A DNA stretch of 64,000 bases. Source: Thermoanaerobacterium aotearoense (GTDB lineage: Bacteria; Bacillota; Thermoanaerobacteria; Thermoanaerobacterales; Thermoanaerobacteraceae). Position 1 is the first letter of the stretch, and every line of letters starts with the position of its first letter. Positions 1-64,000 of this stretch are shown here, piece by piece. Position numbers and translations under genes: made by a program. The stretch covers positions 620,001-684,000 of the forward strand of contig NZ_CP047602.1 of assembly GCF_009905255.1 (NCBI RefSeq). The letters run 5' to 3'. A model generated the notes under the pieces. That model was not told the DNA's origin and ran no database searches. It saw only the letters and a program-made list of their open reading frames with translations.

Positions 1-267
1 TCACCTGACAGGGTATTCATTGGAGGTACAGGTGATAAAATGCACCATATATTTGACATTGTTACAAGCAAATTAAAAGAGAAAGGGATAGTAGTGATAA
101 ACGGGATCACGCTTGATACCGCTTATTATGCCAATCATTATTTCAAACAAAAAAATTATGATGTTCAAACAATATGCGTAAATGTTTCTGTGTCAAGAGA
201 GGCTGGACAAAAAACGATGATGGTTTCGCAAAATCCTGTGTACATAATATCAGCGAAAAGAGAGTGA
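1..267 (+). CDS. cbiT: cobalt-precorrin-6B C15-methyltransferase (decarboxylating), C-terminal part
   Basis: This is the last 88 residues of a gene whose start lies before the window; the frame is open from base 1. CbiT methylates C15 and decarboxylates the acetate side chain of the corrin precursor in the anaerobic cobalamin pathway, using S-adenosylmethionine in the cytoplasm. The visible part has the family's late Rossmann-like segment: FIGGTGDK, then IVVINGITLDT, then VNVSVSREAG and the near-terminal QNPVYIIS. The stop is 4 bases before the cbiL start, so it belongs to the operon that continues through cbiJ. The N-terminal SAM-binding loop is not visible. Confidence 0.88.
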   Translation, partial: SPDRVFIGGTGDKMHHIFDIVTSKLKEKGIVVINGITLDTAYYANHYFKQKNYDVQTICVNVSVSREAGQKTMMVSQNPVYIISAKRE

Positions 268-271
268 TAGA

Positions 272-946
272 ATGGCTAAATTATACGGAATAGGTGTTGG
301 AATAGGTGATAAAAATTTGATTTCCTTAAAAGCTGTGGAAACACTTGGACAAGTTGATGTGGTTGTGGCGCCGACAAGTAAAGGAGAAGGAAGTATTGCT
401 TATGAAATTGCGAAACCTTATATAAAAAGTGATGTGGTGTTTTTGGAATTTCCGATGATATATACAAAAGAAAACCTTAAGGCAAAATGGGATGAAAATA
501 TAAAGAAAATCAAGAGATTTCTTGATGAAGGGAAAAATGTGGCTTTTATAACCATAGGAGATCCTATGATCTACAGTACATACGTATATATACTAAACGG
601 GATTGAAGGATATGAAGCGGAAACTATCCCTGGAATTAGTTCATTTAGTGCGGCTGCTTCTAGATTAAATATTCCAATTGCGACGGGTGATGAAGCTTTT
701 GCGGTTATTCCATCAGGAGATATTTTAGAAATCTCAAAAGCGCTTGATATGTTTGATAATGTGGTATTGATGAAAATTTCAAGACGATTTGATGAAATAG
801 TGAAAATCTTAAAAGAAAAAAATTTTAAAGGATATCTTGTTATTAAATGTGGTCATGATGATGAACAAATATCCTTGAATCTTGACGAGTACATAGGGAA
901 AAAGATAGATTATATGTCTCTGATTATTGCAAAAAAGGAGAGATAA
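272..946 (+). CDS. cbiL: cobalt-precorrin-2 C20-methyltransferase
   Basis: CbiL transfers a methyl group from SAM to C20 of cobalt-precorrin-2, an early step of anaerobic cobalamin synthesis. The 224 residues match the usual family length. The N-terminal glycine loop reads GIGVGIGD, where most of the family has GVGPGD, followed by LISLKAVETL. Further tetrapyrrole methylase blocks are GDPMIYSTY near residue 92 and IPGISSFSAAASRL near residue 120. The ATG follows a GAGTGATAGA stretch, and the stop overlaps the ATG of cbiF by one base, so the two are translationally linked. Confidence 0.92.
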   Translation: MAKLYGIGVGIGDKNLISLKAVETLGQVDVVVAPTSKGEGSIAYEIAKPYIKSDVVFLEFPMIYTKENLKAKWDENIKKIKRFLDEGKNVAFITIGDPMIYSTYVYILNGIEGYEAETIPGISSFSAAASRLNIPIATGDEAFAVIPSGDILEISKALDMFDNVVLMKISRRFDEIVKILKEKNFKGYLVIKCGHDDEQISLNLDEYIGKKIDYMSLIIAKKER

Positions 947-1707
947 TGGTGGTTTATTTTATTGGTGCGGGACCAGGAGATCCTGAACTTATTACATTGA
1001 AAGGAATTAAGGTATTGCAAAAATGTGATGTTGTGATCTATGCTGGATCACTTGTAAACAAAGATCTGCTGAAATACGCAAAGTCAGGTGTGGAAGTTTA
1101 TGATAGCTCTACATTAAACCTTGATGAAATAATTGATCTAATGATTAAGGCAAATAAAGATAAAAAAGATGTAGCACGATTGCATACAGGAGACCCTGCA
1201 ATTTACGGAGCTATACATGAACAAATTATGAGGCTTGAGAGGGAAAACATAAACTACGAAGTAATTCCTGGAGTAAGTTCATTTTTGGCGGCAGCGTCAG
1301 TTTTAAAAAAAGAATTGACAATTCCTGAGATAACTCAGACAGTGATTATAACGCGTATAGGTGGAAGGACAGTAGTCCCAAAAGATGAGGAAATAGAGGC
1401 TTTGTCATGTCATGGGGCTACCATGGCAATATTTTTAAGTGTTCAGGAAATTGATAAAGTTATTACAGAATTGAAGAAAGGTTATAATGAAGATACACCT
1501 GTTGCTGTTGTATACAAAGCCACTTGGGAGGATCAGATGATTGTTACTGGCACTATTAATGACATTTCTCATAAGGTTAAATCAAAAGGCATAAATAGTA
1601 CTGCTATAATACTTGTCGGAGAATTTTTAAACAGTAATATAGAAACTTTCTCAAGGCTTTATGATAAAGAATTTTCACATAGCTATAGGAAGAAAGATGG
1701 CTTATGA
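946..1707 (+). CDS. cbiF: cobalt-precorrin-4 C11-methyltransferase
   Basis: CbiF methylates C11 of cobalt-precorrin-4 using SAM. It has the canonical tetrapyrrole methylase loop GAGPGDPELITLKG at the N-terminus, then HTGDPAIYGA near residue 83 and VIPGVSSFLAAAS near residue 106. The segment ITQTVIITRIGGRT distinguishes CbiF/CobM from the related CbiH and CbiL enzymes. The length of 253 residues is typical. It overlaps cbiL by one base and cbiG by four (ATGA), the coupled arrangement expected inside one operon. Confidence 0.93.
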   Translation: MVVYFIGAGPGDPELITLKGIKVLQKCDVVIYAGSLVNKDLLKYAKSGVEVYDSSTLNLDEIIDLMIKANKDKKDVARLHTGDPAIYGAIHEQIMRLERENINYEVIPGVSSFLAAASVLKKELTIPEITQTVIITRIGGRTVVPKDEEIEALSCHGATMAIFLSVQEIDKVITELKKGYNEDTPVAVVYKATWEDQMIVTGTINDISHKVKSKGINSTAIILVGEFLNSNIETFSRLYDKEFSHSYRKKDGL

Positions 1708-2738
1708 AAATAGCAATAGTTGCTATCACAAAGAATGCTGCCATTATTGCAAAAAAGTTATATGAAGTATTGGAAGGAGATGTGTTTGTAAAAGAAAAAT
1801 ATAGATTTGACGGCAGTTATGCTATTGAAGGTGATTTTATAAATTTTGTACATAATATTTTTCATAAATATAGTGGTATTGTATTTATAATGGCTACAGG
1901 AATTGTAGTTAGATCTATCGCAGGAGTTATTAATGATAAATTTACAGATCCTGCAGTTGTTGTGGTTGATGAAAAGGGAAAATACGCTATAAGTCTTTTA
2001 TCTGGGCATATAGGTGGTGCAAATAGACTTGCGATCAATATATCTTCCATAATAGGTGCTCAGCCAATTATAACAACAGCTACAGATTTGGAAGGTATAA
2101 TATCTTTAGATGTTATTGCAAAAGATTATGGATTATACCTCGAAAATGTTGGTGATTTGAAAAAAGTTAGTGCAGCGTTAGTAAACAGAGAAAATGTGCG
2201 TTTTATAATAGATGATGATTTAGGCATTGCAACATTATTTGATGAATATATAAAAAAAGATTTTGATGATAAAGTTGATGCTATTGTTTATGTGACTAAT
2301 AGAATAGTTAAAAATATTGATGAGAAGCCATATGTCATTTTGAGACCAAAAAATATTGTAATAGGAATAGGTTGCAAAAAAGGTGTTTCTTTTGATGATT
2401 TGTTTGCTTTTATAAATGAGACTTTTGAAAATACGTCTTATAGTTTAAGAAGTATATGTTTGATGGCTACTATCGATATAAAAAAGGATGAAGATGGGAT
2501 ACAACAATTAGCAAAGTTTTTGGATGTACCTCTCTTGCTGTACACAAAAGATGATTTGCGAACAGTTGAGGATAAATTTCCTATATCTGATTTTGTATTT
2601 CATACTGTAGGAGTCGGAAGCGTTGCAAGACCATCTGCGTATTTGGCCAGCAACAAAGGAAAAGAGATTGCGTATCTTAAAAAGAATGGCATGACGCTTG
2701 CTATATACCGGAAAGAAGGGATTGTATGGGATGGGTAA
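1704..2738 (+). CDS. cbiG: cobalt-precorrin-5A hydrolase
   Basis: CbiG opens the delta-lactone of cobalt-precorrin-5A and releases acetaldehyde, a step specific to the anaerobic cobalamin route. The 344 residues include the conserved central block ATGIVVRSIAG and LLSGHIGGANRLA (about residues 64-112), and the C-terminal CobE/GbiG-type domain starting IGIGCKKGVSFDDL (about 224-237) and running to VGVGSVARPSAYLA. It overlaps cbiF at the start and cbiH by 13 bases at the end. The presence of cbiG together with a separate cbiH supports the oxygen-independent pathway. Confidence 0.93.
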   Translation: MKIAIVAITKNAAIIAKKLYEVLEGDVFVKEKYRFDGSYAIEGDFINFVHNIFHKYSGIVFIMATGIVVRSIAGVINDKFTDPAVVVVDEKGKYAISLLSGHIGGANRLAINISSIIGAQPIITTATDLEGIISLDVIAKDYGLYLENVGDLKKVSAALVNRENVRFIIDDDLGIATLFDEYIKKDFDDKVDAIVYVTNRIVKNIDEKPYVILRPKNIVIGIGCKKGVSFDDLFAFINETFENTSYSLRSICLMATIDIKKDEDGIQQLAKFLDVPLLLYTKDDLRTVEDKFPISDFVFHTVGVGSVARPSAYLASNKGKEIAYLKKNGMTLAIYRKEGIVWDG

Positions 2739-3457
2739 AAATAGTTGGCATAGGACCAGGTAGTATTGATGATATGACATTTAAAGCTTATAATGCATTG
2801 AGAGATTGTGATGTTGTTGTAGGATATGTTACTTATATAAGACTTATTAAAGAATTAATTAAGGACAAAAAAATTGTTTCTATGGGTATGAGGAAAGAGA
2901 TTGAAAGAGCAAAGATAGCTATTCAGCTGGCTTTGGATGGGAATAATGTTTGCGTCATATCAAGTGGCGATGCAGGTATATATGGTATGGCAGGTCCTGT
3001 TTATGAAGTTGCATTGAAAGAAAAAGTGGATTTACAAATTGAGGTTATACCTGGTGTCAGTTCTTTAAATGCCGCTTCATCATTGCTTGGTGCACCTTTG
3101 ATGCAAGATTTTGCTGTAATTAGTTTATCTGACCATTTGGTACCTTGGCAAGTCATAGAAAAAAGGTTAGAATTAGCTTCTAAGGCTGATTTTTTAATCG
3201 TTATATTTAATCCTAAAAGTAAAGAAAGAACAGAAAATTTTTATAATGCACAAAAAATCATAATGAAATATAAAAGAGGAAATGTTCCTGTAGGAATAAT
3301 TAAAAATGCATCTCGAGAAAACCAGAAAATAATAATTACTACACTGGATGAAATGAGTAATCAAGAGATTGATATGCAGACAATTGTTATTGTTGGCAAT
3401 GAAAGCACTTATATTAGAGATGGCAAAATGATATCTCCGAGGGGATATATATTATGA
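2726..3457 (+). CDS. cbiH: cobalt-precorrin-3B C17-methyltransferase
   Basis: CbiH performs the ring-contracting C17 methylation of cobalt-precorrin-3. The 243 residues begin with [15 protein letters not shown], then GDAGIYGMAGP near residue 86, VIPGVSSLNAASSLLGAPLM near residue 108 and FNPKSKERTENF near residue 162. The aspartate-rich loop with GPGS in place of GPGD is typical of CbiH/CobJ. The ATG lies inside the 3' end of cbiG and a GAAAGAAGGG sequence upstream serves as ribosome site. The stop overlaps the cbiJ start by four bases. Confidence 0.93.
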   Translation: MGWVKIVGIGPGSIDDMTFKAYNALRDCDVVVGYVTYIRLIKELIKDKKIVSMGMRKEIERAKIAIQLALDGNNVCVISSGDAGIYGMAGPVYEVALKEKVDLQIEVIPGVSSLNAASSLLGAPLMQDFAVISLSDHLVPWQVIEKRLELASKADFLIVIFNPKSKERTENFYNAQKIIMKYKRGNVPVGIIKNASRENQKIIITTLDEMSNQEIDMQTIVIVGNESTYIRDGKMISPRGYIL

Positions 3458-4197
3458 TATTGGTATTATCAGGTACTAAAGATGGGAAAGAAATAGCTGA
3501 AAGATTAAAACTTAGTGGCTTTGAGGTTATAGCAAGTACTGTTACTGATTATGGAGCAAGTTTATTTGACAAAGGAATTAAAGTGTTCAGTGGTGTCCTT
3601 GACGAAGTTGGTATGATTGATTTTATCAACAAAAATAAAATAAATATCGTAGTTGATGCAACACATCCCTTTGCAAAGGAAGTAAGTATCAATGCAATAA
3701 ATGCGAGTTTAAGGGCGAGCATAAAATATATAAGATATGAGAGGCAAAGTGCTGATTTTAGAAATGCTATATTAGCAGCAGATTTTGATGAAGCGGTTGA
3801 AAAGTGCAAAGAATTTGATAATATATTTTTAACAATAGGAAGCAAGAACTTAGAAAAATTTAGACCTCTTTGGGAAGATGGGAAAAAAGTTACTGCAAGA
3901 GTATTGCCATCAAGCGATGTATTGATAAAATGCGAGGGTTTAGGGCTTACTCCAAAAGATATAATAGCTATGGAAGGTCCTTTTAGCACTGAACTGAATT
4001 ATATTATGTTTAAAGAAAGAAAGGCGGAAGTTATTGTGACAAAGGAAAGTGGAACAACGGGTGGTGTTGCAGAAAAGCTTGAAGCTGCTTCAAGATTAGG
4101 AATTTGCACAATATTAATAAAAAGACCAATTATCAATTATCCAACGATAGTAAATGATTTTGACAGCCTGATGAAAGAGATAATTGATAATACTTAA
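3454..4197 (+). CDS. cbiJ: cobalt-precorrin-6A reductase
   Basis: CbiJ (CobK family) reduces the macrocycle of cobalt-precorrin-6A using a nicotinamide nucleotide. The N-terminus MILVLSGTKDGKEIAERL is the family's nucleotide-binding start, with VDATHPFAKEVSINAINA near residues 68-85 and VTKESGTTGGVAEKLEAA near residues 196-213. It is the last gene of this run: the next 94 bases hold no obvious strong hairpin and lead into the cobalamin riboswitch. The 247-residue length fits the family. Confidence 0.92.
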   Translation: MILVLSGTKDGKEIAERLKLSGFEVIASTVTDYGASLFDKGIKVFSGVLDEVGMIDFINKNKINIVVDATHPFAKEVSINAINASLRASIKYIRYERQSADFRNAILAADFDEAVEKCKEFDNIFLTIGSKNLEKFRPLWEDGKKVTARVLPSSDVLIKCEGLGLTPKDIIAMEGPFSTELNYIMFKERKAEVIVTKESGTTGGVAEKLEAASRLGICTILIKRPIINYPTIVNDFDSLMKEIIDNT

Positions 4198-4290
4198 AAT
4201 TATGGTTTTATACAGATTTTTAAAAATTAAGACTATTGACAATATATTCTTAAAATGTTACAATTTTTTTGGAAATTTAATAAGAGAAAT

Positions 4291-4454
4291 ACAGGTGCTC
4301 AATTTAATTAATTGAGTTAAAAGGGAAGCAGGTGTAAATCCTGCACGGTCCCGCCACTGTAATGATGAGTTCTTTACATTATGCCACTGTCTTATGTAAT
4401 TATAGATGGGAAGGCGTAAAGGATGATGAATCTAAGTCAGGAGACCTGCCTGTA
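4291..4454 (+). promoter_or_regulatory. cobalamin (B12) riboswitch
   Basis: The leader carries the conserved parts of the cobalamin riboswitch in order: ACAGGTGCT at the 5' side of P1, GGGAAGCAGGTG, the B12-box core GCCACTGT, and the closing AGTCAGGAGACCTGCCTGT. Established family knowledge says adenosylcobalamin binding turns expression off. A separate terminator follows directly, so transcription-termination control of the downstream cobalt transporter is the natural reading. Confidence 0.94.
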
Positions 4455-4510
4455 TTGTTATGAACTTGCTCTACGGTCGATAGAGGAGGTGGTAATATAA
4501 GTACATTTAT

Positions 4511-4555
4511 ACCCTCTTAATGACTTAAGTAAGTTAGGAGGGTTTATTATTTTTG
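4511..4555 (+). terminator. riboswitch-controlled terminator before cbiM
   Basis: Stem ACCCTCTTAAT with GTTAGGAGGGT (11 pairs, two G-U), an 11-base loop, then a U-rich run TTATTATTTTT. It sits between the cobalamin aptamer and the cbiM start, so it is probably the expression platform. Part of the right arm is also AGGAGG-like, but it is too far from the cbiM start to be its ribosome site. Confidence 0.85.
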
Positions 4556-4575
4556 TTGAAATGGGAGTGATTTTT

Positions 4576-5298
4576 GTGAGAAAGATTGAATTGATGATCA
4601 TATTTATGTTGTTTTTATTTACACCTGAGATATCATATTCTATGCATATAATGGAAGGTTTTCTTCCGCTTAAGTGGTGTGTGATATGGGATTTGGCTGC
4701 ATTGCCATTTATAATTGTGGGAGCAATGACCATAGGTAAAAAATTAAAAGAAAATCCTAAACTTAAAATGCTTTTGGGTTTTGCTGGAGCTTTTGCATTT
4801 GTGCTTTCAGCTCTTAAAATACCGTCTGTTACTGGAAGCTGTTCTCATCCTACTGGGGTAGGACTTGGTGCCATATTGTTTGGTCCGTTTACAATGAGTA
4901 TTTTAGGACTTATCATTTTACTGTTTCAGGCATTGTTATTAGCTCATGGAGGTATAACAACTTTAGGAGCTAATACATTTTCTATGGCAATTGTAGGGCC
5001 TATAGCATCATACGCTATATTCAAAGGAATAAAAAAAGTTGGAGGTCCGAATTGGTTGGCTGTATTTTTATCTGCTTTTTTAGGAGATTTACTAACTTAT
5101 GTGACAACTTCTTTTCAACTTGCTATTGCATTTCCTGCTGAAAGAGGAGGATTTGCAGTTTCGTTTTTAAAATTCATGGGAATATTCGCAATTACACAAG
5201 TGCCATTAGCAATAAGTGAAGGTCTTTTGACTGTATTGGTGATAAATTTGCTTATGGAATACAGCAAAGAAGAACTAATTGAGCTTGATGTTCTATAG
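4576..5298 (+). CDS. cbiM: cobalt ECF transporter, membrane component
   Basis: CbiM is the substrate-specific membrane subunit of the CbiMNQO cobalt importer. I chose the GTG at 4576 because GGGAGTG lies 6 bases upstream; an in-frame ATG at 4561 has no ribosome site and falls in the terminator tail. The protein then starts with a short basic and hydrophobic signal segment (residues 1-20) ending just before MHIMEGFLP. In this family the mature N-terminus carries the His-bearing metal loop, and the HIMEGFLP block is the hallmark. Several membrane segments follow. It is first in cbiMNQO, under the cobalamin riboswitch. Confidence 0.93.
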
Positions 5299-5313
5299 AA
5301 AGAAGGTATACGT

Positions 5314-5607
5314 ATGGCTCGTAGAAAGATTTTATTTGTTAATATAATATTAATGCTAATGGTTATTTCTTTGATAGTATTACCGCTTGTTACAATAAAA
5401 AATGGCAAATTTGTTGGTTCTGATGATAATGCGACGAAGGCCATAACGCAGATAGATAAAAATTATAAGCCATGGATAAAACCGATTTGGGAACCACCAA
5501 GCGGAGAAATTGAGAGCCTTTTGTTTGCATGTCAAGCTGCAATAGGCGCTGGCTTTATAGGATTTTATTTAGGATACGTTAAGGGGAAGAAAAATGGAAA
5601 TAGATAG
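5314..5607 (+). CDS. cbiN: cobalt ECF transporter, accessory subunit
   Basis: CbiN is the small two-helix membrane partner of CbiM. The 97 residues show a first membrane helix at about 6-26, an extracytoplasmic segment with NGKFVGSDDNATKAI and WIKPIWEPPSGEIESLLFA, and a second helix from about residue 66 ending in GYVKGKKNG. The ATG follows AAGAAGG. The 3' end overlaps cbiQ by 14 bases. Length and two-helix topology fit the family closely. Confidence 0.92.
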   Translation: MARRKILFVNIILMLMVISLIVLPLVTIKNGKFVGSDDNATKAITQIDKNYKPWIKPIWEPPSGEIESLLFACQAAIGAGFIGFYLGYVKGKKNGNR

Positions 5608-6361
5608 CTATTCGTACATCAACAGGATGTCCAAAATACATCCTGTTGAAAAATTATTATTTGCGATAATGACGATGCTTTTGTGCTTTTGGTTTGACAG
5701 GTATACAAATCTTTTAGTGGTATTTATGATGTTTATAATAATAGTTTATATAGCGAAAATTCCATATAAAGTTTATATAAAACTCATATTAATTCCATTT
5801 TCTTTTCTAATTATCAGTGTTTTAACAATTGTTATAAATGTTTTAGACGATAAAAGTGTGGCAATTATCAGTATTAAGGTATTTGGAGCATTTATAGGCA
5901 TAACATCGGATGGCATTAACACAGCTTTTAATCTGACGAGTAGAACTTTAGCTTTGGTATCATGTCTATATTTTCTTACACTTACTACACCTATAACTGA
6001 TATAGTTGATGTTTTAGAAAAAATAAAAATACCTATGTTGTTTTTAGAGTTAATACAGATTACATACAGATTGATATTTGTTTTATTAAATGCTGCTAAA
6101 GAAATTTATATATCCCAAGATTCTAGATTAGGTTACTCCAAAGTTAAAAATGGATATAGGTCTTTAGGATTTTTGATATCATCGCTATTTGTTAAATCTT
6201 ATAGAGATTCTCAAAATTTGTATTTAGCTTTGGAAGCAAGAGGATATAAAGGTGATTTAAAAGTAATCAGCAAGAAACAAAAAATTAATATAAGAAATTG
6301 TGTCATCATTTTTTTAATTGAATTGATATTAATAAATTTATCTTTATTTTTAAGAAGGTGA
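5594..6361 (+). CDS. cbiQ: cobalt ECF transporter, transmembrane coupling subunit
   Basis: CbiQ is the scaffold (T) subunit that couples the ATPase to CbiM. The N-terminal SRxHPVEKL-like motif is seen as MSKIHPVEKLLFAI, and the conserved coupling motif near the C-terminus is ALEARGYKGDLKV (about residue 215). Several hydrophobic helices lie between. The start overlaps cbiN and the stop is 3 bases before cbiO. The 255-residue length is normal. Confidence 0.92.
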   Translation: MEIDSYSYINRMSKIHPVEKLLFAIMTMLLCFWFDRYTNLLVVFMMFIIIVYIAKIPYKVYIKLILIPFSFLIISVLTIVINVLDDKSVAIISIKVFGAFIGITSDGINTAFNLTSRTLALVSCLYFLTLTTPITDIVDVLEKIKIPMLFLELIQITYRLIFVLLNAAKEIYISQDSRLGYSKVKNGYRSLGFLISSLFVKSYRDSQNLYLALEARGYKGDLKVISKKQKINIRNCVIIFLIELILINLSLFLRR

Positions 6362-6364
6362 ATT

Positions 6365-7195
6365 ATGGAAAATAATTACATATTAGAAGCAGTAGATGTT
6401 TCGTTTGAATATACAGATGGAACAAAAGCTTTAGACAATATCAATATGAAAATATGTAAAGGGCAGAAGACTGTTATTTTAGGACCTAACGGTGCAGGTA
6501 AAACGACATTATTTTTGCTGTTTAATGGAATATTAAAACCAAAGTCCGGAAAAATAATGTTCAATAATAAAGAAGTTAAATACAGCCGAAAAGAAATCGA
6601 AAAACTCAGAAAAAATGTGGGTATTGTTTTTCAAAATCCTGACATACAGATATTTGCTAATAGAGTGTATCAGGAGATTTCATTCGGATTGATGAATTTG
6701 GGCATGCCAGAGGATTTGGTCAGGGAAAAGATAGAAAAAGTGTTGATGCAAATGGACATCACTGACATTAAAGACAAACCTACACATTTCTTAAGTTATG
6801 GTCAAAAAAAGAGTGTATCAATTGCTGATATAATTGTTATGGAACCGGAGGTTATTATACTTGATGAACCAACGGTTTATTTGGATTATGAGCATGTTAG
6901 CAAAATAATAAAAACATTAGATGATTTAATAAGTCAGGGAAAAACAATTGTTTTATCAACACATGATGTAGATTTTGCTTATTCATGGGCAGACTATGTA
7001 TATCTAATGAAAGACGGAAAAGTGATAGATGAAGGAAAACCCATTGATATTTTTAGCGATGAAAATAAAATTAAAAAGGTAAATCTAAGAAGACCAATGA
7101 TTATGGATGTATTTGAGATTTTAAGAGAAAGAAGTATTGTAAATTGCAATATAATTCCTAAGAATGTAGAAGAATTAAAGAACTGCTTAAAATAG
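6365..7195 (+). CDS. cbiO: cobalt ECF transporter, ATPase
   Basis: CbiO hydrolyses ATP to power CbiMNQ. The 276 residues include Walker A GPNGAGKTT (about residues 39-47), Q-loop region VFQNPDIQIFA, signature LSYGQKKSVSIA (the YGQKK form is usual in cobalt/nickel ECF ATPases), Walker B VIILDEPTVYLD and the H-loop STHDVDF. It ends the cbiMNQO unit. The gap to secA carries a separate promoter. Confidence 0.93.
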   Translation: MENNYILEAVDVSFEYTDGTKALDNINMKICKGQKTVILGPNGAGKTTLFLLFNGILKPKSGKIMFNNKEVKYSRKEIEKLRKNVGIVFQNPDIQIFANRVYQEISFGLMNLGMPEDLVREKIEKVLMQMDITDIKDKPTHFLSYGQKKSVSIADIIVMEPEVIILDEPTVYLDYEHVSKIIKTLDDLISQGKTIVLSTHDVDFAYSWADYVYLMKDGKVIDEGKPIDIFSDENKIKKVNLRRPMIMDVFEILRERSIVNCNIIPKNVEELKNCLK

Positions 7196-7212
7196 ATGAA
7201 GATTCCATTTCC

Positions 7213-7241
7213 TTGATATGGTCACGATATAATGATATAAT
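7213..7241 (+). promoter_or_regulatory. sigma-A-type promoter for secA
   Basis: TTGATA, 17-base spacer, TATAAT, 38 bases before the secA start. It separates secA from cbiMNQO. Confidence 0.7.
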
Positions 7242-7279
7242 ATATACTTGAATGATAATAACCTTGAGAAGGTGAGTTA

Positions 7280-9964
7280 ATGTTAGGAGTTTTAGAAAAG
7301 ATATTTGGCAGTTACAGTGAGAGGGAAGTAAAGAGAATTGAACCTATAGCAGATGAGGTTTTGTCATACGAGGAAGAGATGTCAAAGCTTTCAGATGATG
7401 AGCTAAGAGGCAAGACTCAGGAATTTAAGGATAGGCTTAAAAATGGTGAAACCCTTGATGATATATTGCCGGAAGCTTTTGCAGTCGTTAGAGAGGCTGC
7501 ATGGCGTACGCTTAAAATGAAGCATTTCAGAGTGCAGATAATAGGTGGCATTGTCCTTCATCAAGGCAGAATAGCTGAGATGAAGACTGGTGAAGGAAAG
7601 ACGCTTGTTGCGACACTGCCTGCTTATTTAAATGCTTTGGAAGGAAAGGGAGTTCACATCGTTACAGTCAATGACTACCTTGCTAAGAGGGATCGTGACT
7701 GGATGGGTAAAATATACGAGTTTCTGGGTTTAAGTGTTGGTGTTATCCTTCATGATATGGATTCAGAGGAGAGAAAGAAAGCTTACGCTGCTGATATAAC
7801 TTACGGTACAAACAATGAGTTTGGCTTTGACTATTTAAGAGACAACATGGTCATATATAAAGAGGAAATGGTTCAAAGGCATCTAAATTATGCAATCGTG
7901 GACGAAGTCGACAGCATATTGATAGATGAAGCCAGAACACCACTTATTATTTCTGGAGTTGGTGAAAAATCTACGGATCTATATAAAAGAGCCGATGCTT
8001 TTGTAAGAACATTGAAAAATGAAGAAGATTATACCATAGATGAAAAGGCAAGAGCAGTAAGTTTGACTGAAAAAGGCGTGGAAAAAGCCGAGAAATTTTT
8101 TAATTTGGATAATCTGGCTGATCTTGAAAATATAGAGATTTCTCACAATATAAACCAGGCTCTAAAAGCACATGCCATAATGAAGAGGGATAAAGACTAC
8201 GTCGTAAAAGACGGAGAAGTCATAATAGTAGATGAGTTTACTGGAAGGCTTATGTTTGGCAGAAGGTACAGCGAAGGTCTCCATCAGGCAATAGAAGCCA
8301 AAGAAGGCGTAAAAGTCGAGAGAGAAAGCAAGACTCTTGCCACAATCACTTTTCAGAATTACTTCAGAATGTACGACAAATTGGCAGGCATGACTGGTAC
8401 TGCCCTTACAGAAGAGCAAGAGTTTAGGGCTATATATGGTCTTGACGTTGTGGTGATACCTACCAATAAAGAGATGATAAGGATAGATCATCCTGACGTC
8501 ATATACAAGACGGAGGAGGCAAAATTTAAGGCTGTCGTTGAGGATATAGTTGAACATCATAAAAAAGGGCAGCCTGTGCTTGTGGGCACTATTACTATTG
8601 AAAAGTCAGAGAAATTAAGCAGTATGCTTAAGAAACTTGGCATAAAGCATCAAGTTTTAAATGCCAAGTATCATGAAAAAGAGGCAGAGATAATAGCACA
8701 GGCAGGACGAAAAGGAGCTGTCACAATAGCCACAAACATGGCTGGACGTGGTACTGATATCATTTTAGGCGGCAATCCTGAATTTTTGGCGAAGAAAAAG
8801 ATGATTGAAGAAGGATATTCTCCAGATGTCATAAATGAGGCATCTGGGTATGGACCATTGCACAGCGAAGAGCTTATAAAAGCCAGAGAGAGATACCAAG
8901 AGCTTTTAAATGAGATAAAGAAGGAAACAGAAAAAGAGCATGAAGAAGTTGTTAAGCTGGGTGGATTATATATAATCGGCACAGAAAGGCACGAGTCCAG
9001 AAGAATAGACAATCAGTTGAGAGGACGTTCTGGACGTCAAGGTGATCCAGGTGAATCTCGATTCTACATTTCTCTCGAAGATGACCTTATGAGGCTTTTT
9101 GGCTCTGAGAGAATAAAAAATATGATGAATACTTTGGGCATAGAAGACGATCAGCCTATTGAGCATAAAATATTGACAAAGCAGATAGAACAGGCACAGA
9201 AGAAAGTAGAAGGCATAAACTTCGATGTCAGGAAAAATGTCCTTGAGTATGATGATGTAATGAATAAACAAAGGGAAATAATATACAAAGAGAGAAGAAA
9301 GGTATTAGAAGGAGAAGACTTAAGGCAGTACATTCTTGACATGGTGAAAGACATCATAAGAAGAAACGTGGAAATCTACACTGCTGGCAGCAAATACCCT
9401 GAAGAATGGGACATAGAGGGGTTATTGAATCATCTTTACGATCTATTTTTGGAAAAAGATAGCGTAGTAATAGATGTGGATTTTGGTAGGCTCGATAAGG
9501 AAATGCTTACAGACATAATATATGAAGAAGCTGTAAGACAGTATGAGAAAAAAGAGCAGCAGATAGGTCCACAGATGAGAGAGATAGAGAGAATAGTTCT
9601 CTTAAAGGTTGTAGATACAAGGTGGATGGATCACATCGATGAGATGGACCAGCTTCGTCAAGGCATAGGATTGAGAGCTTATGGACAGGTAGATCCTGTA
9701 ATAGAGTACAAGAAAATAGGATATGATATGTTTGAGGATCTTGTGAATTCTATACAGGAGGATACGGTGAAATTCCTGTACCACATAGAGATAAGAAATG
9801 ACAATATGCCTCACAGAGAGCAGGTGGCAAAGCCTATTGCTACTAATCAAGGTGGAGATGAACCAAAGAAGCCTGTAGTCAAGAAGAAAAAAGTCGGAAG
9901 AAATGATCCATGTCCATGTGGCAGTGGAAAGAAATACAAAAAATGTTGTGGAGCAAATCTTTAA
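7280..9964 (+). CDS. secA: preprotein translocase ATPase SecA
   Basis: SecA is the ATP-driven motor of the Sec pathway at the cytoplasmic face of SecYEG. The 894 residues contain Walker [13 protein letters not shown] (about 98-109), the DEAD-like [20 protein letters not shown] block near residue 208, motif [18 protein letters not shown] near residue 480 and [16 protein letters not shown] near residue 580. The C-terminus ends with the zinc-binding [15 protein letters not shown], which in the family helps bind SecB or lipids. The ATG follows AGAAGGTGAG. It appears to be read together with prfB, 25 bases downstream. Confidence 0.97.
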
Positions 9965-9989
9965 AAAATTTTTAGAAGGAGATGATTGG

Positions 9990-11088
9990 GTGTTAGCAGA
10001 TTACAAGACAGAAGTTTTAAATATGATAGATACCATAAAAGAAATGGGGGCTTCTCTTTGACATCGAAGGATTGAAAAGAGAAGTAGCAGAGATTGATAA
10101 AAAGATGTCGGAGCCTGATTTTTGGAGTGATTTAGAAAAATCTCAAGAGCTTTCAAAAAAGCAGAAAGATTTAAAAGAGATTATTTCAGAATACGAGGCG
10201 TTAGAAAAGCAGTGGGAAGATCTTCATACCCTTATCGAATTAGGGTTGGAGGAAGGGGATGAATCCCTTTCACAGGAAGTCCATGATGAGTACAAAGCCC
10301 TCTCCAAAAAGGTAAACGACATGAAGATAAAGACGCTGCTAAGCGGTCCTTACGATAAAAACAATGCCATCCTTTCTATACATGCAGGTGCAGGTGGCAC
10401 AGAAGCGCAGGATTGGACTGAGATGCTTTTGCGTATGTATATGAGGTGGGCGTCATCGAAAAATTACGATGTTGAGACGGTAGACTATTTGCCTGGCGAT
10501 GACGCCGGTGTAAAAAGTGTGACGATTATGGTAAAAGGTCCTTTCGCGTATGGATATCTTAAAAGCGAAGCAGGTGTTCATAGGTTAGTGAGGATTTCCC
10601 CGTTTGACGCGGCTGGAAGGCGACACACTTCATTTGCGCTTGTTGAAGTTTTGCCGGAGATAGACGATGACATTAAGGTGGATATAAGGCCTGAGGATTT
10701 GAAGATAGACACCTACAGGTCATCTGGTGCAGGCGGCCAGCATGTCAACAAGACAGAATCAGCCATTAGGATAACTCATCTACCTACTGGTATTATCGTA
10801 CAGTGTCAGACGGAAAGATCGCAGATGCAAAACAGGGAGACTGCGATGAAGATGCTTAAGGCAAAATTGATGGATATGATGATAAAAGAGCAGAAGGAAA
10901 AGATAGAAGATTTAAAAGGCGAGCATAAAGAAGCAGGTTGGGGAAATCAGATAAGGTCGTACGTATTTCAACCTTATACGCTGGTAAAAGACCACAGGAC
11001 GAATTTTGAGGTTGGCAATGTAAATGCTGTGATGGATGGGGAAATAGACGACTTTATCAACGCATATTTAAAGCAGAAGGTTTCATAA
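9990..11088 (+). CDS. prfB: peptide chain release factor 2 (programmed +1 frameshift)
   Basis: RF2 ends translation at UGA and UAA. I read it as two joined segments: 9990-10058 (GTG start, AGAAGGAG 8 bases upstream, 23 residues ending GASL) and 10060-11088, skipping one T at an in-frame TGA (10059-10061). The joined product is about 365 residues. The second segment has the RF2 SPF codon-recognition tripeptide in VRISPFDAAGRRH and the catalytic GGQ in SSGAGGQHVNKTES. The short N-terminal frame ends at the stop, so a start inside the second frame would give a truncated protein. Confidence 0.95.
10044..10062 (+). other. RF2 autoregulatory +1 frameshift site
   Basis: The bases CTTTGAC with an internal Shine-Dalgarno-like ATGGGGGC a few bases upstream form the classic RF2 frameshift signal. 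When RF2 is scarce the ribosome pauses at UGA, slips from CUU to UUU and continues in the +1 frame at GAC. Confidence 0.93.
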
Positions 11089-11117
11089 GGGATATCGGCA
11101 GGATATCCCTTATTTTA
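11085..11117 (+). terminator. terminator after prfB
   Basis: Stem ATAAGGGATATC with GATATCCCTTAT, loop GGCAG, then TTTT. The prfB stop codon lies in the left arm. Confidence 0.8.
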
Positions 11118-11143
11118 AACTTTAAAAATGAAGGGAAGGTTTT

Positions 11144-13282
11144 ATGGATAAGATTTCATTAACGCTTAAGCAAGAGTTTGGCCTTAAAGATTTTCAGGTA
11201 TTGAATACAATCAAACTCATTGATGAAGGAAACACCATACCTTTTATCGCAAGGTACAGGAAAGAAGCGACAGGAAGCTTGTCAGATGAAGTTTTAAGAA
11301 ATTTTTACGACAGGCTTTTGTACCTAAGAAATTTAGAGGAAAAAAAAGCCGATACGATTCGCTTGATTGATGAGCAGGGGAAGCTTACGGATGAGATAAG
11401 AGAAAAAATAGAAAATAGCAAGACACTGCAGGAAATAGATGATATCTACAGGCCTTTTAGACCAAAAAGAAGGACGAGGGCGACTGTAGCGAAAGAAAAA
11501 GGGCTTGAAGAGCTGTCAAAATTGATATCAGAAGGCAATGTCAAAGAAGGAAATCCGGATGATTATGCTTTTAAATTTTTAAATGACAAGGTGGCAACTT
11601 TAGAAGAAGCTTATCAAGGTGCTATGGATATAGTGGCAGAGGACATATCAGATGATGCAGATACGAGGAAGTACATAAGAGATACCATTTGGGAGAATGG
11701 AAGCATCGTCACAGAGAAGCTTAAAGATGAAAAATCTCCTTATGAGATGTACTACAGCTACAGAGAGTCAATTAAAAAGATACCTCCTCATAGGATTTTG
11801 GCAATAAACAGAGCTGAGAGAGAAGGGTATATTTCCGTTAAAATAGACGTAGACGATGAAAAGATAGTAAATAGATTGATTGAAGAAAATGTAAATCCTG
11901 AATCAATTTTTAGAAAATACCATGAAAATGCCGTTGTTGATTCATACAAAAGGCTAATTAGGCCATCTATAGAGAGGGAAATAAGAAATAAACTTACTGA
12001 AATTGCTGAAGATAAGGCTATAAAAGTGTTTAAGATGAACTTAAAGAGCCTCCTTTTAGAGCCGCCTGTCAAAGGATATGTTGTGATGGGGTTTGACCCG
12101 GCGTACAGGACAGGGTGCAAGATTGCCGTTGTAGATGAAACAGGGAAACTTTTAGATACCGCCACTGTTTATCCTACGCCGCCTCAAAACGATGTAGATG
12201 GAGCAAAGGCGGTTTTGAAAGACTTGATCGAGAAGTACAATGTCGGGCTTATTTCTTTAGGAAATGGGACTGCATCAAGAGAAAGCGAACTTTTTATAGC
12301 AGATCTAATCAAAGAGATGGACAGAGATTTGAAGTACGTCATAGTAAATGAGGCTGGCGCATCGGTGTACTCGGCGTCAGAGATAGGGACAGAGGAATTT
12401 CCTGACGTAAATGTAAGTCTAAGAGGTGCCATATCGATGGCGCGGAGGCTTCAAGACCCACTTGCTGAGCTTGTAAAGATCGATCCTAAGTCTATTGGAG
12501 TAGGGCAGTACCAGCACGATGTAAATCAAAAGATGCTGGGGGAAGCTTTAAATGGCGTTGTTGAAGACTGCGTAAATAGCGTAGGAGTCGACTTAAATAC
12601 TGCATCTGCATCGCTTTTAAAGTACGTAGCAGGTATCAATGGAACCATAGCGAAAAACATCGTTGAGTATCGAAATACGGTTGGCAAGTTTAGAAACAGA
12701 AACGAGCTAAAAAAAGTCAAAAGATTAGGTGATGGTACTTTTACTCAGTGTGCAGGCTTTTTAAGGATATTAAACGGAGACGACATATTCGATTCTACAG
12801 GCGTGCATCCAGAGCGTTATGAGGTATTGGAGAAGCTTCTTTTGAAGTTTGGATATGTTAAGGATAAGTTAGACACGAAAAGCTTGAGGGATTTTGCTTA
12901 TAAACTTGAGGAGTATGGACTTTTGAAGTTATCGCAAGAATATGACATAGGAGTTCCTACGCTTAATGACATTGTAAATGAATTAAAAAAACCTGGCAGA
13001 GATCCCAGAGAAGACCTTCCAAAGCCAATCTTGAGATCTGATGTGATGACGATAGATGAGCTTAAAGTGGGAATGGAATTGATGGGGACTGTAAGAAATG
13101 TCGTTGATTTTGGGTGCTTTGTAGATATAGGTGTGCATACAGATGGACTTGTGCACATATCAGAGATGTCTCAAAAGTACGTAAATCATCCTTTGGATGT
13201 GGTATCTGTAGGTGATGTAGTGAAGGTAAGAGTAATTGACGTGGATGTAGAAAGAAATAGAATATCACTTTCAATGAAATAA
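11144..13282 (+). CDS. tex: Tex-family S1 RNA-binding protein
   Basis: Tex proteins are conserved nucleic-acid-binding proteins linked to transcription processes; the exact role here is not known. The 712 residues follow the family layout: helical N-terminus with IPFIARYRKEATGSL (about 28-42), a YqgF-like domain beginning VMGFDPAYRTGCKIAVVDETG (about 315-335), helix-hairpin-helix repeats around VDLNTASASLLKYVAGI, and a C-terminal S1 domain MGTVRNVVDFGCFVDIGVH to the end. The ATG follows GAAGGGAAGG. It stands alone after the prfB terminator. Confidence 0.95.
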   Translation: MDKISLTLKQEFGLKDFQVLNTIKLIDEGNTIPFIARYRKEATGSLSDEVLRNFYDRLLYLRNLEEKKADTIRLIDEQGKLTDEIREKIENSKTLQEIDDIYRPFRPKRRTRATVAKEKGLEELSKLISEGNVKEGNPDDYAFKFLNDKVATLEEAYQGAMDIVAEDISDDADTRKYIRDTIWENGSIVTEKLKDEKSPYEMYYSYRESIKKIPPHRILAINRAEREGYISVKIDVDDEKIVNRLIEENVNPESIFRKYHENAVVDSYKRLIRPSIEREIRNKLTEIAEDKAIKVFKMNLKSLLLEPPVKGYVVMGFDPAYRTGCKIAVVDETGKLLDTATVYPTPPQNDVDGAKAVLKDLIEKYNVGLISLGNGTASRESELFIADLIKEMDRDLKYVIVNEAGASVYSASEIGTEEFPDVNVSLRGAISMARRLQDPLAELVKIDPKSIGVGQYQHDVNQKMLGEALNGVVEDCVNSVGVDLNTASASLLKYVAGINGTIAKNIVEYRNTVGKFRNRNELKKVKRLGDGTFTQCAGFLRILNGDDIFDSTGVHPERYEVLEKLLLKFGYVKDKLDTKSLRDFAYKLEEYGLLKLSQEYDIGVPTLNDIVNELKKPGRDPREDLPKPILRSDVMTIDELKVGMELMGTVRNVVDFGCFVDIGVHTDGLVHISEMSQKYVNHPLDVVSVGDVVKVRVIDVDVERNRISLSMK

Positions 13283-13316
13283 TATATGTATGATATGAAT
13301 AAATGGAGGTTTTATA

Positions 13317-14054
13317 TTGACAGCTTATGACGTTATCGGAGATGTTCACGGCTGCTATAAAGAGCTTACAGAATTAATAGATTCATTGGGCTACACATTA
13401 AAAGATGGTGTATACTTCCATAAAGATGATAGAAAGCTTGTGTTTTTAGGTGATATTACGGATAGAGGGCCTAATTCTGTAGGTGTCATTGAACTTGTGT
13501 ATAGAAATGTTAAGGCTAAAAAAGCCCTTTACACGCCTGGCAACCATTGCAACAAGCTTTACCGCTATCTTATAGGTCACAATGTGAAAATCATACATGG
13601 ATTAGAGACAACAGTAGCCGAGTTAAATGACTTAAGCGAGAAGCAAAAAAGAATAGTCATTTCACATTTTAAAGAACTTTACGAAACGGCTCCAATGTAC
13701 CTTGTTTTAGATGATGGAAAGCTTGTTGTGGCACATGCAGGAATTAAAGAAAAATACATAGGCTTTTACGGGAAATGCGTAAGGCAATTTGTCTTATATG
13801 GAGATATAACAGGTGAAAAAAATCCAGATGGCACGCCAGTAAGGCTTGACTGGGCAAAAGATTATAAAGGCAAACCGATTGTCGTATACGGACATACGCC
13901 TGTGAAAGAACCGAGATTTTTAAATAATACGGTTAATATCGATACAGGGTGCGTATTTGGAGGTAGGCTTTCTGCTTTAAGGTATCCCGAAATGGAGATC
14001 TATGATGTGACATCTTCGATGCCTTACGATGAAAGCAGATTTAGAGTCGTTTAG
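13317..14054 (+). CDS. PPP-family metallophosphoesterase, PrpE/symmetrical Ap4A hydrolase type
   Basis: The protein has the full calcineurin-like metal-binding set: [10 protein letters not shown] (residues 8-17), [12 protein letters not shown] (about 43-54), GNHCNKL (near 76), VVAHAGI (about 140-146) and VYGHTPV near residue 190. This fits PrpE-type phosphatases that cleave diadenosine tetraphosphate or act on phosphoproteins; substrate cannot be read from sequence. The start is TTG, 6 bases after GGAGGT; no ATG is better placed. It lies 34 bases after tex and 11 before the next gene. Confidence 0.85.
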
Positions 14055-14065
14055 GAGGAAAATAG

Positions 14066-14743
14066 ATGAGGAGAAATAAAAATAAGCTTTTCGTAAATGG
14101 TTTGTTAATAGGGGCTTTTGTGTTCTTGTTTTTTTGGGTATTGTTTCGGTATGGCGATTACCTTACATACCTTTTAAAAGACCCTGCCAAGTTCGAAAAG
14201 TGGATTTTAAGCTTTGGTGCAAAAGGCGTGTTGGTGTTTATACTTATACAGGTATTACAGGTTGTAATATTTATAATACCAGGTGAAGTGGTGCAGGTAG
14301 CCGGTGGATACCTTTATGGTGCTGTTTTAGGTTCTCTTTACTCTTTGATCGGCATAACCATTGGCTCCATCTTGTGCTTTGCCATAGCAAGGTTTTTGGG
14401 ATATGAGTTTGTGAGGGGAATGATTTCAGAGGATAAGCTAAAAAAGTTTGACTACATCATAAACAACAAAAAAGGTGAGATGGGACTTTTTGTTGTATTT
14501 TTGATGCCAGGGCTTCCAAAGGATGCTTTGTCTTATGTGGCGGGATTAACACCAGTTAAATTTGTAAACTATTTTCTCATAACGGCTTTGGCTCGGCTTC
14601 CTGGAATAGTAATTTCCTCGTATATTGGTTCAAACATTGAGCATAAAAATTACTTGGTTTCTGCCGTTGTTTCAGCTATAGCGGTTCTTCTGTTCATCAT
14701 TGGGTTTTTAAATAAAGACAAGATAATCAAAAAGATAAATTAG
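14066..14743 (+). CDS. TVP38/TMEM64 (VTT domain) family membrane protein
   Basis: An integral membrane protein of 225 residues with about six hydrophobic segments. The VTT/SNARE-associated core is recognisable: IFIIPGEVVQVAGGYLYG near residue 73 and FLMPGLPKDALSYVAGL near residue 147, each a re-entrant-loop motif of the DedA/TVP38 superfamily. Family members are implicated in lipid or undecaprenyl phosphate translocation, but the role of this subgroup is uncertain. RBS GGAGGA precedes the ATG. Confidence 0.85.
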   Translation: MRRNKNKLFVNGLLIGAFVFLFFWVLFRYGDYLTYLLKDPAKFEKWILSFGAKGVLVFILIQVLQVVIFIIPGEVVQVAGGYLYGAVLGSLYSLIGITIGSILCFAIARFLGYEFVRGMISEDKLKKFDYIINNKKGEMGLFVVFLMPGLPKDALSYVAGLTPVKFVNYFLITALARLPGIVISSYIGSNIEHKNYLVSAVVSAIAVLLFIIGFLNKDKIIKKIN

Positions 14744-14756
14744 ACTTGCTACTCTG

Positions 14757-14784
14757 TTTACAATTTTTATCAGTGTAGTATAAT
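14757..14784 (+). promoter_or_regulatory. promoter for amidohydrolase-argF
   Basis: TTTACA, 16-base spacer, TATAAT, about 50 bases before the amidohydrolase start. Confidence 0.6.
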
Positions 14785-14835
14785 ATCTTTTAGGTTCTTT
14801 TCATTTGAAAAATTTTAAAGACGGGGGGTTTTACG

Positions 14836-15993
14836 ATGTATCTTTTAAAAGGCGGTAAAGTATTGACTATGGCAGGGAAAAACTATGAAAAAGCTGATGT
14901 ACTTATAGGAGATGGAAAGATATTAGATGTAGGTGAGGAAATAATAGCACCGCTTGATGCGGAAATCATAGATGTATCTGGTCTTACAGTGATGCCAGGC
15001 ATGATAGATGCTCATTGTCACTTGGGCATGTGGGAAAATGCCGTAGGGTTTGAAGGGGCAGATGGAAATGAGGAGACAGATCCTATCACACCACAGTTGC
15101 GGGCGATTGATGGCATAAACCCTATGGATAAGTATTTTCAAGAAGCGTACGAGGCAGGCGTGACTACGGCTGTCACAGGTCCTGGCAGTGCTAATGTCAT
15201 AGGTGGACAATTTGTAGCTATCAAGACTTATGGCAGACGCATCGACGACATGATAGTAAAAGAACCTGTGGCAGTTAAAGTGGCTTTTGGAGAAAATCCT
15301 AAATCTGTATACAATGAACAGCACAAGATGCCTATGACCAGGATGGGCATTGCTGCGCTGCTTAGACAGGAGCTTATAAAGGCTCAGGAGTACATGGAGG
15401 ACATGGAGAAGGATCCTTCTGATGACGAGAAAAAGCCATCAAGAGATCTGGGCCTTGAGGTTTTGGTTAAAGTATTAAAAAGAGAGATACCTTTAAAGGC
15501 ACATGCCCATAGGGCTGATGACATATTTACTGCTTTGAGGATAGCAAAAGAATTTAATGTGGACATAACCATTGACCATTGCACTGAAGGCCATCTTATC
15601 GCAGATTATCTTGTCATGGAAAATGCAAAAGTCATCGTTGGTCCGTCATTGTCTGAAAGATCAAAGGTGGAGCTTGCAAATCTTACTTTTAAGACGCCGG
15701 GTATTCTATCAAAAGCAGGGTTAGATGTAGCCATCATGACAGACCATCCTGTCATCCCGCTTAATTACTTGCCGGTTTGTGCAGGCCTTGCGGTAAGAGA
15801 AGGCATGGATGAGATGGAGGCATTAAGGGCAATTACGATAAATCCAGCTAAGATCGTCGGCATAGATGATAGAGTTGGCAGCATCGAAAAGGGAAAAGAT
15901 GCTGATATAGCTGTCTTTGATGGAAATCCAATCGAGATAAAAACCAAGACAAAATTTGTATTCATAAATGGACAATTGGTATTTAAAAGATAA
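14836..15993 (+). CDS. metal-dependent amidohydrolase (imidazolonepropionase-like)
   Basis: A 385-residue amidohydrolase-superfamily enzyme. Metal ligands are suggested by DAHCHLGMWE (about 56-65, HxH), HAHRADD near residue 223, IDHCTEGH (about 250) and the catalytic Asp in MTDHPVIPL (about 300). The N- and C-terminal strands KGGKVLTMAGKNYEKADVL and VGSIEKGKDADIAVFDGNP form the usual beta-sandwich. Substrate is unknown. It precedes the carbamoyltransferase by 26 bases, so the two are probably co-transcribed. RBS is GGGGGG. Confidence 0.85.
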   Translation: MYLLKGGKVLTMAGKNYEKADVLIGDGKILDVGEEIIAPLDAEIIDVSGLTVMPGMIDAHCHLGMWENAVGFEGADGNEETDPITPQLRAIDGINPMDKYFQEAYEAGVTTAVTGPGSANVIGGQFVAIKTYGRRIDDMIVKEPVAVKVAFGENPKSVYNEQHKMPMTRMGIAALLRQELIKAQEYMEDMEKDPSDDEKKPSRDLGLEVLVKVLKREIPLKAHAHRADDIFTALRIAKEFNVDITIDHCTEGHLIADYLVMENAKVIVGPSLSERSKVELANLTFKTPGILSKAGLDVAIMTDHPVIPLNYLPVCAGLAVREGMDEMEALRAITINPAKIVGIDDRVGSIEKGKDADIAVFDGNPIEIKTKTKFVFINGQLVFKR

Positions 15994-16019
15994 ACAGTAT
16001 TTTGAAAGGAGTAAAGTAA

Positions 16020-16961
16020 ATGGGATTTAATTTAAAAGGCAGGAGTTTATTATCTTTAAAAGATTATACGCCGCAGGAGATAAGGTATCTTCTGGACATT
16101 TCAAAGCAGGTTAAGGCGGAAAGAAAGGCAGGAATAGTTCATCAAAGGTTTTTAGGAAAGACAATCGCATTGATATTTGAAAAGCGCTCAACAAGGACGA
16201 GGTGTGCATTTGAGACAGCATTTGGCGAAGAAGGAGGACACCCGGTTTTCTTGTCGACAGATGATATTCAGCTTGGGGCGAAAGAATCCATAGAAGACAC
16301 TGCGAGAGTTCTTGGCAGGATGTTTGATGCCATCGAATTCAGAGGATACAGTCAAAGCACTGTAGAAGCACTTGTAAAGTATTCAGGCGTGCCTGTATAC
16401 AATGGACTTACAGACGAATACCATCCTACACAGGTTTTGGCTGATTTAATGACGATAGAAGAGGAGTTTGGACACTTAAAAGGCACAAAATTGGTGTTTG
16501 TCGGCGATGGAAGAAACAATATGGCAAATACGCTGGCTATCGGCTGTGCAAAAATGGGCATGGATTACGTGATTAATTCACCAAGAGAGCTTTGGCCTCA
16601 AGAGGACTACATAAATGAGATTAGAGAAATGGCTGCTGAAAATGGCGGGACATTTACTCTGACAGATGTGCCTGGAGAAGGCTTAGAAGGGGCACATGCA
16701 ATTTACACAGACGTATGGGCGTCCATGGGAGAAGAGGCAAAACAAAAAGAGAGAGAAATGCTGTTAAGGCCCTTCCAAGTGAATGATGAGCTTATGAAAA
16801 AGACAAATAGACCTGACACGATATTTTTGCACTGCCTACCTGCTGTAAAGGGACAGGAAGTAACATACGAAGTGATCGAAGGAAAACAGTCGAGGGTGTG
16901 GGACGAGGCTGAGAACAGAAAGCATACCATTAAGGCTGTCATGATAGCGACGATTCTCTAA
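16020..16961 (+). CDS. argF: ornithine carbamoyltransferase
   Basis: The enzyme joins carbamoyl phosphate and ornithine to citrulline, or runs the reverse phosphorolysis in catabolic settings. Motifs: FEKRSTRTRCAFE (carbamoyl phosphate site, about residues 52-64), DEYHPTQVLADL (about 134-145), DVWASMGEE (ornithine SMG loop) and HCLPAVKGQEV (about 270). The first two-thirds look like the E. coli ArgF/catabolic ArcB type, but the late insertion usual in that long type is missing, giving 313 residues. A carbamate kinase follows after a terminator; no arginine deiminase gene is in view, so direction of flux is open. Confidence 0.9.
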   Translation: MGFNLKGRSLLSLKDYTPQEIRYLLDISKQVKAERKAGIVHQRFLGKTIALIFEKRSTRTRCAFETAFGEEGGHPVFLSTDDIQLGAKESIEDTARVLGRMFDAIEFRGYSQSTVEALVKYSGVPVYNGLTDEYHPTQVLADLMTIEEEFGHLKGTKLVFVGDGRNNMANTLAIGCAKMGMDYVINSPRELWPQEDYINEIREMAAENGGTFTLTDVPGEGLEGAHAIYTDVWASMGEEAKQKEREMLLRPFQVNDELMKKTNRPDTIFLHCLPAVKGQEVTYEVIEGKQSRVWDEAENRKHTIKAVMIATIL

Positions 16962-16991
16962 AAAAGTCAAGGCAAATTGCCTTGACTTTTT
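16961..16991 (+). terminator. terminator after argF
   Basis: Perfect stem AAAAAGTCAAGGC with GCCTTGACTTTTT, loop AAATT; ends in a T run. Confidence 0.92.
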
Positions 16992-17063
16992 CACATACTA
17001 TTCAAATCGCGAATAAAATGATATAATGTAGAATGTCATTATTTGCATAAGTAGGAGGATACA

Positions 17064-18008
17064 ATGAAAGGGAAAGTAGTAATTGCGCTTGGGGGAAATG
17101 CACTGCAAGACAAGGATATGGTGCCTACAGCCGAATCACAATTGAATACAGTTAGAAAGACGGCTGTGTACATTGCAGACATTATAAAAGAAGGGTATTC
17201 TGTCATTGTGACACATGGAAATGGGCCACAGGTAGGAAACATCGTGATACAGAATGAGACGGCTTCTAACATAATACCAGCCATGCCTTTTGATGTTTGT
17301 GGCGCGGAAAGTCAGGGAATGATAGGATATATGATTCAGCAATGTTTAGGTGAGGTTTTTAAAGAGAAAAACATACAAAAGGATGTTGCCACTATTGTCA
17401 CACAAGTTGTGGTAGACAAAGATGATGAAGCATTCTTACATCCTACAAAACCAATAGGGCCCTTTTACTCTAAAGAAGAAGCAGAGCTATTGGAAAAGGA
17501 AAAAGGGTATCAGATGGTAGAGGACAGCGGAAGAGGATACAGGAGAGTCGTAGCATCGCCAGAGCCTAAAGAGATAGTGGAATTAAACACAATAAAGCTT
17601 TTGGAGAGAAACGGTGTTGTGGTCATAACGGCAGGTGGAGGAGGAATACCTGTAGTAAGGGAAAATGGCAGCTTAAAGGGTGTGGCGGCTGTGATAGATA
17701 AAGATTTGGCATCTGAAAAATTGGCAGAAGATTTGGATGCGGATATTTTGTTGATATTGACTGCTGTAGAAAAAGTGTACATCAACTACAAAAAGCCTGA
17801 TGAAAAGCCTCTTGATGTGATTTCAAGCCATGATATAGAGAAGTATTTAAGCGAAGGCCATTTTGCAGAAGGCTCAATGATGCCGAAAGTCAAGGCTGCA
17901 ATAAGGTTTGCCAGATCGAGAAAGGGAAGGCGGGCTATAATTACGTCTTTAGAAAGGGCTCATGATGCTTTATCAGGAAATACAGGCACTGTTGTAGTTG
18001 ACGATTAA
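17064..18008 (+). CDS. arcC: carbamate kinase
   Basis: Carbamate kinase makes ATP from carbamoyl phosphate and ADP. The 314 residues contain the amino-acid-kinase start VIALGGNALQ (about 5-14), VTHGNGPQVGN (about 50-60), VITAGGGGIPVV (near 190), and the C-terminal GSMMPKVKAAIRFA. A -10 element TATAAT at 17022-17027 and an AGGAGG ribosome site precede it, so it has its own transcription start after the argF terminator. With the upstream carbamoyltransferase it could form a citrulline-to-ATP pathway; this is inference. Confidence 0.94.
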   Translation: MKGKVVIALGGNALQDKDMVPTAESQLNTVRKTAVYIADIIKEGYSVIVTHGNGPQVGNIVIQNETASNIIPAMPFDVCGAESQGMIGYMIQQCLGEVFKEKNIQKDVATIVTQVVVDKDDEAFLHPTKPIGPFYSKEEAELLEKEKGYQMVEDSGRGYRRVVASPEPKEIVELNTIKLLERNGVVVITAGGGGIPVVRENGSLKGVAAVIDKDLASEKLAEDLDADILLILTAVEKVYINYKKPDEKPLDVISSHDIEKYLSEGHFAEGSMMPKVKAAIRFARSRKGRRAIITSLERAHDALSGNTGTVVVDD

Positions 18009-18015
18009 AAAATAC

Positions 18016-18044
18016 TTGACAAATTGATACATTTGTGACATTAT
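18016..18044 (+). promoter_or_regulatory. promoter of the riboflavin-uptake transcript
   Basis: TTGACA, 17-base spacer, CATTAT, starting 8 bases after arcC and leading into the FMN riboswitch. Confidence 0.65.
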
Positions 18045-18076
18045 AGTATTTAGAATTGAATAAACCAATGGAGAAT

Positions 18077-18197
18077 GTCTTCAGGGCAGGGTGAAATTCC
18101 CGACCGGCGGTAAGCGTAAGCGAGCCCGCGACCCGCAGATGCGGTGGACTTGGTGAGATTCCAAGGCCGACAGTAAAGTCTGGATGGAAGAAGATTT
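18077..18197 (+). promoter_or_regulatory. FMN riboswitch (RFN element)
   Basis: Conserved RFN segments appear in order: TCTTCAGGGCAGGGTGAAAT, TCCCGACCGGCGGTA, GAGCCCGCGACCC, GGTGAGATTCCAAGGCCGAC and AGTCTGGATGGAAGAAGA. FMN binding represses riboflavin genes in this family; here the target is a riboflavin transporter. Confidence 0.96.
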
Positions 18198-18213
18198 ATT
18201 TTTGTTTGCTTTC

Positions 18214-18241
18214 ATCCTGAAGATGTTTCTTCGGGATTTTT
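18214..18241 (+). terminator. FMN-riboswitch terminator
   Basis: Stem ATCCTGAAG with CTTCGGGAT (one G-U), six-base loop, T run. It lies between the aptamer and the ribU ribosome site and is the likely expression platform. Confidence 0.88.
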
Positions 18242-18260
18242 AAATTTGGAGGTGTCATTT

Positions 18261-18845
18261 ATGGAACACAGCAAGACAAAAGTGATTGTGACTGTAGGGT
18301 TGCTTTCCGCAATAGCATTTGTGCTTATGTACTTAGAGTTTCAATTGCCATTATTTCCAAGCTTCTTAAAATTTGATTTTAGCGATATACCGCCTCTTTT
18401 AGCGGCATTTGCATTAGGGCCTGTATACGGCATCTTTGTGGAGATAGTAAAAAACGTGATACATCTTCCAGTTAGCCAATCTGCAGGTATAGGAGAAGTG
18501 GCAAATTTCGTGGTAGGATCTATTTACGTATTTACTGTTGGCGTAATCTACATGAGGAATAAATCTAAAAAATCGGCGCTATTTGCCATGATTTTAGGGA
18601 CTATTGTCATGGCTATCGCAGGATCAGTATTGAACTACTATGTATTTTTGCCATTATACCAGAAGATAATGGGTTGGCCGTTAAGCGCCATCGTTGGAAT
18701 GGGAAAGGCGGTAAATAGCCATATAGTTGATTTAAAGACATTGATAGCGTACGGTATTTTCCCATTTAATATACTGAAGGGTTTTGTAATATCGCTTATA
18801 ACATTCTTAATTTACAAGAAGTTATCACCAATGTTGAAGATATAG
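18261..18845 (+). CDS. ribU: riboflavin ECF transporter S component
   Basis: RibU is the membrane substrate-binding subunit that brings riboflavin in with a shared ECF energising module, whose genes are not adjacent. I start at ATG 18261, 7 bases after GGAGGT; an in-frame TTG at 18246 overlaps that site. The 194 residues hold six hydrophobic segments and the RibU-typical block FSDIPPLLAAFALGPVYG followed by VEIVKNVIHL. The FMN riboswitch immediately upstream independently supports the substrate. Confidence 0.93.
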   Translation: MEHSKTKVIVTVGLLSAIAFVLMYLEFQLPLFPSFLKFDFSDIPPLLAAFALGPVYGIFVEIVKNVIHLPVSQSAGIGEVANFVVGSIYVFTVGVIYMRNKSKKSALFAMILGTIVMAIAGSVLNYYVFLPLYQKIMGWPLSAIVGMGKAVNSHIVDLKTLIAYGIFPFNILKGFVISLITFLIYKKLSPMLKI

Positions 18846-18851
18846 CCGATT

Positions 18852-18883
18852 AAAATAACGGACAGCGTTCCGTTATTTTTTTG
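18852..18883 (+). terminator. terminator after ribU
   Basis: Stem AAAATAACGGA with TCCGTTATTTT, short loop, followed by T residues. Confidence 0.88.
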
Positions 18884-18967
18884 CGCTTTTTTATTGGACC
18901 ATTAGGCGTTTGTTTTGTGGTATACTTGGTATATAATATTTGTATAAATTTCACGGTGGTGTTTTCA

Positions 18968-19426
18968 ATGAAAATTAATTTTAAGACAAAAAGCTTCAGT
19001 GAAACGGAAAAGATAGGGATTAAGTTAGGCAGTTTACTAAAAAGAGGAAGTATCGTGCTTATATCTGGAGATTTAGGTGTAGGTAAGACAGTTTTTACAA
19101 AAGGCATTGCCAAAGGTATGGGCATCTACGACTATATCACAAGCCCTACATTTATGATTGTAAATGAACATATAGGTGAAATTCCACTTTATCATTTTGA
19201 CGTGTACAGGATTGATGATTACAGGGAATTGTACGATATAGGCTATGAGGAGTATTTTTACGGCGACGGTGTTTGTGTCATCGAGTGGCCTGAAAAGATA
19301 ATGCCTCTCATCCCGGAGGAAAATATATTTGTACATATTTCCATGGGTGATTCTTTCGATGAGAGGATAATAGATATAGAATCACATGGTGTAAAATACG
19401 ATGAAGTGATTAAGGAGATGAAGTGA
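18968..19426 (+). CDS. tsaE: tRNA t6A biosynthesis ATPase TsaE
   Basis: TsaE is the small ATPase that works with TsaB and TsaD to place threonylcarbamoyl on A37 of ANN-decoding tRNAs. ATG 18968 is preferred: it follows GGTGGTG, and the longer frame upstream runs through a likely promoter (TTGTTT, 16 bases, TATAAT around 18912-18939). Walker A is GDLGVGKTVFTKG, then SPTFMIVNEH and HFDVYRIDD, and CVIEWPEK near the C-terminus. The 152 residues are normal. Its stop overlaps the tsaB ATG (ATGA-type junction). Confidence 0.94.
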   Translation: MKINFKTKSFSETEKIGIKLGSLLKRGSIVLISGDLGVGKTVFTKGIAKGMGIYDYITSPTFMIVNEHIGEIPLYHFDVYRIDDYRELYDIGYEEYFYGDGVCVIEWPEKIMPLIPEENIFVHISMGDSFDERIIDIESHGVKYDEVIKEMK

Positions 19427-20106
19427 TGAAAGTACTTGCAATAGACTCATCGTCAAAGACGGCTACTGTCGCTTTAGTTGATGAAAGTGGCTTAATAGGT
19501 GAATTTTCTATAAATCATTTGAGACATTCTGTTATATTGATGCCGATGATGGATGAACTTCTAAAAATGGCGGAGGTAAAAAAAGAGGAAATAACGCATA
19601 TAGCCGTATGTGAAGGGCCAGGGTCTTTTACAGGTTTAAGGATAGGCGCTGCTACTGCGAAAGGGTTGGCTCAATCTCTTGATGTGCCAATTGTTGGCGT
19701 TTCTTCATTAGATGCCCTTGCATATAATGTAGGAGAATTTAAAGGCATCATCTGCTCTATGATTGATGCTTTAAGAGGAAACGTATATACGGCTTTTTAT
19801 AGAGGCGGATATGAGATAAATAGGCTTAAAGATGTGTCGTTAGAAGAAGTAAGTGAAGTAATAAGTACAGCGAAAGGATACAGTGAAGAAGTCTTATTCG
19901 TTGGAGATGGCACCATTGCTTATAAAGACACATTAAAAATTGCATTGCCAGATGCCATTTTTGCATCGCCTATTAACAACATATCAAGAGCGTCATCTGT
20001 TGGAATGATAGCACTTAAAAAAATATCAAAGGGCGAGTTATGCACATATCTTGACTTTAAACCGTATTATATTAGAAAGCCTGCACCGCTGGAAAATTTA
20101 AAATGA
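19426..20106 (+). CDS. tsaB: tRNA t6A biosynthesis protein TsaB
   Basis: TsaB is the inactive ASKHA-fold partner of TsaD. ATG 19426 lies 8 bases after AAGGAG; a GTG one codon earlier is too close to that site. The 226 residues begin VLAIDSSSKTATVALVD and contain the conserved EGPGSFTGLRIGAATAKGLA (about 64-83). The C-terminal part is less conserved, as usual. The gene sits between tsaE and rimI, the common order in Firmicutes. Confidence 0.94.
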   Translation: MKVLAIDSSSKTATVALVDESGLIGEFSINHLRHSVILMPMMDELLKMAEVKKEEITHIAVCEGPGSFTGLRIGAATAKGLAQSLDVPIVGVSSLDALAYNVGEFKGIICSMIDALRGNVYTAFYRGGYEINRLKDVSLEEVSEVISTAKGYSEEVLFVGDGTIAYKDTLKIALPDAIFASPINNISRASSVGMIALKKISKGELCTYLDFKPYYIRKPAPLENLK

Positions 20107-20122
20107 TGTTTTGGAGGGTTTT

Positions 20123-20569
20123 ATGGATATAAAGATTCGCCCTATGGTAAAAAGCGATATAGACAAGGTCATGGAAATTGAGTATTTAAGCTTTTCTGTG
20201 CCTTGGTCTTTTGAATCGTTTGTGATGGAAGTTACGAAAAATAGATGTGCACACTATATTGTGGCCGAAGTAGACGGTAAGGTGGCTGGATACGGTGGCT
20301 TTTGGGTGGTTGTTGATGAAGGACACATAACTAATATTGCCGTTCATCCGGATTTTCGCGGGCAAGGTGTAGGCTCTGCCATCGTTGAAGGCCTTATTGA
20401 ACTTGCTAAGACAAAAGGCATAACGTCTATGACGCTGGAAGTTAGAGAATCTAACCTTGTGGCACAATCGCTTTATAAAAAATACGGATTTAAACCTGTT
20501 GGCAAAAGAAAAGGGTACTATCAGGATAACAATGAAGATGCAGTCATAATGTGGAAATACGATATGTAA
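20123..20569 (+). CDS. rimI: ribosomal protein S18-alanine N-acetyltransferase
   Basis: RimI is a GNAT acetyltransferase. ATG 20123 is 7 bases after GGAGGG; the longer frame would start inside that site. The acetyl-CoA loop is seen as [18 protein letters not shown] (about 75-92), followed by [19 protein letters not shown] and the C-terminal [13 protein letters not shown] typical of RimI. The 148 residues are normal. The assignment to S18 rests partly on its place between tsaB and tsaD. Confidence 0.92.
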
Positions 20570-20580
20570 GGAGAGATTGT

Positions 20581-21594
20581 ATGAGGGAAAACACGATTGT
20601 ATTAGGGATCGAGACATCATGCGACGAGACGTCGGCCAGTGTCGTAAAAGACGGGAAAATCGTGATGTCTAATGTCATATATTCGCAGATTAATATACAC
20701 AAGGAATTTGGCGGTGTTGTCCCTGAGATAGCATCAAGAAACCACATTGAAGCCATAGGAAATGTGGTGGAAGAATCACTGATTAAAGCAGGTGTGACGC
20801 TTGATGACATCGATGTTGTTGCTGCTACATACGGCCCGGGCCTTGTAGGCGCGCTGTTAGTAGGTCTTTCGTACGGTAAGGCTTTGGCTTATGGGAAAGG
20901 CATACCATTTGTAGGAGTAAACCATATCGAGGGGCATATATCCGCAAATTACCTTGACAGCGATTTTGAACCCCCGTTTATTTGTCTTATAGCATCAGGA
21001 GGACATAGCCACATCGTCTTTGTAAAAGACTATGGACGGTATGAGGTTTTAGGGAGGACGATGGATGATGCTGCAGGTGAAGCATTTGACAAAGTAGCAA
21101 GAGCATTGGGACTTGGATACCCTGGTGGTCCTAAAATAGATGAGATCTCAAAAAGCGGCGATCCATACCGGTATAGCTTTCCAAAGTCCTTTATGGAAAA
21201 GGACAATTTTGATTTCAGCTTTAGCGGATTGAAGACAGCAGTCATAAATCAACTGCACAAAGAAAGGCAAAATGGCATTGAGGTAAATGTGGCAGACTAT
21301 GCTGCAAGCTTTCAGATGAATGTGGTGGATGTGTTTTCATCAAAGCTTATTGAGGCTGCTAAGTTTAAAAATATAAAAAAAATATCCATAGCAGGCGGTG
21401 TGGCTTCTAACAGCCTTCTTCGAGAAAGATTAAAAAGGTTGGCTGACGAAGAAGGGTTTGTGATTCATTTTCCAAAGCAAGTATACTGTACCGACAATGG
21501 TGCCATGATAGCAAGCGCTGGATACTTTGACTTTATTCGCGGAAAAGTTTCAGGATTAGACTTAAATGCTGTTCCGTATTTAAAACTTTTTTGA
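20581..21594 (+). CDS. tsaD: tRNA t6A threonylcarbamoyltransferase TsaD
   Basis: TsaD transfers the threonylcarbamoyl group to A37. I choose ATG 20581, 7 bases after AAGGAG. The 337 residues start [16 protein letters not shown], carry the metal-binding [12 protein letters not shown] (HxxxH), [11 protein letters not shown], and [15 protein letters not shown] near residue 278. It ends the tsaE-tsaB-rimI-tsaD cluster; a 154-base gap with DnaA-box-like sites follows. Confidence 0.96.
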
Positions 21595-21610
21595 TTGTTG
21601 GCGAAAAATC

Positions 21611-21693
21611 TGTGCATATTGTGGAAAATTGTCTTTAAATCTATCATGATGCTGTTATATGTCTGTGGATAACTTTGTGGATACTGTGACTAA
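21611..21693 (+). repeat. cluster of DnaA-box-like 9-mers
   Basis: Within 83 bases between tsaD and the next gene, five same-strand 9-mers resemble the reverse complement of the DnaA box (TGTGGATAA): TGTGCATAT (21611), TGTGGAAAA (21620), TGTGGATAA (21664, perfect), TGTGGATAC (21676) and TGTGACTAA (21685). Adjacent copies are 9 or 12 bases apart. Binding by DnaA is inference. Confidence 0.55.
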
Positions 21694-21748
21694 CTTTAAT
21701 AGTTTGGATATTATGTAATCAAATGGAAAATAGAAAGGGGCTTTTTAT

Positions 21749-22699
21749 ATGAAAAACATGCTTTTTCTTTCTAAGGTAGGCAAAAATTATATTGAGGAGA
21801 TACAAAGCATTGCACCGAATTTTAATGTTATAAGCAAAGACGATGTAGAAGACATATCTAAGCATGTTGATGAGGTGGAAGTGCTTGTTTGCTTTGATGG
21901 AGATGTTCAAAAGGAATTGATAGAAAAAGCTAAAAGCTTAAGGTGGATTCATCTTTTAAGCGCTGGTGCTGATGCTATGCCGTTTGATATGCTTAAGCAA
22001 AGGAATATAATCTTGACTAATTCAAAAGGTGTTCACAAGTATCAGATATCTGAGCAAGTTTTAGGATACATGCTTTTGTTTGAGAGAGGATTAAATTACT
22101 TCATAAGAAAACAAATCAATAGAGAATGGGATAAGTCTGTAAGGGTTTCTGAATTGTACGGAAAGATAGTTTGTATACTTGGCGTTGGAAGCATTGGGGA
22201 AGAAATAGCCAGGATTGCACGGGAATTTGGGATGAAAACCGTTGGAGTAAGAAAATCAGGCAAGATAAGTCCTTTTATAGATGAGATGTACACTGACGAA
22301 AATATGTTATCTGCAGTTTCAAATGCTGATTACGTAATATGTGCGCTGCCTTTGACTGATGATACATACCATCTTTTGGATGCTGAGTTTTTTAAGAGCA
22401 TGAAAAGCGATAGTGTATTCATAAACATCGGCAGAGGAAGCGTTGTCGATGAAGCTTCCCTCATTGATGCGTTGAGGCAAAAATCCATAAGAGGTGCTGC
22501 ATTAGACGTATTTGAAAATGAGCCACTTTCGAAAGACAGTCCTTTGTGGGATATGGAAAATGTGATAATTACGCCACATACTGCCGGTATATCGCCTCGG
22601 TACATGGAAAGGGCAATGCAGATATTGAAGCACAACATTAAGGCTTATATGGGGGATGGTGATTACATAAACGTCATCGATTTGAAGAAACAGTATTAA
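21749..22699 (+). CDS. D-2-hydroxyacid dehydrogenase family protein
   Basis: An NAD(P)-dependent 2-hydroxyacid dehydrogenase of 316 residues; substrate is not clear from sequence. The Rossmann loop is LGVGSIGEEIARIAREFG (about 147-164). Catalytic positions are visible as Arg in INIGRGSVVDE (about 228-238), Glu in DVFENEPL and His in ITPHTAG near residue 276. It is probably monocistronic: a hairpin follows and the next gene converges from the other strand. It resembles the broad GhrA/phosphoglycerate dehydrogenase-like group. Confidence 0.85.
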   Translation: MKNMLFLSKVGKNYIEEIQSIAPNFNVISKDDVEDISKHVDEVEVLVCFDGDVQKELIEKAKSLRWIHLLSAGADAMPFDMLKQRNIILTNSKGVHKYQISEQVLGYMLLFERGLNYFIRKQINREWDKSVRVSELYGKIVCILGVGSIGEEIARIAREFGMKTVGVRKSGKISPFIDEMYTDENMLSAVSNADYVICALPLTDDTYHLLDAEFFKSMKSDSVFINIGRGSVVDEASLIDALRQKSIRGAALDVFENEPLSKDSPLWDMENVIITPHTAGISPRYMERAMQILKHNIKAYMGDGDYINVIDLKKQY

Positions 22700-22720
22700 A
22701 GCGGGTGAATTTACCCGCTT
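22699..22720. terminator. hairpin between convergent genes
   Basis: Stem AAGCGGGT with ACCCGCTT, six-base loop. It overlaps the last codons of the minus-strand ABC-F gene and directly follows the dehydrogenase, so it could serve both strands. T tails are weak on each side. Confidence 0.55.
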
Positions 22721-24603
22721 AAACTTTCCCATTCTTCATATAGTTTTTCCAATTTTTCTTTTAGTTCATTGTACTTTGACTGTGTATTTACGATTTCTCC
22801 CGTTTTGTATATATCAGGATTGCACATCTTTTCTTCCAGATCTTTTATGGCGTCTTCAGTTTCTATTATCTCGTTTTCTATCCGCGACATGTATTCCCTT
22901 TGCTTTTTGGCTTCTTTCTGCTTTAGCCTTTCTCGCATTTTTTCATTTTTAAGCTGTGTCTTTGTCTTTTTTTCTTCTTCGTCTTCTTCTTTATTATTTT
23001 CATTTTTCTTTTCTACGTAGTACGAATAATTTCCATAGTATTCTCTTATAGAATCACAAGACATTTCCAATACTTTTGTGGCTATTTTGTCTATAAAATA
23101 CCTGTCGTGTGACACGAATAAAAGAGTGCCACCAAAATCCAACAATGATTTCTCCAGTACTTCTTTTGACTTTAGGTCGAGATGGTTTGTAGGCTCGTCT
23201 AAAAGCAGAAAGTTAGCCTTCGATAGGATAAGCTTTAAGAGGGAAACTCTTGCCTTTTCACCGCCGCTCAACTTGCCTATTTGCTTAAAGACATCATCAC
23301 CGCTGAATAAAAAAGAGCCCAGCATTGTCCTTACTTCCGTCTGAGTCAGATAAGGATTTTCGTCCCATATTTCATCGATTATGGTTTTTTCGTCGTTTAG
23401 ATTTGAAAACTCTTGCTGATAATAGCCTATTGCCACATTTGTGCCTAAGCTTATGCTTCCTTCGTAATTTACAATCTCGCCTACGATGGTTTTAAGGAGA
23501 GAAGTTTTCCCTACGCCGTTAGGCCCTAAAATAGCTATTCTATCTCCCTTGTAGACTTCAAAGCTTATATTGTGAAATACAGGTTTATCGAAGGATAACG
23601 AGAGGTCAGATACTTTTAAGACGTCATTTCCGCTTTTTTCTATGAAATCAAACGAAAGCTTAATTGTTTCATTGTTCATAGAAGGCTTATCTATTTTCTC
23701 CATCTTGTCCAGAAGTTTTTGCTTGCTTTCAGCCATTTTCACTGATTTTTCACGACGGCGGTTTTTCTGTATCATTATCATTTCCTGTATTCTTTTGATT
23801 TCCTTTTGCTGTTCTTCGTAAGCTTTCATCATTATGCTTATTTCTTCATTCTTTTTCTTTACGTACTGTGTGTAATTTCCGTCGTAAGATTTCAATGTCT
23901 TATTTTCTATCTCAAATATTCGTGTTGCGATTCTGTCGAGAAAAAATCTGTCATGTGATATGAGCATGACAGTCCCTCTAAAAAATCTCAAATACTGTTC
24001 AAGCCACTCTATTGAAGGTATATCAAGATGATTTGTAGGCTCATCTAAAAGAAGAAGGTTGGGATTTTTTAAAAGCGCCTTTGCCAGCATTAACCTTGTC
24101 TTTTGACCACCGCTTAAAGTAGAAACAGGTTTATCAAATTCTTCTTGGCTAAAACCTAATCCTATAAGCACGCCTCGTACTTTGCTGTCAACTGAATACC
24201 CCTCTTTTTTGTTGTATTCATCTGTCAACTTTGAATATTCATCGAGAAGCTTATTCAGCCGCGGTTCATCTTTTGTATCAGCTATCAATTTTTCTAACTT
24301 CTTTATCTCATTTTCGAGATTTTCAATGTCTTGAAATACCGTTTTGACTTCATCGTAAATAGATTTATCGCTTATTATATAAGCGTTTTGCTCAAGATAT
24401 CCTACGCTTATTGGTGGCATCGATATATTTCCGCTGTCAGGCTGAAGATCTTTTACTATAAGTTTAAATAAAGTTGATTTTCCAGCGCCATTATCTCCTA
24501 CAACACCTATTTTATCTCCTTCATTTACAATGAAAGATATATTTTCTAATATGCTATTTATTCCGTATGATAAATTTACGTTATTTGCCGATATTATAGC
24601 CAT
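22711..24603 (-). CDS. ABC-F family ATPase
   Basis: A soluble protein of 630 residues with two ABC cassettes and no membrane domain. Cassette 1 has GDNGAGKSTLFKLI and signature STLSGGQKTRLMLA with DEPTNHLD; cassette 2 has GPNGVGKTSLLKTI, KLSGGEKARVSLL and DEPTNHLD. Between them lies the charged linker with MKAYEEQQKEIKRIQ. A long lysine/glutamate coiled coil closes the C-terminus (about 535-630), as in YdiF/Uup-type members. ABC-F proteins act on ribosomes, but whether this one gives antibiotic protection or is a housekeeping type cannot be decided here. The ATG follows GGAGGAG. Confidence 0.92.
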   Translation of the reverse strand: MAIISANNVNLSYGINSILENISFIVNEGDKIGVVGDNGAGKSTLFKLIVKDLQPDSGNISMPPISVGYLEQNAYIISDKSIYDEVKTVFQDIENLENEIKKLEKLIADTKDEPRLNKLLDEYSKLTDEYNKKEGYSVDSKVRGVLIGLGFSQEEFDKPVSTLSGGQKTRLMLAKALLKNPNLLLLDEPTNHLDIPSIEWLEQYLRFFRGTVMLISHDRFFLDRIATRIFEIENKTLKSYDGNYTQYVKKKNEEISIMMKAYEEQQKEIKRIQEMIMIQKNRRREKSVKMAESKQKLLDKMEKIDKPSMNNETIKLSFDFIEKSGNDVLKVSDLSLSFDKPVFHNISFEVYKGDRIAILGPNGVGKTSLLKTIVGEIVNYEGSISLGTNVAIGYYQQEFSNLNDEKTIIDEIWDENPYLTQTEVRTMLGSFLFSGDDVFKQIGKLSGGEKARVSLLKLILSKANFLLLDEPTNHLDLKSKEVLEKSLLDFGGTLLFVSHDRYFIDKIATKVLEMSCDSIREYYGNYSYYVEKKNENNKEEDEEEKKTKTQLKNEKMRERLKQKEAKKQREYMSRIENEIIETEDAIKDLEEKMCNPDIYKTGEIVNTQSKYNELKEKLEKLYEEWESLSG

Positions 24604-24729
24604 TTAATACTCCTCCTGTTATAATATAATATATCAAAGATTATGTCCTATTTAAAGTACAATTGATATTTAATTTTTATGGTTTTGTTGCCGATATTAT
24701 ATATGTCAAAATTAACGAGGTGAATGTGT

Positions 24730-25548
24730 ATGGATTTTTCGACGTTACTGGGGATTTTGTTAGGGTTTGGCTCTCTCATCTTAGCATTTGTCATGGAAGG
24801 TGGAAGCGTTGCGTCTTTAATAGGTGTATCAGCGGCACTTATAGTTTTAGGTGGAACGATAGGTGCTACTATGACTTCTTTTTCGATGAAAGATATGTTG
24901 AAACTTCCAAAACTGATTGGGAAAGCATTTAAGGAAGAAGGCAACAAATACGGTGACATAATCAAGTATTTTGTGTATCTCGCTCAAAAAGCCAGAAGCG
25001 AAGGACTTCTAAGCCTTGAGCAGGAATTGCAGTCAGATGAAATCAAAAACTACGACCCTATTTTGAAAGACTGCATTGAGCTTGTCATAGATGGTGCGGA
25101 TATTGAGCTTATAAGGACTACTATGGAAAATAGGATATACATAGAGGATAAAGAGCTAAAAAGAGAAGCCAGCATCTTTGAAGCTGCTGGAGGATACTCT
25201 CCAACAATGGGCATCATAGGTACGGTTATGGGGCTTGTCCACGTCTTGGGAAATCTAAGCGAACCGGACAAGTTGGGGCCTTCTATAGCTGTTGCTTTTA
25301 TAGCTACACTTTACGGTGTAAGCATGGCCAACCTTGTATGGCTGCCTATAGGCAATAAACTTAAGAACAAAGCGCAGATCAAAAAGACAGAAAAGGAGAT
25401 AATCTTAGAAGGCAGTCTTTCACTGCAGGCTGGTGAGAACCCTAAGATCGTGGAGAAGAAATTGCTGACATTTGTGGTGGAAAGAGAGTCAGTCGCTAAA
25501 GCAAAAGAACAAAGTGTGAAAGGTGAAATCGCTGATGATAAGGCATGA
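24730..25548 (+). CDS. motA: flagellar motor stator protein MotA
   Basis: MotA is the proton- or sodium-conducting stator subunit with MotB. ATG 24730 is 7 bases after GAGGTG; an ATG two codons earlier is too close. The 272 residues have the expected two N-terminal hydrophobic segments, a large cytoplasmic loop with the charged region LKREASIFEAAGGYSPTMGI, and a late pair of helices around MGLVHVLGN and AVAFIATLYGVSMANL. It overlaps motB by 14 bases. No flagellar structural gene is nearby. Confidence 0.92.
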   Translation: MDFSTLLGILLGFGSLILAFVMEGGSVASLIGVSAALIVLGGTIGATMTSFSMKDMLKLPKLIGKAFKEEGNKYGDIIKYFVYLAQKARSEGLLSLEQELQSDEIKNYDPILKDCIELVIDGADIELIRTTMENRIYIEDKELKREASIFEAAGGYSPTMGIIGTVMGLVHVLGNLSEPDKLGPSIAVAFIATLYGVSMANLVWLPIGNKLKNKAQIKKTEKEIILEGSLSLQAGENPKIVEKKLLTFVVERESVAKAKEQSVKGEIADDKA

Positions 25549-26260
25549 AGATGATGAAGGGAAAAAAGAAAACAGTGAAAGATGGTTGCTTACTTATTCT
25601 GACATGATAACGCTGCTTATGATATTCTTTATCGTGCTTTATACCATAAGTACGGTTAATTCGCAGAAATTTCAGCAGATTGCTGCGTCGCTTGGTAAAA
25701 CTTTTGATGGTACAAATTATGTCATAGGGCAGCAAAGCGGAAACAGCATACTCGACAGCATCAAGACTGCAGGTACAAATGGCACTAACGACAATTCGAT
25801 TGCATCACAGCTTGACAAGCTTATAAAGCAGTACAACCTTCAAAACATGGTGACTTACAAAGTTGACGAAAGAGGGTTCGTCATAAGCCTAAATGATACA
25901 TTGCTATTTGATACTGGTTCAGCAGATGTCAAGCCTGAGCAGAAAGAGACATTGATAAAAATAGGAAATATATTAAAATCGATGCCTAATTACATTCGTG
26001 TCGAGGGGTATACAGATAATGTGCCAATAAACAATAATCAATTTCATTCAAACTGGGAGCTTTCTGTCATAAGAGCCACAAATGTGGTTGAAATTTTGGT
26101 GAATGATGTAAAGATGGATCCGGCAAAAATTTCGGCTGTAGGGTATGGTGAGTATCGTCCAATAGTGCCAAACGACAGCGATAAAAATAGGCAGCTTAAC
26201 AGGAGAGTTGACATAGTGATAATGAACAGCGACTACAACAAGTGGGAACCTGCTCAGTAA
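25535..26260 (+). CDS. motB: flagellar motor stator protein MotB
   Basis: MotB anchors the stator to peptidoglycan. The ATG at 25535 lies 10 bases after AAGGTG; a GTG at 25523 is possible. The ion-carrying Asp is Asp23 in ERWLLTYSDMITLL, at the start of the single membrane helix. The C-terminal OmpA-like domain shows LFDTGSADVKPEQKETL, VEGYTDNVPI and NRQLNRRVDIVI. At about 241 residues the length is normal. The pair motAB is separate from other motility genes. Confidence 0.93.
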   Translation: MIRHEDDEGKKENSERWLLTYSDMITLLMIFFIVLYTISTVNSQKFQQIAASLGKTFDGTNYVIGQQSGNSILDSIKTAGTNGTNDNSIASQLDKLIKQYNLQNMVTYKVDERGFVISLNDTLLFDTGSADVKPEQKETLIKIGNILKSMPNYIRVEGYTDNVPINNNQFHSNWELSVIRATNVVEILVNDVKMDPAKISAVGYGEYRPIVPNDSDKNRQLNRRVDIVIMNSDYNKWEPAQ

Positions 26261-26278
26261 AAAATAGATATTTCCAGG

Positions 26279-26307
26279 TTGACATATTATTTACAATGTA
26301 ATATAAT
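26279..26307 (+). promoter_or_regulatory. consensus sigma-A promoter for rex
   Basis: Exact TTGACA and TATAAT hexamers with a 17-base spacer, 32 bases before the rex start. Confidence 0.85.
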
Positions 26308-26339
26308 TTTTTTATTAGGATTTTGTCTGGGGTGATTTT

Positions 26340-26999
26340 ATGACTAAAAAAACGATAGTGCCGATGCCTGTGATAAGGAGATTGCCTAGATACCATAGAT
26401 ATTTAGAAGAATTGTTGAAGAACGATGTAAAAAGGATTTCATCCAGAGAATTAAGCGAAAGGATGGGCGTGACTGCTTCGCAAATAAGGCAGGATCTCAA
26501 TAATTACGGTGGATTTGGACAGCAAGGATATGGTTACAACGTAGAAGAGCTTTACAATACTTTGACAAAGATTTTAGGTTTAGATAAGACATACAGCACT
26601 ATTATCATTGGTGCAGGTAATCTTGGACAGGCTATAGCCAATTACACAAATTTTGAGCGAACTGGATTCAGCTTAAAAGGGATTTTTGATATTAATCCAA
26701 GGCTGTTTGGGCTTAAAATAAGAGATATAGAGATAATGGATGTAGAGACATTAGAGGATTTTTTGTCTAAAAACAAGATAGATATTGCTATACTTTGCAT
26801 ACCAAAGGATAATTCGCAGATTATGGCCGACAGATTGGTGAAAGCAGGCATAAAAGCCATATGGAACTTTTCTCCTATAGATTTAAAGGTTCCTGATGAC
26901 GTAATACTGGAAAATGTTCATTTAAGCGATAGCTTATTGACCTTGTCGTATCGCATAAATGAAGAAAATCTGCTTAAAGCTAAAGTCGAAGAAAAATAA
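26340..26999 (+). CDS. rex: redox-sensing transcriptional repressor Rex
   Basis: Rex senses the NADH/NAD+ ratio and represses fermentative and energy genes. The 219 residues begin with the winged-helix domain, including RISSRELSERMGVTASQIRQ and the DNA-contact region DLNNYGGFGQQGYGYNV. The C-terminal NADH-binding Rossmann fold starts TIIIGAGNLGQAIANY (about 84-99). I see no clear Rex palindrome in its own promoter region. The gene ends in its own terminator. Confidence 0.95.
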   Translation: MTKKTIVPMPVIRRLPRYHRYLEELLKNDVKRISSRELSERMGVTASQIRQDLNNYGGFGQQGYGYNVEELYNTLTKILGLDKTYSTIIIGAGNLGQAIANYTNFERTGFSLKGIFDINPRLFGLKIRDIEIMDVETLEDFLSKNKIDIAILCIPKDNSQIMADRLVKAGIKAIWNFSPIDLKVPDDVILENVHLSDSLLTLSYRINEENLLKAKVEEK

Positions 27000-27023
27000 A
27001 TGGTATAATCCATTTATTTTTTT
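26992..27023 (+). terminator. terminator after rex
   Basis: Stem AAAAATAAATGG with CCATTTATTTTT, loop TATAAT, T run. The rex stop codon is inside the left arm. Confidence 0.85.
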
Positions 27024-27043
27024 GTATTGCTTTGGAGGCAAAG

Positions 27044-28312
27044 ATGAAAAGATTTATAAAGTTCATCGGAGATTTTTTTAAGGAAGATAGAAACGTCGTC
27101 CCTTTTGTCAACTTTCTGAAATACGTCGGGCCAGGGATATTGGTTACGGTAGGATTTATAGATCCGGGAAATTGGGCCACGAATGTCTCTGCAGGATCAA
27201 TATATGGCTATAAGCTGCTGTGGGTTATAACGTTGTCAACAATAATGCTCATTATATTGCAGCACAATGCAGCGCACCTTGGAATCGTCACAGGCTACTG
27301 TCTGTCTGAAGCTACATCCATATATATAGGCAATAGGCTTTCGAAGCTTATACTGCTGTCGGCTGTTGCTGCATCTGTATCTACATCTACAGCAGAACTA
27401 TTAGGTACGGCTATAGCTTTAAAGATGCTTTTCAATATACCTGTAAAAATCGGGGCGGTTTTAGCACTATTAGTCATATCTTTAGTGCTTTATACAAATT
27501 CTTACAAGCGATTGGAAAAAATCATAATCGGTTTTGTGTCACTTATAGGGCTTTCATTTTTGTTTGAGATATACATGGTTAAGATCGATTGGAAGACGGC
27601 TGCTGTAAGCTGGGTAAATCCATCAATACCTCACAATGCAATGGTTGTAATCATGAGCGTTTTAGGTGCTGTCGTAATGCCACATAATTTGTTCCTTCAT
27701 TCGGAGATAATACAAAGCCGCCAATGGAATCTTAAAGATGAATCAGTTGTTAAAAAGCAGCTTAAATTCGAATTTCTTGATACATTGTTTTCGATGCTTA
27801 TAGGTTGGGCCATAAATAGTGCAATGGTTCTTCTTTCGGCTGCTGCATTCTACACTAAAGGCGTTGCTGTGGATATGCTGGAACAGGCAGGAGAGCTTTT
27901 GAAGCCTATCGTTGGAGGAAAGGCATCTTTGGTCTTTGCGATAGCCTTGTTGTTCTCAGGCTTTTCATCAACGGTAACATCTGGAATTGCAGGTGGTTCC
28001 ATATACGCTGGGATTTTTAAAGAACCTTACAATATAAAAGACAAACATACGATTACAGGAATATTTATCTCACTTTTTGCAGCGCTTGTTGTCGTATTTT
28101 TATTTAAAGACTCATTTAAGGTTTTGATATTTTCTCAGATGATACTAAGCATACAATTGCCGATTACGGTGTTTACTCAAATTTATCTGACATCATCGAA
28201 GAAGGTCATGGGTGATTATGCAAATAGCAAAGCAAGTAAAGCTGTTTTAATTATTTTAGCGGTGATAATAACTGCACTGAACGTAAAACTTTTAATCGAC
28301 ACATTGATTTGA
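27044..28312 (+). CDS. Nramp-family divalent metal transporter
   Basis: A proton-coupled Mn(II)/Fe(II) importer of the Nramp family, 422 residues with about eleven membrane helices. ATG 27044 lies 5 bases after GGAGG. The metal-binding motif of helix 1 is seen as GFIDPGNWATN (about 42-52), and helix 6 carries VMPHNLFLHSEI near residue 210. FSGFSSTVTSGIAGGS is the late conserved block. It is monocistronic between the rex terminator and the LytTR regulatory region. MntH is the likely functional equivalent. Confidence 0.9.
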   Translation: MKRFIKFIGDFFKEDRNVVPFVNFLKYVGPGILVTVGFIDPGNWATNVSAGSIYGYKLLWVITLSTIMLIILQHNAAHLGIVTGYCLSEATSIYIGNRLSKLILLSAVAASVSTSTAELLGTAIALKMLFNIPVKIGAVLALLVISLVLYTNSYKRLEKIIIGFVSLIGLSFLFEIYMVKIDWKTAAVSWVNPSIPHNAMVVIMSVLGAVVMPHNLFLHSEIIQSRQWNLKDESVVKKQLKFEFLDTLFSMLIGWAINSAMVLLSAAAFYTKGVAVDMLEQAGELLKPIVGGKASLVFAIALLFSGFSSTVTSGIAGGSIYAGIFKEPYNIKDKHTITGIFISLFAALVVVFLFKDSFKVLIFSQMILSIQLPITVFTQIYLTSSKKVMGDYANSKASKAVLIILAVIITALNVKLLIDTLI

Positions 28313-28320
28313 TGGCATTC

Positions 28321-28390
28321 TGCATTTTCGTTCTCTATTTTGACATTTTCGTTCCAGATCGACCTTAGTTTCAAAAATTGTTGTATAATT
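28321..28390 (+). promoter_or_regulatory. putative LytTR-controlled promoter before the two-component genes
   Basis: Two copies of CATTTTCGTTC start at 28323 and 28344, 21 bases apart (two helical turns), as expected for LytTR response-regulator sites. A -10 element TATAAT lies at 28384-28389, 38 bases after the second TTTT run, and no good -35 is seen, which fits an activator-dependent promoter. A similar array stands before the small peptide gene at 30302. Confidence 0.6.
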
Positions 28391-28445
28391 AATGTAGAAC
28401 ATATTAGCAGTGTAATTGAATAGGCATTTTTAATTTTTGCATAGG

Positions 28446-28473
28446 GAATGAGGACATCTTATTCTCTTTTTTC
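28446..28473 (+). terminator. possible attenuator in the two-component leader
   Basis: GAATGAG pairs with CTTATTC (one G-U) around GACAT, followed by TCTTTTTTC. It lies about 50 bases after the putative transcription start and 84 before the regulator start codon. Confidence 0.4.
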
Positions 28474-28556
28474 TATTGATTATCATTTTTTGAAGGAATT
28501 CTCTCTTTTATATCGAATATTTATATTGTTGGAAAATCATAAAGGGATGTGATGTT

Positions 28557-29288
28557 ATGTTAAAAGCTATAATCGCTGAAGATGAAGATTCGCTTAGAAA
28601 AGAGATAAGCAAAAAAGTCATGGAGATAAGCGATGTTCAAGTTGAATACATCACAAACGAAGGAAGAGATTTATTAAATGCTATACTAAGGGTGAAACCT
28701 GATTTGGCTATATTAGATATAAAACTTCCACAAATGACAGGAATAGAGGTCGTTAAAAACATTCGGGACGTACTACCCAATACGGAGGTCATATTCATAA
28801 CGTCTTACGATGAATATATAAAAGATGCCGTAAAGCTATATGCCGCTGATTATATAGTAAAGCCTATAAATTACAGCAGATTGATTAATACTATTGAAAG
28901 GGTAAAGAGAAAATTTAGCGATTCATCTCTTGTTATAGAAGTAAGATGCGGTGAAGACGTAAGGCTAATCAATACAAATGATATATACTTTATTGAGGCC
29001 AACAGGAAGAAAACTTTTTTCTGCACTGCGTTTGAAGATTTTATGTCAAACACTTCTCTTAGCGATGTCTACAAACTCCTCAATAAAAAGGTATTTTTTA
29101 AGACCAGCAGATCTTATATAGTAAATCTCTATAAAGTTTATTCTATTAAATCTGTAAGTAGAACATCACTTGAAATAAGTTTTAGAGATAAAAGTAAAAA
29201 GGCATATTTATCAAAGAAATTATACAGTGAATTTAGAGATAGATTGAAAGACATATTAAGCCAGCCGGATGATATGAAAGCAAATTAG
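28557..29288 (+). CDS. LytTR-family response regulator
   Basis: A 243-residue DNA-binding response regulator. The receiver domain has acidic residues in AEDED (8-12), the phospho-acceptor Asp54 in LAILDIKLPQMTG and Lys102 in DYIVKPINYSRL. The C-terminal LytTR domain (about 128-235) shows DIYFIEANRKKTFF, FFKTSRSYIVNLYKVYSI and KKAYLSKKLYSEF. It is followed directly by its likely histidine kinase. AgrA/LytT-type relatives bind paired direct repeats; such repeats occur upstream of this gene and of the peptide gene at 30302. Confidence 0.93.
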   Translation: MLKAIIAEDEDSLRKEISKKVMEISDVQVEYITNEGRDLLNAILRVKPDLAILDIKLPQMTGIEVVKNIRDVLPNTEVIFITSYDEYIKDAVKLYAADYIVKPINYSRLINTIERVKRKFSDSSLVIEVRCGEDVRLINTNDIYFIEANRKKTFFCTAFEDFMSNTSLSDVYKLLNKKVFFKTSRSYIVNLYKVYSIKSVSRTSLEISFRDKSKKAYLSKKLYSEFRDRLKDILSQPDDMKAN

Positions 29289-29304
29289 GTTGCTTGGTGA
29301 TGAC

Positions 29305-30150
29305 ATGGTAAGGAAAAGTTTGAATAAGATAATTGCACTGTTTTTTGTGTATATGATTTTTGTCATAATTACGGTAAGCAACAGCATTTACTATAAGCAA
29401 GGATATTTCATGCCGGCTGACTTTAAATTGTTTTTATTCTTTACAATTTTTATCATAAATATTTTGGTTTTTACCATAATAAGGATGATATATACTAATG
29501 GGAAAAACGAGTACCAAAATATCATTAATGATTTTAAGCTTAGGTTTGTAGAGGAACAAAATAATTTATATAGAAAAAATAAACATGAATTGAAGAACAA
29601 CATACTGATCTTATACGAATTGATAAGACAAATGAAGTACAAAGACGCTGAAGAATTTTTAAAGACTTACATTGACGACATAAGCAGCAGCCTTATAAAA
29701 GTTGACACTGGAAATGACATATTAGATCTTCTGTTGTATTCTAAAATAAGCAAGGCGATGAAAAAGGATATATCCGTTCGATTTATTTGTACGGTTGATT
29801 TAAAGATTAGGCAGAAAGCGGTTAATGATGTATGCTCTATTTTGGGAAATTTGATAGATAATGCTACAGAAGAATGTGAAAGACTAAAAAGGGATAGAAA
29901 GATAGAGATAATTTTAAATTCAGATCCAGTTGACTACATCTTTGTTGTCAAAAATACCTGCGATGTCAGCGACTATGTTAAACAAAACATCTTGTGTGAT
30001 GGATTTACAACGAAAGGCGCCGGAAGAGGCAATGGGCTATCTATCGTAAAAGATATTGTTAAAAGCTATGATGGGGATGTAAACATAAATATCGATGATG
30101 AATATTTTTCTGTGACTGTCTTAATACCGTCTCATGAGATAAACGAATGA
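29305..30150 (+). CDS. GHKL sensor histidine kinase, AgrC-like core
   Basis: About 281 residues. ATG 29305 is chosen with a weak GGTGATG before it; an in-frame TTG at 29290 is possible. There are only two membrane helices (about 8-26 and 42-62) with a short loop between, so it lacks the 6-7 helix sensor of AgrC. A coiled linker follows, then the His94 motif KHELKNN, the N box GNLIDNATEE (about 181-190) and the glycine-rich ATP lid GAGRGNGLSIVKD. It is the probable partner of the LytTR regulator 16 bases upstream. The signal is unknown. Confidence 0.88.
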   Translation: MVRKSLNKIIALFFVYMIFVIITVSNSIYYKQGYFMPADFKLFLFFTIFIINILVFTIIRMIYTNGKNEYQNIINDFKLRFVEEQNNLYRKNKHELKNNILILYELIRQMKYKDAEEFLKTYIDDISSSLIKVDTGNDILDLLLYSKISKAMKKDISVRFICTVDLKIRQKAVNDVCSILGNLIDNATEECERLKRDRKIEIILNSDPVDYIFVVKNTCDVSDYVKQNILCDGFTTKGAGRGNGLSIVKDIVKSYDGDVNINIDDEYFSVTVLIPSHEINE

Positions 30151-30154
30151 TAAT

Positions 30155-30222
30155 CTTTTCGTTCCTTAAAATGACATTTTGATTCCTAAGTCCACATTTT
30201 TATCGATAAAAGTTGTACAATT
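30155..30222 (+). promoter_or_regulatory. second putative LytTR-controlled promoter, before the 47-residue peptide
   Basis: CTTTTCGTTCC (30155) and CATTTTGATTCC (30175) have TTTT cores 21 bases apart, and TGACATTTT is shared exactly with the 28321 region. A -10-like TACAAT lies at 30216-30221, 39 bases after the second TTTT. An alternative sigma-A-like pair (TTGATT at 30249, TATAAC at 30273, spacer 18) lies closer to the gene. Confidence 0.55.
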
Positions 30223-30301
30223 TATATGTGATGGCACAACAAAATATTTTGATTCACTTTCATTGAGGCCATTATAACTCATGTGAAGGTGAGGTGAAAA
30301 G

Positions 30302-30445
30302 ATGGATATGCAGTTGACTTTCATAGCTGTAAGCATAGTCATCTTAGTGTTTATAATAACATTTTCTAAAAGCAATATCGACATGGAATTTGCCATTAAA
30401 TTTTTACAGACATTAGTAAAACTAAGCATAAAAAAGAAGAATTAA
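30302..30445 (+). CDS. 47-residue single-helix membrane peptide
   Basis: A short ORF with a good ribosome site (GAGGTG, 4-5 bases before ATG). It starts MDMQLTFIAVSI and forms one membrane helix (about residues 5-21), then an amphipathic stretch FAIKFLQTLVKL and a basic tail SIKKKN. There is no cysteine and no AgrD-like cyclisation core. I do not recognise the family. It lies between the two-component system and the P-loop gene and has a LytTR-like repeat array upstream, so it could be a target or input of that system. Confidence 0.6.
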   Translation: MDMQLTFIAVSIVILVFIITFSKSNIDMEFAIKFLQTLVKLSIKKKN

Positions 30446-30452
30446 ATTTTTA

Positions 30453-30480
30453 TTGCAAAATCTGATTGTTGCCGTATAAT
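30453..30480 (+). promoter_or_regulatory. promoter for the P-loop/Asp23 gene
   Basis: TTGCAA, 16-base spacer, TATAAT, 40 bases before the TTG start. Confidence 0.65.
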
Positions 30481-30520
30481 ATAACCTATAGTCATCATTT
30501 TTAATCATGGAGGGTATCAA

Positions 30521-31369
30521 TTGAAGGTATATTCTTTTGTTGGAGCCAGTGGAAGCGGCAAAAGTCATCATGCGTCGTTTGTTGCAGGGAAATACGGTAT
30601 AAAGTACATCATAGATGACGGCCTTTTGATATGTGAAAACAGGATCGTATCGGGATTTTCGGCTAAAAGAGAAAAGACAAAATTGTCAGCTATAAGAAGA
30701 GCTATTTTTACAGACGATGCTCACGTCAGAGAGGTTAAAAAATCGATCGAGGAGATAAATCCGGACAAGATATTGATAATAGGAACGTCGGATAAGATGG
30801 TGGATAAAATCGCTGAAAGGCTTAATCTACCGCCTGTTACTGAGCGAATATATATAGAAGATATATTATCTCATGATGAGATAGAGCTTGCAAGAAAGAA
30901 AAGATATGAGGAAGGGATGCATGTAATACCTGTACCGACGTTTGAAGTCAAAAAGCATTTTTCAGGGTATTTTATAGATCCATTGAGGATATTTAGACGA
31001 AAGGAGATAGATTTTGAGAAGACGGTAGTGAGGCCATACTACAGCTATCTTGGCAAATACACAATCTCTGAAAATGTAATAAATTCTATTGTATTGAATG
31101 AGGCGAAGAAATTTGAAGGCATCTATAAAATAAATAAAGTCGTAACAGAGAACTACACAGAAGGAATAATAATAAAAATAGAGATTGTAATGGTGCACGG
31201 TACGCCTATAAACAGCGTTTTAAGAGGAGCGATAAAGAAGATAAAAAGTGTCGTAGAATACATGACATCTTTAAATGTGTTGGACATAAAGATTTACGTT
31301 AAATCACTTTATATAAAGGGAAATGACAAGATACTTAAAACCCGAGAAATACTTGATAAAGGCAAATAA
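30521..31369 (+). CDS. P-loop NTPase fused to an Asp23/Gls24-like domain
   Basis: A 282-residue protein starting at TTG, 6 bases after GGAGGG. The first part is a P-loop NTPase: VGASGSGKSHH (Walker A, residues 7-17), with ILIIGTSDKM near residue 87. From about residue 180 the sequence follows the Asp23/Gls24 pattern: GKYTISENVINSIV, IKIEIVMVHGTPINSVLRGA and VEYMTSLNVLDIKIYV. Asp23 proteins are envelope-associated or alkaline-shock proteins in Firmicutes. The function of the fusion is not known to me. It has its own promoter and terminator. Confidence 0.8.
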   Translation: MKVYSFVGASGSGKSHHASFVAGKYGIKYIIDDGLLICENRIVSGFSAKREKTKLSAIRRAIFTDDAHVREVKKSIEEINPDKILIIGTSDKMVDKIAERLNLPPVTERIYIEDILSHDEIELARKKRYEEGMHVIPVPTFEVKKHFSGYFIDPLRIFRRKEIDFEKTVVRPYYSYLGKYTISENVINSIVLNEAKKFEGIYKINKVVTENYTEGIIIKIEIVMVHGTPINSVLRGAIKKIKSVVEYMTSLNVLDIKIYVKSLYIKGNDKILKTREILDKGK

Positions 31370-31380
31370 GCCTTTTTTTT
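31358..31380 (+). terminator. terminator after the P-loop/Asp23 gene
   Basis: AAAGGC pairs with GCCTTT around the stop codon, followed by a run of T. Confidence 0.75.
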
Positions 31381-31450
31381 ATCTTTAAAAAATTATATAA
31401 TAATTGTAGAGGTCAGTAAATATTATGTAGTAAGGCAGTAAAAAACCTAT

Positions 31451-32365
31451 ATGTGGGTGATGAGGAGAATGAGATATTTAGTTGAGCAGTCCGGTTCTAA
31501 GGTTATAGTGCATGGAATCAAGGATTTTAACCTTAAAGAGACATTAGAATGTGGACAATGTTTCAGATGGAATGAAGAAGATGATGGAAGTTATACGGGG
31601 GTCGCATTTGACAGGGTAATAAATGTAAAATTAGATGGAGATATATTGACGATTGATAATACCACTTTGGCAGATTTTAATGATATATGGTATGATTACT
31701 TTGACTTGGGAAGAGACTACGGCAAGATAAAAGAGACGCTTTCGCAGGACGAGATTTTAAAAGCAGCCATAAAGTATGGCGAAGGCATAAGGATTTTGCG
31801 GCAAGACACGTGGGAGACGCTTATATCATTTATCATATCTCAGAACAATCGGATTCCACAGATAAAAAAGGTCATAGAGAATTTAAGCAGGTTATTGGGC
31901 CATCCTATTGTATATAGGGATAAGACTTATTACACATTTCCGAAAGTTCAGGATTTCATAATGGCAGATCTGGAATTGCTAAGTAAAAGCAAATGTGGAT
32001 TCAGATCGAAGTATATAATCGATGCAGCGCTAAAAGTATTTAATGACGAAGTAAATCTTTTTGAGTTGCAGCTTTACGATACTTACGATGTACGTAATAT
32101 ACTCATGAGCATAAGAGGCGTTGGGCCAAAAGTTGCAGACTGTGTCATGCTTTATTCCATCGGAAGATATGAGGCATTTCCGACAGACGTGTGGATAAAG
32201 CGTGTGGTAGAATTTTTATACTTAAAAAGAAAGACGAATAATTCTGACGTGCAGAGTTTTGCAAAAGAGAAGTTTGGCGATTTGTCCGGATTTGCACAGC
32301 AATATCTTTTTAACTATGCAAAAGATCATGTATCAAAAGACGTGTTTAAAGAGAGGAAAAATTAG
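31451..32365 (+). CDS. ogg: OGG1-type 8-oxoguanine DNA glycosylase
   Basis: A bifunctional base-excision repair enzyme removing 8-oxoguanine. N-terminal OGG domain: FNLKETLECGQCFRWNE; then DTWETLISFIISQNNRIPQI and the helix-hairpin-helix/GPD core SIRGVGPKVADCVMLYSIG with the catalytic Lys in GPKVADC and Asp in AFPTDVWIKR. The start is uncertain: ATGs occur at 31451, 31460 and 31469, and only GTGGGTG/GAGGAG runs inside this stretch look like ribosome sites. The stop abuts the ATG of the next gene. Confidence 0.9.
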   Translation: MWVMRRMRYLVEQSGSKVIVHGIKDFNLKETLECGQCFRWNEEDDGSYTGVAFDRVINVKLDGDILTIDNTTLADFNDIWYDYFDLGRDYGKIKETLSQDEILKAAIKYGEGIRILRQDTWETLISFIISQNNRIPQIKKVIENLSRLLGHPIVYRDKTYYTFPKVQDFIMADLELLSKSKCGFRSKYIIDAALKVFNDEVNLFELQLYDTYDVRNILMSIRGVGPKVADCVMLYSIGRYEAFPTDVWIKRVVEFLYLKRKTNNSDVQSFAKEKFGDLSGFAQQYLFNYAKDHVSKDVFKERKN

Positions 32366-33052
32366 ATGATTGGGACTTTTGTAAATGCAGCATCAATTGT
32401 CGTGGGTAGTTTTGTTGGCACTTTATTTAAAATTGGAATTCCGGATAGAATAAAGTCAACGGTTATGCAAGCCATATCTTTAAGCGTTTTGATAATAGGA
32501 TTTGACAGTGCATTGAAATACAAAAATTTGTTGCTGGTGATAATAAGTTTGGCTATAGGCGGCATTTTAGGTGAACTGCTGGACATAGAGAAAAAGCTTA
32601 ACCAATTTGGCGACTTTTTAGAGAGAAAATTATCGAGAAATGGTGAAAATAAGATAAGCGAAGGCTTTGTAACAGCAAGCCTCATATACTGCGTTGGAGC
32701 GATGGCGATTGTAGGTGCATTAAAGGATGGTTTGCAAGGAGATCACAGTATTTTATTTGCCAAATCTATGTTAGATGGCATATCTTCTATAATATTTGCA
32801 TCTACCTTAGGGATTGGTGTTATGATATCATCCGTAAGCGTCCTTTTATATCAAGGTTCTATAACTTTGTGCGCATCGCTTCTTAAAGATTTATTGAATG
32901 CTAACGTGATAGCGGACATGTCTGCCATTGGCGGCGTCTTGATAATAGGCATATCATTAAATATGCTGAATTTGACAAAGATAAAGATTGGGAATCTGCT
33001 TCCGTCAATATTTATACCTATCGTATACGAAATAATGCTGAAAGTATTTTAA
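32366..33052 (+). CDS. DUF554 family membrane protein
   Basis: A 228-residue membrane protein with six or seven hydrophobic segments. The family pattern is clear in GTFVNAASIVVGSFVG, LSLAIGGILGELLDIEKKL, CVGAMAIVGALKDGLQGDHS, LDGISSIIFASTLGIGV and IGGVLIIGISLNML. The function of DUF554 (YdfK/YqgA) proteins is not established; they are described as possible transporters. It starts on the base following the glycosylase stop, so the two are probably translationally coupled. Confidence 0.88.
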   Translation: MIGTFVNAASIVVGSFVGTLFKIGIPDRIKSTVMQAISLSVLIIGFDSALKYKNLLLVIISLAIGGILGELLDIEKKLNQFGDFLERKLSRNGENKISEGFVTASLIYCVGAMAIVGALKDGLQGDHSILFAKSMLDGISSIIFASTLGIGVMISSVSVLLYQGSITLCASLLKDLLNANVIADMSAIGGVLIIGISLNMLNLTKIKIGNLLPSIFIPIVYEIMLKVF

Positions 33053-33088
33053 ATCATAAAGGAGGTGCACTTTAAAGGGGCTGTGAAT

Positions 33089-33505
33089 ATGAAAGAAATA
33101 AGGAGCATAGATGTTGCAAGAGTAGCCATAAGAATGGCTATGTCAAGGAGAGAAGACGAAGCCGTATTAAAGGAGAAGTATGGGAAAGAGGGCATCAAGG
33201 TAGCGGCTGTGGATTATGGCGGCGAATACATTAATTCAATTTCAAAGATAATAGAAAGGGCAGTTGTGGCGGCAAAAAGAGAAGGTGTTGTGGAGGACAA
33301 TCATGTGGGAGAAGGCGCTGTTGCAGGTGCAACACATGAAGCGATAATGCAGCTAAAAGATAAAGCAATGGGGCTTAATATAGGTGGCAAGATTGGAATA
33401 GCATTTTACGGCGAACACCTTTGTGTCTGTGCATTTTTCGCCGTTGGAATGCTAAACTTAAACGAAGTCGCCATTGGACTTGGGCATAGATCTCTTAAAT
33501 ATTGA
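33089..33505 (+). CDS. HutP-family protein
   Basis: A 138-residue relative of HutP, the RNA-binding antiterminator that responds to histidine in Bacillus. ATG 33089 lies 8 bases after AAAGGGG; a longer frame from GTG 33065 overlaps an AAGGAGG sequence. Similarity is best in AIERAVVAAKREG-like helix (IIERAVVAAKREGVVEDNH), GATHEAIMQL, IAFYGEHLCVCAFFAVG and the end VAIGLGHRSL. By eye, the two metal-binding histidines of Bacillus HutP in its SHALYH segment are replaced by Gly here, while the C-terminal His is kept. No histidine-use genes are near. Confidence 0.75.
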   Translation: MKEIRSIDVARVAIRMAMSRREDEAVLKEKYGKEGIKVAAVDYGGEYINSISKIIERAVVAAKREGVVEDNHVGEGAVAGATHEAIMQLKDKAMGLNIGGKIGIAFYGEHLCVCAFFAVGMLNLNEVAIGLGHRSLKY

Positions 33506-33605
33506 TGTGATATGCTTCCCTTAAAATAGATAGTAGACAGGAAATATGTCGAAGCTTTGAATTTTAAAGGAAAGCTTTGTCTGGCATAGATAATAAATTG
33601 CCATT

Positions 33606-33635
33606 AAAAAAGGGTTCATTGCGAACCCTTTTTTT
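33606..33635. terminator. bidirectional terminator between the HutP-like gene and livF
   Basis: Perfect stem AAAAAAGGGTTC with GAACCCTTTTTT, loop ATTGC, T runs on both strands. It overlaps the livF stop region. Confidence 0.92.
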
Positions 33636-34335
33636 AGCCTCCTAAATACGACTTTTTAACCCTTTCATCGTCTTTTAAGACGGATGCAGCACCTTCAAGG
33701 GAGATATTGCCTGTTTCAAGTACGTATGCTCTATCTGCAATGGACAAAGCCATTTTTGCGTTTTGCTCTACCAGAAGGATGGTGGTTCCGTCTTCATTGA
33801 TGCCTTTTATGGTCTTAAATATGTCTTGTACTACAATTGGCGCAAGCCCCATTGATGGTTCGTCTAGCAAAAGCACTTTTGGCTTTGACATCAATGCGCG
33901 CCCTATTGCCAGCATCTGCTGCTCACCACCGCTTAAAGTGCCTGCAATCTGCTTATGCCTTTCTTTTAGACGGGGAAAAAGGTGAAATACTTTTTCCATG
34001 TCGTTTTTTACCGTTTTGTCTTTTCTAAGATATGCCCCCATCTCAAGGTTTTCCATTACAGTCATGTTGGCAAATATTCTTCTTCCCTCTGGCACTTGGC
34101 AGATACCCATATCGACTATATTTTGAGCAGGTTTTTTTGTTATGTCTACATCGTCGAATTTGATGTAGCCTTTTTTTGGCTTCAATATGCCCGATATTGT
34201 CATTAATGTAGTGCTTTTGCCTGCACCATTTGCGCCTATTATCGTAACGATCTCTCCGTCATTTACTTTTAAGTCTATGCCTTTTAGGGCGTTTACCATT
34301 CCGTATGATACGTTTAGATCTTTTATCTCTAACAT
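33634..34335 (-). CDS. livF: branched-chain amino acid ABC transporter ATPase LivF
   Basis: One of two ATPases of the LIV importer. The 233 residues have Walker A GANGAGKSTTLMTI (about 32-45), signature LSGGEQQMLAIGRAL, Walker B LLLDEPSMGLAP and H-loop VEQNAKMAL, with the C-terminal KSYLGG typical of LivF. The ATG follows GGAGGTGC. It is the last gene of livKHMGF. Amino acid specificity within the family is inferred. Confidence 0.93.
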   Translation of the reverse strand: MLEIKDLNVSYGMVNALKGIDLKVNDGEIVTIIGANGAGKSTTLMTISGILKPKKGYIKFDDVDITKKPAQNIVDMGICQVPEGRRIFANMTVMENLEMGAYLRKDKTVKNDMEKVFHLFPRLKERHKQIAGTLSGGEQQMLAIGRALMSKPKVLLLDEPSMGLAPIVVQDIFKTIKGINEDGTTILLVEQNAKMALSIADRAYVLETGNISLEGAASVLKDDERVKKSYLGG

Positions 34336-34338
34336 GAT

Positions 34339-35139
34339 TTAAGCACCTCCTTCTATTGATAAAATTTCGCTTTCATCAATGTCTTCTTCTCCAAGGTATG
34401 CTGCTATTACTTCTGGGTTTTTCTTTATTTCATCTGGTGTGCCATGGGCGATTATTTTCCCGTAGTTCATGACGTATATGTCTTCGCAAAGATCCATCAC
34501 CAACGACATGTCGTGCTCTATCAAGAGAATCGTTATGTCAAATTTGTCTCTTATGAATCGTATTGTATCTGAAAGCTCTTTCGTCTCTTGTGGATTCATT
34601 CCTGCTGCAGGTTCGTCTAAAAGTAAAAGCTTTGGCTTTGTCGCTAGTGCCCTCGCTATTTCCAGCCTTCTCTGCTCGCCGTATGGCAGATTTTTGGCAA
34701 GGTTTAAGGCGTGTTTATCGAGATTGAAGATTTTGAGTAAGTTTATTGCTTCATCATCTTGCGCTTTTTCGCCGTCTAAGTATTTCTTGTACTGCAGAAA
34801 TGAGCTTAAAAGTCCGTATTGTACGTGAATGTGCTCAGCTATCTTGACGTTGTCAAGTACGGTTAGATTTTTAAATAACCGAATGTTTTGAAATGTCCTT
34901 GCTATGCCAAGCTTCGTGTTGCTGTACGGCTTTTGAGATATGGCTTTTCCGTCAAACGTCACTTTCCCTGATGTAGGTTTGTATATACCGGTTATTATGT
35001 TGAATACTGTTGATTTTCCTGCACCATTTGGGCCTATAAGCCCCGTAAGGGAGCCTTTTTCCAGCTCTATATTGACGTCTATCAAGGCTTTTATGCCGCC
35101 AAAGTCTATAGATACGTCTTTAATTGACAGTAAACTCAC
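34339..35139 (-). CDS. livG: branched-chain amino acid ABC transporter ATPase LivG
   Basis: The second ATPase, 266 residues. Walker A GPNGAGKSTVFNIITG, the LivG-specific TFQNIRLFKNLTVLDNV, signature LPYGEQRRLEIARAL, Walker B LLLDEPAAGMNPQE and IEHDMSLVMDL. The start is GTG, 7 bases after GGGGAG, and lies inside the 3' end of livM by 20 bases. The stop is 3 bases before livF. Confidence 0.93.
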   Translation of the reverse strand: MSLLSIKDVSIDFGGIKALIDVNIELEKGSLTGLIGPNGAGKSTVFNIITGIYKPTSGKVTFDGKAISQKPYSNTKLGIARTFQNIRLFKNLTVLDNVKIAEHIHVQYGLLSSFLQYKKYLDGEKAQDDEAINLLKIFNLDKHALNLAKNLPYGEQRRLEIARALATKPKLLLLDEPAAGMNPQETKELSDTIRFIRDKFDITILLIEHDMSLVMDLCEDIYVMNYGKIIAHGTPDEIKKNPEVIAAYLGEEDIDESEILSIEGGA

Positions 35140-36067
35140 TGCTTTTCTCCCCTTTCTTGAATAGTTTTTTGAGGGAAAATTCTTTTGTACCCATCAATCC
35201 TTCTGGTCTAAATAGCATTACGATGATTAAGAGGATGGCGTATATGACCATTCTTAGTGCAGCGTAATCTTGCAAGAGTGCGTATACAAAAGTCAGGAAA
35301 ATTGCTGATAGTATTGATCCTGTTATGCTGCCAAGTCCGCCTAATACAACCATCGTCAATATATCGAATGACTTCATGAAGTTGAATGTCTCCGGCTGTA
35401 TGATGTAGAAGTTGTGGGCGTAAAGGGCACCGCCTATTCCTGCGAAGAATGCACCTATTGTGAACGCCAATGTCTTGTAGTACGTCGTGTTTATGCCCAT
35501 CGATTCTGCTGCCGTCTCATCTTCTCTGATTGCGACACAACATCTGCCGTAGCTGGAGTTTATGAAGTTTTTTATTAGGACGACAGTTATGACTGCTATC
35601 CAGAATACCCATGTCCAGTTTGTGTACTTCGGTATTCCAGATAAGCCGCTGGCTCCGCCTACGTATTCGGTGTTTAAAAATATTACCCTTATTATTTCTC
35701 CGAATCCAAGAGTTGTTATGGCGAGGTAGTCGCCTTTTAATCTTAGAGATGGTATCCCTATCAAGATTCCTGCTATGCCTGCTGATATGCCTCCAACTAA
35801 CAATGCCAATGGAAATGGAAGCCCTAATTTGTACGTTATGATGGCTGATGTGTATGCACCGATTGACATGAATCCTGCGTGTCCTAAGGAGAACTGTCCA
35901 GTAAATCCATTTATAAGGTTAAGGCTTACAGCAAGTATTACGTTTATACCCATGAGAACGTCGTTTAATATGTTTGTAGACAGCAAGATTTGTATTATGG
36001 CGTAAAAGACTAACAGCCCTAAGAATATAAGTAATCTGTTTTTCAATATCTGCTTCAACTTTACCAC
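35120..36067 (-). CDS. livM: branched-chain amino acid ABC transporter permease LivM
   Basis: An inner-membrane permease of 315 residues with eight or more hydrophobic segments. Recognisable blocks are INGFTGQFSLGHAGFMSIGAY (split here for length: INGFTGQF, SLGHAGFM), AGILIGIPSLRLKGDYLAI and VVLGGLGSITGSILSA. The annotated GTG touches the livH stop; a TTG three codons later has a better-placed GGTGG site, so the true start is uncertain by three codons. Confidence 0.9.
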   Translation of the reverse strand: MVKLKQILKNRLLIFLGLLVFYAIIQILLSTNILNDVLMGINVILAVSLNLINGFTGQFSLGHAGFMSIGAYTSAIITYKLGLPFPLALLVGGISAGIAGILIGIPSLRLKGDYLAITTLGFGEIIRVIFLNTEYVGGASGLSGIPKYTNWTWVFWIAVITVVLIKNFINSSYGRCCVAIREDETAAESMGINTTYYKTLAFTIGAFFAGIGGALYAHNFYIIQPETFNFMKSFDILTMVVLGGLGSITGSILSAIFLTFVYALLQDYAALRMVIYAILLIIVMLFRPEGLMGTKEFSLKKLFKKGEKSSEFTVN

Positions 36068-36952
36068 CTACACTTTCTCTCTTACATTTTTGCCAAAGAG
36101 CCCTGTTGGCTTAATTAGCAATATGATTATGAGTATTGCGAATGAAACGCCATCTCTGTATAGTGAGCTGCCATAGCCTGAAACAAGCGCTTCTATGACG
36201 CCCATCAAAAGCCCTCCTACCATAGCACCTGGTATTATGCCTATTCCGCCTAATACTGCTGCTATGAATGCTTTTAAGCCTGGCATTATACCCATTAGGG
36301 GATCTATGGAGTTGTAGTATATGCCAACTAATACGCCTGCAACAGCGGCAAGGGCAGAGCCTATGGCAAATGTAAATGAAACGGTCCTATCTACATTTAC
36401 GCCCATAAGCCTTGCAGCGTCAGGGTCTGTAGAGACGGCCCTCATGGCTTTTCCGATCTTTGTCTTATAGATTATTATCTGAAGTCCTACCATCATGATT
36501 ATGGATACGACAAATATGACGATCTGCTGATTTGATATGGTGATTATTCCATTGAAAAATGAGTACATGTGCTGCTGAAAAATCTGCGGATACGTCCTGA
36601 CTTGTGGGGATAGAATGATTATGCCTCCGTTTTCCAGCAAAAGAGAGACGCCGATGGCTGTAATCAATATTGATATTTTTGATTTATCTCTTAAGGGCCT
36701 GTATGCTACACGCTCTATTGTAACGCCAAGCAAAAGGCTTACTAACATTGCCAATAGGAGAGATGGTATAAATCCAAGGTGAAAGTATGTGGATGCGAAA
36801 AATCCTGTAAAAGCACCTACCATGTATATATCGCCATGAGCAAAATTTATAAGTTTCATTATGCCGTAAACCATGGTATATCCAAGGGCGATAAGTGCGT
36901 ATATGCTGCCTAATGATAAACCATTTATAAGCTGTTCAATAAATGTCTTCAT
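36068..36952 (-). CDS. livH: branched-chain amino acid ABC transporter permease LivH
   Basis: The partner permease, about 294 residues. I start at the ATG ending at 36952 because GAGGTG lies 6 bases upstream; a longer frame reaches 37009 but runs through an intercistronic hairpin. Family motifs: NGLSLGSIYALIALGYTMVYG, INFAHGDIYMVGAF, DPDAARLMGVNVDR and VLGGIGIIPGAMVGG. It is second in the operon after the binding protein. Confidence 0.92.
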   Translation of the reverse strand: MKTFIEQLINGLSLGSIYALIALGYTMVYGIMKLINFAHGDIYMVGAFTGFFASTYFHLGFIPSLLLAMLVSLLLGVTIERVAYRPLRDKSKISILITAIGVSLLLENGGIIILSPQVRTYPQIFQQHMYSFFNGIITISNQQIVIFVVSIIMMVGLQIIIYKTKIGKAMRAVSTDPDAARLMGVNVDRTVSFTFAIGSALAAVAGVLVGIYYNSIDPLMGIMPGLKAFIAAVLGGIGIIPGAMVGGLLMGVIEALVSGYGSSLYRDGVSFAILIIILLIKPTGLFGKNVREKV

Positions 36953-36986
36953 CAACATCACCTCAAGTTTAAATATATTAAAATAT

Positions 36987-37009
36987 ATGCGGCCACAAGG
37001 TGACCGCAT
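36987..37009 (-). terminator. intercistronic hairpin between livK and livH
   Basis: ATGCGGTCAC pairs with GTGGCCGCAT (one G-U) around CTT on the minus strand, followed by ATATTTT. It may partly end transcription or stabilise livK mRNA, giving more binding protein than permease. Confidence 0.6.
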
Positions 37010-37041
37010 TGCCGTGTTTTTCTATAGTTATCTTACGATTT

Positions 37042-38223
37042 TTATTCAGCACTTACTTTTTTCTTAAGTGTCTGTTTACCGTCCTTCAATTCTATGATTA
37101 CTGTCTGCTTTATAGGATTGTGTTGCGCATCTATGGAAATATTGCCTGTAACACCTTTGAAGTTTTTAAGATTTGCCAAGGCTTCCGTTATCTTTGCTGG
37201 GTCAGTTGAATTTGCATCTTTTATTGCCTGTACCAACATGCCTGCTGAGTCGTATGCCAAAGCGGCAAAAGCATCAGGTTCTGTACCGTAAGCATCTTTG
37301 TACTTCTTTATGAAGTCTTGAACAGTTGGATCAGGATCTGTCGATATAAAGTGGTTGCTGTAATAAACGTTGTTTAATGCAGATGCTCCTGCTATCTTTA
37401 ATAGATCAGGTGAATCCCAACCGTCGCCACCAAGTAAAGGCGTATTTATGCCCATTTCTCTTGCTTGCTTTGCTATCTTTGCTGTGTCTTGATAGTATCC
37501 TGGTATGAATATGACGTCAGCGTTTAATCCTTTTATCTTAGTAAGCGTCGATTTGAAATCTTGATCCCCTGCTACATAGGCTTCTTGATCTATGACTTTT
37601 CCTCCAAGTTTTTCAAATTGATCTTTGAAGCTTTGAGCAAGGCCTTTGCTGTAATCGCTTTTGTCGTCAATGTATATTACAGCAGTTTTTGCGCTTAGAT
37701 CTTTTGCGGCAAATTCGCCCATTACTTTACCTTGATATGGGTCTGTGTAACATGCCCTGAATATTTCACTTTTTACTTTATTTGTGTTTGGATCGACAGT
37801 AACATCAAAAGACGTGCCAGATGGAGTTATAAGAGGTATGTTTTTGCTTAATGCTATCGAAGAAGCCGCTTTCGTATTGCCTGTTGTGGCAGGTCCTAAT
37901 ATTGCCACTACGTTGTCTTCAACGATAAGCTTTGTGGCCTGATTTATTGATTCATCTGTTGCAGATTTATTGTCAGCTTTAATGAGGTTAATCTGCTTGC
38001 CAAGAACGCCGCCGTTCTTATTGACATCATCTATATACAGCTTTACCGCATTGTACTCAGAAGTTCCGTATGAGGCTACTTGTCCTGTCAATTCAAAAAG
38101 GGCTCCTACGTTTATTTTATCACTGCTTGTAGCGCTGGTATTTTTGCTGCAGCCAGAAAACAAAAGTGAAGCTGCCATTACGATGCCCAAAAGCATTGAT
38201 GCTCTTTTTAACGATTTTCTCAT
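37042..38223 (-). CDS. livK: branched-chain amino acid ABC transporter substrate-binding lipoprotein
   Basis: The extracellular binding protein, about 393 residues, anchored as a lipoprotein: basic MRKSLKR, hydrophobic stretch and lipobox LLFSGC with Cys about residue 25. The type I periplasmic-binding fold follows: KINVGALFELTGQVASYG, VAILGPATTGNTKAAS, DVIFIPGYYQDTAKIAKQA and AALAYDSAGMLVQAI. The ATG is 4 bases after GGGAGGATT; five further upstream codons are less likely. Confidence 0.92.
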   Translation of the reverse strand: MRKSLKRASMLLGIVMAASLLFSGCSKNTSATSSDKINVGALFELTGQVASYGTSEYNAVKLYIDDVNKNGGVLGKQINLIKADNKSATDESINQATKLIVEDNVVAILGPATTGNTKAASSIALSKNIPLITPSGTSFDVTVDPNTNKVKSEIFRACYTDPYQGKVMGEFAAKDLSAKTAVIYIDDKSDYSKGLAQSFKDQFEKLGGKVIDQEAYVAGDQDFKSTLTKIKGLNADVIFIPGYYQDTAKIAKQAREMGINTPLLGGDGWDSPDLLKIAGASALNNVYYSNHFISTDPDPTVQDFIKKYKDAYGTEPDAFAALAYDSAGMLVQAIKDANSTDPAKITEALANLKNFKGVTGNISIDAQHNPIKQTVIIELKDGKQTLKKKVSAE

Positions 38224-38314
38224 AGATAATCCTCCCATTTTTTAAATTTAATAAAATTAAAATTTTTCTCTACCGGTAGGAAAATTAAAGAAAACAGACG
38301 ATAAATTTACTATA

Positions 38315-38344
38315 ATTATACTTTATTAATCGTATTTACATCAA
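38315..38344 (-). promoter_or_regulatory. promoter of the liv operon
   Basis: On the minus strand: TTGATG, 18-base spacer, TATAAT. Downstream of it lies a 10-base palindrome CTACCGGTAG (38271-38280), in the leader about 50 bases before the livK start. Confidence 0.55.
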
Positions 38345-38401
38345 GATTAATTATTTTAACTCATATTCAAATTTTCTAATAAATATTACAAAAAACTTTT
38401 A

Positions 38402-38430
38402 TTGACTAATAAATGTTTTTATCTTACTAT
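38402..38430 (+). promoter_or_regulatory. promoter of the TrpXYZ-like transporter
   Basis: TTGACT, 17-base spacer, TACTAT, divergent from the liv promoter. The leader then has GCATGG (38477) and CCATGC (38508), which can pair just before the ribosome site AGGGGAGGAG. I see no T-box signature. The rest of this 290-base divergent region is AT-rich without further structure. Confidence 0.5.
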
Positions 38431-38529
38431 TTTATTAATTAATGAAAAATTTATCAAAAGTGTCATTTGAAATTTAGCATGGTAGCACGGTAGGATTTTT
38501 GTTGTTGCCATGCAAGGGGAGGAGTCTTT

Positions 38530-39519
38530 ATGAAAAGGTATCTTTTTGCTTTGGCAGCTTTTTTTATAATATCTTTTGCTGTTTCTGGATGCCAGAGCAA
38601 GGCAACATCTACTGGTAGTACGGGAAAGATGATAACAATTGGCATCACCCAGATAGTTGAACATCCAGCACTTGACAGTGCCAGGGAAGGATTTATAAAA
38701 GCTTTGAAAGACAATGGGTACGAAGAAGGAAAGAATGTCACCTATATCAAGGAAAATGCTCAAGGTGATATGTCGACGGCTGAGACAATAGCCAAAAAGT
38801 TCGTTGATAAAAATGTCGATTTAATTTTTTCCATAGCGACGCCTACTACACAGGCAGTTAAAAAAGCTACTTCTACTATTCCAATCGTGTTTACCGCTGT
38901 TACAGATCCTGTCGCTGCTGGACTTGTAAAATCGTTGGATAACCCTGGCGGCAATGTGACAGGTACTTCTGATATGGAGCCGATAAACGATCAGTTAAAA
39001 TTGATAAAGGACTTAGTTCCAGATGCTAAAAGAATAGGTATAATATACAATGCAGGTGAGGTTAACTCTACTGTTCAGGTGAAGATTGCGAAAGATGACG
39101 CAGCGAAATTAGGCTTTAGCGTAAAAGAAGCTACTGTATCAAATAGCAGCGAAGTCAGCCAAGCGGCACAATCTTTAGTAGGGAAAGTAGATGCTATATG
39201 GCTTCCGACAGACAACACTGTTGCTTCTTCTGTTGCAGCTATAATAAAGGTCACTAATTCAGCGAAGATACCTGTAATAGCAGCAGAAAAAGGGATGGTT
39301 GAAGGCGGCTCATTGGCTACGCTTGGCATAAGCTACAGCGATTTAGGCTATCAAGCAGGTTTGATGGCTATTAAGATTTTAAAGGGTGAAAAGCCTGCAA
39401 ATATAAAAGTGGAAACTACCAAGAATCTGCAGCTTATACTAAACCAAAAAGAAGCAGATGCAATTGGGTTTAAAATACCGGATTCTATCATGAAGAAAGC
39501 ACAAGAGGTCATCAAATAA
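38530..39519 (+). CDS. ABC transporter substrate-binding lipoprotein, TrpX-like
   Basis: A 329-residue binding protein of the family that includes tryptophan/tyrosine TrpX proteins. The signal segment ends in the lipobox FAVSGC (Cys about 21). Family blocks: ITIGITQIVEHPALDSAREG, FSIATPTTQAVKK, PIVFTAVTDPVAAGLV, KRIGIIYNAGEVNS and LATLGISYSDLGYQAG. Substrate is not known; aromatic amino acids are one option. It heads a three-gene importer with a 26-base gap to the permease start. Confidence 0.87.
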   Translation: MKRYLFALAAFFIISFAVSGCQSKATSTGSTGKMITIGITQIVEHPALDSAREGFIKALKDNGYEEGKNVTYIKENAQGDMSTAETIAKKFVDKNVDLIFSIATPTTQAVKKATSTIPIVFTAVTDPVAAGLVKSLDNPGGNVTGTSDMEPINDQLKLIKDLVPDAKRIGIIYNAGEVNSTVQVKIAKDDAAKLGFSVKEATVSNSSEVSQAAQSLVGKVDAIWLPTDNTVASSVAAIIKVTNSAKIPVIAAEKGMVEGGSLATLGISYSDLGYQAGLMAIKILKGEKPANIKVETTKNLQLILNQKEADAIGFKIPDSIMKKAQEVIK

Positions 39520-39545
39520 TATAGATATAATTGGGGGTCTATACA

Positions 39546-40406
39546 ATGTCTTTTGCCATTTCTACATTAGAGCAGGGGCTTGTCTATGGCATAATGGCAC
39601 TTGGTGTCTATATATCTTTTAAGATAATAAATTTTGCTGATTTGACTGTAGAGGGCAGCTTCACTTTAGGAGCTGCCGTCACAGCAAAACTCATAACAAG
39701 CGGTGCAAACCCTGTTTTTTCTATTTTTATTTCCATCATTGCTGGGGGATTGGCCGGTTTAATCACGGGATTTTTGAATACGAAGCTTAAAATTACGGAG
39801 CTATTAGCGGGGATACTTACGATGACTGCTCTTTACTCTATAAACTTGCGCATAATGGGAAAGTCAAACATACCTATGCTTAGCAATAAATCCATATTTG
39901 ACTACTTTGATTTTGCCGGAGGCTATAAAAACATATTATTTTTTGGACTTATTGTCGTTTTTATATTGCTTTTGACAAATTATTTTTTGCAGACGCGGAC
40001 TGGATTTGCGTTAAGAGCTACAGGAAACAACCAGCAGATGGTTCGCAGCATGGGAATAAACACAAATGCTACGATTACGCTGGGACTTGTAATATCAAAT
40101 GCGTATATTGCCTTGGCAGGCTCTCTTGTGTCGCAGTATCAAGGCTTTGCCGATGCTGGCATGGGCATTGGAACACTTGTCGCAGGACTTGCCTCTGTCA
40201 TTATCGGTGAAGTATTGATAAGAGAGAGAAATATATTGTGGGCAGTGATTTCTGCCGTTGTAGGATCGATAGTCTACAGGAGCGCAATAGCGATAGCGCT
40301 TACAATAGGATTTAATCCGACAGATCTAAAACTTTTGACTGCCATATTAGTAGTTGTGGCATTGTCACTGCCTGGGTTGAAGAAAATTGTTTTAAGCTCT
40401 AACTGA
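39546..40406 (+). CDS. ABC transporter permease, TrpY-like
   Basis: A LivH/RbsC-type (BPD_transp_2) permease of about 286 residues. ATG 39546 is 8 bases after GGGGGT; the TTG at 39531 overlaps that site. Features: LEQGLVYGIMALGVYISFKI, NFADLTVEGSFTLGAA, GLITGFLNTKLKITELLAGI and ALRATGNNQQMVRSMGIN. It sits between the binding protein and the ATPase, 15 bases before the latter. Confidence 0.88.
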   Translation: MSFAISTLEQGLVYGIMALGVYISFKIINFADLTVEGSFTLGAAVTAKLITSGANPVFSIFISIIAGGLAGLITGFLNTKLKITELLAGILTMTALYSINLRIMGKSNIPMLSNKSIFDYFDFAGGYKNILFFGLIVVFILLLTNYFLQTRTGFALRATGNNQQMVRSMGINTNATITLGLVISNAYIALAGSLVSQYQGFADAGMGIGTLVAGLASVIIGEVLIRERNILWAVISAVVGSIVYRSAIAIALTIGFNPTDLKLLTAILVVVALSLPGLKKIVLSSN

Positions 40407-40421
40407 AAAGGGGGATTTGCT

Positions 40422-41213
40422 ATGTTAAAGCTTATAGATGTTGATAAATATTTTTATAAAAATACCCCTAATGAGATTCAAGTATTCAATAAATTGAATC
40501 TTGAAGTAGATGACGGTGATTTTATAACGATTGTGGGCAGCAATGGCGCAGGCAAATCTACGCTCCTCAATCTGATAGCTGGAGCATATCCTGTTGACAG
40601 CGGCTCTGTTGTCATCGATGATTTGGATGTGACATCGTATCCTGAATATAAAAGGTCCAGATACATTGGCAGAGTTTTCCAAAACCCTCTTTTAGGAACA
40701 GCTCCATCCATGACTATTGATGAAAATTTGTCAATTGCGTATTCAAAAGGTGCTGGGCTAAACCTTAAAATGGGGCTTAACAAGAAAAATAGGGAATTTT
40801 TCAAGGAAAAGCTGGCTGAATTAGGATTAGGCCTGGAAAACAGGTTGAAGACAAAAGTTGGGCTTTTATCTGGAGGACAGAGGCAGGCATTGACACTTCT
40901 TATGGCTACATTTGCAAAACCTAAGTTGCTTTTATTGGATGAGCATACTGCTGCTTTAGATCCAAGGACTGCCAATATAATAAATGAAATTACAAATAAG
41001 ATCATTTACGAAAACAAGTTGACTACGCTTATGGTTACTCACAATTTGGAGCACGCTTTGGAGTTTGGGAATAGGATAATAATGATGCATCAAGGACGTA
41101 TAGTGCTTGATTTAAAGGAAGAAAAGAAGAATCTTACAGTAGATAAGCTTTTGAAGATGTTTAATGAAGTCAATGGCGCTGAATTTGTAGACGATAGAGT
41201 GATGTTGGCTTAG
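40422..41213 (+). CDS. ABC transporter ATPase, TrpZ-like
   Basis: The energising subunit, 263 residues: Walker A GSNGAGKSTLLNLIAG (about 38-53), VFQNPLLGTAPSMTIDENL, signature LLSGGQRQALTLLMA, Walker B LLLLDEHTAALDP (DEH in place of the more common DEP) and THNLEHAL. The combination of this ATPase with a PF04392-like binding protein supports one importer. RBS is AAGGGGG. Confidence 0.9.
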   Translation: MLKLIDVDKYFYKNTPNEIQVFNKLNLEVDDGDFITIVGSNGAGKSTLLNLIAGAYPVDSGSVVIDDLDVTSYPEYKRSRYIGRVFQNPLLGTAPSMTIDENLSIAYSKGAGLNLKMGLNKKNREFFKEKLAELGLGLENRLKTKVGLLSGGQRQALTLLMATFAKPKLLLLDEHTAALDPRTANIINEITNKIIYENKLTTLMVTHNLEHALEFGNRIIMMHQGRIVLDLKEEKKNLTVDKLLKMFNEVNGAEFVDDRVMLA

Positions 41214-41229
41214 GATTTACTCACACCCG

Positions 41230-41274
41230 TTTCTCGTTGTGAATATAATGTGATTATAAGGATTCAACGAGAAA
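41230..41274 (+). repeat. inverted repeat before the 172-residue membrane protein
   Basis: TTTCTCGTTG (41230) and CAACGAGAAA (41265) pair perfectly; three more pairs follow after a two-base bulge. A TATAAT-like element lies in the loop and the ribosome site GAGGTG begins 2 bases after the right arm. It may be an operator or an mRNA hairpin. Confidence 0.55.
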
Positions 41275-41286
41275 TGAGGTGTTTTA

Positions 41287-41805
41287 ATGGAAAATGGAGA
41301 GATTAAGAATTTTGATGCGGTGGATGAAGAAAAATTAGAAAAATTGATGGATGCGATAACTCCGATTTTGAAGGAGATGGAAACAGATACACAGCCTATA
41401 TATATAGCAAAGTTCGTACTTTTTGTTTTTTTACTTATTTTAATTAATGATACAAAATTTTCTGCCATTGCACTGAATGCACTTTTGGCTGCTTCGGATA
41501 TTGTTTCGTTTTTCCCAGCCATATACAATATTTATTCTGCTGAGCCGATTTCCCTCGAGGCGCCAGATGAAAACAGCAAACTTCCGAAGCTTGTATTTCC
41601 TCCGCCAACAGGCATAAGTATGGATACCTTTTTTGGTTTTACATTGCTTTCCATTTTTACGCTATTAGGCTTTTCAAATCTTCAGTATCTATATGCGATT
41701 TATGCGGCACTGACGTATACATTCATACCAGGTGCTACGGCTAACTTGATAAGAGGCTTGCCGACGCCTACTCCAATGGATAAAAATGATGTGAAAAAAG
41801 ATTAA
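41287..41805 (+). CDS. hypothetical membrane protein
   Basis: I do not recognise this 172-residue protein. It has a charged, helical N-terminus (residues 1-38, EEKLEKLMDAITPILKEME), then hydrophobic segments at about 40-75 (FVLFVFLLILI, ALNALLAASDIVSFF) and 112-145 (FFGFTLLSIFTLLGF, LYAIYAALTYTFI), with a proline-rich loop LVFPPPTGIS between and a charged tail. ATG follows GAGGTG. It is monocistronic, between an inverted repeat and a bidirectional terminator. Confidence 0.7.
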   Translation: MENGEIKNFDAVDEEKLEKLMDAITPILKEMETDTQPIYIAKFVLFVFLLILINDTKFSAIALNALLAASDIVSFFPAIYNIYSAEPISLEAPDENSKLPKLVFPPPTGISMDTFFGFTLLSIFTLLGFSNLQYLYAIYAALTYTFIPGATANLIRGLPTPTPMDKNDVKKD

Positions 41806-41835
41806 AGTATGAGGTATTGCCTCATACTTTTTTTA
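41804..41835. terminator. bidirectional terminator
   Basis: Perfect stem AAAGTATGAGG with CCTCATACTTT, loop TATTG, T run. The right arm overlaps the last codons of the minus-strand peptidase. Confidence 0.9.
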
Positions 41836-43063
41836 ATGCCATTTCTACATTTATCATCCCATATCCTTGTGAATAGTACCTGTAGTGGTCTACATTTGTG
41901 GTAGTAGATTTTAAGATGTTTTTTATTTGGTAATTTGTCAGTGAAGGATTTTTTTCCAAAAGAAGTGCTGCTGCTCCGGCTACAATTGGTGTTGCCATTG
42001 ATGTACCAGATGCCGTTCTGTATGATTTGTTAAGAAGGATGTTGTCGTCAGTTCCTATTGGAACATTTCCTGATGCGGCTGAAACGATCTTTACGCCAGG
42101 TGCTACTACATCAGGTTTTGGCAAGAAAGCGGATCCTCTTCCTGAGAAATTGGCAATCTCATCGTCTGAAGTGTCAACAGTTCTTTTGTCATCAACTGCA
42201 CCAACTGTTATAACATTCATGCTGTTTCCCGGAGATGTTATAGAATTCATAGACGGCCCCGAATTGCCAGCCGCTACTACAACAACCAATCCACTTCTCC
42301 AAAGCCTATCTACTCCTTTGACAAGAGGGTCTAAAAAAGGAGGCAATGATGGTGTTTCACCGATGGAAAGTGAAACAATTCTTATATTGTATTTATCTTT
42401 GTTGTCAAGTATCCACTGCATACCTGACAGTATATCTGATGTTGAACCGCTACCTCTGGAATCCAAAACTTTTACTGATACTATATTTGCTTCAGGTGCT
42501 ACACCTTTGTACTTGCCATCTGATAAATAACCGCTGGATGCGGCATCGCCTGCCACATGGGTACCGTGGCCGTTGTCATCGTATGGACTTTTTTTTCCGT
42601 TTACAATGTCGTGAAATGCAATTATCCTGTTTTTGGGTTTAGTGAAGTCTGGATGAGGGTAAATTCCTGTGTCTAAAAAAGCTATTGTTACGCCTTTACC
42701 AGTGTATCCATGATCATTTGCCTCTCTTGATTTGATTTCCTGTGTGGCAATGTTAAGCTGTGTTTTTACAGTTGAATCTTCAGCTATAAATTTTATGCCT
42801 TTATTTTTTGCGATGATGTTCAGCTTATTGCACGGTATGTTTACAGCCCAACCGTTGATGATAGGCAGTTCGTATTTTATCGTTCCTCCAATTGATTCTA
42901 TCTTTTTTTTAAGCGCATCATATGGCAAATTGGAATACACAATAGCGCTAACACATTCACTCCTATATATAGAAGCTTTTCTCAATAACCTTGAATCTAT
43001 TTTGCTTTTGGGATAAAGGCTTTGAATGACACTCGATAAAATCAGCGCAGAAATTATATCCAT
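41822..43063 (-). CDS. subtilisin-like serine protease (S8), AprX-type
   Basis: A 413-residue subtilase with the full triad: Asp in IAFLDTGIYPHPD (about 129-141), His in DDNGHGTHVAGDAA (about 162-175) and Ser in ASGTSMATPIVAG (about 355-367); the oxyanion Asn is in VVAAAGNSGPS. Residues 30-110 resemble an I9-type propeptide (YRSECVSAIVYSN, VNIPCNKLNIIA). The N-terminus has only a weak hydrophobic stretch and no clear signal peptide, so it may act inside the cell or, in spore formers, in the mother cell. The ATG has AAAGGGGG upstream. It diverges from the mini-protein cluster. Confidence 0.9.
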   Translation of the reverse strand: MDIISALILSSVIQSLYPKSKIDSRLLRKASIYRSECVSAIVYSNLPYDALKKKIESIGGTIKYELPIINGWAVNIPCNKLNIIAKNKGIKFIAEDSTVKTQLNIATQEIKSREANDHGYTGKGVTIAFLDTGIYPHPDFTKPKNRIIAFHDIVNGKKSPYDDNGHGTHVAGDAASSGYLSDGKYKGVAPEANIVSVKVLDSRGSGSTSDILSGMQWILDNKDKYNIRIVSLSIGETPSLPPFLDPLVKGVDRLWRSGLVVVVAAGNSGPSMNSITSPGNSMNVITVGAVDDKRTVDTSDDEIANFSGRGSAFLPKPDVVAPGVKIVSAASGNVPIGTDDNILLNKSYRTASGTSMATPIVAGAAALLLEKNPSLTNYQIKNILKSTTTNVDHYRYYSQGYGMINVEMALKKV

Positions 43064-43212
43064 AAATTAAATCCCCCTTTCTTATATCAGAATATGTTTA
43101 AGGTAAATTTTTGTTAGTTTTTAAATTGGAAGTGTCACAAATATTGGCGGTGTCATATTATGTATTAGGTCAAAAAGACCTGACATAAATCTTGCGAAAG
43201 GGGGATATTTAT

Positions 43213-43329
43213 ATGCCCACAGAGAAAGGTGCATCATGGATAGGCGGTGGATGGTTCTGGATTATAATTATAATACTTCTTATCTTCTTGTTTGTACCTG
43301 GCTTCATAGTCGAAGAGCCTAAAGCTTGA
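43213..43329 (+). CDS. mini membrane protein A1 (Gly/Trp start, 38 residues)
   Basis: A 38-residue ORF with GAAAGGGGG before the ATG. It reads MPTEKGASWIGGGWFW, then an Ile/Leu-rich membrane helix (about 17-28), VPGFIVEE and a short tail. It is a homologue of the ORFs at 43913 and 44039. The glycine-tryptophan start and single helix recall YjcZ-type small spore proteins, but I cannot prove membership. The leader has a small stem AGGTC/GACCT at 43178-43192, and the sequence TATGTATTAGGTC upstream recurs near 43870. Confidence 0.7.
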   Translation: MPTEKGASWIGGGWFWIIIIILLIFLFVPGFIVEEPKA

Positions 43330-43360
43330 TTAAATTTAAAATTTTAAAAGGAGGATTATT

Positions 43361-43546
43361 ATGGCAGGAACAAGTTCAGTATTTGGCGAAAGCAATTTGC
43401 TGTTCTTCTTCTTAATTCTCGTTGTCCTTATGGGCGGCGGATGGTTTGGCGGAGCATGGTCAATGGAAACATTGCTGTTCTTCTTCGTACTTTTAGTCAT
43501 AATCATGGACGGTGGAATGGGATTATTCTTAAATCAAGTCAAATAA
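43361..43546 (+). CDS. mini membrane protein B1 (double LLFFF repeat, 61 residues)
   Basis: A 61-residue protein with AAAGGAGG before the ATG. It has two copies of a hydrophobic unit: SNLLFFFLILVVLMGGGWF (about 11-29) and ETLLFFFVLLVIIMDGG (about 36-52), which suggests an internal duplication and a two-helix hairpin. I do not know a named family. It follows A1 by 31 bases and is followed by a strong hairpin. Confidence 0.7.
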   Translation: MAGTSSVFGESNLLFFFLILVVLMGGGWFGGAWSMETLLFFFVLLVIIMDGGMGLFLNQVK

Positions 43547-43549
43547 AGC

Positions 43550-43579
43550 AAATGGTCCTATCTTGCGGTAGGACCATTT
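43550..43579 (+). terminator. hairpin after B1
   Basis: Perfect 11-pair stem AAATGGTCCTA with TAGGACCATTT. The tail is not T-rich, so it may end transcription only partly or protect the mRNA. Confidence 0.65.
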
Positions 43580-43663
43580 ATATTACATAAAAGACGAAAT
43601 CAATATCAATAATCAGAAATGAGAATATAATGAATTAAAGTAAATTAAAATGGAGCTGATCTT

Positions 43664-43855
43664 ATGAATATATCTGGAAATACGCTTCTATTCTTTTTTG
43701 TCATATTGACTGTCGTAATGGATGTGAGGTTTGAATTCGAAGATTTGCTGTTTTTCTTTCTTCTGTTAGTCGTCTTACAGCAAGACAAACCGCGGAAAAA
43801 AGCAAGGCGCTTTTTGTGGTCACTGGCCACCATGAATTTCAGTAACAATATTTAA
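43664..43855 (+). CDS. mini membrane protein B2 (double LLFFF repeat, basic tail)
   Basis: A 63-residue relative of B1. The first unit is NTLLFFFVILTVVMD (about 6-20) and the second EDLLFFFLLLVVLQQ (about 26-40), followed by a strongly basic tail KPRKKARRFL that B1 lacks. The ribosome site is weak (GGAGCTG). It lies between the B1 hairpin and the repeated TAATGTATTAGGTC element. Confidence 0.6.
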   Translation: MNISGNTLLFFFVILTVVMDVRFEFEDLLFFFLLLVVLQQDKPRKKARRFLWSLATMNFSNNI

Positions 43856-43912
43856 CACATCACGTATAATGTATTAGGTCCTTGAGGCCAAAAAATAAAG
43901 GAGGTTTTTAGT

Positions 43913-44020
43913 ATGCCTGAAGGGAAAGGAGCAGCATGGGGCGGCGGATGGATCTGGATCATAATCATAATACTAATAATTTTCCTCTTTGTACCTGGAA
44001 TATTTGTGGTCGATAAATAA
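43913..44020 (+). CDS. mini membrane protein A2 (35 residues)
   Basis: A 35-residue ORF preceded by AAAGGAGG. It begins MPEGKGAAWGGGWIW, continues with an Ile-rich helix and ends VPGIFVVDK. It is nearly identical to A3, 126 bases downstream, in protein and DNA, so the pair arose by recent tandem duplication. Function unknown; similar to A1 at 43213. Confidence 0.7.
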   Translation: MPEGKGAAWGGGWIWIIIIILIIFLFVPGIFVVDK

Positions 44021-44038
44021 TGTGAAGGGGGTTTTCAT

Positions 44039-44149
44039 ATGCCTGAGGGAAAAGGAGCAGCATGGGGCGGTGGATGGATTTGGATCATAATAGTGATCCT
44101 TATAATCTTCTTGTTTGTCCCAGGTATTTTTGTGGTGGATAAGAAATAA
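44039..44149 (+). CDS. mini membrane protein A3 (36 residues)
   Basis: A 36-residue near-copy of A2 with AAGGGGG before the ATG. The differences are one Ile-to-Val change in the helix and an extra C-terminal Lys. It begins MPEGKGAAWGGGW and ends VDKK. It is the last of the five small genes and is followed by a terminator. Confidence 0.7.
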   Translation: MPEGKGAAWGGGWIWIIIVILIIFLFVPGIFVVDKK

Positions 44150-44156
44150 AAGCATG

Positions 44157-44180
44157 GGGCAGGTGATAATAAACCTGCCC
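44157..44180 (+). terminator. terminator after A3
   Basis: GGGCAGGT pairs with ACCTGCCC around an eight-base A/T loop; tail TATACATATA. Confidence 0.7.
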
Positions 44181-44227
44181 TATACATATATTATTTAAGA
44201 AGTATTTATAGAAGTGGGGGATTTGCT

Positions 44228-45232
44228 GTGGATAGAGAAAAATTACTAAAGGTATTGATAATTGAACTTTTCATAATATTTTTTATAAGGTTTCAAATTT
44301 TTGATGGCTTAAGTCTTGAAGGTGAAAGGCGGCTTTTAAAGAAAAAAGAAGACGAAGAGATTGTGGATCATGGTAAAGATGATAAAACAGAAGGCAAAAA
44401 GGACGATGAGAAGAAAAACGATTTGGATATATTTGAGATAATAGAGAAAAGCAAAAACTTTATGGGAAGCGTTAAACCATATCTACACAGGAAGGAACAG
44501 TACTACATAGATATCTTCACAAAAATTGCCGAAATACTTGAATGCCACAGACAGTTGATGGAATTTAATCAAGAAGCTGAAGTGCAAGAAGACGACTTCG
44601 ATCAGATTGGAATGCTAAAAGCAGTAAAACCGTATATGAAAGAAGATAAACAGATAATCATAGATAAATTTATAAAACTTCACGAAGGAATACAAAACCT
44701 AAACGAGAAAATGAAAAAATACGAAGTTGAAGGAGATAAAAATAACATCATAGATAAAATCTTGGACATTTTTGAAGCGATAAAACCTGTTATTCCGGAT
44801 GATAAAAAGGACATGGCAGAGAAAATCATAAAGAATATAAAGCTTGTAGAAGCTTTAAACAAGGCTGAAAGCATTATGAATTCAAAAAATAGCGAATCAA
44901 GGCACGAGAAGGTGGAAGAAAGCGATAAAGGCGATGTGAAGAATGATTTATTTGACAGATCTAAAGAAGATAAAAATATAGAAGAAGTTAAAGTTGCAGA
45001 AAACGCCGCAAGTGATGAAATGGTGGAAGATGTAAAAAGCAATGATTCAGAAAAGGAAACAAAAGAGGATGATGTGCCGAAAAGTCTTGGACTTACAGAG
45101 CAGCAGTCGGAAGTCGTAAACGGTCTTAAATCAATGCTTACAAAGGAACAGCAGCAATTTATGTACAACATGATAAATTATCTAAAACAACAAAGTTCAA
45201 ATGGCAATGTAAATAATGTTGCAGGCAGCTAA
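44228..45232 (+). CDS. membrane-anchored acidic protein with four helical repeats
   Basis: A 334-residue protein I do not recognise. The GTG start lies 7 bases after GGGGG. One membrane helix near the N-terminus (about 7-24, VLIIELFIIFFI) is followed by a very charged Lys/Glu/Asp region. Three similar helical units follow at about 71-113, 127-165 and 178-218, each with a VKP-like start (SVKPYLHRKEQ, AVKPYMKEDKQ, AIKPVIPDDKK), about 51 residues apart. After an acidic linker a fourth shorter unit occurs (GLKSMLTKEQQQFM, about 299-312). Position after the mini-proteins suggests a shared role, which is inference. Confidence 0.7.
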   Translation: MDREKLLKVLIIELFIIFFIRFQIFDGLSLEGERRLLKKKEDEEIVDHGKDDKTEGKKDDEKKNDLDIFEIIEKSKNFMGSVKPYLHRKEQYYIDIFTKIAEILECHRQLMEFNQEAEVQEDDFDQIGMLKAVKPYMKEDKQIIIDKFIKLHEGIQNLNEKMKKYEVEGDKNNIIDKILDIFEAIKPVIPDDKKDMAEKIIKNIKLVEALNKAESIMNSKNSESRHEKVEESDKGDVKNDLFDRSKEDKNIEEVKVAENAASDEMVEDVKSNDSEKETKEDDVPKSLGLTEQQSEVVNGLKSMLTKEQQQFMYNMINYLKQQSSNGNVNNVAGS

Positions 45233-45246
45233 AGCCTGCATTTTTT
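45221..45246 (+). terminator. terminator after the acidic repeat protein
   Basis: GCAGGC pairs with GCCTGC; the gene's stop codon is in the loop; T run follows. Confidence 0.85.
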
Positions 45247-45338
45247 GCGTAAATTCAATATTAATCGTATAATTAGAAGATAAATGGGAAAAATCTATAA
45301 TAATCGTCTAAAACGGCAAAAATTAGAGAAATTTGGAG

Positions 45339-45368
45339 TTTGCCATGAACTTGTAATTAAACTAATAT
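45339..45368 (+). promoter_or_regulatory. groESL promoter
   Basis: TTGCCA, 18-base spacer, TAATAT, ending 14 bases before the CIRCE element. Confidence 0.6.
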
Positions 45369-45382
45369 AAAAAGTGTGATGA

Positions 45383-45409
45383 TTAGCACTCGTCATGAAT
45401 GAGTGCTAA
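45383..45409 (+). promoter_or_regulatory. CIRCE operator (HrcA site)
   Basis: Exact TTAGCACTC, nine bases, GAGTGCTAA. This is the conserved HrcA-binding inverted repeat controlling heat-shock chaperonins. Confidence 0.98.
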
Positions 45410-45430
45410 CAAATTTCGAGGAGGGATATT

Positions 45431-47354
<1,924 letters not shown>

Positions 47355-47356
47355 TG

Positions 47357-47387
47357 AAAATAACCGGGTATCCCCGGTTATTTTTTT
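47357..47387 (+). terminator. terminator after groEL
   Basis: Stem AATAACCGGG with CCCGGTTATT, short loop, seven T. Confidence 0.92.
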
Positions 47388-47393
47388 GTACTG

Positions 47394-47422
47394 TTGACAT
47401 GGACATCTAAATTTGTTATATT
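47394..47422 (+). promoter_or_regulatory. guaBA promoter
   Basis: TTGACA, 17-base spacer, TATATT; leads into a guanine riboswitch. Confidence 0.8.
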
Positions 47423-47448
47423 GTTTAGTAATTTAATAATAAAATCTT

Positions 47449-47517
47449 ATCCGCATATAATCTGGTGAATAGGCACTGGAGTATCTACAAAGAGCCGTAA
47501 CTCTTTACTATGGGGAG
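47449..47517 (+). promoter_or_regulatory. purine riboswitch, guanine type (guaB leader)
   Basis: P1 pairs CCGCATA with TATGGGG; P2 is TCTGGTG/CACTGGA; P3 is AAAGAG/CTCTTT around the CCGTAA loop; the core GTATCTAC is present. The specificity base before TATG in P1 is C (47508), which pairs with guanine in the family, so guanine or hypoxanthine is the expected ligand rather than adenine. Confidence 0.93.
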
Positions 47518-47537
47518 TTATTGTTGTACTCTTTTTT

Positions 47538-47570
47538 GCCTGAACGAAATTCTCTGTTCGGGCATTTTTA
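47538..47570 (+). terminator. guanine-riboswitch terminator before guaB
   Basis: GCCTGAAC pairs with GTTCGGGC (one G-U), then ATTTTTATT. Likely formed when guanine is bound, repressing guaBA. Confidence 0.88.
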
Positions 47571-47598
47571 TTATAAACTCAGGCATAATAAATTTTAG

Positions 47599-49068
<1,470 letters not shown>

Positions 49069-49080
49069 AGGAGGATTTTG

Positions 49081-50619
49081 ATGGGAATTAATAGAGAAGT
49101 CATATTGATACTTGATTTTGGCGGCCAATATACGCAGCTTATTGCAAGGAGAATAAGGGAAGCAAATGTGTTTTGCGAAATTGTTCCGTACAATATAAAG
49201 CCAGAAGAAATTGATAAAAGACAGCCTAAGGGTTTGGTGCTGTCAGGAGGACCTGCCAGCGTTTACACAGAAAATGCGCCAATGTGTGATGAAGGTATAT
49301 TTAAGCTAAAATATCCTATACTCGGCATTTGTTACGGTGCACAGCTTATGACGATGATACAAGGCGGCAAGGTTGCGGAAGCACCTGTAAGAGAGTATGG
49401 GAAAACTGATGTTGTGATAAACAACAACATTCCTTTGTTTAAAGGGATCGAAAAAGAGACAAGTTGTTGGATGAGCCACACGGATCAAATAGAATTACCT
49501 CCTAAAAATTTTAAAGTCGTTGCATCGACAGCGAATTGCCCTATTGCAGCAATCGCCAACGTTGAAGGAAAGCAGTACGCGGTACAATTCCATCCAGAAG
49601 TAGTACATACTCCAAGAGGTACTGAGATAATCAGGAATTTCTTGTTTGAAGTATGTGATTGCTCTGCAGATTGGACAATGGATTCACTTATAGAGCAGAC
49701 TGTAAAAGAGATAAGACAAAAAGTCGGAAATGACAAGGTTGTCTGTGCGCTGAGCGGTGGTGTTGATTCATCTGTTGCCGCAGTTTTGGTAAATAGAGCA
49801 ATACACGACCAGCTAATATGTATTTTTGTAGATAACGGTCTTCTCAGGAAAAACGAAGCTGAAAAGGTAGTCGACACTTTTAAAAACAATTTTGATATGG
49901 AGATAATAAAAGTAGATGCAAAGGACAGATTTTTAGAGAAGCTAAAGGGAGTCAAAGATCCTGAAGAAAAGAGAAAGATAATAGGAAACGAGTTTATAGA
50001 GGTATTCAAGGAAGAAGCAAAAAAAATCGGCGATGTGAAATATTTAGTGCAAGGTACCCTTTACCCAGATGTCATTGAAAGCGGAAGCCCTGTCGCTTCA
50101 ACGATAAAAAGCCATCACAATGTAGGCGGATTGCCTGAAGATGTAGGATTTGAGCTTATTGAACCATTGAGAATGCTTTTTAAAGACGAGGTGAGACAGG
50201 TTGGAAGAGAACTGGGTATGCCTGATGAGATTTTAAATAGGCAGCCTTTCCCTGGACCGGGACTGGCAGTCAGGATACTCGGAGAAGTGACAGAAGAAAA
50301 ATTAAACATATTGAGAGAAGCCGACAGCATCGTGTTAAGAGAGATGAAAAAATACGGCTGGTACAACAATGTATGGCAGTCTTTTGCTGTATTGCCAGAT
50401 ATAAAAAGCGTCGGTATCATGGGTGATGACAGAACGTATGCATACCCGATAATTTTAAGGATTGTAGAAAGCAACGATGGGATGACGGCAGACTGGGTGA
50501 AGATGCCATACGACATTCTCGAAGACATATCTACAAGCATTGTAAATGAAGTGTACGGTGTAAACAGAGTCTTGTATGACATCACATCGAAACCACCAGC
50601 TACAATCGAATGGGAGTAA
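49081..50619 (+). CDS. guaA: GMP synthase (glutamine-hydrolysing)
   Basis: GuaA aminates XMP to GMP. I start at ATG 49081, 8 bases after GGAGG; a TTG one codon earlier is less likely. The glutaminase domain shows the nucleophile Cys84 in [10 protein letters not shown] and [12 protein letters not shown]. The synthetase domain has the PP-loop [13 protein letters not shown] near residue 222 and the C-terminal [13 protein letters not shown] and [13 protein letters not shown]. Length of 512 residues is normal. Confidence 0.97.
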
Positions 50620-50632
50620 GGTTTAAGCCTTG

Positions 50633-50673
50633 TTGATAGTTTAGCATAATTATGATAAAATTATGCTAAACTA
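50633..50673 (+). promoter_or_regulatory. toxin-antitoxin promoter with overlapping palindromic operator
   Basis: A perfect inverted repeat of 14-base arms, TAGTTTAGCATAAT and ATTATGCTAAACTA, with a nine-base loop. A promoter TTGATA (50633), 17 bases, TAAAAT (50656) lies across it. This suits autorepression by the antitoxin or the antitoxin-toxin complex. Confidence 0.75.
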
Positions 50674-50692
50674 ATAAAGGGGTGATGATTGT

Positions 50693-50980
50693 ATGCCATA
50701 TATTAGACCGGTATCAGATTTGAGAAATAATTTTGCAGATATATCAAGAGTCGTCCATGAAACTGGGGAGCCAGTCTTTTTAACCAAGAATGGCTATGGA
50801 GATATGGTCGTAATGAGCATGGAAGCTTATGAACGAAAACTGTTTGAAAGTGAAATTTACTTTAAGTTGAAGGAAGCGGAACTGGAAGCCCAAATAACTA
50901 AAAAGAGATATTCGCATAAAGAAATTTTTGATGAATTAAAGGCAAAAATTTCTGATAGGATGAAATCTGATAATGCATGA
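50693..50980 (+). CDS. Phd/YefM-family antitoxin
   Basis: A 95-residue protein whose N-terminus matches the Phd/YefM DNA-binding fold: IRPVSDLRNNFADISRVVHE, then GEPVFLTKNGYGDMVVMSMEAYERKL. The lysine/glutamate-rich C-terminus (about 55-95) would be the toxin-binding helix. ATG follows GGGGTGATGATTGT. It overlaps the toxin gene by 8 bases, the coupled order usual for type II systems, and is preceded by a palindromic operator. Confidence 0.9.
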   Translation: MPYIRPVSDLRNNFADISRVVHETGEPVFLTKNGYGDMVVMSMEAYERKLFESEIYFKLKEAELEAQITKKRYSHKEIFDELKAKISDRMKSDNA

Positions 50981-51278
50981 TATTAGATACCTACCTTTGG
51001 CAAGTAGAGATTTATCAAATATTGTATCTTATATTGTAGATGAATTAAAAGCACCAAATGCAGCAATGGATCTAATTAATGAATTGGATACTTCTATATC
51101 AAGGCTTGCACAGTTTCCCTATTCATGCAAGGTGTATCAACCTGAAAAACCTCTTAAAAATGAATATAGAGTATTGCCTGTAAAGAACTATTTGGTGTTT
51201 TATGTAGTTAGAGAAGATGTTGTCGAGATTCACAGGATTATATATGCTAAAATGGATTTAGCAAAGCTCATAAAATAA
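50973..51278 (+). CDS. ParE/RelE-superfamily toxin
   Basis: A 101-residue toxin of the RelE/ParE fold. Typical parts are IRYLPLASRDLSNIVSYIVDEL (helical N-terminus), LAQFPYSCKVYQPEKPL, YRVLPVKNYLVFYVVRED and VEIHRIIYAKMDLAKLI. The late RVLPVKNYLVFY block fits ParE-like members more than classic RelE, but whether the target is gyrase or mRNA cannot be told. It overlaps the antitoxin. Confidence 0.88.
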   Translation: MHDIRYLPLASRDLSNIVSYIVDELKAPNAAMDLINELDTSISRLAQFPYSCKVYQPEKPLKNEYRVLPVKNYLVFYVVREDVVEIHRIIYAKMDLAKLIK

Positions 51279-51439
51279 TATGATTGACATTGCGGAATAG
51301 ATGAGCTTTATGAAAAAGACCTAAACACGCAGTGGGAGTAACACGAACATTTTTTAAAAATATCAAAAAAATATTCGTAAAATTATTGACTTGAATTGAA
51401 AAACTTGATATTATAATTGTGTCAGGACAAGTAAATAAT

Positions 51440-51510
51440 AGCTCATATAATTCTGAGAATACGGCTCAGAAGTCTCTACCAGACAACCGTAAATTGTCTG
51501 ACTATGAGTG
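51440..51510 (+). promoter_or_regulatory. purine riboswitch, guanine type (first of a tandem)
   Basis: P1 GCTCATA with TATGAGT; P2 TTCTGAG/CTCAGAA; P3 AGACAA/TTGTCT; core TCTCTAC and CCGTAAA. The specificity base is C (51502), so guanine is expected. A second aptamer begins within a few bases. The gap from the toxin gene to here holds no gene; upstream bases about 51386-51418 (TTGACT, TATAATT) look like a promoter. Confidence 0.93.
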
Positions 51511-51511
51511 A

Positions 51512-51626
51512 AAGTGTACCTGAGGGTTCCAGCCTTATTGTCCATGTGTAGAAAACAGTAAAGGCGTTCGGACCGAGCGGTACAGGCATTGTATTGCCAC
51601 ACCTGTGGGATAAAAGCCCGGGAGGA
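51512..51626 (+). promoter_or_regulatory. ykkC-type riboswitch, probably PRPP class (second of a tandem)
   Basis: Conserved ykkC segments are present: TGAGGGTTCC (51521), TCGGACCGAGCGG (51568), ACAGG and the 3' core AAAGCCCGGGAGGA (51613). The ykkC motif includes guanidine, ppGpp and PRPP subclasses. Tandem guanine-PRPP arrangements are known before purine genes, and the downstream operon makes and uses PRPP-derived purines, so PRPP is my assignment. Subclass bases were not checked computationally. Confidence 0.85.
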
Positions 51627-51677
51627 TAGGTTTCACTCTATGTGTTGGAATCTATCATTCCGGGCTTGTTTATTTTT
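51614..51677 (+). terminator. expression-platform terminator of the tandem riboswitch
   Basis: AAGCCCGG pairs with CCGGGCTT and an inner GATAG pairs with CTATC, followed by GTTTATTTTT. The left arm uses bases of the ykkC 3' core, so ligand binding to the second aptamer would prevent the terminator, while guanine binding upstream would oppose this. Confidence 0.8.
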
Positions 51678-51714
51678 AAAATTCGTTTTTATTTCAATCA
51701 TAAGGAGGATTATA

Positions 51715-53163
51715 ATGGTAAAAAACAATGAAAAGAGAGGCTTTCTTGACAACTTCTTTAAACTTAAAGAGAATGGCACTACAGTAAAGACAGAGGTCAT
51801 TGCTGGTATTACGACTTTTATCACGATGGCTTACATCATCTTTGTAAATCCATCGATACTTATGCAAGCTGGTATGAATGCGAAAGGCCTTTTAGGCACT
51901 CAAGCAGTAAAAGCAGGTTTGTCTATAGCAAATGACCCTGTAATAGGCGCGGTTTTTGTCGCTACTATATTATCGTCTGTAGCTGCTACTTTAGTCATGG
52001 GATTGTTTGCAAATGTTCCTTTTGCTTTATCAGCAGGAATGGGCATGAACGCATTTTTTACATTCTATGTTGTATTGACATTGCACTATTCTTGGCAAGC
52101 GGCACTATCACTTGCACTTATAAGCGGCATAATAAATATCATCATTACCGCCACTAAGTTAAGGATACTTATAATAAAGGCGATACCGCAGTCATTGAGA
52201 AGCGCTATTGGTGCAGGAATTGGGCTTTTCATTGCAATCATAGGCATGGAAAATGGCGGTATTGTAACGAAAAGCAGCGATACTTTGATAACTTTAGGAA
52301 ATTTCAAGGATCCTGGCGTAATACTTACTGTAATCGGCATTGCAATAATTGCTATACTTATGAGCAGAGGCGTTAAAGGCGCTATACTGATAGGTATAAT
52401 TGCCACGACGATTATAGGTATACCGATGGGAATAACGAACGTTTCTAATCTTAAGACGATTGTGCAGATGCCTCCAAGCTTGGCACCAACATTTATGAAG
52501 CTGGATTTTGCTGGATTATTAAAGCCTGGCACTGATGGAAATATCATTTCGATACTTACAGGCCTTATAACTGTAATACTGGCGTTTAGCTTGGCTGACA
52601 TGTTTGATGCAATAGGCACATTGATTGGCACAGGTACAAAGACAGGGATTTTTAAAGAAGATGATTTTGAAAAGTCAAATGGCGGTTTTAAGACGAAATT
52701 TGAAAGAGCATTATTTGCAGATGCCATAGGTACAACGTTAGGTTCTTTCTTGGGTACAAGCACTATAACTACTTATGTTGAGAGTGCTTCAGGCATAAGT
52801 GAAGGCGGAAAGACTGGTTTGACATCAACTGTCGTTGCAATTCTTTTCTTGGTGTCATTATTCTTTGCGCCAATAATAGGAATAGTTCCTTCGCAAGCCA
52901 CAGCTCCTGCCCTCATCATCGTTGGGGCATTGATGATAGGCTCTGTGACGAAGGTGAATTTTGAAGATTTTAGTGAAGCATTTCCTGCTTTTATGACAAT
53001 TGCTTTCATGCCATTTACTTACAGTATATCAAATGGCATAGCTGCAGGATTTATCTTCTATCCGATCACGAAGATAGTTGTTGGTAAGGCTAAAGAAGTT
53101 CATCCATTAATGTATATAATTGGACTTTTGTTCTTATTGAGATTTGCATTCTTTATGGGGTAA
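51715..53163 (+). CDS. NCS2/AzgA-type purine permease
   Basis: A proton-coupled nucleobase importer of about 482 residues and many membrane helices. ATG 51715 follows AAGGAGG; a much longer frame would run through the terminator. Family parts: FKLKENGTTVKTEVIAGITTFITMAY (N-terminus; split FKLKENGTTVKTEVI, AGITTFITMAYII), FALSAGMGMNAFF, GMENGGIV, ADMFDAIGTLIGTG and GTSTITTYVESASGI. It is closest to the PbuG/AzgA group for guanine, hypoxanthine or adenine. The tandem riboswitch upstream controls it first. Confidence 0.92.
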   Translation: MVKNNEKRGFLDNFFKLKENGTTVKTEVIAGITTFITMAYIIFVNPSILMQAGMNAKGLLGTQAVKAGLSIANDPVIGAVFVATILSSVAATLVMGLFANVPFALSAGMGMNAFFTFYVVLTLHYSWQAALSLALISGIINIIITATKLRILIIKAIPQSLRSAIGAGIGLFIAIIGMENGGIVTKSSDTLITLGNFKDPGVILTVIGIAIIAILMSRGVKGAILIGIIATTIIGIPMGITNVSNLKTIVQMPPSLAPTFMKLDFAGLLKPGTDGNIISILTGLITVILAFSLADMFDAIGTLIGTGTKTGIFKEDDFEKSNGGFKTKFERALFADAIGTTLGSFLGTSTITTYVESASGISEGGKTGLTSTVVAILFLVSLFFAPIIGIVPSQATAPALIIVGALMIGSVTKVNFEDFSEAFPAFMTIAFMPFTYSISNGIAAGFIFYPITKIVVGKAKEVHPLMYIIGLLFLLRFAFFMG

Positions 53164-53170
53164 AGCAGAT

Positions 53171-53206
53171 AAAATGCAGAAAGGAAGAAATTCCTTTCTG
53201 CATTTT
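53171..53206 (+). terminator. 16-pair perfect hairpin between permease and purE
   Basis: AAAATGCAGAAAGGAA and TTCCTTTCTGCATTTT pair completely around GAAA. The T run is only four bases, so it may be a partial terminator or mRNA-stabilising hairpin that sets permease and pur expression apart. Confidence 0.7.
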
Positions 53207-53242
53207 GCAAATAAAACAAATATAGAGGAGGAGTCTAACGTT

Positions 53243-53734
53243 ATGGCGAAAGTTGCAGTTGTCATGGGAAGCGATTCAGACTTTCCATTGATGAAGAAAG
53301 CATTAGATGTTTTTAAGCAGTTTGGAATTGACTATGATGTAAGGGTTATTTCAGCACATAGGACACCAGATGTGGCGCACGACTTTGCAAAAAATGCAGC
53401 TTATAGAGGATACGAAGTCATAATAGCGGCAGCAGGGAAAGCAGCTCACTTAGCTGGTGTCATGGCATCTATGACGCCGCTTCCTGTCATTGGAGTTCCT
53501 GTAAAATCATCTACATTAGATGGTTTGGATTCGCTTTTGTCTACTGTTCAAATGCCTCAGGGCATACCAGTTGCCACTGTTGCCATAGACGGAGCATACA
53601 ATGCGGCGTTGTTGGCAGTAGAGATACTTGGGGTAAAGTATCCTGAGATTATGGAAAAAGTCGTTGAATACAAAAACAATTTAGCAGAGGAAGTTATTGA
53701 GAAAGATAAAAAATTACAGGGGGAGATTTTATAA
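53243..53734 (+). CDS. purE: N5-carboxyaminoimidazole ribonucleotide mutase
   Basis: PurE forms CAIR in de novo purine synthesis. ATG 53243 lies 8 bases after GGAGGAG; the longer frame passes through the hairpin upstream. The 163 residues have [41 protein letters not shown] and [18 protein letters not shown]. The SDSD start fits class I PurE, yet no purK follows. It is the first enzyme gene of purECFMNHD; its stop overlaps purC by one base. Confidence 0.96.
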
Positions 53735-54441
53735 TGGAAAAGTTAAGCATGTTGTACGAAGGTAAGGCGAAAAAGGTCTATAAGACTACAGATGAAGATT
53801 ATTACATTATTGAGTACAAAGATGATGCTACAGCATTTAACGGCATAAAAAAAGGCACTATTCAAAACAAAGGCGTGTTAAACAATGAAATATCTGCTAT
53901 TTTGTTTGAGCTACTTGAAAAAGAAGGCATTCCAACACATTTTGTAAAAAAACTTAGTGACAGAGAAATGCTTGTTAAAAGCGTAGAAATCTATCCTATT
54001 GAAGTTTTAATAAGGAATTATGCAGCAGGAAGCATATCAAAGAGATTAGGGATAGAAGAAGGAACAAAACTTAAAAGGACGGTTTTAGAATTCTGCTACA
54101 AGAACGATGAGCTTGGAGATCCTTTCATAAATGAGTACCACATAGAAGCGATGGAATTAGCCACAAAGGAAGAAGTAGATACTATAAAAGAATATTCTTT
54201 TAAGATCAATGATATACTTTCAAAATTTTTCACATCGAAAAACATCATTTTAGTAGATTTTAAATTGGAATTTGGCAAATCTAAAGATGGCATAGTTTTG
54301 GCTGATGAGATTTCACCAGACACGTGCAGATTTTGGGACAGCGTAACGAAGGAAAAACTGGACAAAGACAGGTTTAGAAGAGATCTCGGAAATGTAGAAG
54401 GAGCTTATGTGGAAGTATTGAATCGACTTGAAAAACAGTGA
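53734..54441 (+). CDS. purC: phosphoribosylaminoimidazole-succinocarboxamide synthase
   Basis: PurC joins aspartate to CAIR using ATP. The 235 residues include [13 protein letters not shown] (about 5-17), [37 protein letters not shown] and [14 protein letters not shown], with [12 protein letters not shown] near residue 188. The gene begins at the last base of purE and ends 9 bases before purF. Confidence 0.97.
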
Positions 54442-54450
54442 GGTAAAATT

Positions 54451-55848
54451 ATGATTGAAACTGTAAAGTTAAAAGAAGAATGTGGAGTATTTGGAGCATT
54501 TAGCTTAAATAATCCGATACATCACCATATATACTATGGACTTCAAGCACTGCAGCATCGTGGTCAGGAAAGCGCAGGAATTGCTGTGCTAAAAGGCTCT
54601 TATGTAAACTGCATAAAAGGTATGGGGCTTCTATTAGAAGTGTTTTCTAAAGAAAACATAGATGACCTTGAAGGAAATGTAGGAATAGGTCATGTAAGAT
54701 ATTCGACTACTGGAAACAGCGATGCCTGCAATGCGCAGCCATTTGTTGCGAATTTTAGCAGTGGATATATGGCTTTGGCGCATAACGGCAATTTGATAAA
54801 CGCATTAGAGCTTAGAAAAGAGCTGGAAGAGGAAGGCAGGATTCTTCAGACCACATCTGACAGCGAGATCATACTTCACTTGATAGCTAAGTATTATCGC
54901 AACGGACTGGTGGAATCTCTCGTAAAGACGATAGAAAAGATTAAAGGCTCGTACGCATTGGTTATATTGATGGAAGACAAGCTAATAGGAATAAGAGACA
55001 AAAATGGCATCAGACCACTTTGCATAGGCGTAAAGGATGGAAATTACTATCTATCATCTGAATCGTGCGCACTGGATGTGATTGGAGCAGAGCTTATTAG
55101 AGATGTAGAGCCTGGAGAGATAGTTATAATAGATAAAAATGGTTTAAACTCTGTGAAAGTCGACACTTTTGAAAAAAAGATGCCATGTGTTTTTGAGTAT
55201 ATATACTTTTCGAGGCCTGACAGCGTATTAGAAGGAGTTAGCGTTTATAAGGCAAGGTATGAAATGGGAAAGAGATTAGCCATAGAAAGCAGTGTAGATG
55301 CTGATTTGGTGGTACCCGTTCCTGATTCTGGAGTACCGGCTTCGCGAGGATACTCTTTTCAATCAGGTATTCCAATAGGAGAGGGGCTTATTAAAAATAA
55401 GTATATAGGACGAACTTTTATCTGTCCAAAACAGAAAGACAGGGAAATCGGTGTGCGAGTCAAATTAAATGTCTTAAAAGAGCTGGTAAAGGATAAAAGA
55501 ATCGTATTGATTGACGATTCTATTGTACGAGGCACTACTATGAAAAGGCTTGTGTCGCTTTTGAAAAAAGGCGGTGCAAAAGAAGTACACGTAAGGATAA
55601 GTTCTCCTCCTGTCAAGTATTCCTGTTATTTTGGAATAGATACTCCTACTAAGAAAGAGCTGGTAGGTTCATACATGGAAGTGAAGGATATCCGGGATTA
55701 CATTGGAGCAGACAGCTTAAGCTTTTTAAGCTTAGAAGGTTTAAAAGAAAGTGTGGGCTTAGAAAGCATCTGTGCAGCATGTTTTGATGGAAAGTATCCT
55801 ATGGAAGTCCCAAAAGAAGGCAGCAAATACCTTTTTGAAAAAAAGTAA
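54451..55848 (+). CDS. purF: amidophosphoribosyltransferase
   Basis: PurF makes phosphoribosylamine from PRPP and glutamine, the first committed step. It carries a ten-residue propeptide; the expected catalytic Cys is Cys11 in KEECGVFGAF. The PRPP loop is RIVLIDDSIVRGTTM (about 350-364). The cysteines of the Bacillus-type 4Fe-4S cluster appear to be present: MPCVFEYIYF and the C-terminal SICAACFDGKYP, suggesting oxygen-sensitive regulation of stability. Length 465 residues. Confidence 0.97.
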   Translation: MIETVKLKEECGVFGAFSLNNPIHHHIYYGLQALQHRGQESAGIAVLKGSYVNCIKGMGLLLEVFSKENIDDLEGNVGIGHVRYSTTGNSDACNAQPFVANFSSGYMALAHNGNLINALELRKELEEEGRILQTTSDSEIILHLIAKYYRNGLVESLVKTIEKIKGSYALVILMEDKLIGIRDKNGIRPLCIGVKDGNYYLSSESCALDVIGAELIRDVEPGEIVIIDKNGLNSVKVDTFEKKMPCVFEYIYFSRPDSVLEGVSVYKARYEMGKRLAIESSVDADLVVPVPDSGVPASRGYSFQSGIPIGEGLIKNKYIGRTFICPKQKDREIGVRVKLNVLKELVKDKRIVLIDDSIVRGTTMKRLVSLLKKGGAKEVHVRISSPPVKYSCYFGIDTPTKKELVGSYMEVKDIRDYIGADSLSFLSLEGLKESVGLESICAACFDGKYPMEVPKEGSKYLFEKK

Positions 55849-55864
55849 ATTTAAGGAGGATGCC

Positions 55865-56875
55865 ATGGACTACAAAGATGCTGGTGTAAATATAGATGAG
55901 GGAAATAGATTTGTAGAAATGATAAAGCCTATTGCGAAAGCCACTATAAAAGGCGGTGTTTTAAATGGAATAGGCGGTTTTGGAGCTCTTTACCAACTGA
56001 CAGATTATAAGAATCCTGTTCTGGTTTCAGGCACAGATGGGGTTGGGACAAAGCTAAAGATTGCTTTTATGATGAAAAAGTACGATACTATAGGTGTAGA
56101 CTTAGTTGCCATGTGTGTTAATGATATAATCGTCAGTGGTGCAAAACCTTTATTTTTCCTTGACTACTTTGCTACTGGGAAGTTGCAAAGCGATGTAGGC
56201 ATTGAAGTTATAAAAGGCATTGCAGCAGGATGCAGTGAAGCGGAGTGTGCATTGATAGGAGGAGAGACAGCAGAGCTTCCAGGTATGTACAATGAAGGCG
56301 AATTTGACCTTGCTGGTTTTGCAGTAGGCGCTGTTGAAAAAGACGAGATAATCGACGGCAGAAATATTGAAGTCGGTGATGTAATAATAGGACTTGCATC
56401 ATCAGGGATACACTCCAATGGATATTCATTGGTGAGAAAAGTCTTGTTTGATGTAGGCAAAATGAGCACTGATGATTATATAGAAGAATACGGACTGTCG
56501 TTAGGGGAAGTCATCTTAAAACCTACAAGAATATATGTGAAAGCTTTTAAATCCTTAAAAGGCATAAACATTAAAGGGATGGCCCACATAACAGGCGGAG
56601 GATTTGTAGACAATATACCGAGGACGTTAAAAGACGGCGTATCTGCCAGAATAGACAAAAAATCGTGGGATGTCCCGCACATATTTAGCCTAATAAAAGA
56701 CATTGGAAACATTGATGACATAGAAATGTACAGGACGTTTAACATGGGAATCGGGATGATCATTATTGTTCCAAATCATCAATGTGACGATGCAGTAAGC
56801 CGGTTAAAAGCTGCGGGTGAGAAACCATTTATAATAGGAGAAATTGTAAATGGTGAAAAAGAGGTATTGCTATGA
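55865..56875 (+). CDS. purM: phosphoribosylformylglycinamidine cyclo-ligase
   Basis: PurM closes the imidazole ring of FGAM to give AIR. ATG 55865 is 6 bases after AAGGAGG; a frame extending upstream overlaps purF and is unlikely. The 336 residues contain LVSGTDGVGTKLKIA (about 56-70), MCVNDIIVSGAKPLFFLDYF, GGETAELPGMY and HITGGGFVDNIPR. Its stop overlaps purN by four bases. Confidence 0.96.
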   Translation: MDYKDAGVNIDEGNRFVEMIKPIAKATIKGGVLNGIGGFGALYQLTDYKNPVLVSGTDGVGTKLKIAFMMKKYDTIGVDLVAMCVNDIIVSGAKPLFFLDYFATGKLQSDVGIEVIKGIAAGCSEAECALIGGETAELPGMYNEGEFDLAGFAVGAVEKDEIIDGRNIEVGDVIIGLASSGIHSNGYSLVRKVLFDVGKMSTDDYIEEYGLSLGEVILKPTRIYVKAFKSLKGINIKGMAHITGGGFVDNIPRTLKDGVSARIDKKSWDVPHIFSLIKDIGNIDDIEMYRTFNMGIGMIIIVPNHQCDDAVSRLKAAGEKPFIIGEIVNGEKEVLL

Positions 56876-57480
56876 GATTATTGGTTATGGCGTCAGGAAA
56901 TGGCACTGACTTTCAGTCTATCATAGATGGCATTAAAAGCGGATATATCAACGCTGAAATTGTGGCTCTTATTAGCGATAAAGAAGGAGCGTACGCTTTG
57001 AAAAGGGCTGAAATGAACAATATACCTGCTTATTGTATCCCTAAAAAGAAGTTAAAAGACAAGTTTTATAATGAGCTTGCCAATGTTATCAATGAGATAA
57101 ATCCAGATGGAATAATCTTGGCAGGTTTCATAACGATATTGAACGAAGAGATCGTAAATAAGTATCATAATAGGATAATAAACATACATCCGTCTTTAAT
57201 ACCATCGTTTTGTGGCAAAGGGTACTACGGCATAAATGTCCACAAGGCTGTCGTTGATTACGGTGTAAAATACACTGGCTGCACAGTTCATTTTGTTGAC
57301 TCAGGCGCAGATACGGGGCCTATCATAATGCAAGATGTGGTAAAGGTTGAAGATGACGATACACCTGAAACGGTAGCATCTAAAGTCTTGAAGCTGGAGC
57401 ACAGATTGCTGCCTTATGCTGTAAAGCTGTTTACTGAAGGAAGGCTTAAAGTTGAAGGAAGAAAGGTTTATATAAAATAG
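56872..57480 (+). CDS. purN: phosphoribosylglycinamide formyltransferase
   Basis: PurN transfers a formyl group from 10-formyl-THF to GAR. The 202 residues show [15 protein letters not shown] (about 5-19), [32 protein letters not shown] and [17 protein letters not shown]. The catalytic Asn-His-Asp arrangement matches IHPSL with the late D in DSGADTGP. It overlaps purM and precedes purH by 11 bases. Confidence 0.96.
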
Positions 57481-57491
57481 GAGGTATGATG

Positions 57492-59018
57492 ATGTCAAAG
57501 AGAGCATTGATAAGCGTGTCTAAAAAGGATGGAATTGTGGACTTTGCAAAGAAGTTAGATGAGATGGGATATGAGATATTATCGACTGGCGGCACGTACA
57601 GGCTATTAAAGGATATGGGCATAAACGCCGTAAAAGTCTCAGATGTTACAGGTTTTCCTGAGATCTTAGATGGCAGAGTCAAAACACTGCATCCTAAGAT
57701 ACACGGAGGACTTTTAGCCATAAGAGACGATGAAAACCATAGAAGGCAGTTGGAGGAAAATGGTATAAAGCCTATCGACATAGTAGCAGTAAATCTGTAT
57801 CCTTTTAAAGAGACGATATTAAAAGACGATGTTACGCTGGAAGATGCAATAGAGAATATAGACATCGGCGGACCTTCCATGATTAGAGCTGCGGCTAAAA
57901 ACTACAGATACGTGACAGTCTTAGTTGATCCTGACGACTACGATAAAGTTGTTGAGGAGATAAAAGAATACGGCAATACGAAGGAAGAAACCAGATTTTA
58001 CCTTGCGATGAAAGCATTTGGACACACCGCATCATACGATTCACTTATATACAATTACCTTTTAGATAAAAATGGCGTAGAGTTTCCTGATACAATAACC
58101 TTTTCTTTTGAGAAATCGCAGGACATGAGATATGGCGAGAATCCACATCAAAAAGCTGCATTTTACAAAAACTCATTGAAATCTTTTGGAATATCTGAAT
58201 GCGTAAAGCTGCATGGGAAAGAGCTTTCTTTCAACAATATAAACGACGCAAATGCTGCGATTGAACTACTTAAAGAGTTTGATGAACCTGCCGCAGTGGC
58301 AGTAAAGCATACAAATCCATGTGGCGTTGCAGTTGCAGACAATATATACGATGCCTTCAAGAAAGCTTACGAATGCGATCCAGTTTCAATATTTGGCGGC
58401 ATTGTGGCGTTTAACCGCAAATTAGATGCAAATACGGCTTTAGAGCTTTCGAAGATATTCTTAGAGATAATAATAGCTCCTGACTTTGAGGAAGAAGCGT
58501 TGGCGATTCTTGAGAAAAAGAAAAATGTTAGAATTCTCAAACTTTCAGATGGATATGTAAAAGAGTACGATTTGAAGAAGGTAGAAGGCGGAATATTGGT
58601 TCAGGAAAAAGATGAAGTTGACCTGTACGATGATAAACTGACTGTCGTCACAAAAAATGCTCCAAGTGAAAGGGAGCTTAAGGATTTAAGGTTTGCTTGG
58701 AAAGTCGTGAAGCATGTGAAATCAAATGCCATCGTTTTGGCTAAAGACGGCATGACTGTTGGAATTGGAGCAGGGCAGGTGAACCGCATTTGGCCTACAG
58801 AGCAGTCCATAAGACAAGCAGGTGAAAAAGCAAGGGGAAGTGTGTTGGCTTCAGATGCGTTTTTCCCATTTCCTGATGTTGTGGAAGAAGCATCAAAAGC
58901 AGGCATTACATCAATTATCCAGCCAGGTGGGTCTATAAATGATGATGCATCCATTGATGCGGCAGATAAAGCTGGGATTTCAATGATATTCACAGGTATA
59001 AGGCATTTTAAACATTAA
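57492..59018 (+). CDS. purH: bifunctional AICAR transformylase/IMP cyclohydrolase
   Basis: PurH performs the last two steps to IMP. Three ATGs follow each other; ATG 57492 has the best spacing (7 bases) from AGGAGG. The N-terminal cyclohydrolase shows [18 protein letters not shown] and [12 protein letters not shown]; the C-terminal transformylase has [27 protein letters not shown] and [13 protein letters not shown]. About 508 residues, normal for the family. Confidence 0.96.
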
Positions 59019-59049
59019 ATGGATGCCTCGATTGTTTGGAGGAGAGAGT

Positions 59050-60300
59050 ATGAATGTTCTTGTTATAGGTGGCGGTGGCAGAGAGCATGCCATAGTTAAA
59101 AAGATCAGGGAAAGCGAAAAGGTAGATAGAATATATTGTGCCCCCGGAAATGGTGGTATTTCTGATATAGCAGAATGTGTTGATATAAATGTATCTGATG
59201 TGGAGAAGCTTAAGAAATTTGCTATTGATAGCAATGTAGACTTGACGATCGTGGGTCCTGAAGTTCCTCTGATGAAAGGCATAGTTGATGAATTTGAAAG
59301 CAGCGGACTTAGAATTTTTGGACCGAGAAGAGATGCCGCTGCTATAGAAGGCAGCAAATATTTTACAAAACTGCTGCTTCATAAGTACAACATTCCTACT
59401 GCCAGATTTAAGGCTTTTGACAGATATGATGCGGCATTAAACTTTTTAAAGGATGTATGGTATCCTGTTGTCATAAAGGCTGACGGATTAGCGCAAGGAA
59501 AAGGAGTATTTTTGGTATACAGCTATAAAGAGGCAAAAGAAGCTTTAGATATACTTATGAAGGAAAAACGGTTTGGAACATCTGGCGATACAGTGATAAT
59601 AGAAGAGATGCTTTTCGGAAAAGAAGTTTCTGTGTTGGCATTTACTGATGGAAATACGATAGTCCCGATGGTATCTGCTATGGACTATAAGAGAATCTAC
59701 GATGGGGATAAAGGGCCAAATACAGGTGGCATGGGCAACATAGCTCCAAATCCTTACTTTGGTGATAAACTGCTTAGTGTTGTAGTGGAAACCATATTAA
59801 AACCAGTCATAGCTTCTCTGAAAAAAGAAGGGATAGTATACAAAGGAGTCCTTTACGCTGGGCTAATACTTACAGAAGATGGACCGAAAGTTTTAGAATT
59901 CAATGCAAGGTTTGGAGATCCTGAGACACAGGTTGTCCTTCCGCTTTTAAAGACAGATCTTATTGACATAGTAGAGGCTATAATCGATGAAAGGCTTAGT
60001 GATATGAAAATAGAATGGGAGGATAAAAAAGCTGTCTGCGTAGTGGCAGCGTCAGAAGGTTACCCTGGTGAGTTTGATACAGGGCATGATATAACAGGTG
60101 TTGAAAATACAGATGGAGTTTTTGTCTACCATGCAGGAACTGTAAAAAGAGACGGCAAGTACAAAACGTCTGGTGGGAGAGTCTTGGAAGTCACAGCGCT
60201 GGGAAATACTTACGAAGAAGCAAGAGAAAAAGCGTATGATGAGCTTAAGAAGATACACTTTGAAGGAATGTATTTTAGAAGCGATATAGGCATCATTTGA
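59050..60300 (+). CDS. purD: phosphoribosylamine-glycine ligase
   Basis: PurD joins glycine to phosphoribosylamine. ATG 59050 follows TTGGAGGAGAG. The ATP-grasp protein of 416 residues has VLVIGGGGREHAIVKKI, TIVGPEVPLMKGIVD, VIKADGLAQGKGVFLVYS (about 133-150), MGNIAPNPYFGD and LEFNARFGDPETQ. It closes the purine operon at a strong terminator. Confidence 0.96.
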   Translation: MNVLVIGGGGREHAIVKKIRESEKVDRIYCAPGNGGISDIAECVDINVSDVEKLKKFAIDSNVDLTIVGPEVPLMKGIVDEFESSGLRIFGPRRDAAAIEGSKYFTKLLLHKYNIPTARFKAFDRYDAALNFLKDVWYPVVIKADGLAQGKGVFLVYSYKEAKEALDILMKEKRFGTSGDTVIIEEMLFGKEVSVLAFTDGNTIVPMVSAMDYKRIYDGDKGPNTGGMGNIAPNPYFGDKLLSVVVETILKPVIASLKKEGIVYKGVLYAGLILTEDGPKVLEFNARFGDPETQVVLPLLKTDLIDIVEAIIDERLSDMKIEWEDKKAVCVVAASEGYPGEFDTGHDITGVENTDGVFVYHAGTVKRDGKYKTSGGRVLEVTALGNTYEEAREKAYDELKKIHFEGMYFRSDIGII

Positions 60301-60305
60301 AAGTG

Positions 60306-60336
60306 AACCCGTATGGTTTTGCCATGCGGGTTTTTT
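60306..60336 (+). terminator. terminator of the pur operon
   Basis: AACCCGTATGG pairs with CCATGCGGGTT (one G-U), loop TTTTG, six T. Confidence 0.92.
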
Positions 60337-60408
60337 GCATCTTTGTTATCAATCCACACTTTTTGTGATATTATATAATAGAATATCAACAAAATAGGAT
60401 GTGGTGAA

Positions 60409-61200
60409 ATGGATAGAAGACCGATAGGAGTGTTTGACTCAGGTGTAGGCGGACTTACAGTATTGAAGAAATTAAAGGAACTATTGCCAAATGAGGATTA
60501 CATATATTTTGGTGATACAAAAAGAGTGCCGTACGGTGATAAGCCTAAAGATGAAATAGAAATGTATGCAAAGCAGATAATCAATTTTATGAATGAGAAA
60601 AACACTAAGATAATAGTTATTGCTTGCAATACTACGTGTGCTTCAATCGATAAGAGTGAATATAACGAGATTCTTTTTAGTGTTTTGGAAGCTGGGGCCG
60701 AAAGCGCTGCCGGCATTACAAGGAACAATAAAGTTGGTATAATAGCTACTACAAGGACAGTAGAAAGCGGTAGCTACGCTAAAACTATAAAACTTAAAAA
60801 TAAAGATGCAGACATTTTCCAAAAAGCTTGTCCAGGATTTGTTCCATTGGTGGAAAAAGGGCTATCAGAAAGTGACGAATCGTTTAAATTGGCTGAGGAA
60901 TATTTAAAAAATTTAAACGATGAGGGAATTGACACGCTTGTCTTAGGGTGTACCCATTATCCGATACTTTTAAATGCCATCAAAAATGCCGTAAGGGAAG
61001 ATGTGCTAATAGTTGATCCGGCTATTAGATTGTCATATGATGTGATGAATTATTTGAAAGAAAATGATATGCTTAATTTGACTGGCGGTGAAACTCATTA
61101 TTTTGTAAGCGGCGATGCGAAAAAATTTGCAGATGTTGCGAAACTCATACTAAATGAAGATATCGAGAACATAAGCTGCGTTGACATAGAGAAATATTAA
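60409..61200 (+). CDS. murI: glutamate racemase
   Basis: MurI supplies D-glutamate for peptidoglycan. The 263 residues begin RPIGVFDSGVGGLTVLKKL and have the two catalytic cysteines in VIACNTTCASI (near residue 72) and VLGCTHYPILL (near residue 182), with YFGDTKRVPYG between. A TATAAT element at 60374-60379 precedes the weak ribosome site GATGTGGTG. The M20 gene follows after 21 bases. Confidence 0.95.
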   Translation: MDRRPIGVFDSGVGGLTVLKKLKELLPNEDYIYFGDTKRVPYGDKPKDEIEMYAKQIINFMNEKNTKIIVIACNTTCASIDKSEYNEILFSVLEAGAESAAGITRNNKVGIIATTRTVESGSYAKTIKLKNKDADIFQKACPGFVPLVEKGLSESDESFKLAEEYLKNLNDEGIDTLVLGCTHYPILLNAIKNAVREDVLIVDPAIRLSYDVMNYLKENDMLNLTGGETHYFVSGDAKKFADVAKLILNEDIENISCVDIEKY

Positions 61201-61221
61201 AATTATAAAGAGGGGAGAAAC

Positions 61222-62457
61222 ATGAATGAAATTTTAAAAGAAGCCATAAAGATTCAAGAGGAAATCGTAGAGATAAGGAGAAAAATACACAGAGAGCCGG
61301 AGCTTGGATTTGAGGAGACAAAGACGTCTGAGCTTGTAAAGAGGTATCTTGGCAGTTTAGGAATCGAAACAAGGACAATTGCAAAGACCGGCATTGTAGG
61401 GACGATTTACGGCAATGGGCAGAAAACTATAGCTATTAGAGCTGATATGGATGCACTTCCAATACAGGAAGAAAATGATTTGCCTTATGCTTCGGCTGTA
61501 CCTGGCAAAATGCACGCTTGTGGACATGATGTGCATACGGCAATTGCTCTTGGAGCAGCTAAGCTTATATCTAAGATGAAAGATAAAATTGATGGCAATG
61601 TGAAATTTATCTTTCAACCTGCTGAGGAGACTACAGGAGGAGCTAAGCCTATGCTTGATGCAGGTGTTTTTGATGATCCAAAAGTAGATGCGATCATAGG
61701 CTTGCACGTAGACCCAGACCTCAATGTTGGACAAATTGGCTACACATATGGAAAAGCTTACGCGTCATCGGATATGTTTGACATAAACGTAATAGGCAAA
61801 AGCAGCCATGGAGCGGAACCCCACAAATCTGTAGACCCTATAGTAATATCTGCAAACATAATCAACATGATTCAAGCAGTCGTAAGCAGAGAATCAAATC
61901 CATTAGAGCCTCTTGTCATAACTATCGGCAGCATTGAAGGCGGATACGCCAGAAATGTCATTGCCAGCAAAGTGCGCATGTCTGGAATAATAAGGATGCT
62001 AAATGAGGAAAACCGCCACAAGATAGCCTCAAGGGTTGAAGACATAGCTAAAAATACTGCAGAAGCGATGGGAGGCAAAGCCGAATTTAATCGCGTGGAA
62101 GGATATCCGTGCCTTATAAACGATAGCAGTATGATAGACATAATGAAAAGAAGTGCTGCATCAATCGTAGGTGATAGCAATGTAATAAGCGTATTGCCGA
62201 CGCTTGGCGTTGAAGATTTTGCATACTACTTGAAGAAAGTTCCCGGATGCTTTTATAAATTAGGATGTGGAAATAAGGAGAAGGGAATAGATAAGCCCAT
62301 TCACAACAACATGTTTGACGTTGATGAAAGCTGCATTCCTTATGGCATAGCTATACATGTATTGACTGCCATAAATTATTTAAAAAATGACTCAAAAGAT
62401 GCAGTTAAGCAAAAGAGGACGCTTAAAAATATGTTTAATTACAGCGACTCTTTATAG
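61222..62457 (+). CDS. M20-family amidohydrolase (N-acyl amino acid hydrolase type)
   Basis: A 411-residue metallohydrolase of peptidase family M20D. Metal and catalytic motifs: RADMDALPIQEEN (about 73-85), MHACGHDVHTAIALG near residue 100, FQPAEETTGGAKPML near residue 131, and HNNMFDVDESCI near the C-terminus. Substrates in this family are N-acyl amino acids, hippurate or related compounds; the specific one is unknown. ATG follows GAGGGGAG. Probably co-transcribed with murI. Confidence 0.9.
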   Translation: MNEILKEAIKIQEEIVEIRRKIHREPELGFEETKTSELVKRYLGSLGIETRTIAKTGIVGTIYGNGQKTIAIRADMDALPIQEENDLPYASAVPGKMHACGHDVHTAIALGAAKLISKMKDKIDGNVKFIFQPAEETTGGAKPMLDAGVFDDPKVDAIIGLHVDPDLNVGQIGYTYGKAYASSDMFDINVIGKSSHGAEPHKSVDPIVISANIINMIQAVVSRESNPLEPLVITIGSIEGGYARNVIASKVRMSGIIRMLNEENRHKIASRVEDIAKNTAEAMGGKAEFNRVEGYPCLINDSSMIDIMKRSAASIVGDSNVISVLPTLGVEDFAYYLKKVPGCFYKLGCGNKEKGIDKPIHNNMFDVDESCIPYGIAIHVLTAINYLKNDSKDAVKQKRTLKNMFNYSDSL

Positions 62458-62597
62458 AATTAGCAATTTTATTAAAAAATTTTTGTAACCAATAAAAATA
62501 AATTGGAAATCAAAAACGCCTTTGATACATATTTATGCATAATTTTTTGCCATATATAGCCATGCTGATGTATAATTTTGAGAATAGGTTTATATAT

Positions 62598-62628
62598 TTG
62601 CAAAAATACAGGAAATCTTGCAAAAATA
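62598..62628 (+). repeat. direct repeat TTGCAAAAATA
   Basis: Two copies start at 62598 and 62618, a 20-base period, just upstream of a TTGACA promoter element. The surrounding 244-base gap is very AT-rich and holds no ORF I can support. Confidence 0.5.
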
Positions 62629-62646
62629 ATTTATATGAAGTAAATC

Positions 62647-62675
62647 TTGACAAAATTAGATTTTTGATGCATAAT
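62647..62675 (+). promoter_or_regulatory. promoter for the 59-residue ORF
   Basis: TTGACA, 17-base spacer, CATAAT, 26 bases before the ATG. Confidence 0.65.
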
Positions 62676-62701
62676 ATGTATTGAAGGGTGGGTGATGAAA
62701 G

Positions 62702-62881
62702 ATGTTATTTATAATTACATTGATGGCATTTATAATGATATTTGTACCCGCAACGATAGAGAAAGACAATACTGAGTACGAAGAATTTTTAAGAAGTGAG
62801 TTTGGCTACAAAGATACGGTTGATACAGCAATTAAAAATGAAGATTTCAGTGAATTAGCGTATAGTTACAAGTTAAGATAG
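62702..62881 (+). CDS. 59-residue protein with N-terminal hydrophobic segment
   Basis: A short ORF with GGGTGGGTGATG before the ATG, its own promoter and a terminator. It begins MLFIITLMAFIMIFVPATIE, a hydrophobic segment that could be a signal or membrane anchor, then an acidic stretch KDNTEYEEFLRSEFGYKD and ends SYKLR. I recognise no family. Promoter, ribosome site and terminator together support that it is real. Confidence 0.6.
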   Translation: MLFIITLMAFIMIFVPATIEKDNTEYEEFLRSEFGYKDTVDTAIKNEDFSELAYSYKLR

Positions 62882-62911
62882 ATGAAAGATTCCTCCCATT
62901 TAAAACACTAC

Positions 62912-62937
62912 ATCCGGCTATGCCGGATATTTTTATT
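62912..62937 (+). terminator. terminator after the 59-residue ORF
   Basis: ATCCGGC pairs with GCCGGAT around TAT, followed by ATTTTTATTTT. Confidence 0.88.
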
Positions 62938-63024
62938 TTCTGCCCCGAACCCATTGGCTTAATGTTGGTAAATGTGAAGAAAAATGATAAAATATAATGT
63001 ATCAACAATCAACGAGGTGATATA

Positions 63025-63465
63025 ATGGAGATAAAAGTTGAAAGCTTTAAATTAGATCATAGAACGGTGAAAGCACCGTACGTGAGAAAATCAGGCACTT
63101 TAGTTGGACCTAACGGTGATGTTGTAACCAAATACGACATAAGGTTGACACAGCCAAATGTAGATTCAATACCTACAGGTGGCATTCATACATTAGAGCA
63201 TTTATTTGCTACTTACTTTAGAGATTATTTCGACGACATAATAGATATTTCACCTATGGGGTGCAGGACTGGATTTTACCTTACAAAGTTTGGAGACACA
63301 TCAATTGACGAGATAAAAGATGCCTTGAAAAAAGTCTTGGAAAGGGTCTTAGCTACAAAAGAAGAAGATGTGCCTGCTACAAATGAGATTCAGTGCGGAA
63401 ATTATAGAGACCATTCTCTTTTTACAGCGAAAGAATATGCGAAGGCTGTTTTGGAAAAACTTTGA
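63025..63465 (+). CDS. luxS: S-ribosylhomocysteine lyase
   Basis: LuxS cleaves S-ribosylhomocysteine to homocysteine and DPD, the precursor of autoinducer-2. The 146 residues contain the metal motif GGIHTLEHLFATYF (HxxEH, about 50-63), the catalytic-site SPMGCRTGFYL (Cys near residue 80) and NEIQCGNYRDHSLFTA near the C-terminus with the third metal ligand region. A TATAAT lies at 62993-62998. ATG follows CGAGGTG. Whether AI-2 is used as a signal cannot be told. Confidence 0.94.
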   Translation: MEIKVESFKLDHRTVKAPYVRKSGTLVGPNGDVVTKYDIRLTQPNVDSIPTGGIHTLEHLFATYFRDYFDDIIDISPMGCRTGFYLTKFGDTSIDEIKDALKKVLERVLATKEEDVPATNEIQCGNYRDHSLFTAKEYAKAVLEKL

Positions 63466-63480
63466 TGAGTAATATATATT

Positions 63481-63548
63481 AAAAGCCGCGAATAAACTAT
63501 TGTGAGGTGTCATGTATGCGCAATAGATCTTTTGTTCGCGGTGCTTTT
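63481..63548 (+). promoter_or_regulatory. long-range inverted repeat around the spoVB-like start
   Basis: AAAAGCCGCGAA (63481) can pair with TTCGCGG-TG-CTTTT (63535-63548) with a two-base bulge. The loop holds the ribosome site and ATG of the next gene, and T-rich sequence follows, so it may act as the luxS terminator or as translation control. Confidence 0.5.
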
Positions 63549-64000
63549 ATTTTAACTATAGCCAATATAGTTGATAGGACTATTGGGTTTGTATTCAGAA
63601 TCATTCTTTCTAATCTGCTGGGCTCTGAAGGAACCGGCATATATCAAATAGCCCTGCCAATTTATTTTGTATCGATAACATTTATAACATCAGGCATTAC
63701 GGCAGTTACGTCCCGGTTTGTGTCTGAAGAAAGAGCCAAAAATAACAAAAAAAATATTTTCAGCATAATGGAAGTTTCTTTTTTTATCGTAATTGTAATG
63801 GGTATAGCAATTTCTTCTATAATATTTTTTAATGCCAAGTACATATCAAACAACTTGCTTCACGAGCCACGAGCGTATCTATCAATATTGATTTTTTCAC
63901 CTGTACTGATTGTGGTTTCATCATCTTCTATATTCAAAGGCTTTTTCCAAGGTTTAATTAACATGGTTCCTGCATCGGTGTCTGAGATTGTTGAGCAGAT
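63516..64000 (+). CDS. SpoVB-like polysaccharide/lipid flippase, N-terminal part
   Basis: The gene runs out of the window; 161 complete codons are visible. ATG 63516 follows TGAGGTGT. It begins MRNRSFVRGAFILTIANIVD and GFVFRIILSNLLGSEGTGIY, the start typical of SpoVB/MurJ-like members of the MOP exporter superfamily, and then TSGITAVTSRFVSEE and FKGFFQGLINMVPAS. At least four membrane segments are visible. SpoVB functions in spore cortex formation; other relatives move lipid-linked saccharides. Confidence 0.85.
   Translation, partial: MRNRSFVRGAFILTIANIVDRTIGFVFRIILSNLLGSEGTGIYQIALPIYFVSITFITSGITAVTSRFVSEERAKNNKKNIFSIMEVSFFIVIVMGIAISSIIFFNAKYISNNLLHEPRAYLSILIFSPVLIVVSSSSIFKGFFQGLINMVPASVSEIVEQ

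Follow-up and report, generated by a model that had tools for sequence, protein, structure and literature searches.

Five small genes in two families

The window (the whole stretch of 64,000 nucleotides that was analysed) contains five small genes of two families, A and B, arranged in the order A-B-B-A-A (Table 1). This order, the coordinates and the protein lengths had been given in a preliminary description of the sequence, and all are confirmed here. The genes are separated by gaps of 31 (A1-B1), 117 (B1-B2), 57 (B2-A2) and 18 bases (A2-A3). A1, A2 and A3 share a common build: a short N-terminus leads into a Trp/Phe belt and an Ile/Leu run of 15 residues, with a conserved Pro after it. B1 and B2 each have two hydrophobic segments of 11-13 residues starting with LLFFF. 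AlphaFold models predict two helices in each B protein; those of B2 are 14 residues each and are accompanied by a basic C-terminal helix (pLDDT ~67, moderate confidence). Shine-Dalgarno sites are good for four of the five genes (A1, B1, A2 and A3) and weaker for B2 (TGGAGCTGAT), much as described before. Pfam, NCBIfam, PADLOC and PHROGs contain no family matching the cluster proteins.

Table 1. Genes, promoter-like elements and RNA hairpins at the locus, by position in the window.
Feature	Position	Strand	Description
S8 (subtilisin-like) serine protease, divergent	41822..43063	-	413 aa; same position in 22 genomes
Promoter-like element of the divergent protease	43088..43117	-	CTAACA ... CATATTCTG
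P1 promoter-like element	43137..43162	+	AC (43137-43138), N15, CATATTATG (43154-43162); aligned across four genera
5' hairpin	43167..43181	+	AGGTC-AAAAA-GACCT; directly after P1, at or near the expected mRNA 5' end; z = -3.5
A1	43213..43329	+	38 aa, single-span membrane microprotein; position shared in 22 genomes
B1	43361..43546	+	61 aa, two LLFFF hydrophobic segments, predicted helical hairpin
B1-B2 hairpin	43549..43580	+	terminator or processing element; 12 pairs, z = -5.7
B2	43664..43855	+	63 aa LLFFF protein; C-terminal helix basic, amphipathic
P2 promoter-like element	43842..43871	+	GTAACA (43842-43847) ... CGTATAATG (43863-43871)
Short 5' hairpin	43877..43889	+	GGTC-CTTGA-GGCC; downstream of P2
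A2	43913..44020	+	35 aa, single-span membrane microprotein
A3	44039..44149	+	36 aa, A2 paralogue; DNA identity 82%, dS ~1.6
Hairpin after A3	44157..44180	+	z = -5.3; relatives have a hairpin at the same place
Lysine/glutamate-rich protein, downstream	44228..45232	+	334 aa, KPY repeats, conserved neighbour

The five ORFs are genuine genes under strong purifying selection. Conservation extends over 22 genomes, and dN is much lower than dS; in comparisons against the genome of the window (G000), dS and dN are 0.56 and 0.06 for B1 (G004) and 0.41 and 0.02 for A1 (G001). Purifying selection and conservation across genera together identify a conserved protein-coding family. Several conserved RNA hairpins lie in this region, as would be expected if the ORFs were chance reading frames within a regulatory RNA, but that reading can be set aside with near certainty because the ORFs are conserved: synonymous change lies far above nonsynonymous change, conservation at the protein level extends across two families, and the genes have Shine-Dalgarno sites and unlinked paralogues. 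Silent-site change in B1 is very low within the genus (dS 0.20, G000/G005) next to a saturated B2, which suggests high expression or an overlapping constraint.

A2 and A3 had been thought nearly identical in DNA and the product of a recent tandem duplication. This does not hold: their DNA is only 82.4% identical, and with dS ~1.6 and dN ~0.03 their silent sites are near-saturated. Since this dS exceeds that of B1 between species of Thermoanaerobacterium (0.20-0.56), the duplication is old relative to species divergence, and selection keeps the two proteins near-identical. Other species (G001, G005 and G007) have a single copy that is nearer to A3 (88%) than to A2 (82%), and G009 (genus g2) has two more divergent A2-like genes.

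Conservation of the locus and its neighbours

Among 80 relatives searched at a loose cut-off, A was found in 25 genomes and B1 in 30. Matches are strong in all of family f1 (9 + 1 + 10 genomes, three genera) and weaker in f3. The locus itself is conserved across 22 genomes that represent four genera and two families; the order is A1-B1-B2-A2, followed in some species by A3. It reads: divergent S8 protease, A1, B1, hairpin, B2, A2, (A3), lysine/glutamate-rich protein, groES, groEL. The protease lies upstream in 22/22 loci and groEL downstream in 21, the last contig stopping short of groEL. Variants include an additional A-like ORF between A1 and B1 (genus g5), an A2 that is unrecognisable in some genomes of Thermoanaerobacter (g3) and a truncated B2 in one genome (G019). 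In two Thermoanaerobacter genomes (G012 and G015, the latter T. wiegelii), mobile elements sit between B1, B2 and A2, and the ORFs remain open.

A second, partial A/B cluster occurs in G001, G005 and G007, and each of the three f1 genera has a solo A gene at an unlinked site. Across 398 genomes of the phylum, the B2 profile gave strong matches only in Thermoanaerobacterium (g1) and Thermoanaerobacter, to which a combined B profile added weak matches only. The A profile gave weak matches in 22 further genomes, some of them tiny Gly/Trp-rich single-span proteins whose kinship is putative.

The S8 protease has no match above any NCBIfam cut-off, and the 334-aa lysine/glutamate-rich protein belongs to no known family in Pfam or NCBIfam. 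Besides its KPY-type repeats, the latter has an N-terminal hydrophobic segment, and a sigma-E promoter-like element (TGATAATA-N12-ACATATATTA) lies upstream of it. The second partial cluster adjoins a His-rich 138-aa protein in G001 and G005 (L075:3013-3429 and L076:7053-7469), which has no NCBIfam match.

Promoter-like elements and RNA hairpins

P1 takes the form TCAC-N15-CATATTATG in genera g1-g3 and AC-N17-CATATTATA in g5, while P2 reads GTAAC-N16/17-CGTATAATG, with CATATAATA in g2. The -35 of P2 overlaps the 3' end of B2, and its GTAACA is kept even in species where B2 ends in another frame, so that it must be conserved as a DNA element. The second partial cluster and the solo A gene have the same kind of element. 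The divergent protease has AC-N16-CATA in G000, and this AC is lost in several relatives.

The preliminary description had proposed a search for sigma motifs upstream of the cluster. This search found AC-N15..17-CRTAWWAT before A-family genes at several loci in four genera. We compared 14 promoters from the main cluster, the second partial cluster and the unlinked solo gene across these genera; in 13 of them, AC stands 15-17 bases before C(A/G)TA(T/A)(T/A)AT, compared with a mean of 2.05 and a maximum of 7 in 5000 shuffles, although the 13 are not independent, as A-family promoters are partly related by descent. The P2 of G009, additional to these, reads AC-N16-CATATAATA.

The published sigma-K motif pairs a 5-base -35 with a 10-base -10 across a gap of 14-16 bases, and the sigma-E motif is 8 + 12 + 10 (PMC517825). 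The sigma-K consensus AC-N16/17-CATAnnnTA is matched or nearly matched in 13/14 promoters, with P2 also readable as a sigma-A promoter; the P1 spacing of 15 in g1-g3 is one or two below the sigma-K optimum. As reference genes, spoIVA has a sigma-E-type element (TTCATATT-N12-TCATATATAT), and AC-N17-CATATTATA precedes yabG in another family and in the genus, where most species show it; P1, P2 and the solo promoters thus resemble the yabG type. The genome of the window itself does not keep this -35 AC of yabG (ATAGCA). Genome-wide, a strict sigma-K-like pattern is not enriched, and its few other matches are not known spore genes; AACA-N14..16-CATATTAT gave 4 matches, the same as a reversed-pattern control. 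The evidence favours the mother-cell side (sigma-K-like) over forespore sigma-F/G.

A shared leader before A1 and A2 had also been described, and it is present: in the 2.67-Mb genome, exact copies of its 15-base core, CRTATWATRTAKTAG, occur upstream of genes in two places only, before A1 and A2. It consists of the end of a promoter-like element and a 5' RNA hairpin. In a genome-wide search, the extended leader was exact and upstream of genes only at the two cluster promoters, and therefore defines no wider regulon. Two stem pairs of the 5' hairpin are changed on both sides across paralogous leaders. The P1 hairpin folds better than shuffles, whereas the P2 hairpin alone is not stabler than its shuffles.

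The B1-B2 hairpin is 99.2% paired, with four pairs doubly changed among 11 sequences. The Rfam Histone3 stem-loop matched it below threshold (22.4 vs 34 bits), which we take as chance. These elements suggest two transcription blocks, in which P1 would serve A1-B1, closed by the covarying hairpin, and P2 would serve A2 and A3, with B2 between them.

A possible role in sporulation

All genomes carrying A or B have spoIVA, but since spoIVA is found in nearly all relatives (74/81 genomes) its distribution does not discriminate the carriers. All carriers tested have yabG, as does family f2; it is absent from 4/4 tested genomes of genus g7. Carriers occur only in lineages that retain spoIVA and, where it was searched for, yabG. 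A and B are absent from all 13 genomes of family f4 (a sister family in the same class), which are probably Caldicellulosiruptor (g7) and a close genus; Caldicellulosiruptor is listed as non-sporogenous (PMC3533761). Family f2 belongs to the same order and has both spoIVA and yabG, with no clear A or B, which counts against a link to sporulation. A literature search found no transcriptome or spore proteome for these genera.

Within g7, spoIVA is missing in one genome and interrupted by TAG in another (G034 and G036), a sign of sporulation-gene decay under way; the other g7 genomes keep the gene. We found no true orthologue of dpaA (dipicolinate synthase A, TIGR02853) in Thermoanaerobacterium, Thermoanaerobacter, g2 or g5, and the match in f2 and g7 is much better than in f1/f3. 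dpaA was dropped as a sigma-K reference gene, as f1/f3 are without a true orthologue. Spore formers of this kind may make dipicolinate by another route.

The interpretation we favour, with somewhat better than even confidence, is that A and B are late mother-cell sporulation membrane microproteins of two lineage-specific families, under the control of sigma-K or a sigma-K-like factor. The most serious competitor makes them vegetative sigma-A membrane microproteins (involved in envelope stress, or as respiratory or transport subunits), with a functional adjacency to groESL. P2 is indeed the best sigma-70 match of the region (GTAACA-N17-TATAAT, 10/12), P1 can be read as GTCACA-N16-TATTAT, and groESL is always the downstream neighbour. 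However, the -35 keeps GT(A/C)AC and never drifts to TTGACA in four genera, a C is retained before (A/G)TATWAT, AC at 16-17 accompanies CATATTAT or CATAATAT in the unlinked solo paralogues, and a hairpin separates the cluster from the groESL side, all of which make vegetative expression unlikely. Sporulation genes could instead be made in the forespore under sigma-F/G and act at the inner forespore membrane. We give this little credence: while the P1 -10 (CATATTA) also fits the forespore pattern CATnnTA, neither P2 (CGTATAAT) nor the solo genes of G000 and G009 (CATAATAT) fit it, there is no GNATA-type -35 at 17-18 bases, and AC stands at 15-17 in 13/14 promoters.

The A genes also recall type I toxins held by antisense RNA (Ldr, Fst, TxpA/BsrG) in their size (35-38 aa), single span, tandem copies and structured leader with its mRNA 5' hairpin. 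Yet A is inherited vertically at one syntenic position in 22 genomes and in an operon-like setting, where A1 shares one unit with B1. No antisense gene was found, Rfam antitoxins and PADLOC gave no match, and searches of viral contigs with the A profile and of plasmids with B1 were likewise empty. A toxin function accordingly seems very improbable.

Returning to mother-cell microproteins, the A and B products are probably small building blocks of the spore outer membrane or coat. A spore-coat or forespore-membrane role had been suggested before; mother-cell-type promoters and the distribution of carriers support it indirectly, and place it on the mother-cell side rather than under forespore sigma-F/G. 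In such a scheme, P1 and P2 would be read by an RNA polymerase containing sigma-K, or a mother-cell sigma resembling it, giving short mRNAs that carry a stabilising 5' hairpin. The proteins would insert into the outer forespore membrane, the one that faces the mother cell; A would do so through its Trp/Ile-rich helix and B through a short Phe-rich helical hairpin, aided in B2 by the basic amphipathic tail, and both would later belong to the coat base. Because Phe-rich helices of this kind hardly span a bilayer, and given that tail, we infer that B may take an interfacial or re-entrant position, as in SpoVM-like proteins. A and B could then pack into a layer of small proteins by which these thermophiles anchor or seal the coat or spore envelope. 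It is conceivable, if decidedly unlikely, that they form two halves of one order-specific structure, a hetero-oligomeric layer at the outer forespore membrane that provides the membrane anchoring for which Bacillus uses unrelated small coat proteins, with the S8 protease processing or policing it and the adjacent GroES/GroEL helping it to fold.

By analogy, the nearest kind appears to be the tiny single-span sporulation proteins YjcZ, SscA and SpoVM. SscA (36 aa) and SpoVM (26 aa) of B. subtilis are very short hydrophobic or amphipathic mother-cell proteins for coat assembly. The cluster proteins are similarly short and hydrophobic or amphipathic, with a presumed mother-cell origin, but B has two Phe-rich segments, a feature absent from SscA and SpoVM. 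No sequence relation to either was detected. YjcZ (TIGR01732, tiny_TM_bacill) of Bacillus has a tiny Gly-rich N-terminus and one Ile/Leu/Val-rich span, often in several tandem copies. The A proteins share the Gly-rich N-terminus, the single span and the tandem copies, but differ in the Trp/Phe before the span and the conserved Pro after it. TIGR01732 gave no hit above the model cut-off in 25 genomes and none at this cluster, and searches of NCBIfam and Pfam with A1-A3, B1 and B2, allowing E values as high as 10, gave no match to this family. Membership of the YjcZ family, for which the curated cut-off was not reached, was therefore rejected, and we class the cluster as putative sporulation membrane microproteins of two unnamed families. 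In B. subtilis, yjcZ counts among the sigma-K genes (PMC517825).

Little is known of the coat and membrane-anchor proteins that clostridial spores contain, since these are short and Bacillus does not share them. The two families are ready candidates for genetic work in Thermoanaerobacterium saccharolyticum, an industrial thermophile that can be transformed, and illustrate that genes of 35-63 codons, easily overlooked in annotation, can be recovered through synteny and selection.

Related-looking proteins occur elsewhere. A 96-aa protein from Tissierellia (L193:2866-3156) shares a C-terminal LLFFFLILV...SMETLLWFFLLLV (49% identity over 48 residues), but has a 50-residue hydrophilic, Cys-containing (Cys-rich) N-terminus and stands alone, adjoining ilvB/ilvN-type genes. 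Further tiny Gly-rich single-span proteins are found at L239:1468-1805 and L207:1483-1599; those at L239 are two in tandem, beside a protein starting MTSLQFRYDGYKKPEQ. Such proteins are possibly a widespread unannotated class in Clostridia. Elsewhere in the window, an ORF at 50973-51278 resembles a RelE/ParE-type toxin.
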